Positions 1-43,586 of a stretch of DNA of 43,586 nucleotides are shown here, in pieces. A program made the translations under genes and the position numbers. The DNA comes from Candidatus Gastranaerophilales bacterium (lineage in GTDB: Bacteria > Cyanobacteriota > Vampirovibrionia > Gastranaerophilales > Gastranaerophilaceae). Within the stretch, counting starts at the first letter, position 1. Each line of letters begins with the position of its first letter. A model generated the notes under the pieces. That model did not search any database. It was given only the letters and a program-made list of their open reading frames with translations, and had not been told where the DNA came from. The stretch is taken from assembly GCA_944322755.1 (NCBI GenBank), contig CALUPY010000021.1, positions 1 to 43,586 of the forward strand, given 5' to 3'.

Positions 1-240
1 AGTGCCCATGCGAGCAAAAACCACGCTTTTTGCGAGCGCCCGTAATCCAAGAAGCGGATTCGGACGGGGCTGAGGGACGAAAACGCCACAACAATCGCGT
101 ATGTTCAGGATCTTACACACTTGGCGTTTTGCGCTGAACTTCTAGCCGGTAAGATGCTGTGGGAAACCAGACATTTTTCACAAAATTAAAGATTTTGGAA
201 AAAGTAGCCAAACAAGTTCAGCATGACATATCTTTGTTAA
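1..240. other. GC-rich, foldable block without a convincing gene
   Basis: This stretch is clearly richer in G+C than the genes around it. It can form several helices: GCAAAAA (14-20) with TTTTTGC (27-33); CCCGT (39-43) with ACGGG (64-68), enclosing AATCC (44-48) with GGATT (56-60); and AAAACGCC (80-87) with GGCGTTTT (124-131). GTTCAG with CTGAAC and ATCTTAC with GTAAGAT could pair further 3'. An open frame on the plus strand runs from after the stop at 43-45 to about position 189, but has no usable start codon and resembles nothing I recognise. A structured RNA, a repeat, or a gene remnant are all possible. I could not match it to tmRNA, RNase P or 6S RNA signatures. Confidence 0.35.
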
Positions 241-246
241 TTGTTA

Positions 247-278
247 CCCCTTTCCCCTTGGAGAAGGTTAGGGCTGGG
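247..278. repeat. Degenerate palindromic repeat-like sequence
   Basis: A C-rich run (CCCCTTTCCCC) is followed by a purine-rich near-complement (GGAGAAGG, then TTAGGG). This resembles the dispersed imperfect palindromes of the CCCTCTCCC/GGGAGAGGG kind found in many bacterial genomes. Only one copy is in the window, so its repeat status is inferred from similarity alone. Confidence 0.3.
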
Positions 279-352
279 AGTATCCCGTAGGGTGCTTACA
301 GTTAAATTTTGCTGCAATATTGTCCAAAATAATAACTATGACAATGGCAGAA

Positions 353-383
353 AAAATTTTTTCGCTGTTTTAAGAAAACAGCA
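353..383 (-). terminator. Probable intrinsic terminator after prmA
   Basis: GCTGTTTT and AAAACAGC form an 8-bp hairpin with a 3-nt loop (364-382), ending just past the prmA stop codon. On the minus strand it is followed by GAAAAAATTTTTT, so the U-tract is displaced by a few bases. It would end the accD-accA-prmA transcript. Confidence 0.5.
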
Positions 384-1307
384 TTATTTTCTCACGACAA
401 TAGCTACCCAGTTTTCTTGTTTCAGCGTTTCAACAACAGAAAGTCCATGTTTTTCAATTGAGTCAAAGACCACCTGTTTTTTCTCATCCAATATACCGCT
501 CAAAACCATATACGCCCCGGTTTTCATCAGAGCCTTTAAGTCGCCCATAATCTCTGCAAGAACGTTATGCAATATATTTGCAGCAATAAAATCAAACTTT
601 TCTGAATGTGTTTTGAGCAGTTCATCCGCTGTTTCATGTTTAAATTCGATTTTGTTCAACACGTTATTGACCTGTGCGTTATCCATTGCCACTTCAATAA
701 CAAGCGGATCATTGTCTATCCCGACAGCACATGAAGCACCGCATTTTACAGCCGCTATTGCAAGTATACCCGAGCCTGTCCCGATATCTGCAATAATATC
801 GCCATTATTTACATATTTTTCAATTGCTTGTATGCAAAGCTGGGTAGTTGCATGAGTTCCTGTACCGAATGCGGACCCCGGATCAAGATGAATAAGTATC
901 TCGTCCTTTTTCAAAGCATAATCTTCCCAGCTCGGACAGATAACAATATGCTCTGACGCACGTGTCGGTTTCCAGTGTTCTTTCCATTTCTTTGACCAGT
1001 CCTGGTTTACAACCTTTTTTGCGTCAATAGACCAGCTTCCAAGTTCTTCTTCCGTAAATCCTTTTTCTATAAGATCTTCCCTTGCGTCATAAAATATTTT
1101 CTGGATATCCAGCGGAGCAAATTTTTCTTCTTCAAAAAGTATATAACCTTTAGCAATATTGTTTGTCGTTTCAATAAGTTCCAGGTCTTTATATTTTTCT
1201 TCAGCCTGAATAACCCCTTCACACTCAAACTGTTCAAAAAACACGTCTGTAACAAGTTCAATTGCACAAGGATTTATACTTACCGATATCTCGTAATAGT
1301 CTTTCAT
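384..1307 (-). CDS. prmA: Ribosomal protein L11 methyltransferase (PrmA)
   Basis: This cytoplasmic SAM-dependent enzyme methylates ribosomal protein L11. The 307-residue length is normal for PrmA. The family block DPGSAFGTGTHATT is at residues 142-155, the SAM-binding DIGTGSG at 174-180, and an NILHN motif near 244 matches the N-[IL]-[LP] catalytic-site region. The start codon overlaps the accA stop as TAATG (1 nt shared), so the two are translationally coupled as the last genes of accD-accA-prmA. A hairpin terminator follows immediately. No unusual features. Annotation is secure from motif order and length. Confidence 0.93.
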   Translation of the reverse strand: MKDYYEISVSINPCAIELVTDVFFEQFECEGVIQAEEKYKDLELIETTNNIAKGYILFEEEKFAPLDIQKIFYDAREDLIEKGFTEEELGSWSIDAKKVVNQDWSKKWKEHWKPTRASEHIVICPSWEDYALKKDEILIHLDPGSAFGTGTHATTQLCIQAIEKYVNNGDIIADIGTGSGILAIAAVKCGASCAVGIDNDPLVIEVAMDNAQVNNVLNKIEFKHETADELLKTHSEKFDFIAANILHNVLAEIMGDLKALMKTGAYMVLSGILDEKKQVVFDSIEKHGLSVVETLKQENWVAIVVRK

Positions 1308-2263
1308 TATTGATTAAACACACCCATTCTTCTGAATTTGTCGTATCTGTCATCCTTGAGCTGCTGCGGTGTCATATCTTTCATTTCATCAAGCGCTTCA
1401 AGTATAGTCTTTTTCATCTCGTTTGCCATAAATTCATAGTCATAATGAGCGCCGCCCATCGGCTCTTTTATAACACCATCGATAATACCGAGTCGCAGCA
1501 AATCACTTCCGGTAATTTTCAAAGCATCTGCAGCCGCAGAAGCAAGGGATGCATCTCTCCACAATATCGAAGCACATCCTTCCGGAGAAATAACAGTATA
1601 GTAAGCATGCTCCAATACATATACTTTATTTGAAACAGCAAGCCCCAAAGCACCGCCAGAACAGCCTTCACCGGTAATTATTGCAATGACAGGAACACCG
1701 AGTTTTGCCATTTCTTTCAGGTTTTCCGCAATAGCTCCGCCCTGTCCGGTTTCTTCTGCCTTGATACCCGGATAAGCGCCCTGTGTATCTATCAAAGTAA
1801 TAATCGGCAGGTCAAATCTGTTTGCGTGTTCAAAAAGTCTCAAAGCTTTGCGATAACCTTGCGGCTGGGGCATGCCAAAGTTATACTCGAGATTTTCTTT
1901 GGTTGTTTTGCCTTTCATTGTGCCGACAATCATAACCGGTCTGCCGTCAATTCTTGCAGGTCCGCCGATTATTGCTCTGTCGTCAGTTCCGCATCTGTCA
2001 CCGTGCATTTCTATAAAATCTGTCGTCATCAAACCAATATAATCCATAAAATTCGGACGATTGGGATGTCTTGCAATTTGAAGTTTCTGCACAGGTTTTA
2101 AGTTTTCGTACAGTTCTTTCTTGTATTCCTTTGACTGTTCTTCAAAAGTTTCAATCTCTTTTGACAGGTCTATGCCGGATTCTTCACTCATTTTTCTCAG
2201 TTCTTCTATTTTCTTTTCAATATTTACAATAGGCTGTTCAAAATCTAATGTTAACATACTCAT
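1307..2263 (-). CDS. accA: Acetyl-CoA carboxylase carboxyltransferase subunit alpha
   Basis: With AccD this subunit forms the carboxyltransferase that moves CO2 from carboxy-biotin to acetyl-CoA, giving malonyl-CoA for fatty acid synthesis. The 318-residue length is typical. Recognisable blocks are RPNFMDYIGLMTTDF with IEMHGDR near residues 69-92, and the glycine-rich GEGCSGGALGLA crotonase-type loop around 198-209. It begins 4 nt after accD. The first ATG sits only 2-3 nt from an AGGA element, so the in-frame ATG two codons later (2257) may be the true start. It links functionally to bioB (26837), which makes the biotin used by this enzyme, and to fabI. Confidence 0.95.
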   Translation of the reverse strand: MSMLTLDFEQPIVNIEKKIEELRKMSEESGIDLSKEIETFEEQSKEYKKELYENLKPVQKLQIARHPNRPNFMDYIGLMTTDFIEMHGDRCGTDDRAIIGGPARIDGRPVMIVGTMKGKTTKENLEYNFGMPQPQGYRKALRLFEHANRFDLPIITLIDTQGAYPGIKAEETGQGGAIAENLKEMAKLGVPVIAIITGEGCSGGALGLAVSNKVYVLEHAYYTVISPEGCASILWRDASLASAAADALKITGSDLLRLGIIDGVIKEPMGGAHYDYEFMANEMKKTILEALDEMKDMTPQQLKDDRYDKFRRMGVFNQ

Positions 2264-2267
2264 TTTC

Positions 2268-3131
2268 CTACTTTTTATGAAGTTTTAATATTGTCCCTAA
2301 GGTGTGTTTCAAATCTACTCTTTTTGAGATGATATCCACCTGACCGTGTTTTAAGAGATATTCCGCAGTCTGAAAATCTGCAGGCAGTTTTTGTCTGATT
2401 GTCTGTTCGATTACCCTTCTTCCAGCAAAGCCAATCCTTGCACCCTGTTCAGCTATGATAATATCTCCGATTGTTCCGAAACTTGCAGTCACACCGCCAT
2501 ATGTCGGTTCGGTCAAAATTGTTATATATAAAATTTTTGCTTCATTTAATCTTGCAACAGCGCAGCTTGTTTTTGCCATTTGCATAAGGCTCAGTGCGCT
2601 TTCTTGCATTCTTGCACCGCCTGATGCAGTAATTGCAACCATCGGAATATTTTGTTTTATAGCTTCTTCCATCATACGGGTAACTTTTTCGCCGACAACA
2701 CTGCCCATAGATCCGCCCATATAACCGAAATCCATAACTGCGCAGGCTATTTTTTCACCTTCAACAAGCCCCGTACCGGTTACAACCGCATCATCGAGGT
2801 TTGTTGCTTCTTTAGCTTTTCTCTGTCTTTCTTTGTATGATTCAGTATCCACAAATTCTAGAGGATCTGCCGGCGTAATATTCTGAAAACATTCTTCAAA
2901 TGTTCCTTCATCAAAAAGCTGGGCAATTCTGGTTCTGGCATCTATTCTGAAATGATAGTCGCAGTTCGGACATACCATCATGTGATGTTCCAAATCTTTT
3001 CTAAGCAGCTGCGCATTGCAGTTATAGCATTTTACCCATAGTTTGCCGATATTGTCATCTATTTTAGGATCAACGGGTCGAGCTGCAATCTGTTGTTCTT
3101 TTCTTGTTTCAAACCAATCTTTTAAAGTCAT
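2268..3131 (-). CDS. accD: Acetyl-CoA carboxylase carboxyltransferase subunit beta
   Basis: This is the zinc-binding partner of AccA in the carboxyltransferase component. A four-cysteine zinc ribbon is visible at C35, C38, C54 and C57, followed by the carboxyltransferase domain with the TASGGARMQES block near residue 168. The 287-residue length matches the family. It is the first gene of accD-accA-prmA and has a plausible sigma-70 promoter about 35 nt upstream. accB and accC are not in the window, so the biotin carboxylase half must be encoded elsewhere. Confidence 0.95.
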   Translation of the reverse strand: MTLKDWFETRKEQQIAARPVDPKIDDNIGKLWVKCYNCNAQLLRKDLEHHMMVCPNCDYHFRIDARTRIAQLFDEGTFEECFQNITPADPLEFVDTESYKERQRKAKEATNLDDAVVTGTGLVEGEKIACAVMDFGYMGGSMGSVVGEKVTRMMEEAIKQNIPMVAITASGGARMQESALSLMQMAKTSCAVARLNEAKILYITILTEPTYGGVTASFGTIGDIIIAEQGARIGFAGRRVIEQTIRQKLPADFQTAEYLLKHGQVDIISKRVDLKHTLGTILKLHKK

Positions 3132-3161
3132 TAACTTCCCCTTGTCAGTTTAGTCTTTATC

Positions 3162-3188
3162 ATTATACTACAAACCATTTTTTTTCAA
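3162..3188 (-). promoter_or_regulatory. Predicted sigma-70 promoter of accD-accA-prmA
   Basis: On the minus strand a perfect TATAAT (3162-3167) lies 15 nt downstream of TTGAAA (3183-3188). The spacing is short, but the -10 is ideal and the predicted start lies about 25 nt before accD. The -35 overlaps the 3' end of the upstream OstA gene. Confidence 0.5.
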
Positions 3189-3189
3189 C

Positions 3190-5409
3190 TTAGTATCCCG
3201 GCGGACGAATCATAGATGGCTGGATTATAGCATTATTAAACATGTTAAAGCCAGGATTGTAATCATTGTAATCTCTTACTGATTTATCCATAGGATTATC
3301 GGAACGTTCTGCTGGCTGCTGTTGAACAGGACGTTTGTTGTTTACTCTAACAGTTTTATTTTTCTTCTTTTTATTAGATTTACCTACTTTTTCAGGTTCA
3401 TTCAACACCATTCGTTTGAATTCTGCTTCGGAATTATCCGCGCCAAGCGCCATATCGATACCGAATACCGTGCTTTGTCTGTATGCGTCATACCCGAGCA
3501 GCACCTTAAAGTCATCAGGTCCAATTGCTACATAAAATCTGTTTTCCTGCAGCATTTTGTCATTAGGAGTATCAGACAGAGCCAGTGTTGCGGTATACAT
3601 TAAAGTAAGGTATTTGTTAAGTCTTAATGATTCGCCAAGCTGTACACTGGATTTTCCGTAATAGAATCTGTCAAAATACATTGGTGACTGGCCGGCTTCT
3701 CCTCCTATGTAATATGCAAGATACTGCTGCCAGTTTTTATACTGTGTTCTTAAAGTCGGGCCAATTCTCGCCATGCCGTATACCTCGCCCGTACCGTACA
3801 GAGATGATACTGTCTGCAAAGAAAGACCCAATTTCGCTGCGAAATCATGATCCAAATCCTTATACTCAAGGAAATCTTTCGTAGATTGAGTCATCCATCT
3901 AAATCTGGTAGTTCCAAAATCACGCTTCCAGTCTTTGGCATAACCGGCAGTGAATCTGTTTTCAAAACGAACACCTATATCATCTAAGTTATAAATCTTT
4001 TTGTGAACCAGCTGGAATCCGTGCTGCGGCATTCTTCCGCCCATAAACCATTCATTCATATAGGTATTTATGGCGTAATCAATATACATACTATCGCCGA
4101 GAGTTTGTCTGCCTCGCATAACAAACCTGTCCTCAGCAGTACCATAGCCGAATGCTGTACGGTTTGTTTCTGACATAAATCGCCCTATGGCACCCACGCC
4201 GAGCTCATCTTTCAGCATTAAGCCGGGGCCGATTTTAAATGTTGCACCTCCGGGAACAGGCAAAACAACTGACGGAGCGACATATGCACCCATATTACGC
4301 ATACTGCCGAGTTCTATCATATTTGTTTCAATATAATTCTGATCTTTGTCAGTATAAAGTTTTATCTTACCGGCTTTGGCAACTTTATGTCCCTTTAAAT
4401 ATATATCAGTATTTACAAGTGTAACAACGTCATGGTCTTTTCTTGAATCAATAATAATTTTGTTTGCCTTCAGATTCCATTTGTTATCAAATTTTTCTTT
4501 TATCAAATATTCTTTGTCAATAGCGTCCGGAAGCATCGGATAGTTAAAACCAAAAATAGAACGAGACGCAAATTTATACATACCGCCTTTGCCTTCAAAT
4601 TTAGCAGTACCCTCCATTGCCTCTGTTTTAGCTTCATAAACCGTTGCATCTTTTGCCTGAATTTTTATATTCATACGATGCATAACAGGTTTGGTAATCA
4701 GGGCATTCTCGTCGTTAAGATCAATTTGAACATAATCACCGAATACCTTTTGGCCTTCTCTAATCATAACGACATTATCATATCCTTTGATGTAGTTAGT
4801 GTCATGATTAAAAATAATCTTATCTGCCATCAAAGTAGATTTTTCACTCGGAAAAATTACCTTCGCATGCCCGACAGCCTCAAATTCATGCCGTTCCGGG
4901 AAATATTCAATGGTGTCACTATCAACAAGAACATCTGTAGGATTTGGTTCTGGTTCAGCCGGGGTCTGTGTTTTCTGCTGCTGTTTTACACTTTCGGTAG
5001 ACTGCACAGGCTGTTGGGCTTCTTCTGTTTCTTTTAAACCATCTTTTTCATTTTTTGATTTTTCTGTTCTGGAAAAGAGTTTACGGCCGAAAAATGTTTT
5101 CTTTTCAGCAGCTTCCGTATTTTCTGCTTCCTGCGAAGCCTGAGATTCTTTTATTTCCTGATTTTTTGCAAGCTCTTTTTGTCTCTTTTTTTCGAGTTTG
5201 GCAGCTTCTTTTTCTCTTTTTTTCTGTTCTTTTTGCTCTCGTTTTATTTGCTTTGCAGCTTCTTTATCCGCACGCTTTTGTGCCTTTAAATCTTCTTTGC
5301 TCATTCCATAAGTGTCTACCGCTGTATCAAATACTTCAGCGGAATAAGCCGGAACAGCAATCCCGATAAGAAATAAAAATATTAATATTATACTAGCTGT
5401 TTTCTTCAC
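3190..5409 (-). CDS. OstA/LptD-like outer-membrane protein
   Basis: Probable outer-membrane protein related to LptD/OstA, which inserts lipopolysaccharide into the outer leaflet. A signal peptide (residues 1-23, cleavage likely after AYS) precedes a very basic and acidic K/E/Q-rich, coiled-coil-like segment (about 33-155). An OstA-type beta-jellyroll follows (about 160-290, with VDSDTIEYFPERHEFEAVG-like repeats), then a region of alternating aromatic beta-strands expected for a barrel (about 360-660). The last 75 residues are K/N/Q/P-rich and disordered, unusual after a barrel. Translation starts at GTG (5407-5409) with AAGGA about 7 nt upstream. It follows the M23 peptidase by 14 nt. Assignment as true LptD rather than another OstA-fold protein is uncertain. 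Confidence 0.72.
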   Translation of the reverse strand: MKKTASIILIFLFLIGIAVPAYSAEVFDTAVDTYGMSKEDLKAQKRADKEAAKQIKREQKEQKKREKEAAKLEKKRQKELAKNQEIKESQASQEAENTEAAEKKTFFGRKLFSRTEKSKNEKDGLKETEEAQQPVQSTESVKQQQKTQTPAEPEPNPTDVLVDSDTIEYFPERHEFEAVGHAKVIFPSEKSTLMADKIIFNHDTNYIKGYDNVVMIREGQKVFGDYVQIDLNDENALITKPVMHRMNIKIQAKDATVYEAKTEAMEGTAKFEGKGGMYKFASRSIFGFNYPMLPDAIDKEYLIKEKFDNKWNLKANKIIIDSRKDHDVVTLVNTDIYLKGHKVAKAGKIKLYTDKDQNYIETNMIELGSMRNMGAYVAPSVVLPVPGGATFKIGPGLMLKDELGVGAIGRFMSETNRTAFGYGTAEDRFVMRGRQTLGDSMYIDYAINTYMNEWFMGGRMPQHGFQLVHKKIYNLDDIGVRFENRFTAGYAKDWKRDFGTTRFRWMTQSTKDFLEYKDLDHDFAAKLGLSLQTVSSLYGTGEVYGMARIGPTLRTQYKNWQQYLAYYIGGEAGQSPMYFDRFYYGKSSVQLGESLRLNKYLTLMYTATLALSDTPNDKMLQENRFYVAIGPDDFKVLLGYDAYRQSTVFGIDMALGADNSEAEFKRMVLNEPEKVGKSNKKKKNKTVRVNNKRPVQQQPAERSDNPMDKSVRDYNDYNPGFNMFNNAIIQPSMIRPPGY

Positions 5410-5423
5410 TTAAGTTTCCTTAT

Positions 5424-6536
5424 TTATATGTAATTTAAAGGATTTTGCGGTTTTCCGTTTACACGTACTTCAAAGTGGCAATGCGGCCCTGTACTGTATC
5501 CCGTAGAACCCTCATAACCAATAACCTGTCCGCGTGTAACCACCTGCCCCGCACTGACAACATAGCTGGACATATGCGCATAAAGCGTAGTTGTCGGCTG
5601 ACCGTTGTATCTTCCATGGTCAATGATAACAACTTTTCCATATCCTCCATACCATCCAGAATAAATAACTTTACCGGAGTTTGCCGCTCTTATTTTTCCG
5701 CCGTTTACACCGCCGATATCAATACCGGAATGATAGATTCTGGTCTTGAATATTGGGTGGATTCTATAGCCAAAAGGCGAGGTAATAGGCCCGGCAATAG
5801 GTTTCATAAATCCGGACATTACTTTTACGGCACTGCCTTTGGTATTGCGGTTAATCATATTACCGAGGGCTTCTGACTGTTTTGCGAGTTCTCTTTCTGC
5901 TTTTTCGTAATAAGCTCTGTCAGTCCGGTAACGCTGGATAGACGATTCGTTTTTATTTATTGCACCCTGCAGATTCTGCTGCTGCGCATTTATATTTTTT
6001 ATTGAATATGCAATGATATTTTTCTGCTGCTCAACTTGCAATCTTAAAAGAGCAACACGACGTGACTTTTCTTTCAGATACGCGAGTCGTTTTTTATCCC
6101 TTTTGGTAATCACATTCTGATAGTAAATTCTGTCTAAAAACGTATTAATATCCGTAGTAGACAGAAGCAGCTGAAACATACCTTTACGCTGTTTTTTAAA
6201 AATTTGTCTTATTCTGTTTTTAGAATGCAGCTGTGTTGCTGAAAGTTGCGCCATAGTATCATCAAGTTCTTTTTGTAATACAGTAAGTCTGTCCTGTGCA
6301 TTAGAATACTGTTTTTTATTAGCTTCAAGATTCTGGGACGCCTGCTCAAGTTTACGCTGATTTTTGTATAATTTATTTGTTTCAAGCGACTCAAGCCATC
6401 TCAATCTGACGACCTTTGCGTGTGTTTCTCTGCGTTTTTTCTCAATATGATTTTGCGTGCAATTCGCACTTAGAGAAAAAGCAAAAAGTATAAATACTAT
6501 AAAAAAAGCCTTTAAATAACGGCTGAAATATGACAT
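5424..6536 (-). CDS. M23 family peptidase with N-terminal coiled coil (EnvC/NlpD-like)
   Basis: Exported peptidoglycan hydrolase or hydrolase activator. Residues 1-24 form a signal peptide. About 30-225 is a long coiled coil rich in Q, K and E. Residues 250-370 are a LytM/M23 domain. The metal site appears intact: H269 and D273 in HSGID, H321 in YAHMSS, and H352 and H354 in HCHFE. Intact residues suggest a catalytic endopeptidase rather than a degenerate EnvC-type activator, while the coiled coil matches the EnvC/PcsB architecture used at division sites. It lies between a 37-aa membrane protein and the OstA-like gene with short gaps, so the three likely form one envelope operon. Confidence 0.87.
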   Translation of the reverse strand: MSYFSRYLKAFFIVFILFAFSLSANCTQNHIEKKRRETHAKVVRLRWLESLETNKLYKNQRKLEQASQNLEANKKQYSNAQDRLTVLQKELDDTMAQLSATQLHSKNRIRQIFKKQRKGMFQLLLSTTDINTFLDRIYYQNVITKRDKKRLAYLKEKSRRVALLRLQVEQQKNIIAYSIKNINAQQQNLQGAINKNESSIQRYRTDRAYYEKAERELAKQSEALGNMINRNTKGSAVKVMSGFMKPIAGPITSPFGYRIHPIFKTRIYHSGIDIGGVNGGKIRAANSGKVIYSGWYGGYGKVVIIDHGRYNGQPTTTLYAHMSSYVVSAGQVVTRGQVIGYEGSTGYSTGPHCHFEVRVNGKPQNPLNYI

Positions 6537-6553
6537 AAGCTAATCCTAAATTA

Positions 6554-6667
6554 TTATTTTCCAGACATTGCAACAAAAGATAATATAACCGGTGCAAGCA
6601 TAAATATAATAAATGATATAGCAATTATTCCAACAATTATTTTCTGGTTTTTTCTGAAAAATTCCAT
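6554..6667 (-). CDS. 37-residue single-span membrane protein
   Basis: A short ORF reads a basic N-terminus (MEFFRKNQK), then one hydrophobic helix (about residues 10-33) rich in I, V, A and F, and a short polar tail ending SGK. It ends 17 nt before the M23 peptidase on the same strand. There is only a weak Shine-Dalgarno (GTGGA, too far upstream). Sequence and orientation support a real small gene at the head of the envelope operon. It could also be a relic of the anchor of a larger protein, since similar stretches begin some parvulin-type foldases. Function unknown. Confidence 0.6.
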   Translation of the reverse strand: MEFFRKNQKIIVGIIAISFIIFMLAPVILSFVAMSGK

Positions 6668-6700
6668 ATATTGAACATCCACAATCTTTTACAATAAATA

Positions 6701-6714
6701 TTTTACATGTAAAA
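6701..6714. promoter_or_regulatory. 14-bp palindrome between the envelope operon and padR
   Basis: TTTTACATGTAAAA is a perfect palindrome in the 143-bp divergent region between the 37-aa gene (minus) and padR (plus). On the minus strand it overlaps a possible -35 (TTTACA). Several half-site-like TTTACAA copies follow at 6722-6776. Placement fits an operator for the adjacent PadR-type regulator, but no binding data exist here. Confidence 0.45.
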
Positions 6715-6770
6715 AACGGGATTTACAAGAATTTTACAAACATTCTTATATTCGTATGATTTGTAACAGG

Positions 6771-6799
6771 TTTACAACAGATTTATGATAATTTATGAT
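6771..6799 (+). promoter_or_regulatory. Predicted padR promoter with a 10-bp direct repeat
   Basis: TTTACA (6771-6776) is separated by 17 nt from TATGAT (6794-6799). ATTTATGATA occurs twice in tandem (6781-6790 and 6791-6800), giving two candidate -10 boxes. The downstream box places the start within about 5 nt of the padR ATG. No Shine-Dalgarno is present. Confidence 0.45.
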
Positions 6800-6810
6800 A
6801 TCTTATAAAT

Positions 6811-7323
6811 ATGATTGAACTGCTAATTTTATATATGTTAGAAAAACATGAACGTACGCTCTATTCTTTGCGTGCAGATATAATAGAAAAATTCGGATTT
6901 TTTACAAAGCCGAGTATAGGAACCCTTCACCCTGCAATGAAAAGACTTTTAAAAAACGGAAGCGTAACTATACGAAACAGTTATTCGGAAGGTGGAAAAA
7001 AATCCACATACTATGGACTTTCTCCTTCAGGTAAAAAACATTTCAGAGAAATATTTTTTACGAATTTCAGTGAAAATCCTACTTTGCTTTTTACTGAATT
7101 ACAGACAAAACTCTGCACAATGTCTTTGCTCTCCAAAGAACAACAGAACGAATTTATCGATGATACACTGCTTAAGCTTGAATCTTTTCAGCTGGATTTA
7201 AAAAACACACTGGAGAGTGAATATATAAAATTCGAAGAAACACAAAAGCTGCTTTTAAAGAAAAATATTTCTGATGTTTCCGGTTATATCGGATTTCTAA
7301 AAGCATTGAAAGAGAAAATATAA
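6811..7323 (+). CDS. PadR-family transcriptional regulator
   Basis: Winged-helix DNA-binding protein. The N-terminal 85 residues follow the PadR pattern: ELLILYMLEKHERT helix, recognition region GTLHPAMKRLLKNG (about 39-52), then a wing with YYGLSPSGKKHF (about 68-79). The C-terminal half is a long coiled helix for dimerisation. Its stop overlaps the next start as TAATG, so it is coupled to the DUF512 radical-SAM gene. The start lacks a Shine-Dalgarno and the -10 box is close, suggesting a leaderless or near-leaderless message. Likely autoregulated through sites in the divergent region, which also serves the envelope operon. Ligand unknown. Confidence 0.82.
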   Translation: MIELLILYMLEKHERTLYSLRADIIEKFGFFTKPSIGTLHPAMKRLLKNGSVTIRNSYSEGGKKSTYYGLSPSGKKHFREIFFTNFSENPTLLFTELQTKLCTMSLLSKEQQNEFIDDTLLKLESFQLDLKNTLESEYIKFEETQKLLLKKNISDVSGYIGFLKALKEKI

Positions 7324-8609
7324 TGAGTGCCGTTATCAGTGAAATCATAAAAAATTCTATAGCAGAAGAACTCGAATTTGAAAAAGGAGACAAAATTCTG
7401 TCAGTCAACAATACAAAAATGCAGGATATGATTGACTACAGATTTTTGATTAATGCAGAAGAAATTGAAATCGAAGTTGAAAAGAAAAATGGTGAAGTTG
7501 AAATATATGAAATAGAAAAAGACTTTGATGAAGATTTGGGTATTGTTTTTGAATCAGCAGTATTCGACAGAATAAAACCCTGCACAAACCACTGTATATT
7601 CTGTTTTGTAGACCAGCAACCAAAAGGACTCAGAGAAACTCTATACATAAAAGATGACGACTACAGACTGTCTTTTTTACAAGGAACGTATGTAACACTG
7701 ACCAACCTTTCAGAAAAAGATAAAGAAAGGATTGAAAAATTACATCTCGGACCTTTATATATTTCCGTTCACACAACAAACCCCGAACTTCGTGTGAAAA
7801 TGCTAAACAATCCAAAAGCAAAAAATATTCTAAACGACCTTAACTGGCTTAAAAAAGCAGACATTCCGGTACATCTTCAGATAGTACTATGCCCCGGATA
7901 CAATGACGGAGATGAACTCGAAAAAACATTTCAAGATTTTGAAAAATTCAAATCAATAATTCAGTCTATTGCCGTTGTTCCGGTTGGGATTACCAAGTTT
8001 CATAAAAACAGTCTGTCTCTTGTGACAAAAGAAATAGCGATTCAGACAATACAAACTATAGAAAACTTCAACAAAAAGATGAAAAAACATCTTGCTCAAG
8101 CAAGCGATGAATTTTTCTTAAAAGCAAATATGGAAATTCCACCACGAAAATATTACGGACAATTTGCGCAGATAGAAGACGGTGTAGGAGCAATCAGACT
8201 TCTCTTGGACGACTTTGAAAAAAGGAAAAAAAATCTGCCGCTAGAACTCAAAGAAAAAAGAGAATTCTGTTTTGCAACATCTAAATGTGCCGCTAAAGCA
8301 ATAGAAAAGATTATCAGCGAGTTGAACAGGATAGATAATCTTTCATGCCATGTCGAAATTCTTGAGAATAAATTTTTCGGACAAAATGTAACTGTAGCAG
8401 GTTTAATTACGGGTGAAGATTTTATTTCACAGCTTGAAGGAAAAAATTACAAAAACATTATTATCCCATCAGTAATGCTTCGACCGTATACAAATGATTT
8501 TCTGGACAATGTCACTATAGAAGAAGCTGAAAACAAGTTGAAAGCAAAAATATATCCCATAAAAGATTTCTATTCTACAGAAGAAATTCTGGATATTACC
8601 TGCGGGTAA
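7323..8609 (+). CDS. DUF512 radical-SAM protein with N-terminal PDZ-like domain
   Basis: Conserved iron-sulfur protein of unknown reaction. Residues 1-65 form a PDZ-like module (EKGDKILSVNN at 20-30). A CX3CX2C cluster motif (C87, C91, C94 in CTNHCIFC) marks a radical-SAM core, with YRLSFLQGTYVTLTNL and ISVHTTNPELR strands following. The C-terminal part carries the DUF512 region (YYGQFAQIEDGVGAIRLL). Members occur in cyanobacteria, where the family is listed as an FeS-containing oxidoreductase, and in Firmicutes. The gene is coupled to padR by a TAATG overlap and overlaps the convergent glycosyltransferase by 14 nt. Biological role not established. Confidence 0.88.
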   Translation: MSAVISEIIKNSIAEELEFEKGDKILSVNNTKMQDMIDYRFLINAEEIEIEVEKKNGEVEIYEIEKDFDEDLGIVFESAVFDRIKPCTNHCIFCFVDQQPKGLRETLYIKDDDYRLSFLQGTYVTLTNLSEKDKERIEKLHLGPLYISVHTTNPELRVKMLNNPKAKNILNDLNWLKKADIPVHLQIVLCPGYNDGDELEKTFQDFEKFKSIIQSIAVVPVGITKFHKNSLSLVTKEIAIQTIQTIENFNKKMKKHLAQASDEFFLKANMEIPPRKYYGQFAQIEDGVGAIRLLLDDFEKRKKNLPLELKEKREFCFATSKCAAKAIEKIISELNRIDNLSCHVEILENKFFGQNVTVAGLITGEDFISQLEGKNYKNIIIPSVMLRPYTNDFLDNVTIEEAENKLKAKIYPIKDFYSTEEILDITCG

Positions 8610-9858
8610 CAGAAAAATACTCAAATATATTCGGCAAAAGTTCAATCTGTGGATGGTTTACTTCCAAATATTTTTTTATATCCATATATGCAGACATGCT
8701 GTTGTTGGCAACAGTGCATAATATAGCATCCGGCTTAATTTCAAATAGACTCTCTGGCGCAAATATTTTTTTATCTGAAAACATTTTTCCATGCATTTTT
8801 ATATTTTTATCAATTATCCCCAGAATATTCGAATCTTTTTCACATCCCTCATCCAAAATTCTTTTTAAGAAATTACTGGCACCCCAACACATAACTTTTT
8901 TATTGCCAACAAAACTCTCAATATGTTCTAATTTTATATTTCGCTTATATAAATCCACTTTAAATAATACCCATTCATCACCCATAATTTCTTTAAATTT
9001 TGCAATAAACCATTCATAATCTTCATTATTTGCAATTGAAGCAATCCACTGAATAGTTTGAGTCATTGCTCTCATAAATGCATCTTGCAACAAATGATAT
9101 AATCCATGATGAATTAAATAGTCATATAAAGCTTTTCTGGCAATAACTGCATTTATAAATTTCAAACCAAGTCTTTTTGTTATACTACCCTCTCTTTGAT
9201 ACCTGTAATTAATAAATTCCCTATCAAGAATTAAAATTCTATTTGCCAATATTCTTGCCAGAAGCCCAAGTGTTGCACCATTACTTGATGCTAAATCAGA
9301 AAATCTTAAATTATTTTTTATTAATAATTCTTTTTTATATAAAGAACTCCAGGGCTCAGGTGCAAATAGTGTAAAAATATTATCAGGATAATCTCGCCAA
9401 CAAAATGGAATATCTATAGGTGCTAATTCTAAATTTACAGGCCAATATTTGCTTTTCTCCATTTCTATATTTTTACTCTGCATTCTTTTTGCAGAACAAA
9501 CAACAATATCTGCATTTGTATCTTGAGCTCTGTCATACATTTGCTCAAACATAAAAGGTTCAAAATAATCATCAGCATCTAAAAATTGTACATATTCCCC
9601 ACTTGCACAATCCAATCCTTTATTTCTTGCTGCCCCAACTCCAGAATGATTCATCGAATAAACAACAAATCTGCTATCCATTGACGCAAATTTATATAAT
9701 ATTTCTAAAGACCCGTCGGTTGAGCCGTCATCTATACAAATAACCTCTATATCCTTAAATGTTTGTTTTCTTATACTATTCAAACATTCTTCAAGATAAT
9801 TCTCAACATTATATACAGGAATAATAGCAGAAATTTTTTTTGTATGTCCAAAAATCAT
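8596..9858 (-). CDS. GT2 glycosyltransferase with C-terminal Rossmann-like domain
   Basis: Family 2 sugar transferase, probably acting on surface polysaccharide. Residues 8-110 carry the GT-A fold: IIPVYNVENYLEECL, CIDDGSTDGS, then the metal-binding DADD at 94-97. The middle region continues the family. Residues 319-415 form a separate Rossmann-like domain starting KKVMCWGASNFLKR with GIIDKN downstream, similar to domains attached to other surface-glycan enzymes. It shares both domains with the next upstream gene, so they are paralogs from duplication. A GAGGT element lies about 10 nt before the ATG. The 18-nt gap to the upstream gene implies one transcript. Donor and acceptor sugars cannot be told. 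Confidence 0.85.
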   Translation of the reverse strand: MIFGHTKKISAIIPVYNVENYLEECLNSIRKQTFKDIEVICIDDGSTDGSLEILYKFASMDSRFVVYSMNHSGVGAARNKGLDCASGEYVQFLDADDYFEPFMFEQMYDRAQDTNADIVVCSAKRMQSKNIEMEKSKYWPVNLELAPIDIPFCWRDYPDNIFTLFAPEPWSSLYKKELLIKNNLRFSDLASSNGATLGLLARILANRILILDREFINYRYQREGSITKRLGLKFINAVIARKALYDYLIHHGLYHLLQDAFMRAMTQTIQWIASIANNEDYEWFIAKFKEIMGDEWVLFKVDLYKRNIKLEHIESFVGNKKVMCWGASNFLKRILDEGCEKDSNILGIIDKNIKMHGKMFSDKKIFAPESLFEIKPDAILCTVANNSMSAYMDIKKYLEVNHPQIELLPNIFEYFSVTRR

Positions 9859-9876
9859 AACAGAATATACCTCAAA

Positions 9877-11865
9877 CTAGTAATATCCTAAAAAGCTATA
9901 GTTTTCTGATGTTATTACAAGTTGCGTTTTTGTCGCTTCTCTTAAATTAGATTTATATCTAATATTTTTTTCTTCAAGCTTTCGAAATACCAGACTTGCA
10001 AGATTTTTTTCACCGTCTCTTTCCGCGTCATCAAGAATAATAATAAAGTCCTCTGCAAGATGTTTTGGTATTAAATCCACAATATTTGTTCTTGGATATG
10101 TTCTATGTGCACCTACAGGACCATCAATAACAATCAGGTTATATTTATTTGTATCCGTGATATCAGAAAGATTTTCATATTTATCATTCAGGGTACCATT
10201 CATATCAAACTGAACCAAATTTTTATGTATAATTTTTATATTTTCTTTAATAGGAATTTGCTGAGAAAAAAATTTTATCCAATTTTTATCATGCTCTACA
10301 ATTTGAAGACTAGCATTTTGATTTTTATAAGCAACATATTGAGAGGTAAGCTTACTAGTCTGTCCCATTCCAAACTCTAAAATTTTCTCTGGAGACAAAT
10401 ATTCAAGAACTACAAAAAGAAAATAAAGAAACGAATATGTAGCGGCATTTTTAACAGGTAAAAAATCAGTTAATTTTATCCATTCTACAGATTTAATTAA
10501 ATTATTGAATATATTAGCAGCCAATAATTCTTTAAAATATTTGTCAGTCTGCAATTTATTCTGTTCCAATGTATAACAAACAGTACTTATGCTTTCTGGT
10601 ACAATATTACTTTTTTCTGGATACAAATTAGAATCAATATTAAAAATATCCGGCATCATCTCAATATCAGAATAACATTTATTGATTTCATATTTTAATG
10701 ATGGATAAATATTTTCATGATTGGAAAATACAGTCAAAAGGATTGCATCCGGCTTTTTGGTTTTAAGAATATCAGGAGAATATATTTCATAATTGCCACA
10801 CATTTTACCCCATAATGCAGTATTTTTATCTATAATACCCAAAATATTTGGATTTCTTTCTTTTTCACCAGCAAGAACTTCTCTAATAAATAAACTTGCC
10901 CCCCAGAACATAACCTTTTTATTTTTAATAAAATTATTAATATATTCTATAGTAATAAAATCTTTTATAAAAACATCTTTGTATTTTTGCATTAATTCTG
11001 GCTCCGTTTCACTAAACTGTTTTAAAAAATTTTCATATTGTTTATCATTGCAATGAGCAATACCAGCTCGTAGATGATTTTTAAAAGCGGTAGAAAATGC
11101 ATATTCAAGCTGATTATAAAGCCCCTTTTGCAGCAAAAAATTTTTTACAAATTTACAAGCTTCAACAATATTAATTGTATAATCCGCTCTATATGTTGAA
11201 ATACTACCATTTCTTTTATATCTGTAATTTATTAATTCTTTATTTATAACAACTATTCTCTCTGCACAGATTCTGGCAATATGCGAAAAACCTACGTCAT
11301 TACTGGATTTTAAATTTTGAAAATAAAGCTTATGTTTTTTAATTAGACTTGCCAGATATAGCTTATTCCAAGGAATAACACAAAATAAACTAAATATATT
11401 TTCTGGGTAATCCCTCCAGCTAAATGGAATATCTAAGGGAACAGAAGTAACATTTAAAGGCCAGTTAGGATTACCGCTTTCAATAATACTCCCTGTATTA
11501 TCAACTTTTCTTGCACTACAAACAACCAAATCTGCCTGCATTTCTTCTGCTTTATCATATAAAATCTTTAGCATATCCGATTCAAAATAATCATCAGCAT
11601 CCAAAAACTGAAGATATTTTCCTCTTGACAGTTCTATACCCTTATTTCTAGCAACCCCCGCTCCCATATGTTTTGTTGCATAAATTACAAACCTATCATC
11701 AAATTCTGCATATTCTTTCAAAATATCCAGAGACCCATCAGTTGAACCATCGTCTATACAAATAATTTCTATATCCCTAAATGATTGATTAACAATACTA
11801 TCCAAACATTCTTTGAGATAATTTTCAACATTATATACCGGTACAATCAACGATATTTCAGGCAT
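9877..11865 (-). CDS. GT2 glycosyltransferase fused to Rossmann-like and methyltransferase-like domains
   Basis: A three-part protein. A GT2 domain (IVPVYNVENYLKECL, CIDDGSTDGS, DADD at 91-94 counted from the upstream ATG) is followed by a Rossmann-like domain (about 317-410, VMFWGASLFIRE, GIIDKN) as in its paralog. About 250 further residues are absent from that paralog. This tail reads like a class I SAM methyltransferase: ILEFGMG (497-503), IVEHDKNW, LIVIDGP (579-585) and IILDDAERDG. I place the start at the second ATG (11865), because AAGGAG is 7 nt upstream of it but only 1 nt from the ATG at 11871. It would add and possibly methylate a surface sugar. Confidence 0.8.
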   Translation of the reverse strand: MPEISLIVPVYNVENYLKECLDSIVNQSFRDIEIICIDDGSTDGSLDILKEYAEFDDRFVIYATKHMGAGVARNKGIELSRGKYLQFLDADDYFESDMLKILYDKAEEMQADLVVCSARKVDNTGSIIESGNPNWPLNVTSVPLDIPFSWRDYPENIFSLFCVIPWNKLYLASLIKKHKLYFQNLKSSNDVGFSHIARICAERIVVINKELINYRYKRNGSISTYRADYTINIVEACKFVKNFLLQKGLYNQLEYAFSTAFKNHLRAGIAHCNDKQYENFLKQFSETEPELMQKYKDVFIKDFITIEYINNFIKNKKVMFWGASLFIREVLAGEKERNPNILGIIDKNTALWGKMCGNYEIYSPDILKTKKPDAILLTVFSNHENIYPSLKYEINKCYSDIEMMPDIFNIDSNLYPEKSNIVPESISTVCYTLEQNKLQTDKYFKELLAANIFNNLIKSVEWIKLTDFLPVKNAATYSFLYFLFVVLEYLSPEKILEFGMGQTSKLTSQYVAYKNQNASLQIVEHDKNWIKFFSQQIPIKENIKIIHKNLVQFDMNGTLNDKYENLSDITDTNKYNLIVIDGPVGAHRTYPRTNIVDLIPKHLAEDFIIILDDAERDGEKNLASLVFRKLEEKNIRYKSNLREATKTQLVITSENYSFLGYY

Positions 11866-12028
11866 TTTCATACTCCTTGCCGCAAAAGGTCAAACTCATG
11901 TTATACGAAAACATAAAATTTGTAAATATGGTTTTATAAAATATTTTTTTTACCTTTCATCTAATAGCAACATGTAAATAGGCATAAACCATATAGTGTA
12001 ATATCATTGAATATACAAGGTGGGAAAT

Positions 12029-12388
12029 ATGGCTTTAAAAGATGAGTTCACAAAAGATAAACCGCTGCTCACAACCGGCATTGTCGCTGCTATGCTGGAA
12101 ATTACCCCTGACCGGTTGCGAACATACGACTCGGAAAAACTCATAAAAACACACAGGATAAAAACCGGTGATGTTCAAAAGCGTCTTTACAGCCAGAATG
12201 ATGTAGAATGGCTTCAATGCATAAGAATCCTTGTCAAAAAACATAAAATGAGCATTTCTTCTATAAAAATTCTTTTACAAATACTGCTAATAAACCCAAA
12301 AACAAAACTACCCGATAACGAAATAGGAACAGTTCTCACAGAAATGATACAGAATCCGAACTTTAAGACAATTGTCAAAGAATTTTAA
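12029..12388 (+). CDS. MerR-type DNA-binding regulator
   Basis: A 119-residue protein with an N-terminal MerR-like winged helix: GIVAAMLEITPDRLRTYDSEKL (split as helix-turn-helix, about 18-39), then RLYSQNDVEWLQCIRILV. It follows the pattern of MerR/HspR-type regulators but lacks a ligand domain, ending after a short helical tail. An in-frame GTG at 12020 exists, but AGGTGG (12018-12023) is 5 nt before the ATG at 12029, which I therefore use. It stands alone between the glycosyltransferase operon and lexA. Its target is unknown; it might act on either divergent neighbour. Confidence 0.75.
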   Translation: MALKDEFTKDKPLLTTGIVAAMLEITPDRLRTYDSEKLIKTHRIKTGDVQKRLYSQNDVEWLQCIRILVKKHKMSISSIKILLQILLINPKTKLPDNEIGTVLTEMIQNPNFKTIVKEF

Positions 12389-12444
12389 TCAGAAAATAGT
12401 TTAAAAATTCATATCAACAAAGCTTTTAGATATTTCTTTCTATC

Positions 12445-12460
12445 TGCAAAAATTTTTGCA
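12445..12460. promoter_or_regulatory. 16-bp perfect palindrome upstream of lexA
   Basis: TGCAAAAATTTTTGCA is a perfect palindrome ending 12 nt before the lexA -35. It could be an activator or repressor site, or part of a weak terminator for the MerR gene, although no U-tract follows. Confidence 0.35.
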
Positions 12461-12471
12461 TTAAAAATCGC

Positions 12472-12500
12472 TTGACATTTTATAGACAAATGTCTATAAT
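12472..12500 (+). promoter_or_regulatory. Consensus sigma-70 promoter of lexA
   Basis: TTGACA (12472-12477), a 17-nt spacer and TATAAT (12495-12500) make a perfect consensus promoter. Only 6 nt separate the -10 from the ATG at 12507, so transcription should begin at or next to the start codon. No Shine-Dalgarno exists. Repression by the overlapping operator would explain why such a strong promoter is tolerated. Confidence 0.85.
12481..12498. promoter_or_regulatory. Probable LexA operator (SOS-like box)
   Basis: TATAGACA, AA, TGTCTATA: two perfect 8-bp inverted arms around a 2-nt centre, placed over the promoter spacer and the -10. Position and symmetry are those of an autoregulatory LexA box. 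The sequence differs from the boxes I know for Enterobacteria (CTGT-N8-ACAG) and for Bacillus (CGAAC-N4-GTTCG). No second copy was seen elsewhere in the window. Confidence 0.75.
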
Positions 12501-12506
12501 AATATT

Positions 12507-13082
12507 ATGTTAAGTGAAAAACAAAAAAACTTTTTTGAAAATCTAAAAAAGTTATACGGCAAAGAACCACTGCCGAGCTTTGAAAAAATTGCCCAGGAGC
12601 TGGGATTTCGCCACAAAAATTCTGTCTGGCAATATTTCAACAAGCTGAAAGAAGAAGATCTGGTCAGAGAAAAAAACGGTCGTTTTTTCATAAACCCTGA
12701 AGCTTTTGGTGCAATTCTTTTCAGCTCGACAGTAAAAGCCGGCTTTGCCTCCCTTGCTGAAGAAGGCATAGAAAGAAGAGTCTCTCTCGATTACGACTTT
12801 GACCTTGATAATCCTTCAATATTCATGTTCAAAGTATCGGGCGACTCTATGGTCAACGCCGGTATATTTGAAGGAGACACAGTAATCATAAAAAAAACCG
12901 CTTCCGCAAAAGACGGAGATATTGTACTCGCCTATATAGACGGCGGTTATACACTGAAAACCTACCGCAATAAAAATGGAAAAATTTGGCTACAGCCTGA
13001 AAATTCATCATATCCGATAATAACACCCAAAGAAAGTCTTTCGATTTTCGGGGTCGCAACCGGCATTGTAAGAAAATTTTAA
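12507..13082 (+). CDS. lexA: LexA/UmuD-type self-cleaving repressor
   Basis: Transcriptional repressor of the DNA-damage type. Residues 1-65 form a winged helix (SFEKIAQELGFRHKNSVWQYFNKL). Residues 75-191 are an S24 peptidase domain, with the Ala78-Gly79 cleavage site in VKAGFAS, nucleophile Ser114 in SGDSM and general base Lys151 in YTLKTY. The wording around the cleavage site (AGFAS, then RRVSLD) is closer to UmuD than to typical LexA, so the protein looks like a LexA N-terminus on a UmuD-like C-terminus. The next gene is UmuC-like. The gene is autoregulated by an overlapping operator and is probably translated without a leader. Confidence 0.87.
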   Translation: MLSEKQKNFFENLKKLYGKEPLPSFEKIAQELGFRHKNSVWQYFNKLKEEDLVREKNGRFFINPEAFGAILFSSTVKAGFASLAEEGIERRVSLDYDFDLDNPSIFMFKVSGDSMVNAGIFEGDTVIIKKTASAKDGDIVLAYIDGGYTLKTYRNKNGKIWLQPENSSYPIITPKESLSIFGVATGIVRKF

Positions 13083-13114
13083 AACCTATATATAAAATAT
13101 CCTTCCCATGACAT

Positions 13115-13151
13115 GGTGAAAACATTAACCCTACTTATTAATGTTTTCACC
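13115..13151. promoter_or_regulatory. 14-bp perfect inverted repeat between lexA and umuC
   Basis: GGTGAAAACATTAA (13115-13128) and TTAATGTTTTCACC (13138-13151) pair perfectly across a 9-nt spacer. It lies 33 nt after the lexA stop and 40 nt before the umuC start. As RNA it would be a strong hairpin but lacks a U-tract (CTTATTATTAAAG follows). As DNA it could be an operator. It does not match the lexA box. Confidence 0.6.
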
Positions 13152-13191
13152 CTTATTATTAAAGAATTTAAAAGCACAAAGAGTAACAAAT

Positions 13192-14376
13192 ATGGCAGAA
13201 ATAGCACTTGTAGATTGTAATAATTTTTTTGTTTCCTGTGAACAGCTTATCAACCCTGATTTGCTCGGAAAACCGGTATGCGTTTTGAGCAACAATGACG
13301 GCTGTGTAGTTGCACGTTCTAATGAAGCAAAAAAACTCGGTATCACTATGGGCATGCCGCTTTTTATGGCAAAAAAGCAGTTCAAATATGCACCTGTAAT
13401 CTATCTTTCAGGCAGACATGAATTATACCGTGATATATCAAAACGCATAATGAAAAAACTTTCATCGTTCACCCCCTCTGTGGAAGTATATTCAATTGAC
13501 GAAGCTTTTCTCGATTTAAGCGGACTGAAAAAGCTGTATCGAATGTCTTACAAAGAAATTATCTTAAAAATAAAAAATGAAATAAAAGACGAAATAGGTG
13601 TTCCTGTCTCAATCGGGCTTGCTCCGACAAAAACACTGGCAAAACTAGCCTGTGAAAAGGCAAAAAAGCTTCCTTACACAAACGGAATTTACCGTATCAG
13701 ATTACGAAATCTTGAAGAAGAAATGCAAAATACCCCTATTGAAGAAATCTGGGGAGTCGGAAAAAATACGGCTGCACTGTTTCACAAATACGGAATCTAC
13801 AAGGCAAGTGAAATAGTAAAACAGAATGATTTCTGGCTAAATAAAATATGGGGAAAAAGAGGAATTGAGCTTAAACAGGAGTTAGAAGGCATAAGCGTCT
13901 ATCCTGTCATTGACAAACCGGCCCTGCCAAAATCAATTCAGCGTACTTCGTCTTTTCCAAAATTTTCCACTGATAAGAATTACATAAAAACACAACTTCA
14001 TATTCATCTGCATGACGCATGCCGGAAACTCCGCAAAGAAAAGCTAAAAAGCGAGATAATCGGAGTAATGTTGCGCACAAAAGATTTTCTTGTAATGTCA
14101 GATACTATTGTCCTTCCGCAGCCGACGGACAATGAGATAGTTATTATGGAATATGTGGATAAGCTGTTTGAACAGCTGTACAGACCAGAGATAATTTACC
14201 GCTCATCAGGAATCTATGCCGGCAAGCTGTCTCCGGCTGAAACGACCCAGCTCTTTCTTTTCAGGAATGAAAAAGACAAAAAAACAGAAAAACTCACACA
14301 AATCTGGGATAAAATAGAAAAAAAATACGGAGAAAAAAGCCTGCAAATAGGAACGTATTTTGTGCAAAATGAATAA
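13192..14376 (+). CDS. Y-family DNA polymerase, UmuC-like
   Basis: Error-prone translesion polymerase of 394 residues from the ATG at 13192. A longer frame opens at 13141 inside the inverted repeat, but family alignment starts at MAEIALVDCNNFF, with AAGAG upstream. Catalytic residues are visible: D8 in LVDCNNFF and D103/E104 in YSIDEAFLDL. SNNDGCVVARSNEAK and the IGLAPTKTLAK and IEEIWGVGKNTA (helix-hairpin-helix) blocks fit UmuC rather than DinB. The last residues, SLQIGTYFV, lack a clear clamp-binding motif. It sits behind the LexA/UmuD-like gene, forming an SOS mutagenesis pair in which the repressor may also play the UmuD role. Confidence 0.9.
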   Translation: MAEIALVDCNNFFVSCEQLINPDLLGKPVCVLSNNDGCVVARSNEAKKLGITMGMPLFMAKKQFKYAPVIYLSGRHELYRDISKRIMKKLSSFTPSVEVYSIDEAFLDLSGLKKLYRMSYKEIILKIKNEIKDEIGVPVSIGLAPTKTLAKLACEKAKKLPYTNGIYRIRLRNLEEEMQNTPIEEIWGVGKNTAALFHKYGIYKASEIVKQNDFWLNKIWGKRGIELKQELEGISVYPVIDKPALPKSIQRTSSFPKFSTDKNYIKTQLHIHLHDACRKLRKEKLKSEIIGVMLRTKDFLVMSDTIVLPQPTDNEIVIMEYVDKLFEQLYRPEIIYRSSGIYAGKLSPAETTQLFLFRNEKDKKTEKLTQIWDKIEKKYGEKSLQIGTYFVQNE

Positions 14377-14393
14377 ATGAACATACACGAATA

Positions 14394-17300
14394 TTATAAA
14401 TATTTCATCAATATTTCTTGTTTTTGTTGTTTTGAACCATCAATCGCTGCTTGAGCTTCTGCAATCTGTTTTTCTAATTTTTCAATTTGTGCAACTATTT
14501 TTTGTTGGTTTGAAATTACTGGTATCCTCACTTCAATATTATATGCGGTATTACGATTTAGGCCTCCTGGTCCTAAACCTGTATTAAATCTTTCTAACTT
14601 GACACTTTTTAACAGATAATAACAATATCTAAAATCTAAAACCTCAGGTTTTACTTTAACAAAAAAACAGGTGTCTATAGGTGTACAATTTTCTTTAATC
14701 CAATTTACCTTACCTACAGAACCTTTTCTTCCAACAATAATATTCGGCCCCTCTAGTAAATATTCATTATGATAACCATCAACACCATTAGAACCAACTA
14801 CAGGATAAAATCCCTCTACTCTTTTTGCTTTAGGCAGAGCTTTTCCATATTCTAATGTTAACAATTGGCCTAATTTATATTTTTGAGTGTCTACCGAAAA
14901 ATTAAATATATCATCAATTTGTTTTTTTAAATTATTTATAATAATTGTTATTTCCGAATGTTTCTTTTCTATTTTTTCTATCTCATCAACAATTTTTTGC
15001 TGAATATCAAAAGGCGGCAATGGGAGTCGAATTGTTTTTAAATTTGTCAAATTTAGACCACCCTGTGCAGCTCCTGTAATATTTGCTTTTAATAAAGTCT
15101 GTCCTGCATGACTAAACAATACATTAAAAAGATATTTTTGCGTAACTACATCTTGACACCTTAAAAGAAAAACATGTTCATTTATCATCGCAGGTATGCC
15201 GTCCAATTCATTACGCACCAAAGCTATTTTCCCTGTTAACGCACCATCTTTACATATCAAAATATCATTTTTTCGAATTTTTCCTTGACTAGAATTTTTA
15301 TAAAAGTCCTCTGACACATATTTAGGTTTTGTTATATTTAAAAAGCCCGTGCTGTTATCAATATGCTCACCGCCAAGTGAGTAAACACCCGACGAATTAT
15401 TCTTAACCCCTCCTGCCGGACGAGAACCTGATTCTATTGTTAAAACAATTTCCGATATGGATTTGTTATCCCACTTACTCTCGATTTTTAGTTTTTTCTT
15501 AGCCTTTACATTAATAACTTTTTCAAAATCACCTCTGTCAAAAGTCATCATATCAAGCAAATTCATCCGTGAAATATTATTTTGCAAAGTTTCATCAATA
15601 GAAAAGTCCAAATCATTTTCAAAAGCTCTATAGATATATGTGCTAGCTTTTTGAGGATTATCAAAAACATCTATATCAAAAAGTTTGGTACATTCTTCTA
15701 TTGTCCTGTTCCTTTGTATTGCGTGAATTCCTTCTGAGCCTCTGCGATTTGAAAATTCATAACCCAAAAATTGTTTTTCTGCATCTTTTTCACCGGTTTT
15801 TACAACAACAAGTTTTTGAGAATATACTATGATAAAATAATATATTTTTTCTTTTTCAAGCTCAAGAACTTTACTCCAAAACTCTTTTTCGGTTTTTGAA
15901 ATTATTTTTTGAGAATACTCCTTAAACAAATCATGCGTTTTAACTTTGTCATTCGGATTTTGTTCTAACAAAGTTACATAATCATCAAAAGTCAATCCTG
16001 CCCATACATAATTAACATATTTCGAAATAGGCATTTCGATATTATTTATTGTTACATCTTTAAAATCTTTAAAAAACTTATCGACATCTTTTTGCAGGTT
16101 TATACATTCATAATTATTTCTCCGGCGCAAGAATAGCACAACAGTATTTGTACCAGTCGCCATAAAGGTATTTGAACCCAACTCTGTAATTGCAACTATT
16201 TCAAAATACTTTAAGATTAACTCTCTTGTTTTTGTATAAATACCAGAATTCGTTAATATAGAACTCGGCAGAATTACCCCTGCAACTCCCCCGTCTTTTA
16301 GTAATTGTTTAGTTCTTTCCACAAATAAACATTCAATTTCTGAACTGTTGTCTGTTAGTTTGTTGTACAGTTCAAAATCTTCTTCTGTATAGTAATCTCT
16401 TGTTGTATTAATAAAAGCGGATACAGAATAAGGCGGATTACTCAATAATATATCAAACTGCTGGTTGTCCTTTGTATTATCATCATGAGATTTTCTTAAT
16501 CTGCCTTTATAATCTTTTGTGTTTACAAAATTACCAAGTCCATCACTTAAAATAACATTAGCTAATCCATCGCCGTGTAAGTAACATCCCACTTTTCCGA
16601 CTTTTACCAATCTGTAATCTTTTTCAACACCATAAACATACTTTGTTGCCCATTCATAATTTGCATTTTGCCAAAACAACAATTCTTTTTGCGTTCCAGA
16701 GATATATTTGGTGGGATCTTTTTGATTGATTATATTTTGAACTTCATGCATATACTCTGTTATAAAATGACCGCTGCCAGCAGCATAATCAATCATATAA
16801 GGCAGTAATTCTCCGTCTTTTGATTTTAATTTTTCATCAACAATTTTGTTTAACGGCAGGCTCCTAATTATAAATTGAGCAATAGGAACCGGTGTAAAAA
16901 ACTGTCCTGCTTCCTGTTTTAGACCCGTAGTCAAAAGCAATTCAAAAAAATCTGAAAGATATTGCTGTCTTTTATTATATCTGATACGGTATCCTTGCAA
17001 TAATTCAACAACTTCTTTTACAATTTTAGCATTTTCAACAAATGAATCATGATCATAAACTTCCTTTATAGCAAATTCATTGTTTTTTTCGAGTCTTAGA
17101 GTATTAATGGTTTTTAATATTTCTCTCTTAGTATCTTCTGATAAATCCTTATACTTATTTTCAAAATCATTCTCATTAAAATCGCTGACTATTTTTGTTA
17201 AAAATTTATACATCCCCTTTTTATAAAGGTCAGTGAGTCTTAATTGGAAAGATACATCATCATCAACTCCTTCTTTCCATTGAAAATCCAGCTCTTCATC

Positions 17301-18107
17301 ATCGCGCTTCGAGGTTTCATCATACACCTTGCAAAGAAAAAGTGTAAAAATTTTATTAAAGGCATTACCTTTATCAGAAACGACATTGTGTCTTAAAATT
17401 TCCAAAAATTGGTTAAAAATAAAACTGGAATCTTCTTGATTTATCGGTTTTAAATCTCTTAAAGTTAGTGTTTTACTTTCAAAACAATATGGGCAAACCC
17501 AATACTCAAAGATACCATTATCTTTTAGTAATTTATTCCATTTTTCGTAAAAATCTTTTACATCTCCGACTCTGTAATCGTCTTCGATTTTTACAATTTC
17601 ATTTTTATAAACAATCTCATTTCTCTTCAATTTAGAGGTATAAAGCATAATTACATCAGCTTTATTACTAAATTTAAAATAAGTGAACAACTGCCCACCA
17701 TCTTTACACAGTTTAGCAAGAGCTTTATCAAACTCTTTCCCGAACGTTTTACACTCAATAAGCAGGTATTCTGTTCCATCATCCCGAGTTACACAAATAT
17801 CTAACCTGCCTGAGGTGCCGTGTCCCGCTGCCCAGGTCTTTTCTAAGATAATATTTTGTGGTTTATAACCTTTTTCTAATAATCTATCAACACACTCAAG
17901 AACAACCCAATTTTCTTCTTGTGAAAAATTTTGTGTTGTTTTAGAGCCAGATGTTATTAACTCGCCATAATTAATCTTTTCATTAGTGAAATCAATATTT
18001 ATACAATAGTTATTATGCTGTTTATACTCTTTACAATAAATGCCAACAGCACCATCTTTTGGTATAAAACCAATTTTTAGAAGTAATTCCTTAAAAATTT
18101 TAGACAT
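14394..18107 (-). CDS. Single-chain restriction-modification-specificity enzyme (Type IIG/Type I-like)
   Basis: One 1237-residue chain carries all three functions. A PD-(D/E)XK-type nuclease lies at about 75-160 (D103, then E118-C-K120 in LLIECK). The N6-adenine methyltransferase spans about 340-760: GQFFTPVPIAQF at 401-412, DYAAGSGHF at 440-448 and NPPY at 557-560. The last 350 residues contain two HsdS-like target-recognition domains, each followed by a helix with the typical QQKIV motif (near 1030 and 1205). No helicase motifs are seen, so it should cut near its site without ATP-driven translocation. It resembles BcgI-like proteins with the S subunit fused on. It is convergent with umuC (17-nt gap). 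No separate methylase gene is nearby. Confidence 0.87.
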   Translation of the reverse strand: MSKIFKELLLKIGFIPKDGAVGIYCKEYKQHNNYCINIDFTNEKINYGELITSGSKTTQNFSQEENWVVLECVDRLLEKGYKPQNIILEKTWAAGHGTSGRLDICVTRDDGTEYLLIECKTFGKEFDKALAKLCKDGGQLFTYFKFSNKADVIMLYTSKLKRNEIVYKNEIVKIEDDYRVGDVKDFYEKWNKLLKDNGIFEYWVCPYCFESKTLTLRDLKPINQEDSSFIFNQFLEILRHNVVSDKGNAFNKIFTLFLCKVYDETSKRDDEELDFQWKEGVDDDVSFQLRLTDLYKKGMYKFLTKIVSDFNENDFENKYKDLSEDTKREILKTINTLRLEKNNEFAIKEVYDHDSFVENAKIVKEVVELLQGYRIRYNKRQQYLSDFFELLLTTGLKQEAGQFFTPVPIAQFIIRSLPLNKIVDEKLKSKDGELLPYMIDYAAGSGHFITEYMHEVQNIINQKDPTKYISGTQKELLFWQNANYEWATKYVYGVEKDYRLVKVGKVGCYLHGDGLANVILSDGLGNFVNTKDYKGRLRKSHDDNTKDNQQFDILLSNPPYSVSAFINTTRDYYTEEDFELYNKLTDNSSEIECLFVERTKQLLKDGGVAGVILPSSILTNSGIYTKTRELILKYFEIVAITELGSNTFMATGTNTVVLFLRRRNNYECINLQKDVDKFFKDFKDVTINNIEMPISKYVNYVWAGLTFDDYVTLLEQNPNDKVKTHDLFKEYSQKIISKTEKEFWSKVLELEKEKIYYFIIVYSQKLVVVKTGEKDAEKQFLGYEFSNRRGSEGIHAIQRNRTIEECTKLFDIDVFDNPQKASTYIYRAFENDLDFSIDETLQNNISRMNLLDMMTFDRGDFEKVINVKAKKKLKIESKWDNKSISEIVLTIESGSRPAGGVKNNSSGVYSLGGEHIDNSTGFLNITKPKYVSEDFYKNSSQGKIRKNDILICKDGALTGKIALVRNELDGIPAMINEHVFLLRCQDVVTQKYLFNVLFSHAGQTLLKANITGAAQGGLNLTNLKTIRLPLPPFDIQQKIVDEIEKIEKKHSEITIIINNLKKQIDDIFNFSVDTQKYKLGQLLTLEYGKALPKAKRVEGFYPVVGSNGVDGYHNEYLLEGPNIIVGRKGSVGKVNWIKENCTPIDTCFFVKVKPEVLDFRYCYYLLKSVKLERFNTGLGPGGLNRNTAYNIEVRIPVISNQQKIVAQIEKLEKQIAEAQAAIDGSKQQKQEILMKYL

Positions 18108-18193
18108 ATCTTAAATATTAACATTAATGCATTACTATAATACAATATTAAAAAATGTATGTCCATCTTGTTGTATATTAAATAAAATTTTTA

Positions 18194-18236
18194 AAAATTA
18201 TAAGGACTGATATAAAATCAGCCCTTATAATTTTAT
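18194..18236 (-). terminator. Intrinsic terminator after pyk
   Basis: AAAATTATAAGG (18194-18205) pairs with CCTTATAATTTT (18223-18234), with a further CTGAT/ATCAG stem inside. On the minus strand the hairpin is followed by a T-rich run (TTTTTAAAAATTTT), suited to ending fabI-pyk transcription. It could also act in the other direction. Confidence 0.75.
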
Positions 18237-18256
18237 TTCAATCTTCATAACCTCAA

Positions 18257-19693
18257 TTAAAATGCACACATTCTATGTACTCTGACGAAGTTTGTTCTGC
18301 CCGTGATGAGATTCGGGATTGAACCGATAATGATTACCCTGTCATCCTTTTTGTATTCGGTTTTTTCAAGGAGCAGTTTATCGATTTTTTTCAGCAACTC
18401 ATCATTCAAAACAACATCCCAGTCCTTGCAATATGGATGCATATCCCAATAAATATTGAGTTTTCTGCAGGTTTTTTCCTGATCGGAAATTGCAATAACA
18501 GGAACTGACGGTCTTAATTTTGAAAGCAGTTTTGATGTGTATCCTGTATGTGTGAAAGCAAGAATAGCTTTTGCACCAAGGTCTTCTGCCATTTTAACTG
18601 CAGAAGCAGCAACTGCCTGCGGGGTCGGTTCATAATGAGGATTCATGGCCAAATCCAGATTGTAGCAGCAGAAATCACTCTGTTCTACATCATGCGCAAT
18701 CATTGCCATCATTTTTACAGCTTCGACAGGATGTTTGCCTGCAGCGGTTTCTCCTGACAACATAACCGCATCAGCACCGTCAAGAATAGCATTGGCAACG
18801 TCTGAAGCTTCTGCTCTTGTGGGAATAGGTTCTTCTATCATTGATTCCAGCATCTGTGTTGCTACGATACAAGTTTTTCTGTAATCAAATGCAGCATCGA
18901 TGATTTGTTTTTGTACTATCGGTACTTTCTCCGGTGAAAGTTCGATACCGAGGTCGCCCCTTGCAACCATAACAGCATCAACAACTTCGAGAATAGAATT
19001 TATATTTTTAACTGCTTCAGGTTTTTCAATTTTTGCAATTATCGGAATATCAGCGCCAAAATGGCTCAAATATTTTCTTGCAAGTAAAACATCGTCCTTA
19101 TCTCTTACAAAAGATAATGCAAGATAGTCAGCGTCATTGTCAACGGCAAACTTGATAAAATCAACATCGCGTTCAGTGATTGCAGAAACACTTTTTGTTC
19201 CGCCGGGGATGTTTATACCTTTTCTCGGTTTCAGCAATTCACCGTGAACAACTTTTACATGGACTTTTGTTCCTTCTTTTTTGACAACCTGAATTTTGAT
19301 TTTTCCGTCGTCTAAAAGAATATATTCACCCTCAAATACATCATCAGCAACCCCTTTGTAGTCAACAGGGATGATATTCGGGTCAGTTTGTTCAAGTCCG
19401 TATTCAAGAACAAGTTCCATGCCCGGCTCGATTTTTACCGGTTCAATCAAATTTCCGACCCTGATTTTCGGCCCCTGAAGGTCAACCATAATCGGAATAA
19501 ACGTCTGCAGTCTTTTTGCAACTGCTTTTACTTTTTCAATAGTCTGATGGTGTTCTTCCGCTGTATTGTGAGAAGTGTTAATCCTGAACATCGTAGCGCC
19601 TGCGAGAATCATTTCTTCAATGATTTTTTCATCGCGGCTTACAGGACCAAGTGTGGCAACAATTTTTGTTTTGTTTTTTTTAATGTTAATCAT
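18257..19693 (-). CDS. pyk: Pyruvate kinase
   Basis: Last step of glycolysis: phosphoenolpyruvate and ADP to pyruvate and ATP. The 478-residue length is standard. KTKIVATLGP opens the barrel, MFRINTSHNT carries the substrate/ADP-contact motif (RINTSH in place of the commoner RxNFSH), and the signature IAKIEKPEAV with the metal-binding MVARGDLGIE is central. TQMLESM and the C-terminal allosteric region (AFTHTGYTSKLLSKLRP) are present. It lies 44 nt after fabI on the same strand and ends at a clear terminator. Confidence 0.96.
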   Translation of the reverse strand: MINIKKNKTKIVATLGPVSRDEKIIEEMILAGATMFRINTSHNTAEEHHQTIEKVKAVAKRLQTFIPIMVDLQGPKIRVGNLIEPVKIEPGMELVLEYGLEQTDPNIIPVDYKGVADDVFEGEYILLDDGKIKIQVVKKEGTKVHVKVVHGELLKPRKGINIPGGTKSVSAITERDVDFIKFAVDNDADYLALSFVRDKDDVLLARKYLSHFGADIPIIAKIEKPEAVKNINSILEVVDAVMVARGDLGIELSPEKVPIVQKQIIDAAFDYRKTCIVATQMLESMIEEPIPTRAEASDVANAILDGADAVMLSGETAAGKHPVEAVKMMAMIAHDVEQSDFCCYNLDLAMNPHYEPTPQAVAASAVKMAEDLGAKAILAFTHTGYTSKLLSKLRPSVPVIAISDQEKTCRKLNIYWDMHPYCKDWDVVLNDELLKKIDKLLLEKTEYKKDDRVIIIGSIPNLITGRTNFVRVHRMCAF

Positions 19694-19737
19694 TTTCTTA
19701 CGTCCTTATTAATAATTTCGACTAGTGTATTACAAAT

Positions 19738-20547
19738 CTATTTTGCAATGTATGCAGTCGTTGCTTCCATTTCTTCACAAGAAGCATAAACCGCGTGACA
19801 TCCGCAATCAACATGAACGATTTCACCTGTTACACCTGAAGACAAATCAGATACAAGATAAAGACCTGTCTTACCAACGTCTTCGAGAGTTACGTTTCTG
19901 TTAAGGGGTGATTTCAAGATTGCAGCTTTAAGCATTTTGTCAAATCCGGAAATACCTTTTGCAGCAAGAGTTTTAACGGCACCGGCAGAAAGACAGTTTA
20001 CTCTTACACCGATTTTTCCAAGATCTTCTGCAAGGTATCTTGCGGAAGCTTCGAGAGTTGCTTTAGCAACACCCATTACATTGTAGTTTGCAACAACTTT
20101 TTCTGAACCGAGATAAGTCAATGCCAGCATTGCACCGCCTTCGTTAAAAAGAGGTCTGGCACATCTTGCCATAGAAACCAATGAATAAGCACTAACACCG
20201 AGAGCAAGATCCCAACCGGCTTTTGATGTATTAATGAACTCACCTGAAAGATCTTCTTTGTTTGCAAAAGCTACAGCGTGAATAACAAAGTCCAATTTTC
20301 CATATGTTTTCTCATACTGGGCAAAAACAGCCTTCATCTGTTCTTCATTCGTTACATCGCATTCAGCAATCATTTTTGAACCCATTTCTTCAGCAAGCGG
20401 TCTTACTCTGGATTCCATAGCCTCATTTGCATAAGTAAACGCAATCTCAGCACCTGCTTCATGAATTTGTTTTGCAATAGAATACGCAATACCTCTTGTA
20501 TTCGAAACACCGAAGATAATCCCTTTTTTGCCTTCCATCAATTTCAT
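19738..20547 (-). CDS. fabI: Enoyl-[acyl-carrier-protein] reductase (NADH), FabI
   Basis: Reduces the trans-2-enoyl-ACP intermediate in the last step of each fatty-acid elongation cycle. A Rossmann short-chain reductase of 269 residues: nucleotide loop GVSNTRGIAYSIA at 13-25, catalytic tyrosines Y145 and Y155 and lysine K162 in ALTYLGSEKVVANYNVMGVAK. Positions and spacing match E. coli FabI (Y146, Y156, K163), so this is FabI rather than FabL or FabV. A CTCCTT complement (AAGGAG) precedes the ATG at good distance. It joins AccA/AccD in the lipid pathway. Divergent from the 52-aa ORF. Confidence 0.95.
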   Translation of the reverse strand: MKLMEGKKGIIFGVSNTRGIAYSIAKQIHEAGAEIAFTYANEAMESRVRPLAEEMGSKMIAECDVTNEEQMKAVFAQYEKTYGKLDFVIHAVAFANKEDLSGEFINTSKAGWDLALGVSAYSLVSMARCARPLFNEGGAMLALTYLGSEKVVANYNVMGVAKATLEASARYLAEDLGKIGVRVNCLSAGAVKTLAAKGISGFDKMLKAAILKSPLNRNVTLEDVGKTGLYLVSDLSSGVTGEIVHVDCGCHAVYASCEEMEATTAYIAK

Positions 20548-20687
20548 AAATAATTCTCCTTATAATTTGTTATCTAAATAATAATATTAACAAACAGTCA
20601 TGTCTATTTTTTTTTACAAAAAAGTGCTACAATGTAAGCAGTTAAAAATGTGTTTATTAATTATTTAGGAAACGAGGTTATTTGGTT

Positions 20688-20846
20688 ATGAGTAACGGTT
20701 ATGGCAGAAATTTATTCAGAAAATCTGCATCAAAAAATACATCTGACAACAAATTAAAAAAATTCAGAAAACATATTACAGACAGAATACTTGCTAAAAT
20801 AGAAGAAAAAACCATAGGTCAGGGAACATTGCCTATTACAGAATAG
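20688..20846 (+). CDS. 52-residue basic hypothetical protein
   Basis: A short ORF starting MSNGYGRNLFRK, lysine- and arginine-rich in the middle and ending LPITE. GAGGT lies 9 nt before the ATG. It is divergent from fabI, and its last 11 nt overlap the 3' end of convergent glgA. No signal peptide, membrane segment or metal site is visible. The Shine-Dalgarno and helix-forming middle (LKKFRKHITDRILAKIEEK) support a real gene, but chance cannot be ruled out. Function unknown. Confidence 0.5.
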   Translation: MSNGYGRNLFRKSASKNTSDNKLKKFRKHITDRILAKIEEKTIGQGTLPITE

Positions 20847-22278
20847 ATTTGTATTCCTCTACATATTTTTTAGCACTTTTATCCCAGCTGAAATCTTTTT
20901 TCATTGCGCTCCGGACGAGCGTCTGCCATGTTTTCTTGTCTTTATAAACCCCAAGAGCGTAGTTTATGCAGTCTAACATTGCATAAGAATCATAGTTCCA
21001 GAATTTAAACCCGTCAGAATTTTCGAGCGGGTATCCGATTATTGTGTCATCGAGACCGCCAGTTGCTCTTACTATCGGAATAGAACCGTATTCCAATGCA
21101 ATTAACTGACCCAATCCGCAAGGTTCAAATGCCGACGGCATAAGAAACATATCGGAGCCTGCATAAATCTTGTGGCTCAAATTTGCACCGAATTCTATTT
21201 TTGCTCTGATATTTGAACTTGTACCGCTCAAATATCGAAACATATCTTCATATTTGTATGCACCTGTACCGAGGACAACAAACTGAGCATCCAGCTGTTT
21301 CAACCTTTCACACACAGGCCCTATCAAATCAAAGCCTTTTTGTTCAACAAGTCTGGATATTATTGCAATAAGAGGCTTTTCAGGGTTGTATTCAAGACCA
21401 AACTCTTTAAGCACTTCTTTTTTGTTTTCCGCTTTGTATTCGATATGATTTTCGTCATAATTTTTAATTATGGACTTGTCTGTTTTAGGATTGTAAACAT
21501 CGTAGTCTACACCGTTTAAGATTCCGACCAGTTTGTGTGCATTATGATTCAGCGTCCAGTCAAGACCGTTTCCGCCTTCATAGGTTTTTATTTCACGTGC
21601 GTAATTCGGAGACACAACAATAATTTTGTCTGAATAGTTTATTGCGCCTTTCATCCAGTTAAGCATTCCGAAATGCTCTAATCCCCAACAGTTCCATACA
21701 TATTTATGGTCAATCTGTGCAAAATAAAGTAAATCATCAAACCACTGACCCTGATAAGCTAGATTGTGAATGCTATATACATTTTTCGTTTTGCTAAAAA
21801 ACGGGTCATCTTTGTAATTCACTTTCATATAAACAGGTATCATAGCTGTATGCCAGTCATTAGAGTGAATAATATCGGGTTTGAAATTCAAAAGTTTTGC
21901 GTATTCAATTACAGCATGCGAAAACGCAATAAATCTTTCATGTTCATATCTTGTGTCTATACATCTGGGGTAAACTTCTTTAAACGGTGCAAAATATTTG
22001 CTGTTATCCAGAAAGAAAACGTTTATATTTGTACCCGGCAGCTTTGCCGTCTTTAATCTGAAATAATATTCGCCATAGCTGTAGTTTATCGTTAATTTAG
22101 AATTTTCAATCTCTTTTATCCCGAACTTTTCTTCATCAATAAAGCCGTGCAAAGGAGTAAAAATCGCAATTTCGTGCCCCATTTTTTCAAGTACTTTTGG
22201 CAGACTGCCCACAACATCGGCAAGCCCTCCGACTTTAGAAAAAGGCGCTACTTCGGCTGACGCAAACATTATTCTCAT
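20836..22278 (-). CDS. glgA: Glycogen synthase (ADP-glucose type)
   Basis: Transfers glucose from ADP-glucose to alpha-1,4-glucan, making storage glycogen. A GT5 enzyme of 480 residues. The ADP-glucose-binding KVGGLADVVGSLP is at 16-28, HSNDWHTAMIP near 140, and the C-terminal retaining-transferase block AFEPCGLGQLIALEYGS near 385. Length and motifs are complete. It stands alone on the minus strand, divergent from ilvB across 163 nt. No other glycogen genes are in the window. Confidence 0.95.
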   Translation of the reverse strand: MRIMFASAEVAPFSKVGGLADVVGSLPKVLEKMGHEIAIFTPLHGFIDEEKFGIKEIENSKLTINYSYGEYYFRLKTAKLPGTNINVFFLDNSKYFAPFKEVYPRCIDTRYEHERFIAFSHAVIEYAKLLNFKPDIIHSNDWHTAMIPVYMKVNYKDDPFFSKTKNVYSIHNLAYQGQWFDDLLYFAQIDHKYVWNCWGLEHFGMLNWMKGAINYSDKIIVVSPNYAREIKTYEGGNGLDWTLNHNAHKLVGILNGVDYDVYNPKTDKSIIKNYDENHIEYKAENKKEVLKEFGLEYNPEKPLIAIISRLVEQKGFDLIGPVCERLKQLDAQFVVLGTGAYKYEDMFRYLSGTSSNIRAKIEFGANLSHKIYAGSDMFLMPSAFEPCGLGQLIALEYGSIPIVRATGGLDDTIIGYPLENSDGFKFWNYDSYAMLDCINYALGVYKDKKTWQTLVRSAMKKDFSWDKSAKKYVEEYKSIL

Positions 22279-22441
22279 AGAAAAACCCTCTTTAGTTATA
22301 TGCGAATTATATCATAAATATTTACAAATAATAAACTTAAACTTTCTGCATATCAATTGTAAACCGTTTTTAATGATTTTCTTTCAAAAAAGCAAAAGAA
22401 ATGATACCATTGTATGTAGAACACTTTTTTCGGAGAGATAA

Positions 22442-24172
22442 ATGATTGAAACCACAGATAAAAAAGAACTCATGTCCGGAGCGCAAATATTCCTTGAATG
22501 TCTGAAAAAAGAAGGAATAAAAGAAATATTCGGTTATCCGGGCGGAGTTATAATACCTATTTATGAAGCGCTTTATCATGATAAGTCAATAAAACATTAT
22601 CTGGTAAGACACGAACAAGCTGCAATCCATGCAGCAGAAGGAATTGCCAGAGTGACAGGAAAACCGGGAGTTGCACTTGTGACCTCAGGCCCTGGAGCAA
22701 CTAATGCTATTACAGGTATTGCAAACGCTTACTATGACGGTTATCCGATTATTGTTTTCACAGGTCAGGTCGGATTAAATCAGATAGGAAATGACGCTTT
22801 TCAGGAAGCCGATATAGTCGGTATTACGCGCTCTTGCTGTAAACACAACTATCTTGTAAAAAGTATAAAAGAATTACCTCGTGTAATAAAAGAGGCCTTT
22901 CATATTGCAACAACCGGCAAACCAGGGCCTGTCGTTGTAGACTTGCCCAAAGATATACTTACTACACGGGCAGCATTTGAGTATCCGGAAACAGTTAAAC
23001 TTCCCGGATACAATCCTAATTATTTCGGACATCCCCGACAAATTTCAAAGGCTCTTGAACTGTTATGCGAAGCTGAAAGACCTGTTATTATTGCAGGCGG
23101 AGGGGTTGTTGCATCAGATGCAAGCAAGGAATTGACAGAACTTGCCGAAAGATTGAATATACCTGTGACGAATACACTGATGGGTATGGGTGCATATCCA
23201 GCAACACATGAAAAGTCTTTAGGCATGCTTGGAATGCATGGAAACTTCTGGGCAAACCACGCTGTGTGCAACTGTGATGTTTTATTTGCAATTGGCACAA
23301 GATTCAACGACAGAATCACCGGCTGTCTGAAAAGATTTGCAAAAGATGCTCAGGTTATACATATCGACATAGACCCTTGTTCAATCAGTAAAAACGTATC
23401 TGTTGATATTCCTATTGTCGGAGACGCAAAAAACGTTCTTACAGCCATGATTGAAGAACTTAATAATAAAAACTATGAAATAAATAAGGATGTTAAACAG
23501 GCCTGGTTTGAACAGATTGACGAATGGAAAAAGAAACGAACACTGCCTTCTGTGCAGTCAGAAAAACTTAATCCGCACACTGTTATTGAAAAAATGTATG
23601 AATTTTTGAAAGATAAAGATGCGATTATTGCCACAGAAGTAGGTCAGCACCAGATGTGGACAGCTCAGACTTTCAAATTTACAGAGCCCAGACGATTTAT
23701 TACATCAGGGGGACTCGGCACAATGGGATTCGGCTTTCCTGCCGCAATAGGCGCCGCAGTGGCTAAACCTGATAAGATAATCATAGACATAGCCGGAGAC
23801 GGCAGTATTCAGATGAATATTCAGGAACTTGCAACCTGCGTGGAATACAAACTTCCGGTTATTGTAGCGATAATAAACAACGGTTATCTCGGTATGGTGC
23901 GGCAATGGCAGGAAAAACTATTCAATAAGCACTATTCGGAAACGAAAATCTCCGGGCCGGATTTTGTTAAAGTTGCAGAAGCATACGGAGCCGTCGGTTT
24001 CAGAGTAACAAAAGAAGAAGAGATTATTCCCGTGCTTGAACAGGCAATAAATTGCAGAAGACCCGTATTTATAGACTTTGTGGTAGAAGAGTTTGAAATG
24101 GTTTATCCATGGGTTCTTGCAGGTAATCCTTTAAACAAAATTCTTTTGTCAAACGACTCACCGATTAATTAA
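22442..24172 (+). CDS. ilvB: Acetolactate synthase, large (catalytic) subunit
   Basis: Thiamine-diphosphate enzyme that condenses pyruvate with pyruvate or 2-oxobutyrate, the first common step to valine, leucine and isoleucine. The 576 residues show the catalytic glutamate E58 in VRHEQAAIHAAEG, the FAD/middle domain, and the C-terminal ThDP/Mg motif GDGSIQMNIQEL ending in IINNGYLGMVRQWQ, characteristic of the anabolic enzyme. GGAGAG lies 5 nt before the ATG. It is followed at 23 nt by its regulatory subunit, in an operon ilvB-ilvN-DUF4127. No leader peptide or attenuator was seen upstream. Confidence 0.95.
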   Translation: MIETTDKKELMSGAQIFLECLKKEGIKEIFGYPGGVIIPIYEALYHDKSIKHYLVRHEQAAIHAAEGIARVTGKPGVALVTSGPGATNAITGIANAYYDGYPIIVFTGQVGLNQIGNDAFQEADIVGITRSCCKHNYLVKSIKELPRVIKEAFHIATTGKPGPVVVDLPKDILTTRAAFEYPETVKLPGYNPNYFGHPRQISKALELLCEAERPVIIAGGGVVASDASKELTELAERLNIPVTNTLMGMGAYPATHEKSLGMLGMHGNFWANHAVCNCDVLFAIGTRFNDRITGCLKRFAKDAQVIHIDIDPCSISKNVSVDIPIVGDAKNVLTAMIEELNNKNYEINKDVKQAWFEQIDEWKKKRTLPSVQSEKLNPHTVIEKMYEFLKDKDAIIATEVGQHQMWTAQTFKFTEPRRFITSGGLGTMGFGFPAAIGAAVAKPDKIIIDIAGDGSIQMNIQELATCVEYKLPVIVAIINNGYLGMVRQWQEKLFNKHYSETKISGPDFVKVAEAYGAVGFRVTKEEEIIPVLEQAINCRRPVFIDFVVEEFEMVYPWVLAGNPLNKILLSNDSPIN

Positions 24173-24195
24173 GATTTAATAATAAGGAAGTATAA

Positions 24196-24696
24196 ATGAA
24201 CCATATAATCTCAATTTTAGTCAAAGATGATGCGGGTATTCTGTCCAGAGTAAGCGGCCTTTTCAGCGGACGCGGATACAGCATAGAAAGTATAACTGCA
24301 GCACCTACTCTCGATAGAGATTACGCCCGTCTTACCATAGTCACAAGCGGAGACGAGACAGTTATTGAACAAATCATAAAACAGCTTAACAGGCTGATTC
24401 CGGTAATAAAAGTTGTCGATTTAATCACTGTTGAGTCCATTGAACGTGAACTCATTCTATGCAAGGTTAATGCAAAAGACGAAGATCGCTCCGAGATATT
24501 GAGAATTGCTGAAATATTTAACGCAAAAATTATTGATGTCTCGCCAAAATCCTATACTCTACAGGCTATTGGCGATGAACGACAGATACGTTCATTAATC
24601 GAACTGCTGAGACCAATAGGAATAAAAGAACTTGTACGCTCCGGCAAAGTCGGCATTTCAAGAGAAAATCAGTTTAGCAATATAAAAAATTTATAA
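24196..24696 (+). CDS. ilvN: Acetolactate synthase, small (regulatory) subunit
   Basis: Regulatory partner of IlvB that gives feedback inhibition by branched-chain amino acids. The 166-residue length is typical. An N-terminal ACT domain (ISILVKDDAGILSRVSGLFSGRGY, split after about 20 residues, with ESITAAPT following) is joined to a C-terminal domain containing IIDVSPKSYTLQAIG and GIKELVRSGKVGISR. AAGGAAG sits 5 nt before the ATG. It could equally be named ilvH; the two names are used for the same family. Confidence 0.94.
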   Translation: MNHIISILVKDDAGILSRVSGLFSGRGYSIESITAAPTLDRDYARLTIVTSGDETVIEQIIKQLNRLIPVIKVVDLITVESIERELILCKVNAKDEDRSEILRIAEIFNAKIIDVSPKSYTLQAIGDERQIRSLIELLRPIGIKELVRSGKVGISRENQFSNIKNL

Positions 24697-24715
24697 TTAA
24701 TATGAAAAGATTTAT

Positions 24716-26095
24716 ATGAAAAAATTCGCACTTGTTCCTATAGACAATCGTCCTGTCTGCTATACTCTGCCTAAACAGATTGCGGATATTGACAATGATA
24801 TTGAACTTTTTCTTCCTGAAAGAGAATTTCTCGGTGATTTAACAAAAAATGCTGACATTGAAGCATTACTGAACTGGATGAAATCACTGCCGGAGGAGCT
24901 TGACGCAATTATTATTTCTCTTGATACAATTGCATACGGCGGGCTTATCCCGTCAAGACGTTCTAATGACACAAAAGAAGAGATTGAAACCCGTCTTGAA
25001 GAACTAAGGAATATTCTTGCGACAAAAAATACAAAAGTATACGCATTCTCAAGTATTATGCGTATTTCAAACAACAACATAAACGAAGAAGAAAAAGAAT
25101 ACTGGTCTGAATACGGAAAAAAAATATTTCAGTATTCATATGACTGCCACCAAAAGGGGCTTGTTACAACTGATATTCCTGAAAATATTTTAAAAGACTA
25201 TTTGGAGACAAGAAAAAGAAATTTCGAAATAAACAAACTTTACCTAAAATGGGCAGAAGACGGAATAATTGATACTCTTGTGTATTCAAAAGACGACTGC
25301 GCAAAGTTCGGATTTAATGTATTGGAAGCGCAGCAGCTGCAAAAATTTATTAAAGAAAAAAACATAAATGCTTTAGTAAAAACCGGTGCGGATGAAATAC
25401 CTCTCAGCCTGTTATCACGCGCAGTTACTTGCGGAAAAAAAGTAAAAATAGCACCTGTATTTACACAAAAGGATTATACAAATAAAATTTCTAAATATGA
25501 GGATATTTCAGTTTTTGAATCAGTTAAAGGACAAATTGAACTTGCAGGATGTGAATGCAGTGAAGAACCTGATGCAGATATAATTCTCTTAATAAACAAT
25601 TTTAAAGAAGAACAGGGAGAATTGGTAATGGGTATCGATGTTGAAGGTTTCTCCGGGAAACTAACGCTTCCTGAAAAACCTTATGTTGTATCAGACATTC
25701 TCAATGCAAACGGTGCTGACAACAGTTTTGTTGAAAAATTTTTTGAAAAAGACATAAATCTAAACAAATTTCTTGGTTATGCAGGCTGGAACACAACCGG
25801 TAACACCCTTGGCAGTGCTTTGTGCTGTGCATTAGTGAAATATTTTGCAACAAATCTCAATATTTCTTCATTTAAAAAATTACAAATTATTCGTTTTTTA
25901 GACGACTGGGCATATCAGGCAAATGTAAGAAAAACAATGAAAAACCAGGGTCTTGGAACTGACATTAATTTTGTTGATAAAAAAATGAAACAATATGAAG
26001 ATGTTTTGATAAAAAAATTTGATGCAAAATTTGAAGAAATAGGTTATAATTTTCCTTGGCAAAGACTATTTGAAATCGAAGTTAGTGTTAGTTAA
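24716..26095 (+). CDS. DUF4127 family protein
   Basis: A 459-residue protein of unknown function. It opens with the family hallmark FALVPIDNRPVCYTLP, then LDTIAYGGLIPSRR, SSIMRISNNN and later a conserved GYAGWNTTGNTLGSAL block. The acidic and polar motifs look like an enzyme fold, but no catalytic chemistry is established. No signal peptide. It follows ilvN by 19 nt with a poor Shine-Dalgarno (AAAAGA), so it may be expressed through the ilv operon, although a link to amino acid synthesis is not evident from its sequence. Confidence 0.82.
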   Translation: MKKFALVPIDNRPVCYTLPKQIADIDNDIELFLPEREFLGDLTKNADIEALLNWMKSLPEELDAIIISLDTIAYGGLIPSRRSNDTKEEIETRLEELRNILATKNTKVYAFSSIMRISNNNINEEEKEYWSEYGKKIFQYSYDCHQKGLVTTDIPENILKDYLETRKRNFEINKLYLKWAEDGIIDTLVYSKDDCAKFGFNVLEAQQLQKFIKEKNINALVKTGADEIPLSLLSRAVTCGKKVKIAPVFTQKDYTNKISKYEDISVFESVKGQIELAGCECSEEPDADIILLINNFKEEQGELVMGIDVEGFSGKLTLPEKPYVVSDILNANGADNSFVEKFFEKDINLNKFLGYAGWNTTGNTLGSALCCALVKYFATNLNISSFKKLQIIRFLDDWAYQANVRKTMKNQGLGTDINFVDKKMKQYEDVLIKKFDAKFEEIGYNFPWQRLFEIEVSVS

Positions 26096-26178
26096 TTAAT
26101 ATAATAAATTACCCCCAACTACAGATTTATATAATCTTTTCTCTATTTATGTTCATCAACAGTCGAAAGGGATTTATT

Positions 26179-26811
26179 ATGAGCAGAATCAGAGCAGTAA
26201 ATTATAGTGATGTGAGTATAACTAAATACCAAAATCCCCGCAATAAAAATGTCGCCTTTGGACAGGAAGCAGTTACAGTCCCCGTACGGGTTGCAACGAA
26301 AAGCACTTTCGCTGTTCTGGCAACCTCGGCAATTTTAATGCGTAACAAAATTGCAGCCTCCGGCTTATACAAGAATGCAGAAATGATTGCCCTGAGTATA
26401 TCAAAAGTTTTACAAAAAACCGGAAAAGAAGTTGCTGCAAGCTTCAGAAAAAAAACTCCGGAAATTCCTAAATTTTTAGAAGAAGAAAAAGCTATCATTG
26501 CCAAATACAAAAAACATGTCGGAGATGAAGAAAAAATATTCAATATTCTCCAGGAACATGGTCTGAATGATGAGAGCATGAATTACATAAAAGAAACATC
26601 CAGAATGATGAAGTCTAAAAGTAAAAGCGCAATGTCTCTCAGAGAACATCTAAAAATAGCACTCAATAAAGAAACACCTTTTGAAGTGATTGAAGATCTT
26701 TTGACACGCTCTGCAATGTACAGAAAAATATGGAAACTCGATTACGTGCGTGAAAAAAATAATACAGAATTGGCAAATCTTCTTTTGAACAGAAAAGTCG
26801 TAACTGCATAA
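26179..26811 (+). CDS. Hypothetical protein, helical, possible single hydrophobic segment
   Basis: Unrecognised 210-residue protein. I use the ATG at 26179 because AAAGGG lies just upstream; an in-frame ATG at 26149 lacks one. The N-terminus is polar and contains NKNVAFGQE at about 23-31. An N-x-x-F-G element near the N-terminus seems common in predicted proteins of gut Gastranaerophilales, though I cannot verify that here. A hydrophobic stretch (FAVLATSAILM) follows, then a long K/E-rich helical remainder with no catalytic motif. A perfect TATAAT at 26130-26135 may be its -10. It ends 25 nt before bioB. Confidence 0.6.
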   Translation: MSRIRAVNYSDVSITKYQNPRNKNVAFGQEAVTVPVRVATKSTFAVLATSAILMRNKIAASGLYKNAEMIALSISKVLQKTGKEVAASFRKKTPEIPKFLEEEKAIIAKYKKHVGDEEKIFNILQEHGLNDESMNYIKETSRMMKSKSKSAMSLREHLKIALNKETPFEVIEDLLTRSAMYRKIWKLDYVREKNNTELANLLLNRKVVTA

Positions 26812-26820
26812 ATATACTTT

Positions 26821-26829
26821 TGTTATAAT
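26821..26829 (+). promoter_or_regulatory. Extended -10 promoter of bioB, probably leaderless
   Basis: TGTTATAAT is a perfect extended -10 (TGn + TATAAT). Just 7 nt of A/T separate it from the bioB ATG, so the transcript should start at the start codon. No -35 of note and no Shine-Dalgarno are present. Confidence 0.65.
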
Positions 26830-26836
26830 AAATATT

Positions 26837-27754
26837 ATGAACAAAAGTTATTTATTAAATCTGTATAATCTTGAGCTTAGGGAGCTGTTAAAAAAATCTG
26901 CGGAATTCATGACGAACAATATTGAATTTTGCTCTCTTGTGAATGCAAGAAACGGTAAATGCTCCCAGGACTGTAAATACTGCGCCCAAAGCTCTCATTA
27001 CAGAACAGAAATAGACTCTTTCCCGCTTCTGGATACAGAAACTGTTAAAAATGCGGCAATAGATGCAAAAATACATAAAGCCTCACGGTTTTCTGTTGTC
27101 ACCTCCGGGAAAACCCCGGATGAAAGCGATTTTGACCGCATGATTGAAATGATAAAAGAAATAAATAAAATTGACGGTCTGGAAAGCTGTGCATCTATCG
27201 GTATATTAAATGAAGAACAGGCTCAAAAACTTGCTCAAGCCGGGCTAAAAAGATTTCACCACAATATCAATACTTGTAAATCTTATTATCCAAAAATTTG
27301 CACAACTCATACATATGAAGAGCGAATTAATACCTGCAGACTTGTAAAAAAATACGGTATGGAGCTTTGCTGCGGTGTAATTTTAGGTATGGGGGAAACA
27401 GTTGAACAGCGTATTGAAATGGCGCTTGAACTTTCTGAAATACAACCTGATTCAATCCCGATTAATATACTTATGCCAATACCGAAAACACCTTTTGAAA
27501 ATTATTATGACAAAATTGATGAAGAAAATATATTAAGAACACTTGCTGTATTTAAAATAGCAAACCCGTCATCAGTCTTGCGTTTTTGCGGAGGCAGAAT
27601 GAGACTCTCAGAAGAGAATCAGGAACTTGCGCTAAAATATTGCGTTGAGGGAATTTTGACCGGGAATTATCTTACAACTACCGGAAAAAAACCTGAAGAG
27701 GATTTAAAAACTATTGAAAAACTGGGGAAAAAATTATTATGTACGACTATATAA
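26837..27754 (+). CDS. bioB: Biotin synthase
   Basis: Radical-SAM sulfur insertion enzyme turning dethiobiotin into biotin. The cluster motif CSQDCKYC gives C42, C46 and C49 (CX3CX2C), followed by AQSSHY, typical of BioB. Further landmarks are FSVVTSGKTP, HHNINTCKSYYPKICTTHT (in two blocks) and CCGVILGMGE. The 305 residues are slightly short of the E. coli protein but complete. It overlaps ruvA by 16 nt in another frame, so the two are cotranscribed. No other bio genes or BirA sites are visible. Product biotin serves the acetyl-CoA carboxylase encoded in part at 1307-3131. Confidence 0.93.
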   Translation: MNKSYLLNLYNLELRELLKKSAEFMTNNIEFCSLVNARNGKCSQDCKYCAQSSHYRTEIDSFPLLDTETVKNAAIDAKIHKASRFSVVTSGKTPDESDFDRMIEMIKEINKIDGLESCASIGILNEEQAQKLAQAGLKRFHHNINTCKSYYPKICTTHTYEERINTCRLVKKYGMELCCGVILGMGETVEQRIEMALELSEIQPDSIPINILMPIPKTPFENYYDKIDEENILRTLAVFKIANPSSVLRFCGGRMRLSEENQELALKYCVEGILTGNYLTTTGKKPEEDLKTIEKLGKKLLCTTI

Positions 27755-28374
27755 AAGGCACACTGGTTTCCAAACAAAGTGCAAAAAATGCCTCAATTAT
27801 TGTTGAATGTAACAATATTGGATACCTGATAAACACCACACTAAGAACTGTCAATCTTGCAGGTGAAGAAAATTCGGAAATAAAAATGTATACAACGCTA
27901 ATTCACAGAGAAGATTCAATGACTCTATGCGGGTTTTTAAGCAGAGAAGACAGAGATATTTTTAATATATTGCTTAGTGTTTCCGGTGTAGGGATGAAGG
28001 TTGCTCTTGTACTTCTGGATGAGTTTTCGGGCTATGACTTGATTTCTGCGGTAATACGGGGAGACCACAAAGAACTGTCCCGTGCAAAAGGAGTCGGGCC
28101 CAAAATGGCACAAAAAATTGTTATAGAACTTAAAGATAAACTTATTAACTGGCAAAAAACAGCTCCTGTTGATATTTCAGATATAAAAGATTCAACAGAT
28201 GAAAAGAATATTTCAGGCGAATGTGTGTCGGAAGTTCAGGCTGTACTTCTCTCACTGGGATATTCCCCGGAGGAGACAAAAAAAGCAATAAAACTGGCTC
28301 TGAACTCTACAGAAAAAACCGATTCATCAGAGGAAATACTGAAAGAAGCTTTGAGATATCTGGCGCAAAATTAA
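27739..28374 (+). CDS. ruvA: Holliday junction branch migration protein RuvA
   Basis: DNA-binding tetramer that holds Holliday junctions for the RuvB motor. Domain I (MYDYIKGTLVSKQ, then IHREDSMTLCGFLSRED) is followed by helix-hairpin-helix repeats (LLSVSGVGMKVALVLL and AKGVGPKMAQKIVIELKDK), then a flexible linker and a C-terminal RuvB-binding domain (SEVQAVLLSLGYSPEETKKA). 211 residues is normal. The start lies inside bioB; no closer in-frame ATG matches the family. ruvB and ruvC are not adjacent. Confidence 0.94.
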   Translation: MYDYIKGTLVSKQSAKNASIIVECNNIGYLINTTLRTVNLAGEENSEIKMYTTLIHREDSMTLCGFLSREDRDIFNILLSVSGVGMKVALVLLDEFSGYDLISAVIRGDHKELSRAKGVGPKMAQKIVIELKDKLINWQKTAPVDISDIKDSTDEKNISGECVSEVQAVLLSLGYSPEETKKAIKLALNSTEKTDSSEEILKEALRYLAQN

Positions 28375-28408
28375 AAAAGGAAAACGAAGTCAGCTTTTAA
28401 ACATTCAA

Positions 28409-29497
28409 TTACAGCTGAGAATGGATGTTTGCGTTGTTATTTTTGTTGTATACAAATGCAAGAATTTCTGCAACAGCAACATATAAATCTGGAGGAATTA
28501 CGCTGTCAACCGGAACCAGTTTGTAGAGTGCTCTTGCAAGAGGTTTGTTTTCAACAATAGGCACGTTATTTGCTTTAGCGATTTCTCTGATTTTAAAAGC
28601 CATGTAATCCACGCCTTTTGCAACAACAATCGGTGCAGCTGCTTTGCTTCTGTCATATTTTATTGCAACAGAAAAATGAGTAGGATTTGCGACTACGACA
28701 TCTGCCTGCGGAACTGCGCTCATCATCTTTTGTTTCATAAACTGCATTTGGGCAGATCTGATTTTTGATTTGATTATCGGATCCCCTTCCATGTTTTTGT
28801 ATTCATCTTTTATTTCTTGTTTGGTCATTTTTATGGACTTTTCATATTCATGTTCCTGATATTTTTTATCAAGAAATCCGAGAATCAGCATTGCTACACA
28901 CATGTTTACAACCATGTTGATAATAATGCTCCCAAGCACCATAAATGCCGTGTTTATATCAACACCCAAAAGCCCGAAAAGCTCATCTTTCCTGCTATTT
29001 ACAACCGAATAACCGCAATATCCGATTACACCCATTTTAAAGAAAGATTTTGCCATTTCTACCATATTTCTGGGCTCAAACGGATTAAACATCTTTTTTA
29101 ACCCGTTCATAATACTGCTCATTGTAAATTTATCGAGTTTAGGCTTGATTTTTTCGACCGCAAAAAGAGGTCCCACCTGCATTCTGATTATTATTGCAGT
29201 AACGACCATGATTGCCAGCAGAAACGGAAGCAGTATTTCTCCGCTCAACTTTGCAAATGGCGCAAGCATTGCTATTATGTCATTTGTTTCAATATCACTG
29301 GGCTTTATATGAGTAAAGGTATATTCCAGCAAAATTTTTAGTTTTTCAAGGATGTACGAAGAAAGACCAATAAGAATACCAACGCCTGCACTGATAGTAA
29401 GAGCCGATATCATATCCTGGCTTTTTGCAATATTCCCTTTTTTACGTTCCTCCTGCCGTCGCTTGGGGGTTGCGTCTTCTGTTCTTTCTCCTGCCAT
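28409..29497 (-). CDS. flhB: Flagellar-type export protein FlhB
   Basis: Switch protein of the flagellar type III export gate. Four membrane spans (about 28-60, 80-110, 145-165, 180-208) precede a cytoplasmic domain with the self-cleaving NPTH at 271-274 and FSVAIKYD after it. The stretch VAKGVDYMAFKIREIA and ENKPLARALYKLV is the canonical FlhB C-terminal domain. 362 residues is usual. It is the last gene of fliP-fliQ-fliR-flhB. FlhA, normally next, is missing here; the convergent ruvA is only 34 nt away. Injectisome SctU is a less likely alternative. Confidence 0.9.
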   Translation of the reverse strand: MAGERTEDATPKRRQEERKKGNIAKSQDMISALTISAGVGILIGLSSYILEKLKILLEYTFTHIKPSDIETNDIIAMLAPFAKLSGEILLPFLLAIMVVTAIIIRMQVGPLFAVEKIKPKLDKFTMSSIMNGLKKMFNPFEPRNMVEMAKSFFKMGVIGYCGYSVVNSRKDELFGLLGVDINTAFMVLGSIIINMVVNMCVAMLILGFLDKKYQEHEYEKSIKMTKQEIKDEYKNMEGDPIIKSKIRSAQMQFMKQKMMSAVPQADVVVANPTHFSVAIKYDRSKAAAPIVVAKGVDYMAFKIREIAKANNVPIVENKPLARALYKLVPVDSVIPPDLYVAVAEILAFVYNKNNNANIHSQL

Positions 29498-29503
29498 TTA
29501 ACC

Positions 29504-30289
29504 TCACACAAAGATTTCAAGTAGATTTTTCAAATACGACTCAATTATATTTACCAGATAAGTTATTGTCGGAGATAAGAACATCAGTATCAGAACAAAT
29601 CCGACATAAACTTTCAAAGGTATTGCCACCATGAATATGTTCATTTGCGGCATCATTTTTGACATAAAGCCCATCAAAACTTCTGATACAAACATAACAC
29701 AGAATATCGGCAAAATCACGCTTATGGATATTGCGAACATTGCGGCAGACATATGCAAAATCTGTGCAACCATAGAAGGCGTAAACACAAAATCAATCCC
29801 CGGAGGAAATGTTTTGTAGCTCTGATAAAGAGCGTGAAAAAGCCACTGATGTGCATTTAATGCAATAAAAACCATTGTCGTTACAAGAAGATAAAACTGG
29901 GATACTATTTGTAAATTGTTTCCTGTTATAGGGTCCAATACCTGACTCATTGACAGACCTATCTGCATGCTTATAAATTCACCGCCCATTTGAACTGCAG
30001 CAAAAATAAAATTAGCAACAAAACCTATTATAAACCCTATAGCAAATTCTCTCAGCAAAAACACAATCAGTTCAGGCACCGATAATGGGACATTAAATCC
30101 TGTTGTCGCAGAAACTATGGGAAAAAGAATAAAGCTTATTATAGCAATAAACCAGATTTTTACCTGCGCAGGTATAGGATACGTTGAGAACAAAGGAGCA
30201 GACATAATCAACCCGCTGATTCTTGTGAGAATTATCACAAAAATTACGATATTTTTTGGAGATAGTAGTGTGAGTAAATCTGGCTGCAT
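29504..30289 (-). CDS. fliR: Flagellar-type export protein FliR
   Basis: Inner-membrane export-gate component that packs against the FliP/FliQ spiral. It has 261 residues with about six hydrophobic spans. Family blocks are FVIILTRISGLIMSAPLFS near the N-terminus, GEFISMQIGLSMSQVLDP in the centre and a C-terminal PQMNIFMVAIPLKVYVG. It is 6 nt upstream of flhB and 14 nt downstream of fliQ, so translation is likely coupled. The order matches flagellar clusters. Confidence 0.9.
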   Translation of the reverse strand: MQPDLLTLLSPKNIVIFVIILTRISGLIMSAPLFSTYPIPAQVKIWFIAIISFILFPIVSATTGFNVPLSVPELIVFLLREFAIGFIIGFVANFIFAAVQMGGEFISMQIGLSMSQVLDPITGNNLQIVSQFYLLVTTMVFIALNAHQWLFHALYQSYKTFPPGIDFVFTPSMVAQILHMSAAMFAISISVILPIFCVMFVSEVLMGFMSKMMPQMNIFMVAIPLKVYVGFVLILMFLSPTITYLVNIIESYLKNLLEIFV

Positions 30290-30303
30290 TCTTTATCCTG
30301 ACT

Positions 30304-30573
30304 TTAGTGAATCAATTCTGTCATATAACCGAACATTTCCTCGGTTCTTGAGATGAGTACATTCAGCATCCATGGCATAAGAATAATCATAGTAATTACT
30401 CCTACAATAATCTTCGGAACAAATGTAAGCGTAGACTCCTGAATTTGGGTTACCGCCTGAAAAATACTGATTAATAGACCGACCACCATACTGATAACCA
30501 GCACGGGAGAAGATAAAAGAAGTATCAGTATAAGCATATTCTGGGTTATTGTTAAAAATTGAATATCTTCCAT
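30304..30573 (-). CDS. fliQ: Flagellar-type export protein FliQ
   Basis: Small export-gate subunit (89 residues) with two membrane helices joined by a short loop. The conserved stretches are LILLLSSPVLVISMVVGLLI, FQAVTQIQESTLTFVPKI and the second helix VGVITMIILMPWML. It lies between fliP (12 nt) and fliR (14 nt). Length and pattern are diagnostic. Confidence 0.92.
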   Translation of the reverse strand: MEDIQFLTITQNMLILILLLSSPVLVISMVVGLLISIFQAVTQIQESTLTFVPKIIVGVITMIILMPWMLNVLISRTEEMFGYMTELIH

Positions 30574-30585
30574 CTGTATTTTTCC

Positions 30586-31356
30586 TTATGTAATAAATCC
30601 TTCAAGCAGCGTTTTCGTCACTAAATACCATCCGTCTATCATTACAAACAGTATCAGCTTAAACGGAGTCGCAACCGTTGCGGGCGGCAGGAACAACATA
30701 CCCATTGAAACAAGTATACTTGCCACTACAATATCTATAACAAGAAACGGCATAAAGATTACAAAACCTATTTTGAAAGATGTTTTTAATTCACTGATAA
30801 CAAAAGCGGGAATGAGTGTATAAGTCGGAACATCCTTCCAGTTCTTGGGTTTGTCAATTTTTGCCATTGTCAAAAACAGCCCGAGTTCTTTTTCTTCAGT
30901 GTGCTGAATCATAAACTCACGTAGGGGTTGAACGCCTTTTTCCAGCGCAACCTGCTGTGTAATTTGGTTGTTCATATATGGTTTGACTGCTGTTTCGTTA
31001 ATTTTATTAAATGTTGGCGCCATGACAAAAAAAGTAAGTATAAGAGCAAGTCCGGCAAGCACCTGGTTCGGAGGAAGTGTTGCAAGCCCGATAGCCTGAC
31101 GCGTAAGAGCAAGCACTATAATAATTCGTATAAATGCCGTTGTCATAATAAAAATACTCGGAGCAAGTGTAAGTATAGTCAATAATATAAGAATCTGAAC
31201 ACCCTGAGTAAATTCCTGAGGCGTGTTTGCATTAGTCATTCCGACTGTTATATTCGGAAATGCAACTGCTGCATGAACAGCTGTGGATGTAATAAAGGTT
31301 GTTATAAAAGCAACCAGTACTTTCAGCGTGTTTTTTAATATTCCTGACGAACTCAT
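30586..31356 (-). CDS. fliP: Flagellar-type export protein FliP
   Basis: Core subunit of the export gate. Its N-terminus is a cleavable-type signal (LVAFITTFITSTAVHAA, about 13-29), a feature of flagellar FliP more than of injectisome homologs. Conserved blocks are FIRIIIVLALTRQAIGL, LPPNQVLAGLALILTFFVMAP and the C-terminal MGMLFLPPATVATPFKL. 256 residues is typical. GGGAGAGGA is 2-3 nt from the ATG. First gene of the four-gene cluster; no fliO, fliN or fliM homolog precedes it. Confidence 0.93.
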   Translation of the reverse strand: MSSSGILKNTLKVLVAFITTFITSTAVHAAVAFPNITVGMTNANTPQEFTQGVQILILLTILTLAPSIFIMTTAFIRIIIVLALTRQAIGLATLPPNQVLAGLALILTFFVMAPTFNKINETAVKPYMNNQITQQVALEKGVQPLREFMIQHTEEKELGLFLTMAKIDKPKNWKDVPTYTLIPAFVISELKTSFKIGFVIFMPFLVIDIVVASILVSMGMLFLPPATVATPFKLILFVMIDGWYLVTKTLLEGFIT

Positions 31357-31635
31357 TTCCTCTCCCTGTTAATTATTTTTATAGACAATATCCCAATATA
31401 CAATTTATTTTATCTTATTTTTTGCATAAAGACTATTTCTTTACCAAACTTAAATTCTTATGGAGGAAATATCTCGACAGGAAAACTTTAGAAATAACCG
31501 GACAAATTACATTTTTTATTATTTAAATTTTATAAAAACAATAATTCTTAATTATTTTTTACTAAAGAAATATTACAAACTTAGCAAAAAAACCTCTTTT
31601 ATAGTGTTAAGTAACTGGAAATAAGTTTACACATG
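31357..31635. other. Very AT-rich intergenic region
   Basis: Upstream of both fliP (minus) and the 53-aa ORF (plus). It is dominated by A/T runs and contains no ORF I trust. A promoter for fliP must lie here, but no hexamer pair stands out. The only clear element is the promoter at its downstream edge. Confidence 0.5.
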
Positions 31636-31644
31636 TGATATAAT
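31636..31644 (+). promoter_or_regulatory. Extended -10 promoter of the 53-aa ORF
   Basis: TGATATAAT is a perfect extended -10; TGGAAA lies 17 nt upstream as a weak -35. The -10 extension overlaps CACATGTG (31630-31637), an 8-bp palindrome that may be an operator. The predicted start is about 47 nt before the ATG at 31698. Confidence 0.55.
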
Positions 31645-31697
31645 GCATGAAAATGTGTGTTCGGTTTCATTCATTTAAAAAAGCAGAAGGAGGTCTC

Positions 31698-31859
31698 ATG
31701 GCTATTCTCACTACGCAGGCTACGCAGAAAAAAGAATTCAAATCAAAATTCAATGATGAATTTGAAAAGTACCTGAAACGCCAGTGTTTAAAAACAACGT
31801 TCAACGGTCTTGAACTTGAAACATTCAGCTGGTACAAAAAAATGCTGGGTCTTGTATAA
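31698..31859 (+). CDS. 53-residue hypothetical protein
   Basis: Starts MAILTTQATQKKEF and ends YKKMLGLV; K/F/E-rich, no membrane segment, likely helical. The ATG at 31698 has a strong AGAAGGAGG ribosome-binding site 4-6 nt upstream, so I prefer it over an earlier in-frame ATG (31647). A good extended -10 promoter lies before it. It ends 6 nt before the convergent nitroreductase stop. The expression signals make a real, possibly abundant small protein likely. I recognise no family. Confidence 0.68.
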   Translation: MAILTTQATQKKEFKSKFNDEFEKYLKRQCLKTTFNGLELETFSWYKKMLGLV

Positions 31860-31865
31860 ATCAGA

Positions 31866-32498
31866 CTAAGCTAATATTTTCATCACTTCTGACAGTGGTT
31901 TTTTCGGTGGAGATTTAAAGTTGCTATGTTCCGGTATTCCCACTGTTAATAAAGAGATAATTTTTGATTTTTCATCCAGATTCAAGATTTCTTTGAATTT
32001 TTTGTAAGCAACAATAGGTGCACAGAGCCAACATGTTCCATAACCTAATGCGTGTGCAGCAAGGGACATGTTCTCTATTGCTGCGCCAATACTTAAAAGT
32101 GAAGAATTCGGACGCATTAAAGAGATTTCGTCCTCCGGATAATTATTTTCCCTAAGTATTGCAGAAACAAAAGATTTTCTTTCTTTTTCTATTACCGCAA
32201 TTACAACCGGAGCTTTGACAAAGAATCCAGAATAATATTTATACAAATTCAGTTTATTTTTATTTTCTTCTGTAGTTTCGAGCTCTGATATTTCGTCATA
32301 CATATCTGTCACTGCGTCGAACATTCCTTTTTTTATATCAGGATTATAAATTGCAATGAATTCCCAGTTCTGTGAATTAGTTGCACTGGGTGCAAGCCGT
32401 CCTGCATCTATAATCCTGTGTATATCACTAACAGGAGGTAGGTCGGTTTTATACTTTCTGATAGTTTTTCTTGTAGTAAGAACTTCAAAAAATTCCAT
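31866..32498 (-). CDS. Nitroreductase family protein
   Basis: FMN-dependent oxidoreductase of 210 residues. TTRKTIRKYKTDLPP and APSATNSQNWEFIAI are the FMN phosphate- and ring-contact regions, and AAHALGYGTCWLCAP the central family block; GIPEH near the end completes the fold. The physiological substrate (quinone, flavin or nitro compound) cannot be told. AAGGAG is at ideal spacing. It is head-to-head with the VWA gene with only 24 nt between start codons, so their promoters must sit in each other's 5' coding sequence or within that gap. Confidence 0.88.
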   Translation of the reverse strand: MEFFEVLTTRKTIRKYKTDLPPVSDIHRIIDAGRLAPSATNSQNWEFIAIYNPDIKKGMFDAVTDMYDEISELETTEENKNKLNLYKYYSGFFVKAPVVIAVIEKERKSFVSAILRENNYPEDEISLMRPNSSLLSIGAAIENMSLAAHALGYGTCWLCAPIVAYKKFKEILNLDEKSKIISLLTVGIPEHSNFKSPPKKPLSEVMKILA

Positions 32499-32522
32499 AT
32501 TATTTACTCCTTAGGTAATCAG

Positions 32523-33224
32523 ATGAAAAAACTTATCACACTTTTAACATTAATATTTTTTTTCTCAAATGTGAATACATCATTTGGTGAAAATTTGAAA
32601 AAAGTAAGCACTAATCAAAATGAAATGGTCCTTTTCATAGTGGATTTTTCAAACAGTATGTCCGAAAAGATAAAGGATGTGAAAAAAATTGATATGGTGC
32701 TTGACACGGTCACAGAACTGCTCCCTTCAATACCCCCTGACAAACGAATCGGACTCAGGGTTTACGGACACAAAAGCGGAATTTTTGCCATGCAAGCTTG
32801 CAAAGCCAGCACTCTGCTTGTTCCTGTCACCAAAAATTCTGCATCATCAATCAGAAATGCCCTGTTTTCTTTAAGTCCGTCAGGCTGGACACCTATTACT
32901 TACTCGCTAAAACAGGCTGTTGCAAACGACTTTGGAACATTTACCGGGAAAAAAAGAATTATACTGCTCTCTGACGGCGGTGAAAACTGTGATGAAAGTC
33001 CATGCGATTATGCAATGGAACTCATAAAAACAAGAGATGATATCTCAATTGATGTCATAGCATTTAATATAACAGACCAGGAAGCGAACAATCAGCTAAA
33101 ATGCGCAGCACTGGCAACTTACGGAAAATTTTACACCGCAAATACAGCAGCACAGCTTTTAAACAGCCTGTCAAAATCTTTGAATATTCAAACAGATGTA
33201 CAGGGGGTAATTATACAGCACTAA
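32523..33224 (+). CDS. Secreted von Willebrand factor A domain protein
   Basis: Exported protein with a signal peptide (residues 1-22, SFG cleavage region) and a single VWA domain. The metal-ion site is intact: DFSNS (D41, S43, S45), a threonine in SPSGWTPITYSL and DGGENCDE. Four or more cysteines (as in ACKAST and CDESPC) suggest disulfides outside the cytoplasm. VWA domains of this sort bind proteins through Mg. No transmembrane anchor follows, so it may be periplasmic or released. Ends shortly before a strong terminator. Confidence 0.83.
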   Translation: MKKLITLLTLIFFFSNVNTSFGENLKKVSTNQNEMVLFIVDFSNSMSEKIKDVKKIDMVLDTVTELLPSIPPDKRIGLRVYGHKSGIFAMQACKASTLLVPVTKNSASSIRNALFSLSPSGWTPITYSLKQAVANDFGTFTGKKRIILLSDGGENCDESPCDYAMELIKTRDDISIDVIAFNITDQEANNQLKCAALATYGKFYTANTAAQLLNSLSKSLNIQTDVQGVIIQH

Positions 33225-33232
33225 AAAGATAC

Positions 33233-33272
33233 AGAAATTCCGGTATTATAATGTACCGGAATTTCTAAACTT
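33233..33272 (+). terminator. Strong bidirectional terminator
   Basis: AGAAATTCCGGTA (33233-33245) and TACCGGAATTTCT (33254-33266) make a perfect 13-bp stem with an 8-nt loop. AAAC then TTTTTT follows on the plus strand, and GTATC then TTTTT on the minus strand. It separates the convergent VWA and NTF2-like genes and can stop both. Confidence 0.85.
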
Positions 33273-33310
33273 TTTTAAAGAATTAAAACATAAAAAGCGT
33301 TCAAATCAAT

Positions 33311-33787
33311 TTATTTCTTATTCGCTTTCGCTTTTCTAAGAATTGCAGTCTGTTTTGTATACATCATTTCTTCTTTGATTTTCATATTTCCGTTTGCATC
33401 AGTTCCAATAACAAAATGTGCCGGAAGTTTGTAATCACTGGTTGACGGCTGTCTCTGGCAGGTTATTTTGTAGTCATTTCCTACTTTTGTTACTTTTCTG
33501 TCAGTATAGAAGTTTTTGTATTTGTTTAATTTAGCCAGATTTGCGCCAATTTTAAGCTGTCTTGTATATTCTTTCATATCTGTCGTAACAGATTCAGTTT
33601 TTCCGTCAGGAAGCACAACAACCCTTATAATTTTCGCATTAGGTTCGTAATAATCTACTATTTTTGGGCTCTGGGCATTTGCGTCATTGACATATTTTGT
33701 AAAGAAAGAAAGAGCATCGTCGGCGGACATAGCGAATGCGCCGGAACCAATCAACAAAGCTGTTATTAATGTTAATATTTTTTTCAT
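33311..33787 (-). CDS. Secreted NTF2-like/ABC-type small protein
   Basis: 158-residue exported protein. The signal peptide (MKKILTLITALLIGSGAFA) ends at AFA. The remainder reads as one alpha+beta cone: a helix with FFTKYVNDANAQ, then strands with IRVVVLPDGKTE, DYKITCQRQP and HFVIGTDANGNMKI, as in NTF2-like folds. No catalytic residues can be assigned. AAAGGAG is 7 nt before the ATG. Function unknown; likely periplasmic. It shares a terminator with the convergent VWA gene. Confidence 0.62.
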   Translation of the reverse strand: MKKILTLITALLIGSGAFAMSADDALSFFTKYVNDANAQSPKIVDYYEPNAKIIRVVVLPDGKTESVTTDMKEYTRQLKIGANLAKLNKYKNFYTDRKVTKVGNDYKITCQRQPSTSDYKLPAHFVIGTDANGNMKIKEEMMYTKQTAILRKAKANKK

Positions 33788-33911
33788 CTGGTTTCTCCTT
33801 TGACTATTCTAAAATTATTCTTCCTCTTCTAAAAAGTTAAACTGTTTTTTTGTATAAATGTTCAGATTAAATTTTTATTCTTTAAAATTTTATTATGAGA
33901 CAGAACACAAA

Positions 33912-34547
33912 CTATATAATATTGTTTGCCTCAAGTTCTTTTCTGATTTTTACCAGCCCCGACTGAATGATTCTGGAAATTCTTGACGGAGATATATTAA
34001 AATCCTCTGAAAGTTCTCTGAGTTTTTTTTCCTGGAAGAATTTTGCTTCAATCAAATCCTTTTCCCTTTGCGGAAGTTTTTTTATAGCTTCTTTGATTCC
34101 CTGACTCAATTCCTGAAACAAAATATTCTCTTCCGGGGTTTTGCATGTATCTTTAATCTGGGTCGGATTTTCAGAATCTGCCATTTCGTCTATAGACAGA
34201 ATAGTTTTGTAAACAGCTTCTCTTATATCGTCATGATCTGCTTCTGTCGGTGTTTCGAGTTTTTTAGTTTTTAGAGAATACCATTTGTAACGTCTTCTTA
34301 CTTCGTTTCTGATTGCCCATTTTATGGCCGTTGAGATATAAGACTTATTATAATTCTCGATATTAGAGCTGGAGCACAGTTTGTGAACAACCTGCGTTCC
34401 TATATTAACAAACTCCGAATAATCTATAAGGTACGATGAAGATAGTTTTTTGAACTCAATTTTTGCTATGGTTTCAATCAAGTCGTTAAACTCTCGTAAA
34501 CTGGCCTGTATAGATTTTTTTGTGTTACTGTTCAAGTCAACCTGCAA
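33912..34547 (-). CDS. Sigma-70 family sigma factor (FliA/SigB-like size)
   Basis: RNA polymerase specificity factor of 211 residues. Region 2 is recognisable (SEFVNIGTQVVHKL, then SYISTAIKWAIRNEVRRRYK). Region 4 is clear: LPQREKDLIEAKFF, LRELSEDFNISPSRISRII, GLVKIRKEL. Region 1.1 is absent, as in alternative sigma factors. Presence of a flagellar cluster 2.5 kb away makes a FliA-type role attractive but unproven. The frame's only plausible start is TTG (34545-34547), with a stop a few codons upstream and no Shine-Dalgarno. Both features imply weak or regulated translation. No anti-sigma gene is adjacent. Confidence 0.82.
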   Translation of the reverse strand: MQVDLNSNTKKSIQASLREFNDLIETIAKIEFKKLSSSYLIDYSEFVNIGTQVVHKLCSSSNIENYNKSYISTAIKWAIRNEVRRRYKWYSLKTKKLETPTEADHDDIREAVYKTILSIDEMADSENPTQIKDTCKTPEENILFQELSQGIKEAIKKLPQREKDLIEAKFFQEKKLRELSEDFNISPSRISRIIQSGLVKIRKELEANNII

Positions 34548-34635
34548 TAAAGATAATTCTGCACTCTATATTATTATTGTAGATTAAAAAAATATTTATG
34601 CACAATATTCACTGCAAATATTAAAATATTTTAAT

Positions 34636-36450
34636 CTATTCCTGTTTTTCATCTTCATCTGGAATGTCTTCGGGATGAATCGGAAGACGAAAACCGAAAG
34701 TAGAACCTTCATTAGGCTTGCTCTTCACAAAAACCTGTCCTTTGTGATGTTTTTCAATAGTTATTTTCACAAGATGAAGCCCGAGCCCTGTACCTTTAAC
34801 AGTATGGGTATCATTTTCAACTCTGTAAAATCTTTCAAAAATTTTTTTCTGGTGCTCTTCCGGTATGCCGATACCCTGATCTTCTACGGAAACTTCAATA
34901 AAATTAGGGTCTCTTGCCAGTTCAGCCCTTACTTTTATTCTGCCGTTTTCAGGAGAATATTTAATCGCATTGGATAAAAGATTGTTCAAAACTCTTTCTA
35001 TTCCGCTGACATTCATCGGAACTTCAGGCAAATCCGGTTCCTTAATCAATGAAAAAGTTACATTTTTTTCTTCAGCCAGCACCTGCATACTTTGAAGAGT
35101 CTGTTCAATTACCGGAATTATGTTGCAATTTTCTTTTTCTACATTTACATTGCCAGCCTCCAGTCTTGAAAAATCAAGAATGTCATTGACCATTTTTTGC
35201 AGCCGCGCAGCTTCTTTGTTAATAACACCGAAAAACTCTTTGTTCGTTGCTTCATCAAAATCATCAGAATGATTGTAAAGTGTATCTATATAAGTTCTCA
35301 AAACAGTAACAGGTGTACGGAGCTCATGACTTACATTAGAGATGAAATTGCTTTTCATTTTGTCGATTTCAACTTCTTTTGTCACATCAATCAACACAAT
35401 AATGTATCCGACATAATCCTGACTTTTCGAAAACATTGGAGATATAACTGATTTAATCACTCTTTTATCAATAGTAATATTGAATTCAAGAGGTTTGTTT
35501 TCCATAATATCTAGCGGAGTATCTTTAAACTGTTCAATTTTTTCTTTAAAACAAAGTTCACCTTCCGAGTCACAATACATTTGAATTTTTGTGTTCAAAA
35601 TTTCATCTTCATTTGTCTGCAATAATTTTTGCGCAGCATTATTGACGAGTACAACATTGTCGTAATTGTCACAAACAACAACACCGTTCACAATACTCAT
35701 CAACACAGCTTCCATTTTGTTTCTCTCGAGCGTAAGCTGGTCAATATTCTGTTCTTCGTATTGATGAAGACGTCCGGACATATCGTTAAATGCGTCAATA
35801 AGTTCCCTGATTTCTCCGTTTGTGTTTTTGGGGTCTAACTTAAAGCCAAAAGCACCTGTCGATATCTTTTTAACCCCGTGGTGAAGTATATTGAGTTCAC
35901 GGGTAATCAAAATAGTATTTATAAGTACCACCAGCGTAAAGATAATCCATGCTACAGTAAACACAACAAGCATCGAGTTTCTTGTGGTATGGGAAATATG
36001 CAGCATAGAAGTACCGGACAGACCTACCGTGACAGAACCGATAACGGTTTTTATGCCGTCTATCTCTGACATCATTGGAGCAGAGGTTATAATAGTAGCT
36101 TCTGATGCTCTTGTTGGATATTCTTTTTTGCTTGAATAGATGACATTGCTATCCGAGTCTTTAAATTCAATGAAGGCAATTTCTCTGTTGCTGTTTATAA
36201 TCGATTTTGTGTGTGCCTGCAAAGTAGAGAATTTATTGTATTCCTGTACGTCTTTCGTTATTTCAACACTCTCAATAGCAAGAGTTTTTGTCAATATTTG
36301 TCCAAAATCATCATAAACTTCTGAAATTTTCTGCTGGATATTTGTTATAGCAAAAACAGCAAGAGCCACTATCAAAATTGTGCTGATAACAAGCCCTAAT
36401 AAAATAAGTTTATTTTGTGTGCTAATACTAATTTGCTTCTTCATATCCAT
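34636..36450 (-). CDS. Sensor histidine kinase (HAMP-PAS-HisKA-HATPase)
   Basis: Membrane-bound two-component sensor of 604 residues. Transmembrane helix 1 is at about 14-36, an extracytoplasmic sensor at 37-158, helix 2 at 159-183, HAMP at 184-235 and PAS at about 240-360. HisKA contains phospho-acceptor H375 in SNVSHELRTPV. The ATPase domain has the N box NNLLSNAIKYS, the G1 box DQGIGIP and G2 GTGLGLHLVK. This is the PhoR/VicK layout. No response regulator is adjacent, so its partner is encoded elsewhere. It starts with ATG right after an extended -10, with no Shine-Dalgarno. Confidence 0.92.
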   Translation of the reverse strand: MDMKKQISISTQNKLILLGLVISTILIVALAVFAITNIQQKISEVYDDFGQILTKTLAIESVEITKDVQEYNKFSTLQAHTKSIINSNREIAFIEFKDSDSNVIYSSKKEYPTRASEATIITSAPMMSEIDGIKTVIGSVTVGLSGTSMLHISHTTRNSMLVVFTVAWIIFTLVVLINTILITRELNILHHGVKKISTGAFGFKLDPKNTNGEIRELIDAFNDMSGRLHQYEEQNIDQLTLERNKMEAVLMSIVNGVVVCDNYDNVVLVNNAAQKLLQTNEDEILNTKIQMYCDSEGELCFKEKIEQFKDTPLDIMENKPLEFNITIDKRVIKSVISPMFSKSQDYVGYIIVLIDVTKEVEIDKMKSNFISNVSHELRTPVTVLRTYIDTLYNHSDDFDEATNKEFFGVINKEAARLQKMVNDILDFSRLEAGNVNVEKENCNIIPVIEQTLQSMQVLAEEKNVTFSLIKEPDLPEVPMNVSGIERVLNNLLSNAIKYSPENGRIKVRAELARDPNFIEVSVEDQGIGIPEEHQKKIFERFYRVENDTHTVKGTGLGLHLVKITIEKHHKGQVFVKSKPNEGSTFGFRLPIHPEDIPDEDEKQE

Positions 36451-36459
36451 TTGTTGAAA

Positions 36460-36468
36460 ATTATATCA
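36460..36468 (-). promoter_or_regulatory. Extended -10 promoter of the histidine kinase
   Basis: On the minus strand TGATATAAT occupies 36460-36468. Nine nt separate it from the ATG at 36450, giving a transcript with no leader or only a few nucleotides. The in-frame ATG two codons later (36444) is an alternative start. Confidence 0.55.
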
Positions 36469-36563
36469 TTAAATTTTATTTTCGTGTATGCATTTACATA
36501 ATAAAGATGAGTTTTTTTTTATTTCCAAAGGATATAATGTATTAACGTATAAGTATGGATAAA

Positions 36564-36569
36564 TATAAT
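36564..36569 (+). promoter_or_regulatory. Possible -10 of the zinc-ribbon gene
   Basis: TATAAT lies 10 nt before the ATG at 36580; TTAACG (16-nt spacing) is a weak -35. Another TATAAT at 36533-36538 would give a leader of about 35 nt. No Shine-Dalgarno precedes the ATG in either case. Confidence 0.4.
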
Positions 36570-36579
36570 CAGCAGTGAT

Positions 36580-39500
36580 ATGAATTGCCCAAAATGTAAG
36601 CAAGAAATAACAGAAAAAGATTTGGTATGCCCGAACTGCAAAAAAGTTCTGAAACTAAAATGCCAGAAATGCGGTCATATTACCAAAAAGCCTGTTTGTG
36701 ACAGATGCGGAAATACAATAATAAACAAATGCTACAAGTGTGGAAGGCTTAATTCAACATCTCTTGAGGTTTGTCCGTCCTGCGGAATGAATATTAATGC
36801 CAGCATTCTGCTGCGTGAAGCCACGATAGAAGAATTTGCCGCAATGACAATTGAGCTGGAGAATTATGAAGCAATTCAGGAAGCCTTTAACAGTGAAAAA
36901 CTTGCAAGACATTTCCGCGCCAATTTTTATGCCTTGATAAAAAAAATAGGAGCAGAAAAAAAACTCAGGGTTCAGCTTGTAGACAATGTTTTCATCATCA
37001 GATTCTGTAAGGACTACAGCTTTTTGGAATCCTGTCTTTCCGCTGTTGATTTTTCGATTTTTGTTGCCCAGTCTGTCACAGAAATAAACAAAAAACTTTA
37101 CGAAGCAAAAGGTATCACTGTAAAAGCGAAAATTGCCATTCAAAAACGCGACGTTTTCAGCAAACCATCTGAATATAAAGCGGGCGTGAATATAAATCTG
37201 GTCTACAGTTCAAAGAAAATGGATCATTTATTTAATAATGTACAGGTGCTGGTAGATTCATATGTTTATCAGGTTACGAAAAATAAATATCCATACCAGT
37301 CTTTGAGTGCTGTTTATATAAAAAATCAGATGGTTATGTTCTTTGAACTGATTCTCCCTTCTTTAATAAAAATAGAAGAAGAGGAAGTTGTTGAGGGCAA
37401 TTTTGTCGAAATACCGAAAAAGCTTGAGTTTGAACCTGATGAAACAGAAGATGAACAGCTTATCAATTTTTCGAGCCTGCACTGCTCTTTCCTGAAAGCA
37501 AAATATGATACCCTGCTTGATGAAATTGCCAGGATAATTAACAACGACAGTATTAAAAATCATATAGTTGCAGTCAAAAGTACTCTAAGAGCCGGAAATT
37601 TAAGCGGTCTGTATATGAAAGATTTTGAAAAAGCCTTTAACAATATGTACAAAGTCTGCCGTTTTTCATGCTCTGCAAATTCAAAATACACACCTCTCGG
37701 ATTTTTTAAAGATTTAATATATTCATACACAAATGTATCTGAAATGGATGTACTGTTGCATCCTGAGTGCGTAGACGCAATTACGCGTGATACATTTTTG
37801 CAAAACCTTTTGACTTTAAAATATCCTGAAAACAGGCATCCGGAAGATGTCAGGTATGAGTATTTTGAATCATTTGCCGGATTTTTTAACAATATCTCGG
37901 CAAAGACCGTTTTTATTGTAGACAACTTTGAAAATATAGACGAAGGTTCACTTGAAATATTGAAATATCTCGTTGAAAATAATATTCTTGGAAATGCTTC
38001 ATTTATTTTTTCATACACCCAGGATTTTTCTCTCCACAGAAAGATTTACAAACTTATTACCTCGTCTAATTTCTTCGAAATTGAACTGAGGCTTTCATCG
38101 AACAGAACTATTATAAACAACCACGCCTCAAGCCTCAAAAACATAGAAAAGACATTTTTCTTTGAAAAAGTAATAGAAAACACAAAAGGTTCGAATTTCT
38201 TCTACAATCAGGCTTTCAACTATCTTTTAGATAATGGCATACTGGAATATAAAGACGGTCAGTACAGTGTTCATAAGAACAAAATGATTGTCATCCCGAA
38301 TTCTCTGGAAGAACTGGCAAAGAGAAGAATACAATCTCTATCAGCCGTCAAAAACCAATTGGAACTTTATTCCCAAATTCTTATACTCGGAGAAAAAGTA
38401 CCCTTAGAAGTGCTTTCTATACTCGGATATGACGATATTTCAAGATTACTAAAAAGACTTGTCGAAATAAAACTTGTACAGATTCAAAATGACAGAATGG
38501 TGTACATAACAAACTATAATCTATACAGACAGGCGTTGACAGAAGCTATAGAAACCCAAAAACTGCAGGAGATTGCGCTATCGCTTATACAAAAAGTCAT
38601 TGCATATATTTCAGTAGAAACAAAACTCAAAGCAGAGATTTTCGAACTGGCAGGAGACAAAAAAGAAGCCTTTGCTCACTGGAACAACCTCGCAGATATA
38701 TCAAATCATTTCGGAGATTTTAATGCATATCTTAACTGCACAAATAAATATCTTTCTTTTGCGGACAATATCATAGATGAAGAGTCAAATAAGACTGTAG
38801 AACAGGTAAAAATCGATGTTTATGAAGAAATGAGTCTTATGCTCTACAAATATTATCCTGAAAAAATATTGAATTTTCTTGAACTGCTTCTGGAAAACCT
38901 CGAACTCAGCGGTGATGATTTAAAAATTAAAACAGTTGCGAACAAACTCGTACAAAGTTGTCTTTTGAGCGGAAACTATGCAAATGCCCTCGAATACGTA
39001 GGCAAAATTATGGCAAGAACAAAAGCCGGTTCCTTTAATCCGCATGACAGGAATTTTAATTTAAATTATTTTCTAATAAACATGGTAACTCTCGAGCTAT
39101 ACTACAATCTCGGCCGGCTGAATGAATGTGTGGATTTGGGTGATGAACTTTTCAAACATATCCATATAAATAATTTTGCTGACAGCATACTTCCGCAGGG
39201 TTTTTCACGAAAACAGTTCAAAGATGCAATTGTCGATGCTCTGTTTTTTGTTTCACTATCACGCATAATTCAGTTGAAAGACAATGCGGCTAAAAAGATT
39301 TCAGAAATTATACCGGCAGTAGCAGGCAGTTACGCTTGTTTTGATTTACTTTTGGTTTTACAGAAATTTTTGTCAGGCCAAAACATAGCACAGGATTTGA
39401 ATAAATTCGAAAACAGAGATTTTTCACAGGACAAATATTCCCAAATACTTTATCCGATTCTAAGAGGTATGGTGGCATTACGTTTACAGGACTGGGATTC

Positions 39501-40056
39501 TGTAGGGGATTATATTTACCAGGCAAAACTGGTATCAAATTCATACTGCCTGCACCAAATTGAACATTTCTGCGATTTGATGATTGGGTTTGCATATCAG
39601 AATATGGGAAATGTCAAAAAGGCAAAACAGATTTACTACAGCGTGCTGGATGCATCTTCTGCCAAAGCCATCAAAAATATTACATATCTCTGCTGGTATC
39701 TGATAGCCCAGACAGAACGTCTTGAAGGCAGCAATGAAACAGCAAACGGCATTTTGAACAATGCTTTGTTGAATATGGAAAAAGATGAAAACGTTTCACC
39801 GTATTTTATTATGATGTTTAAAACAATGTACGCGGAATTACTGCTTATGAATAACGAAGTCGAAAAAGCTCTTTTCTGTGCAAACCAGTCTTTTGAAATA
39901 ATATCAAAACATCATCTTGGTCTGAATCTTTCCCATATTTCAAATATGCTTACAGAAATTTACAAATGGCTGATGGGTAACGAAAAAGACCCGCATGCCG
40001 TTGAATTTTACAGAAAAAAATTAATGCAGGTTGCTGCTACAAACATGCAGACTTAA
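36580..40056 (+). CDS. Large zinc-ribbon protein with degenerate cyclase- and ATPase-like regions and a TPR-like tail
   Basis: A 1158-residue protein. Three zinc ribbons fill residues 3-68 (C3/C6/C17/C20, C28/C31/C40/C43, C51/C54/C65/C68). About 100-260 resembles a class III adenylyl cyclase fold (VKAKIAIQKRDVF, AGVNINLVYSSKKMD, NVQVLVDSYVY) without the usual metal-binding aspartates. About 300-560 resembles the AAA/STAND module that follows such cyclases, but the Walker A position reads HIVAVKSTLRAGNLSG (328-343) instead of GxxGxGK[ST], while a Walker B-like FIVDNFENID (about 445-454) remains. The rest is helical repeats of TPR type. The closest known layout is zinc ribbon-cyclase-ATPase-TPR signalling proteins; this one appears catalytically dead. 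Partner and role unknown. Lower zinc-site doubt, higher doubt for the middle. Confidence 0.65.
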   Translation: MNCPKCKQEITEKDLVCPNCKKVLKLKCQKCGHITKKPVCDRCGNTIINKCYKCGRLNSTSLEVCPSCGMNINASILLREATIEEFAAMTIELENYEAIQEAFNSEKLARHFRANFYALIKKIGAEKKLRVQLVDNVFIIRFCKDYSFLESCLSAVDFSIFVAQSVTEINKKLYEAKGITVKAKIAIQKRDVFSKPSEYKAGVNINLVYSSKKMDHLFNNVQVLVDSYVYQVTKNKYPYQSLSAVYIKNQMVMFFELILPSLIKIEEEEVVEGNFVEIPKKLEFEPDETEDEQLINFSSLHCSFLKAKYDTLLDEIARIINNDSIKNHIVAVKSTLRAGNLSGLYMKDFEKAFNNMYKVCRFSCSANSKYTPLGFFKDLIYSYTNVSEMDVLLHPECVDAITRDTFLQNLLTLKYPENRHPEDVRYEYFESFAGFFNNISAKTVFIVDNFENIDEGSLEILKYLVENNILGNASFIFSYTQDFSLHRKIYKLITSSNFFEIELRLSSNRTIINNHASSLKNIEKTFFFEKVIENTKGSNFFYNQAFNYLLDNGILEYKDGQYSVHKNKMIVIPNSLEELAKRRIQSLSAVKNQLELYSQILILGEKVPLEVLSILGYDDISRLLKRLVEIKLVQIQNDRMVYITNYNLYRQALTEAIETQKLQEIALSLIQKVIAYISVETKLKAEIFELAGDKKEAFAHWNNLADISNHFGDFNAYLNCTNKYLSFADNIIDEESNKTVEQVKIDVYEEMSLMLYKYYPEKILNFLELLLENLELSGDDLKIKTVANKLVQSCLLSGNYANALEYVGKIMARTKAGSFNPHDRNFNLNYFLINMVTLELYYNLGRLNECVDLGDELFKHIHINNFADSILPQGFSRKQFKDAIVDALFFVSLSRIIQLKDNAAKKISEIIPAVAGSYACFDLLLVLQKFLSGQNIAQDLNKFENRDFSQDKYSQILYPILRGMVALRLQDWDSVGDYIYQAKLVSNSYCLHQIEHFCDLMIGFAYQNMGNVKKAKQIYYSVLDASSAKAIKNITYLCWYLIAQTERLEGSNETANGILNNALLNMEKDENVSPYFIMMFKTMYAELLLMNNEVEKALFCANQSFEIISKHHLGLNLSHISNMLTEIYKWLMGNEKDPHAVEFYRKKLMQVAATNMQT

Positions 40057-40085
40057 AACAATTCGTCATCTGACAGAAATGATAA

Positions 40086-40286
40086 TATATAGCAGAAATA
40101 TATGAATTAGACAGCCTAGTAGTTCAACTTTATTCATTTCTTGAATCGGAATTTGCAGGAAAAAATATAACAACAGCAATTGATACAACTTTTAAAGAAT
40201 CCGTTATTAAATTACTCAAAACACAAGTCAATTTTGCATTCAATATTTTAAAAGATATAAATATTTTTTTAGAGTCGAAAAATTAG
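40086..40286 (+). pseudogene. Open frame without start codon, possible gene remnant
   Basis: After the stop at 40083-40085 a 66-codon frame runs to TAG at 40284-40286. It encodes a plausible helical sequence (LVVQLYSFLESEFAGKN, then KESVIKLLKTQVNFAFNIL) but no ATG, GTG or TTG start. It lies between the zinc-ribbon gene and tRNA-Pro(GGG). It may be the 3' end of a decayed gene. No family recognised. Confidence 0.35.
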
Positions 40287-40325
40287 TCATAAAAATCATC
40301 CTCGCCATGTGAAATTTTTAGAGAC

Positions 40326-40352
40326 TTGACTCAAAGTATTTTATGATAAAAT
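40326..40352 (+). promoter_or_regulatory. Predicted promoter of tRNA-Pro(GGG)
   Basis: TTGACT (40326-40331), 15 nt, then TAAAAT (40347-40352) preceded by TGA as an extended -10. The same arrangement and surrounding TATTTTATGATAAAATTA occur before the other tRNA-Pro transcription unit (43045-43071), which supports function. Confidence 0.6.
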
Positions 40353-40388
40353 TATCATGTAATTTGAAAATTAAATAGATACTCGAAT

Positions 40389-40465
<77 letters not shown>

Positions 40466-40472
40466 TTTATTT

Positions 40473-40515
40473 AAAAGACCGGAGCTAAATTTCAGCTTCG
40501 GTCTTTTGATTTTTG
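40473..40515 (+). terminator. Intrinsic terminator after tRNA-Pro(GGG)
   Basis: AAAAGACCGGAGCT pairs with AGCTTCGGTCTTTT (one G-U) across a 7-nt loop, followed by GATTTTT. A strong stem plus T-tract directly after the tRNA. Confidence 0.85.
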
Positions 40516-40614
40516 TGTAATATTTGTATAATCAACATTAAAATTAAGGAAAAATGCGTTTTCTTTATCTTTCCGGCTATATAAAATCTGATATTCAGAA
40601 CCGTTTACCATAAA

Positions 40615-41367
40615 CTACATCAAATCATCGTCAAAATATCCGACGAGAAATTTTAGTTTTTTAATAGCCTCGTCAAAAGAAAGTTTTGTCGTTTTTAAAG
40701 CTCTATGATCGAAAAGTTCCAGTATATTATGCTTTTTATCAGCTCTGCTTATGCTGTAACAGTGATAATCGCTCAAACCTTTATGAAACCCAAGTAATGT
40801 TCCGGCTACAAAACTATTATCAGGATTTTCATTGATTCTGTTAAAAATATCCATACTTTCTTTTTCTCTGGATTTCAGACTGAGTCTTATACTGCTTTCA
40901 TTTATTATGACAGGCTTTTTCCCTGTAAACATTTCAAGAAAATTTGACGGTTTGTTAAATTCAAATTTTTCATTGCAATCCGGGAATTTGCATATTAACG
41001 GTTTTTTTGATGGAAATTTATTCAAAAGCTTGTTCATAGCAACTTCAATTGCTTTAATAATGGGATTATGCGGAAAATAGTTATTTATTGGTATCGGGTT
41101 CTTGAACTTGTCCATGTAAACCAAATTATCCAAATCTTTTTGTGTAACAAAAAAATCTCTGCAATTTCCGTTTATATTTTTAAATTTTATGCAAAACCCG
41201 TCATTTGTGTATCGGATATTTTCACTTAAAATTTTTCTGCCGTTTGCACTTTTTGTAAGAGCACCAATTGACGATACAAGATAACAGTCCTGGAAATATT
41301 GTATCGCATATCTGAGGGTTCTGATTTCATCTGTTCCTATAGATATCATATATCCGGTATAATACAT
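40615..41367 (-). CDS. Calpain-like (C2 family) cysteine-protease-fold protein
   Basis: A 250-residue protein. The stretch QYFQDCYLVSSIGAL (23-37) resembles the calpain active-site segment QGxxGDCWLLAALxAL, with C28 as nucleophile and Q23 as oxyanion glutamine (one residue closer than usual). Residues 201-206, YHCYSI, match the catalytic-histidine strand HAYSV, with H202. The third residue, normally Asn in RNPWG, would be near LFDHRA (D220). The N-terminal extension before the Cys is very short. If active it is a cytoplasmic thiol protease; the altered third position leaves that open. No signal peptide. ATG lacks a Shine-Dalgarno; a later Met (MISIG) is an alternative start. Confidence 0.5.
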   Translation of the reverse strand: MYYTGYMISIGTDEIRTLRYAIQYFQDCYLVSSIGALTKSANGRKILSENIRYTNDGFCIKFKNINGNCRDFFVTQKDLDNLVYMDKFKNPIPINNYFPHNPIIKAIEVAMNKLLNKFPSKKPLICKFPDCNEKFEFNKPSNFLEMFTGKKPVIINESSIRLSLKSREKESMDIFNRINENPDNSFVAGTLLGFHKGLSDYHCYSISRADKKHNILELFDHRALKTTKLSFDEAIKKLKFLVGYFDDDLM

Positions 41368-41539
41368 GTAAATAATAAAAATTGCGTGTGGGCTTTCTTA
41401 CTTTTATTAAATTTTAAACCGAAAAAGAAAACTTTCGATATAATTATCCGAGACTCAACCATTGCATTAACATTAATAGCAAAATTTTTTTCCTTTTGAC
41501 TTTAACTAATAAAATATTAAAAAAAGGAGAATTTTATCA

Positions 41540-42490
41540 ATGCCGGCAAGACCTGCTGTTTCTGTTATTGTTCCAGTATATAATGTGCAAAAATACTTAG
41601 GCAAGGCTTTAAGTTCACTGAAAAACCAAAGTTTAAAAAACCTTGAATTTATTTGCATAAACGACGGTTCCAAAGATAAATCACTAGAGATTTTACAAAA
41701 TTTTGCAAAGAATGACAGCAGATTTAAAATTATCAATCAGAAAAACCTGGGGCCGGGATGTGCGCGAAATAACGGATTAAACGCCGCAAATGGTGAATAC
41801 ATAGCTTTTCTTGATCCCGATGATACTATTAATAAAAACTCAATGGAGCTTTTATACAACAAAGCTAAAAAAGAGGATTTAGATGTTCTCGCATTTGATT
41901 ACAGAACAGTAGACGAAAACGGCAAAATACTCAGCAATATAAGAATCAAAGACAGACTTGAACTTCCGGAAAAATTTAATTGGAAACATCTTCCATATGT
42001 GTTTGGCAGTCTTGTGTACATGGTATGGAATAAAATTTATAAACGAAATTTCATAATGATGCACAATATTCATTTTACGCCATGCAATCTTGCAGAAGAC
42101 TGCGCTTTTACATTCGGTGCTACGCTTAATGCTAAAAATATCGGATATATGGACAAAATTTTTTATAACTATCTCCAACGTCAGGACTCAGCCGTACACA
42201 AAGTGACGGACAAAAACATGTGCGTATTTGATATGCTTGACGATGTAAAGGATGTAGTTGAAAAAAGCGGTTTTGCCAAAGAATTGTCAAACGAATACGA
42301 CTCTTTTGTAGAAGGTTCCATACCATATTATTACAACAGAATTAAATCCAGACCGGAATATGAAAAACTTTGCAGCCAACGGCTCGAAAAAAAATACCAT
42401 AAAGCAGCACAACAGGCTATTCAAGAACGAAAGTTTGTTTTTGCAAAGATTTCAGAGTTGATTAATGCGCTCGCAAAAAAAGGTAATTGA
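41540..42490 (+). CDS. GT2 glycosyltransferase
   Basis: Sugar transferase of 316 residues with the GT-A signature: VSVIVPVYNVQKYLGKAL, CINDGSKDKSLEIL and LDPDD as the DxD metal motif near 92. It lacks the Rossmann-like C-terminal domain of the pair at 8596-11865 but keeps the post-catalytic region (NKIYKRNFIM) seen in many surface-glycan transferases. AGGAG is 10 nt before the ATG. It stands alone between the calpain-like gene and the SMR gene. Substrates unknown. Confidence 0.85.
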   Translation: MPARPAVSVIVPVYNVQKYLGKALSSLKNQSLKNLEFICINDGSKDKSLEILQNFAKNDSRFKIINQKNLGPGCARNNGLNAANGEYIAFLDPDDTINKNSMELLYNKAKKEDLDVLAFDYRTVDENGKILSNIRIKDRLELPEKFNWKHLPYVFGSLVYMVWNKIYKRNFIMMHNIHFTPCNLAEDCAFTFGATLNAKNIGYMDKIFYNYLQRQDSAVHKVTDKNMCVFDMLDDVKDVVEKSGFAKELSNEYDSFVEGSIPYYYNRIKSRPEYEKLCSQRLEKKYHKAAQQAIQERKFVFAKISELINALAKKGN

Positions 42491-42690
42491 ATACAATATA
42501 AAACATTCAATAACTATTCTATTCTAATTTGCCAACGAAAATATTTTTACAGCAACATCTACTCATATGTTTTTTTCGCTGAAGTATCCAATATCATTTA
42601 GGTATGTCCCCAAAAAATTCGTGATAAACGTCTGATTTCAAGAGAGCCGGCGGCAACTGTGACACTAGATTATATTGAAAGGAAAAAATT
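42491..42690. other. Intergenic leader of the SMR gene with a GC-rich patch
   Basis: AT-rich except for about 42636-42665, where AGAGAGCCGGCGGC and CTGTGACAC stand out. The patch lies 25-55 nt before the SMR gene. It might be a structured leader. I looked for guanidine-riboswitch signatures (common before small-resistance exporters) and did not find a convincing match. No ORF supported. Confidence 0.35.
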
Positions 42691-43002
42691 ATGAGTTGGA
42701 TATACCTGATACTTGCAATTATGTTTGAAACACTTGCAACCACTTTACTAAAAATGTCCCATGGTTTTTCACTTTTACTACCATCTATAGGAACATTCAT
42801 CGGCTACATACTTTGTTTTTTATTTTTGTCCTATGCATTGAAATCAATAGATATGAGTATTGCATATGCTATTTGGTGTGCCTGCGGAATTTTATTAATC
42901 AGCACAATAGGAATATTCTTTTTTCATGAGTCAATAAGTACTCTAAAAGTTGTGTCTATTGTATTAATCATTTTAGGAACAGTAGGATTAAAGCTGGCAT
43001 AA
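42691..43002 (+). CDS. Small multidrug resistance (EmrE-type) efflux protein
   Basis: Four-helix proton-coupled exporter of cationic compounds, working as a dimer in the inner membrane. 103 residues. The essential glutamate is E13 in AIMFETLATTLLKMSHGF, matching E14 of EmrE. YAIWCACGILLIS in helix 3 matches the EmrE YAIWSGVGIVLIS region. These features favour the Qac/EmrE branch over the guanidine exporters (Gdx/SugE). GAAAGG precedes the ATG by about 8 nt. Separated from the preceding glycosyltransferase by 200 nt, so probably its own unit. Confidence 0.9.
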   Translation: MSWIYLILAIMFETLATTLLKMSHGFSLLLPSIGTFIGYILCFLFLSYALKSIDMSIAYAIWCACGILLISTIGIFFFHESISTLKVVSIVLIILGTVGLKLA

Positions 43003-43006
43003 AAAC

Positions 43007-43036
43007 AGTGTTGTGCAAAAAAGTTTAAGCTTTTTA
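43007..43036 (+). terminator. Possible terminator after the SMR gene
   Basis: GTGTT pairs with AACAC, and inside them AAAAAG pairs with CTTTTT. The U-tract is poor on the plus strand. It lies directly before the promoter of the tRNA-Pro(CGG) unit and would insulate it. Confidence 0.4.
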
Positions 43037-43044
43037 ACACAGGC

Positions 43045-43071
43045 TTGTTTTTAAATATTTTATGATAAAAT
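43045..43071 (+). promoter_or_regulatory. Predicted promoter of the repeat array and tRNA-Pro(CGG)
   Basis: TTGTTT (43045-43050), 15 nt, TAAAAT (43066-43071) with a TGA extension. Its sequence and spacing mirror the promoter of tRNA-Pro(GGG) at 40326-40352. Transcription would start near 43078 and run through all repeat units into the tRNA, about 365 nt away. Confidence 0.55.
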
Positions 43072-43083
43072 TAATAATGTAAA

Positions 43084-43213
43084 TTGAAAATTAAATATCT
43101 AATCGGGATACTCTGCCGAAAAAAATATGACTAAATGTCATATTTTTTGAGAGGAAGCAGCGTAGCTGCGCAGAGTTCTCTATATCGAAAATAAAATCTA
43201 ATCGGGATGTAGC
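43084..43213 (+). repeat. 130-bp direct repeat, copy 1
   Basis: Identical over 130 bp to 43326-43455 (offset 242). It contains the leader TTGAAAATTAAATATCTAAT, structured unit A, an A-rich linker, and the first 11 nt of the tRNA-Pro sequence (CGGGATGTAGC). After that point copy 1 continues into unit B, while copy 2 continues into the real tRNA. Confidence 0.97.
43104..43186 (+). ncRNA. Structured unit A (first copy), putative RNA element
   Basis: Starts CGGGATACTC. Predicted helices: outer ACTCTGC (43110-43116) with GCAGAGT (43170-43176); an internal hairpin AAAAAATATGAC (43120-43131), loop TAAAT, GTCATATTTTTT (43137-43148); and GCAGC-GTA-GCTGC (43157-43169). Together they form a three-way junction. 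No open frame. Shares the 13-nt apical hairpin TGACTAAATGTCA with unit B. No Rfam family recognised by eye. Confidence 0.6.
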
Positions 43214-43321
43214 AAGGACTCCGTACAAAAGCTGACTAAATGTCAGGTTTTGGATGGAGGCAGGCTAAGTCAGAAACGAAGTTTCTGCGTGCCGTATAAC
43301 AATTTAAAACCAAGCTGCATC
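43203..43321 (+). ncRNA. Structured unit B, putative RNA element related to unit A
   Basis: Begins with the same CGGGATGTAGC as the tRNA, then diverges. Outer stem GATGTAGC (43206-43213) pairs with GCTGCATC (43314-43321), one G-U. CTCC (43219-43222) pairs with GGAG (43256-43259), enclosing AAAAGCTGAC, loop TAAAT, GTCAGGTTTT (one mismatch). GGCA/TGCC closes CAGAAAC-GAA-GTTTCTG (43271-43287). The order of helices and the TGACTAAATGTCA apex match unit A with different stem sequences, as expected of a conserved RNA fold. Confidence 0.58.
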
Positions 43322-43325
43322 AACT

Positions 43326-43455
43326 TTGAAAATTAAATATCTAATCGGGATACTCTGCCGAAAAAAATATGACTAAATGTCATATTTTTTGAGAGGAAGC
43401 AGCGTAGCTGCGCAGAGTTCTCTATATCGAAAATAAAATCTAATCGGGATGTAGC
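43326..43455 (+). repeat. 130-bp direct repeat, copy 2
   Basis: Perfect copy of 43084-43213, including unit A (structured part 43346-43428) and running into the functional tRNA-Pro(CGG). Recombination between copies would delete unit B and 242 bp. Confidence 0.97.
43346..43428 (+). ncRNA. Structured unit A (second copy), putative RNA element
   Basis: Same sequence and helices as the first copy at +242, lying 16 nt before the mature tRNA 5' end. In a common transcript it would be part of the tRNA precursor leader, removed by RNase P. Confidence 0.6.
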
Positions 43456-43518
43456 GCAGCTTGGTAGCGCACCGTGTTCGGGTCGCGGGGGTCGCAAGTT
43501 CGAATCTTGTCATCCCGA
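43445..43518 (+). tRNA. tRNA-Pro (anticodon CGG)
   Basis: Cloverleaf of 74 nt without CCA. Acceptor CGGGATG pairs with CATCCCG; D arm GCGC-AGCTTGGTA-GCGC; anticodon stem CCGTG/CGCGG closes TTCGGGT, giving anticodon CGG for CCG codons; T arm GCAAG-TTCGAAT-CTTGT. Discriminator A is followed directly by TTTTTT, which may terminate transcription, so CCA must be added by nucleotidyltransferase. The other tRNA-Pro here does encode CCA. Confidence 0.95.
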
Positions 43519-43586
43519 TTTTTTCTATCTTTTTTCAATGGATGGACAAGATTTCATCTTGCCACAACCGGCCTAAGATTACGCTT
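43519..43586. other. Window end: T-tract and small hairpin
   Basis: TTTTTTCTATCTTTTTT is followed by CAAGAT-TTC-ATCTTG near 43550-43565, a 6-bp hairpin with a 3-nt loop. No gene is supported before the window ends. Confidence 0.4.

Follow-up and report, generated by a model that had tools for sequence, protein, structure and literature searches.

An intact tRNA-Pro(CGG) gene lies near the end of the window (the whole 43,586-nt stretch of Candidatus Gastranaerophilales DNA that was analysed), preceded by structured units in the order A, B, A, and the question that this locus raises is what such units are. An earlier note on this DNA had offered a non-coding RNA array, a precursor with regulatory leaders, or a mobile element that targets tRNA genes. 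The last of these is the best supported, since the hairpin core of unit A as well as unit B recur at many tRNA loci and in unrelated palindromic repeats. The array is therefore probably made up of short palindromic non-coding repeats, apparently mobile, that belong to a family restricted to the Gastranaerophilales and have lodged in tRNA ends.

All features of the window described here are on the forward strand. The tRNA gene (43444-43519) was called by ARAGORN and matches Rfam RF00005 (58.4 bits), as the earlier reading had it. The 130-bp direct repeat is indeed perfect, with copies at 43084-43213 and 43326-43455 (spacing 242), and takes in unit A plus the first 11 nt of the tRNA body (CGGGATGTAGC, at 43445-43455). 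The 12-mer TCTAATCGGGAT occurs exactly four times (43098, 43197, 43340 and 43439), once ahead of each unit and of the tRNA, where 0.01 copies are expected and four copies were reached in 0 of 100 shuffles. The units also fold much more stably than shuffled sequences do (z of about -5 to -6 for unit A and of -4.7 to -6.0 for unit B).

Reading towards the tRNA, a putative promoter region (TATTTTATGATAAAATTAATAATG, 43050-43083) is followed by a leader (TTGAAAATTAAATATCTAA), a first truncated copy of the tRNA 5' end (TCGGGAT) and a single A (together 43084-43110, an arrangement also seen at other tRNAs), after which comes the first type-1 hairpin core (43111-43154; 71.7 bits against covariance model R1, with covariation). 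The tail of this unit A (43155-43187) folds into a small hairpin, GCAGCGTAGCTGC, and a stretch that partly pairs back, and contains an inverted match to the tRNA D-arm, GCGCAGCT. A leader with a second 5'-end copy (CGGGATGTAGC, 43188-43213), still within the perfect repeat, leads into unit B (43214-43300), a type-2 repeat that is about 90 nt long and forms two hairpins (AAGGACTCCG...GTGCCGTATAA; the core at 43219-43260 and the second hairpin at 43261-43293). The tail of unit B (43301-43325) carries an inverted D-arm copy (CCAAGCTGCATC) that closes a stem on GATGTAGC in the fold of 43201-43323 (z -6.0). The second copy of the perfect repeat then supplies a leader with a third, truncated 5'-end copy (43326-43352) and the second type-1 core (43353-43396, again 71.7 bits against R1), and the tail of this unit A together with the last leader (43397-43443) runs up to the tRNA.

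On the 3' side of the tRNA a different tandem unit begins (43520-43586), which had been overlooked in the first reading. It is about 139 nt long, has no core, and combines the tRNA 3' end (CATCCCGA) with an inverted T-arm copy (43545-43570, inverted repeat I2). The contig of the window stops inside this unit, which continues, and is repeated, on contig C9:1-205 of the same genome (L174; G000 denotes the window's genome, G001, G002, G003 etc. related genomes, and L numbers loci) and is seen in G002 as well.

The tRNA-type promoter that had been proposed in front of the array is plausible but unproven. A block from ATTTTATGATAAAATTA to TTGAAAATTAAATA (43053-43108) is 84% shared with the upstream region (40334-40393) of tRNA-Pro(GGG) (40389-40465), a paralogous locus without units that serves as an internal 'empty' comparison, and the promoter region is kept in G002; the promoter itself was assigned by consensus, and the consensus scans upstream of the array are weak taken alone. 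Its position between this likely promoter and the tRNA makes transcription of the array probable. An artefact of assembly is in practice excluded, because a second species of the genus (G002, contig C27) preserves the whole arrangement of promoter, A, B, A and tRNA, with the tRNA-Pro(CGG) sequence identical.

Unit A contains a bulged hairpin of 44 nt (CTCTGCCGA..GACTAAATGTC..GAGAGG), which in the alignment of distinct cores consists of CTCT, a bulge GCCGA, a 12-pair stem, the loop TAAAT and AGAGG. Its apex, GACTAAATGTC, is present in 20 copies in the window's genome, compared to one for the reversed control. In the aligned stems 92% of the cells are paired and 55 cells carry double changes, versus 15.6 in shuffles (the GAC/GTC pairs flanking the loop were set by the search pattern and do not count as evidence), and this signal collapses when the pairing is slid by one column. 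Paired changes are far more frequent than one-sided ones, which fits hairpin-templated copying, while selection on an RNA can give the same.

With the covariance model, the core was detected in 111 of the 117 sampled genomes of the family and in 127 of 292 genomes of the phylum sample, with a single carrier outside the family. Copies number about 20 in the window's genome, with 43 matches in G008 and up to some 55-75 in G088, and such numbers are lower bounds in draft genomes because assemblies break at tRNA arrays. Named records with the core are mostly gut assemblies of Candidatus Gastranaerophilales or Melainabacteria; the few others (e.g. Muribaculaceae, an Acinetobacter bin) may be mis-binned contigs. 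Carriage by phages was set aside, the exact core pattern giving 0 matches in the IMG/VR viral contigs. The Rfam search suggested in the earlier note returned tRNA only, at gathering as well as relaxed thresholds (E up to 5), with no family for the units and no rtT. A group I intron, considered for the motif ACTAAATG, was rejected for lack of a match and because 44 nt is too little for one, and so was a T-box or tRNA leader regulator, given the lack of a match and the antisense copies.

The core is strongly associated with tRNA ends. The earlier note had held that its reading would fall if related genomes lacked homologous units near their tRNAs, and such units proved to be abundant. Among 109 distinct copies, drawn from the best-scoring loci and thus not a random sample, 69 are followed within 1 kb, on the 3' side, by a tRNA or tmRNA gene (41 in sense, 28 in antisense), and in 11 such a gene lies on the 5' side; the 28 antisense units lie beyond the 3' end of the gene. 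To the left of the core stands a copy of the tRNA end: in sense units usually the first 11-12 nt, falling in the D-arm (7-8 nt at initiator tRNA-Met and tRNA-Pro), and in antisense units 11-14 nt of the 3' end, falling in the T-arm. To the right, tRNA sequence appears again, either direct (GGTAG.. or GAACC..), inverted, or both, many of these tails being direct and not inverted. The resulting order is end copy, core, tRNA piece, leader or terminator, and intact gene, and the same logic recurs at L151, L141 and in arrays at tRNA-Leu, Val, Lys, Met and Phe. The two flanks of a core pair with each other (mean -10.5 kcal/mol) better than flanks swapped between loci do (-9.05 kcal/mol), a value as low as that observed being reached in 0 of 5000 permutations. 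A conserved leader like TTGAAAATTTAATA is found shortly upstream of most tRNA genes of the family, with or without a unit.

When the flanks of all 41 tRNA genes found in the window's genome were gathered locus by locus, 19 turned out to be flanked by a copy of their own end (11-20 nt), with 5'-end copies upstream of 13 genes and 3'-end copies downstream of 10, compared to 0.1-0.9% when tRNAs were swapped between loci as a control. The reverse complement of the tRNA end is likewise seen in many of these flanking units. Some of them (at Asp, Ile, Gly, Leu-CAG, Ser-CGA and the 5' side of Val-TAC) are coreless and contain other palindromic inserts, and G089, a related genome free of the core, has 5'-end copies at 0 of 43 tRNAs and 3'-end copies at four, some with the same architecture but a different repeat family. 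Because of these other inserts, the core is the commonest, but not the sole, occupant of tRNA-end units. At the tmRNA gene, an antisense core marks the gene end in G001 (contig C2, L058), while in G000 two units of this kind (C2:2133 and 4079, L012) are set apart by other, ORF-containing DNA of about 1.9 kb and 1.4 kb. In the same genome, a ParD/ParE toxin-antitoxin pair sits between two tRNA-Phe-type cores in a cassette-like manner (C36:22-870, L015).

The repeats are not confined to tRNA genes. In G001 unit B is dispersed away from them, within other palindromic repeats, and further copies occur away from tRNAs in other genomes; the type-1 core too is present in dispersed palindromic repeats without a tRNA, for example in G109, where it occupies the loop of the ATTCTGAGC/GCGAAGAAT repeat. 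At L064 an element related to unit B has taken the place of part of the hairpin in one tandem unit but is missing from its neighbour, and at L226 a type-1 core is nested inside a type-2 element, so that nesting of hairpins, as also seen for unit B in G001, is common. A dispersed palindromic repeat in G109 (~150 bp; e.g. L122, L123, L126-L128, L130 and L131) has an identical core at many loci, and the sequence at its end (..AAATCCAAGAC) is also how the family of inserts begins that is found at tRNA 3' ends in G089 and at Asp and Ser-CGA in G000.

Signs of movement come from comparison within and between species. In G088 identical cores are present at His and Met (antisense) and at Lys and Leu (sense), and in G109 in two different palindromic repeats. 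Between the window and G002 the apical loop is flipped from TAAAT to ATTTA in both copies of unit A while the stem is kept. Exchange through a DNA hairpin would be expected to give such a flip, and selection on an RNA loop would not. The insertion point at tRNA-Pro follows TCGGGAT in G000 and G002, and GCGCAGCTTG in G003 (L170); since insertion points thus differ within the genus, this suggests repeated events at the same tRNA-Pro gene. No clear-cut insertion was obtained that could be matched with an empty site in a close strain.

The mechanism that would account for these observations is that the repeats settle in DNA able to form hairpins, i.e. the D-arm of a tRNA (on the 5' side), its T-arm (on the 3' side), the tmRNA end or dispersed palindromes. 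At a tRNA this would leave, in order, the original end, the inserted repeat, in many cases the end once more in inverted form, a leader or terminator, a rebuilt end and the remainder of the tRNA. The gene would thereby remain intact, with the outer end copy persisting as a relic. Tandem amplification of units would then produce an array like A-B-A. In the case of tRNA-Pro(CGG), transcription from the old promoter probably crosses some 0.35 kb of hairpins before it reaches the tRNA, which ordinary 5' processing would release from the read-through transcript. We infer that the cause is insertion, rather than repeated local template switching, and exchange would be at the level of DNA and not of RNA.

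A dedicated enzyme that correlates with the cores was sought among REP-associated tyrosine transposases (RAYTs), reverse transcriptases and tyrosine recombinases, and none was identified; the spread may depend on an unrecognised enzyme or on host repair functions. Reverse transcriptases are patchy (28 of 60 genomes) and were rejected as driver for want of correlation, G008 with its 43 core matches having none and the coreless G050 having three matches.

It is possible, although on balance rather doubtful, that nothing mobile is involved and that the units are local copying errors only, in which replication, held up by tRNA hairpins, folds back or switches to another template. Such a process would explain why pieces of the neighbouring tRNA occur in the units in both direct and reverse-complement form, why the loop is inverted between species, why tandem copies are homogenised and why no dedicated enzyme correlates. 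What it leaves unexplained is that the same 44-nt core, with the same edges, is present at many tRNAs and in other repeats, and that unit B is dispersed. Local copying may nevertheless form the flanking tRNA-end copies and the arrays, and it seems likely that both processes contribute, with template switching forming the end copies and arrays while core hairpins spread between hairpins.

Site-specific recombination, with the units as mini-cassettes or remnants of attachment sites whose targets are tRNA ends and whose enzyme is a tyrosine recombinase (as in integrons or integrative elements), is an unlikely alternative to mobile palindromes. The duplication of tRNA ends with breakpoints in the D- or T-arm does resemble that caused by integrative elements, the units stand in tandem like cassettes (in one case, apparently, with the ParDE pair between Phe-type cores), the inner and outer terminators of the core-free Ser and His units of G089 differ, and some of these tRNAs have integrase genes nearby (for instance on C19 and C11 of G000). 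Against this, G008 combines 43 core matches with just two tyrosine recombinases, as many as XerC and XerD would account for, the targets differ among tRNAs while the core is common, and many tails are direct and not inverted. Integron cassette arrays consist of tandem units that each contain an imperfect palindrome (attC) folding as a single strand. The recombinase matches found here are generic PF00589 ones, with no integron integrase (IntI) identified among them. The array differs from integron arrays in that the target differs per locus and there is mostly no cassette gene; the conserved core sequence, by reading alone, has no obvious attC R'/R'' box.

The units could also be functional RNAs that act as structured leaders, or are released from the tRNA precursor as small RNAs, and control tRNA maturation or serve as decoys, a reading that we consider very unlikely. 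Stable folds, compensatory changes in the stem and a position between a likely promoter and the tRNA all agree with it, and the conservation of core structure at several tRNA loci across genera could reflect function instead of mobility. However, the antisense copies beyond gene 3' ends, the copies in palindromic repeats away from tRNAs, and a core that evolves no slower than intergenic DNA (86% identity to G002, versus 94% for upstream intergenic DNA) make this less likely, and the antisense units and the loop inversion in the sister species weaken both RNA options of the earlier note. In addition, G002 has a broken stem pair (GAGAGG to GATAGG) in both A copies, the paralogous tRNA-Pro(GGG) manages without a unit, and no Rfam family was matched.

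Finally, mobilisation of REP elements by a RAYT is highly improbable, in spite of RAYT genes in 38 of 117 genomes of the family, two of which, their identity confirmed by NCBIfam REP_Tyr_transpos (143.8 bits versus a cut-off of 80), are nested in tRNA-Phe hairpin units where they replace the apex (L151, G088 C7, 1462-2237; L141, G111 C9, 242-920), because RAYTs are absent from two thirds of the genomes and from the window's genus (no match to PF01797 in G000-G003), the nested genes are flanked by their own, different hairpins (GTAG-tagged in L151), and the core has no GTAG or CGTC tag. The likeness to REPs is otherwise considerable, as the palindromes of the GTAG and CGTC super-families are 20-40 bp long, multicopy, lineage-specific, sometimes located inside palindromes and sometimes near RAYT genes (PMC3733652). 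With 44 nt and about 20 copies the core is likewise a short, intergenic, high-copy palindrome, but its invariant feet are CTCT..AGAGG instead of the defining tag, and it strongly prefers tRNA and tmRNA ends with end copies.

Returning to apparently mobile palindromes as the preferred reading, a close parallel, alongside the REPs that lie in palindromes, is provided by the GC clusters of yeast mitochondria, such as GC42, which are mobile palindromes of about 42 nt that merge, nest and shuffle, with a palindrome under constraint and no known enzyme (PMC4478555). Neurospora mitochondrial palindromes, as far as the citing paper relates, flank tRNA genes (Yin 1981, cited in PMC4478555). The units of the Gastranaerophilales differ in being chromosomal, in lying precisely in the D- or T-arm, and in having tRNA-end copies and tandem arrays. 

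Other bacterial repeats share part of this anatomy. The repeats of the E. coli tyrT operon (rtT) are tandem, adjoin a tRNA, carry a fragment of its 3' end and are known from one locus. The comparison with them in the earlier note was fair as far as layout is concerned, the repeat here also carrying a fragment of the adjacent tRNA, but that fragment is the 3' end in tyrT, whereas here both tRNA ends are involved, at 19 of 41 tRNA genes and with a common hairpin; homology to the rtT RNA family was not found in Rfam. Rickettsia palindromic elements and bacterial MITEs, too, are short palindromic repeats without coding capacity, and they can lodge within genes (see also PMC3733652). The core and unit B are similarly short, non-coding and dispersed, but their host site is the tRNA end, and neither a target-site duplication of the MITE type nor a parent transposon with shared ends was found, although the tRNA-end copies resemble long duplications. 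In the literature that was searched, nothing relevant turned up on such repeats in Gastranaerophilales or on bacterial palindromes targeting tRNA genes. 

It may tentatively be proposed, then, that the units represent a previously undescribed class of tiny non-autonomous elements that choose DNA fold over sequence, enter the D- or T-arm of tRNA and tmRNA genes or other hairpins, rebuild the tRNA end so that the gene survives, and have colonised nearly every sampled genome of the family without a recognisable transposase. The carriers are a family of gut-dwelling, non-photosynthetic relatives of the cyanobacteria. Transfer RNA genes are classic landing sites of large bacterial integrative elements, and units of about 100 nt do something similar here at about half of a genome's tRNA genes and at both ends, leaving a readable record in the end copies. 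If confirmed, this would be a bacterial counterpart to mitochondrial GC clusters and to the tRNA-targeting retroelements of eukaryotes, and the long-standing question of how enzyme-less palindromes spread would become testable with strain collections.

The arrays would load tRNA precursors with long structured leaders, and a practical effect is that they break assemblies at tRNA genes. In G000, contig ends lie at these tRNA arrays in C5, C9, C11, C16, C20, C36 and C42, the end of C16, which adjoins C36, being a tRNA-Phe array.

Follow-up and report, generated by a model that had tools for sequence, protein, structure and literature searches.

Integrative elements, as Williams is said to have set out in 2002, reportedly use tRNA and tmRNA genes as insertion targets and restore the gene through a direct repeat. 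The Rickettsia palindromic elements are palindromic, folding inserts that have spread within one lineage and are known for insertion inside ORFs, and the attC sites of integrons are recognised as a folded strand, with a variable stem sequence and extra-helical bases. REP and REPIN sequences, as presented in two reports, are small, palindromic, non-autonomous repeats that occur in many copies and fold as single-stranded DNA or RNA (PMC3116915, PMC3733652).

The repeat family described here, which forms an array in front of a tRNA-Pro gene in the window (the whole stretch of DNA analysed, 43,586 nt), has something in common with each of these. Like the tRNA-site integrative elements, it targets tRNA and tmRNA genes and keeps the gene whole by a direct repeat (92 units, and tmRNA loci), but its units are roughly 80–140 bp, have no integrase gene, occupy many different tRNAs per genome and use 5′ ends more often than 3′ ends. 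It consists of palindromic folding inserts spread within one lineage, as do the Rickettsia elements, but these are known for insertion inside ORFs and our family sits at tRNA termini and in other palindromes. The folded strand, variable stem sequence and extra-helical bases of the core recall attC, although the GTTRRRY/RYYYAAC arms are missing. Set beside REP and REPIN as those reports describe them (PMC3116915, PMC3733652), the family is likewise small, palindromic, non-autonomous, folding and present in many copies; it differs in having no GTAG/CGTC foot tag and no resident RAYT in its own genome or in genome G049, in targeting tRNA and tmRNA ends with a copy of the target, and in its internal bulge and covarying stem.

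The array upstream of tRNA-Pro(CGG)

The array has the order A-B-A and runs directly into its target gene, an intact tRNA-Pro(CGG) at 43444–43519; this gene, tRNA-Pro(GGG) and all array features given below are on the + strand. A leader motif, TTGAAAATTAAATA, stands upstream of unit A at 43084–43097 and a second time at 43326–43339. It is also present at 40364–40377, where it precedes tRNA-Pro(GGG) (40389–40465), a site without a unit in the window and with a 96-bp unit in the congener G148. Each array unit is preceded by the first 6 or 11 bases of tRNA-Pro(CGG), CGGGAT or CGGGATGTAGC. The copied CGGGAT at 43104–43109 is the 5′ flank of the unit A core at 43110–43154 (ACTCTGCCGA-stem-TAAAT-stem-GAGAGG), which matched the covariance model with 70.6 bits (E 4.8e-13) and is followed in the fold by a second hairpin, P3, at 43157–43169 (GCAGC-GTA-GCTGC). 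The copied CGGGATGTAGC at 43203–43213 flanks unit B, whose core at 43218–43260 belongs to a divergent subtype, ACTCCGT..GATGGAGG, with B-type relatives in congeners and a covariance model match of 36.7 bits (E 5.7e-5); its P3 at 43271–43287 (CAGAAAC-GAA-GTTTCTG) was taken from the fold and covaries in those relatives. A third copy of the tRNA-Pro 5′ end, CGGGAT at 43346–43351, leads into the second exact copy of unit A, with its core at 43352–43396, identified by a 130-nt repeat and a model match, and its P3, read from the sequence, at 43399–43411. The repeat spans 43084–43213 and 43326–43455 at 100% identity, and places unit A on both sides of B.

No ORF of at least 80 aa overlaps the array region (43003–43586), which leaves the units without an encoded integrase and speaks against the alternative, raised with the original prediction, that the region is a decayed gene. 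Directly upstream, at 42691–43002, is an ordinary gene of the Small Multidrug Resistance family (PF00893). A search of the window against Rfam returned tRNAs only. The repeat itself matched no Rfam family; the best sub-threshold match had 15.7 bits and an E of 2.3 (gathering score 40).

Fold, covariation and folding strand

Units A and B had been described as sharing an outer stem, a long hairpin with an identical apex and a second hairpin on the 3′ side. The sequence of both agrees with this, and both fold far better than shuffled sequences, at −32.9 kcal/mol (z −5.8) for A and −37.4 kcal/mol (z −5.3) for B, with 0 of 200 shuffles as good in each case; the two second hairpins are present in the minimum free energy folds. 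The outer stem had to be redrawn. The pairing of ACTCTGC with GCAGAGT is visible in A, but this alternative partner was seen only where unit A recurs within the own genome and, including a G-U pair, in the congener G147, and the helix of the family is CTCT with the AGAG of GAGAGG. The family core is about 45 nt long and reads 5′-A-CUCU-GCCGA-(12-bp covarying stem)-UAAAU-(stem)-G-AGAG-G. Since the B subtype has its base helix changed to CTCC/GGAG, we prefer the 4-bp CUCU/AGAG helix over a k-turn reading of CUC-UGCC-GA/GA-GAG, which was rejected. P3 of the B-type relatives varies with its pairing kept (e.g., AGAAAC/GTTTCT, AGAAGC/GCTTCT and AAAAGC/GCTTTT), apart from a mismatch in two of them (L270 and L111), and the B unit of G148 has another stem and apex within conserved surroundings.

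Structure statistics and the covariance model were based on 63 distinct aligned cores of length 45, picked by their constant ends and all carrying the apex GACTAAATGTC, and for this reason invariant columns are uninformative, including all four base pairs of CTCT/AGAG, and the stem is the unselected part. Pairing is kept in 90.2% of cells, two-sided changes occupy 146 cells against a shuffled mean of 49 (0 of 500 shuffles as high), and the covariation score is 0.322 compared to 0.094 when shuffled and at most 0.092 when slid, all against a shuffle null that ignores relatedness among the cores. Two-sided changes are found in 8 of the 12 stem pairs; neither this count nor the number of pair types (25) is above shuffles, and the excess lies in how often both sides of the stem change together. 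Covariation in aligned homologs is well above the shuffled background, as had been anticipated. The proposed selection on structure is strongly supported by these cores, but its assignment to RNA is not, as single-stranded DNA would serve equally. Which strand folds can be read from the stem non-pairs: in 79 equal-arm cores, 98 are purine-purine and 7 pyrimidine-pyrimidine on the + strand, and therefore it is the + strand that folds, as RNA or single-stranded DNA alike. In the same cores G-T occurs 11 times and A-C 4 times, in line with this strand assignment.

The TAAAT loop was originally thought to be a constant recognition element, a view we had to abandon, as other apices are common in the family (GATTRAGTATC, AATCCRGTGAATT, GCCRGTGGC and GCCTAAACGGC) and G147 has the loop inverted at the same locus. 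The constant part of the core is its base, CUCUGCCGA/GAGAGG, i.e., CTCTGCCGA/GAGAGG. A regular-expression search yielded 98 distinct cores, of which 86 carry the apex GACTAAATGTC and 12 another, with a scan pattern that itself favours GACTAAATGTC; the own genome (2.19 Mb) contains 20 copies of this 11-nt apex, more than expected by chance, and a single copy of the reversed control. In the G147 unit before tRNA-Pro(CGG) (L242), the apex is TGACATTTAGTCA in place of TGACTAAATGTCA and the rest is near-identical, an inversion of the hairpin loop.

Distribution and copy number

BLAST of unit A against its own genome found 12 places, and the covariance model found 24 cores (E ≤ 1). A pattern scan of named genomes gave at least 114 loci, and among the matches listed the record titles were mostly Candidatus Gastranaerophilales or unnamed gut bacteria. 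Two loci with cores carry other titles, Muribaculaceae (L047) and Acinetobacter (L109), and are probably from mislabelled or contaminated MAG bins. Covariance model R1 found the core in 122 of the 124 genomes sampled from the window’s own GTDB family (the exceptions are G022 and G243), in 4 of 22 genomes from other families of the order (three in f14, one in f15) and in none of the 94 genomes that represent other families in the class. When those 94 genomes were included in the covariance-model search, 51 of 52 genomes of the own family had a core, the split between 51/52 and 0/94 being deduced from the kinship order of the genomes, as the 75 with no match were unlisted. In viral_contigs, three pattern scans gave no match, leaving carriage by phage without support.

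Copy number ranges from 1 to about 49 cores per genome, and the high counts are lower bounds, as the large searches scored 43 candidates per genome. The 49 belong to G049, where near-identical copies are dispersed and distant from tRNAs. Contigs C16, C20, C21, C36 and C42 of the own genome (G000) stop no more than about 250 bp from a core; with contig ends beside cores, the repeats probably break assembly and copy numbers are underestimated.

Target sites and flanking sequence

The own genome has 42 tRNAs, and 15 of its 24 cores (E ≤ 1) are no more than 400 bp away from one of them; counted as independent loci, 10 of 18 are this close to a tRNA (binomial P about 7e-14). At the loci examined, the 5′ flank of 92 units matches the first bases of the adjoining tRNA, read from outside and with one mismatch allowed; the copy is 6–26 bases long and the units are directly outside the tRNA gene. 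Sense units are found after base 11/12 (47), 18–20 (15), 6–8 (11) or 26 (2) of the tRNA, and antisense units (17/92) after 10–14 bases counted from its 3′ end. We take these positions to be near the ends of structural blocks of the tRNA, namely the acceptor-stem end, the D-stem, the point between G18 and G19 of the D-loop, and the D-arm end. The units point inward, sense at 5′ ends and antisense at 3′ ends, and this speaks against a function confined to the pre-tRNA. The same isoacceptors are occupied in several genomes, and tmRNA 3′ ends are also targeted, with a tmRNA gene contained in L041, L110, L116 and L188. Many of the 180 cores compared have no matching tRNA in the sampled stretch, partly through contig ends and partly through other palindromes. 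At L119, L204 and many G049 loci, cores are inside dispersed palindromes of the forms CATTCTGAGC..GAAGAATC, CATTGCGAGC..GCAATCC and CCTCCCC..GGGTGGGG.

Two stretches of the own genome may be gene-bearing intervals. At 2122–5940 of contig C2 (L010), two cores with the tmRNA 3′-end flank GGAGACGAGG precede the tmRNA by 3.4 and 1.4 kb, with ORFs in the interval and a DUF2971 ORF between the second core and the tmRNA. At 22–871 of contig C36 (L014), a ParD/ParE toxin-antitoxin pair is flanked by two cores with tRNA-Phe-like flanks (GCGTCTC).

Many tRNA-flanked units carry on with tRNA sequence beyond the core (GGTAGCGCA and similar) and then turn back along its complement. Complementarity of the 3′ strand to the tRNA 5′ end had a mean score of 14.93 compared to 13.63 when permuted, with 2 of 5000 permutations as high (46 tRNA-flanked classes, including three with an empty flank and a score of 0), and the direct-repeat control of this test was not significant. 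A general outer stem in all units was rejected, as 207 of 2000 permutations were as high over 52 flank classes, tRNA and non-tRNA; only tRNA-flanked units have this outer-strand complementarity. Between many units and the tRNA is a leader motif, TTGAMAAYTNAATA, found 15 times in the own genome and once for the control, but it is no proof of an element end because it is present before unit-free tRNAs too. Tandem units are direct repeats.

Some units have the tRNA part and no core. In other families of the order, L259 (G174) and L262 (G165) have 90-nt units made from the tRNA-Pro 5′ end that differ in their body and lack the ACTCTG core, in tandem in L259, and contigs C8 (L276) and C11 (L279) of the own genome have core-less pseudo-copies of tRNA 5′ ends upstream of tRNA-Arg(CCT) and tRNA-Gly(TCC).

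Filled and empty sites among congeners

At tRNA-Pro(GGG), which has no unit in the window, G148 has the same arrangement of promoter, leader and tRNA with 96 extra bases between leader and tRNA. The insertion reads CGGGAC, core, P3, GTCCCG and a tail, followed by tRNA-Pro(GGG). The tRNA-Pro(TGG) site is empty in G147 and filled by B-type units in two other congeners, with one unit seen in G146 and two in G148. All four congeners have a unit at tRNA-Pro(CGG), at base 6 in three of them and at base 19 in G148. Therefore, occupancy and position vary within one genus.

Possible origins of the units

The inward orientation at both tRNA ends, the copied target sequence in the flank, an occupancy that varies among congeners and the near-identical copies at dispersed places point to a gene-less mobile element of roughly 80–140 bp. 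We place a probability of about 0.5 on the units being copies of a non-autonomous miniature mobile element that is moved in trans through a folded-strand signal. That signal would be the folded + strand of the ~45-nt core, with its CUCU/AGAG base helix, GCCGA bulge, free 12-bp stem and small variable apex, and it is likely that the folded strand is what is recognised. Insertion would occur a few bases inside tRNA and tmRNA gene ends, pointing inward, and the gene would stay whole because its outer bases are copied on each side of the unit. Tandem arrays may then grow by recombination between these flanking direct repeats. The folded strand would be recognised by a trans-acting recombinase or transposase, either as single-stranded DNA or as RNA copied to DNA. 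The observations behind this are the family itself, its covariation, its targets and orientation, the flanking repeat and one filled/empty pair of sites. Against a mobile element is the finding that the 3′ halves of units are partly target tRNA sequence and its complement, which simple transposition fails to explain. No enzyme encoded by or correlated with the units was found, Y1_Tnp and RVT_1 being absent from high-copy genomes, and no mobiliser-like ORF between cores, as an autonomous long form would have, was seen by eye in six loci. A resident RVT_1 reverse transcriptase was rejected as a requirement, since a Pfam RVT_1 search gave 0 in high-copy G049 and G126; the own genome has one stop-bearing RVT_1 fragment below the cut-off.

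The unit could also act as a leader RNA that is part of the pre-tRNA transcript and folds by the tRNA 5′ end to affect processing or expression. The complementarity to the tRNA 5′ end (2/5000, direct-repeat control not significant) would fit such an RNA, as would the recurrence of units at the same isoacceptors in several genomes, the G148 unit sitting between a conserved leader and tRNA-Pro(GGG), and the promoter-like matches before this tRNA in the window, which are consensus matches only. We nevertheless consider it unlikely, given that the core is antisense to the gene at tRNA (17/92) and tmRNA 3′ ends, dispersed copies stand far from tRNAs, presence at one tRNA differs between congeners, and the complementarity test failed over all 52 flank classes (207/2000). 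Alternatively, synthesis stalled at tRNA genes could leave fold-back (inverted) and direct duplications of the tRNA end as a by-product of replication or repair, with a captured hairpin carried along. Units that read tRNA 5′ part, core, tRNA D-arm part and complement of the 5′ part are what this would produce, and it would accommodate both the loop inversion in G147 and the core-less units of the same logic (those of the own genome at tRNA-Arg(CCT) and tRNA-Gly, and those of G165 and G174 at tRNA-Pro). For one conserved core to be present in 122 of the 124 family genomes, at many tRNAs and in other palindromes, would however need transfer of sequence between loci, making such a by-product decidedly unlikely as the origin. 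The leader RNA and the repair by-product each explain part of the data, tRNA complementarity and core-less units, and neither explains the whole.

The two cores around the ParDE pair (L014), and the two tmRNA-3′-end-flanked cores followed by ORFs, one DUF2971, before the tmRNA, are reminiscent of integron-like, folded single-strand attachment sites through which small gene cassettes would collect beside tRNA and tmRNA genes. Gene-bearing cases number only two, however, nearly all units are gene-less at roughly 80–140 bp, and inspection of the 63 aligned cores found no conserved columns forming GTTRRRY or RYYYAAC simple sites, so we regard cassette sites as improbable. REP or REPIN palindromes mobilised by a RAYT (Y1 HUH) transposase, even one that was lost or transient, are very improbable, despite the small dispersed hairpins and many copies per genome. 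Of 203 distinct flanked cores, 5 have GTAG and 4 have CGTC no more than 8 nt 5′ of the foot; on the 3′ side GTAG is present in 48 of the 203, which we take for tRNA D-loop sequence. A Y1_Tnp match was found in 15 of 52 sampled family genomes, but there were 0 in the own genome (24 cores, E ≤ 1) and 0 in G049 (49 cores), and a resident RAYT was rejected as the required mobiliser.

Returning to the miniature mobile element, it would be a new form of miniature palindromic mobile DNA, and there is a chance that its underlying chemistry is new as well; no description of it was found in the literature searched, whose coverage left out preprints and most subscription papers. It is tentatively possible that the family is a protein-less, family-wide mobile nucleic acid, recognised only by its fold, that targets tRNA-like ends and rebuilds a pseudo-copy of the tRNA end around itself by undescribed recombination or RNA-templated chemistry. 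The tRNA-like ends would then be, just as tentatively, the tRNA 5′ end, the tRNA 3′ end and the tmRNA 3′ end.

Ends of tRNA genes are classic docking sites of mobile DNA, and if the mobile element is real it would be among their smallest users, set apart by its strict positions inside the tRNA and its strict orientation. A hairpin with a free stem sequence and a kept fold would offer a direct route to the enzyme by which it is read. Furthermore, the element may explain why some contigs of these genomes stop beside tRNA genes.
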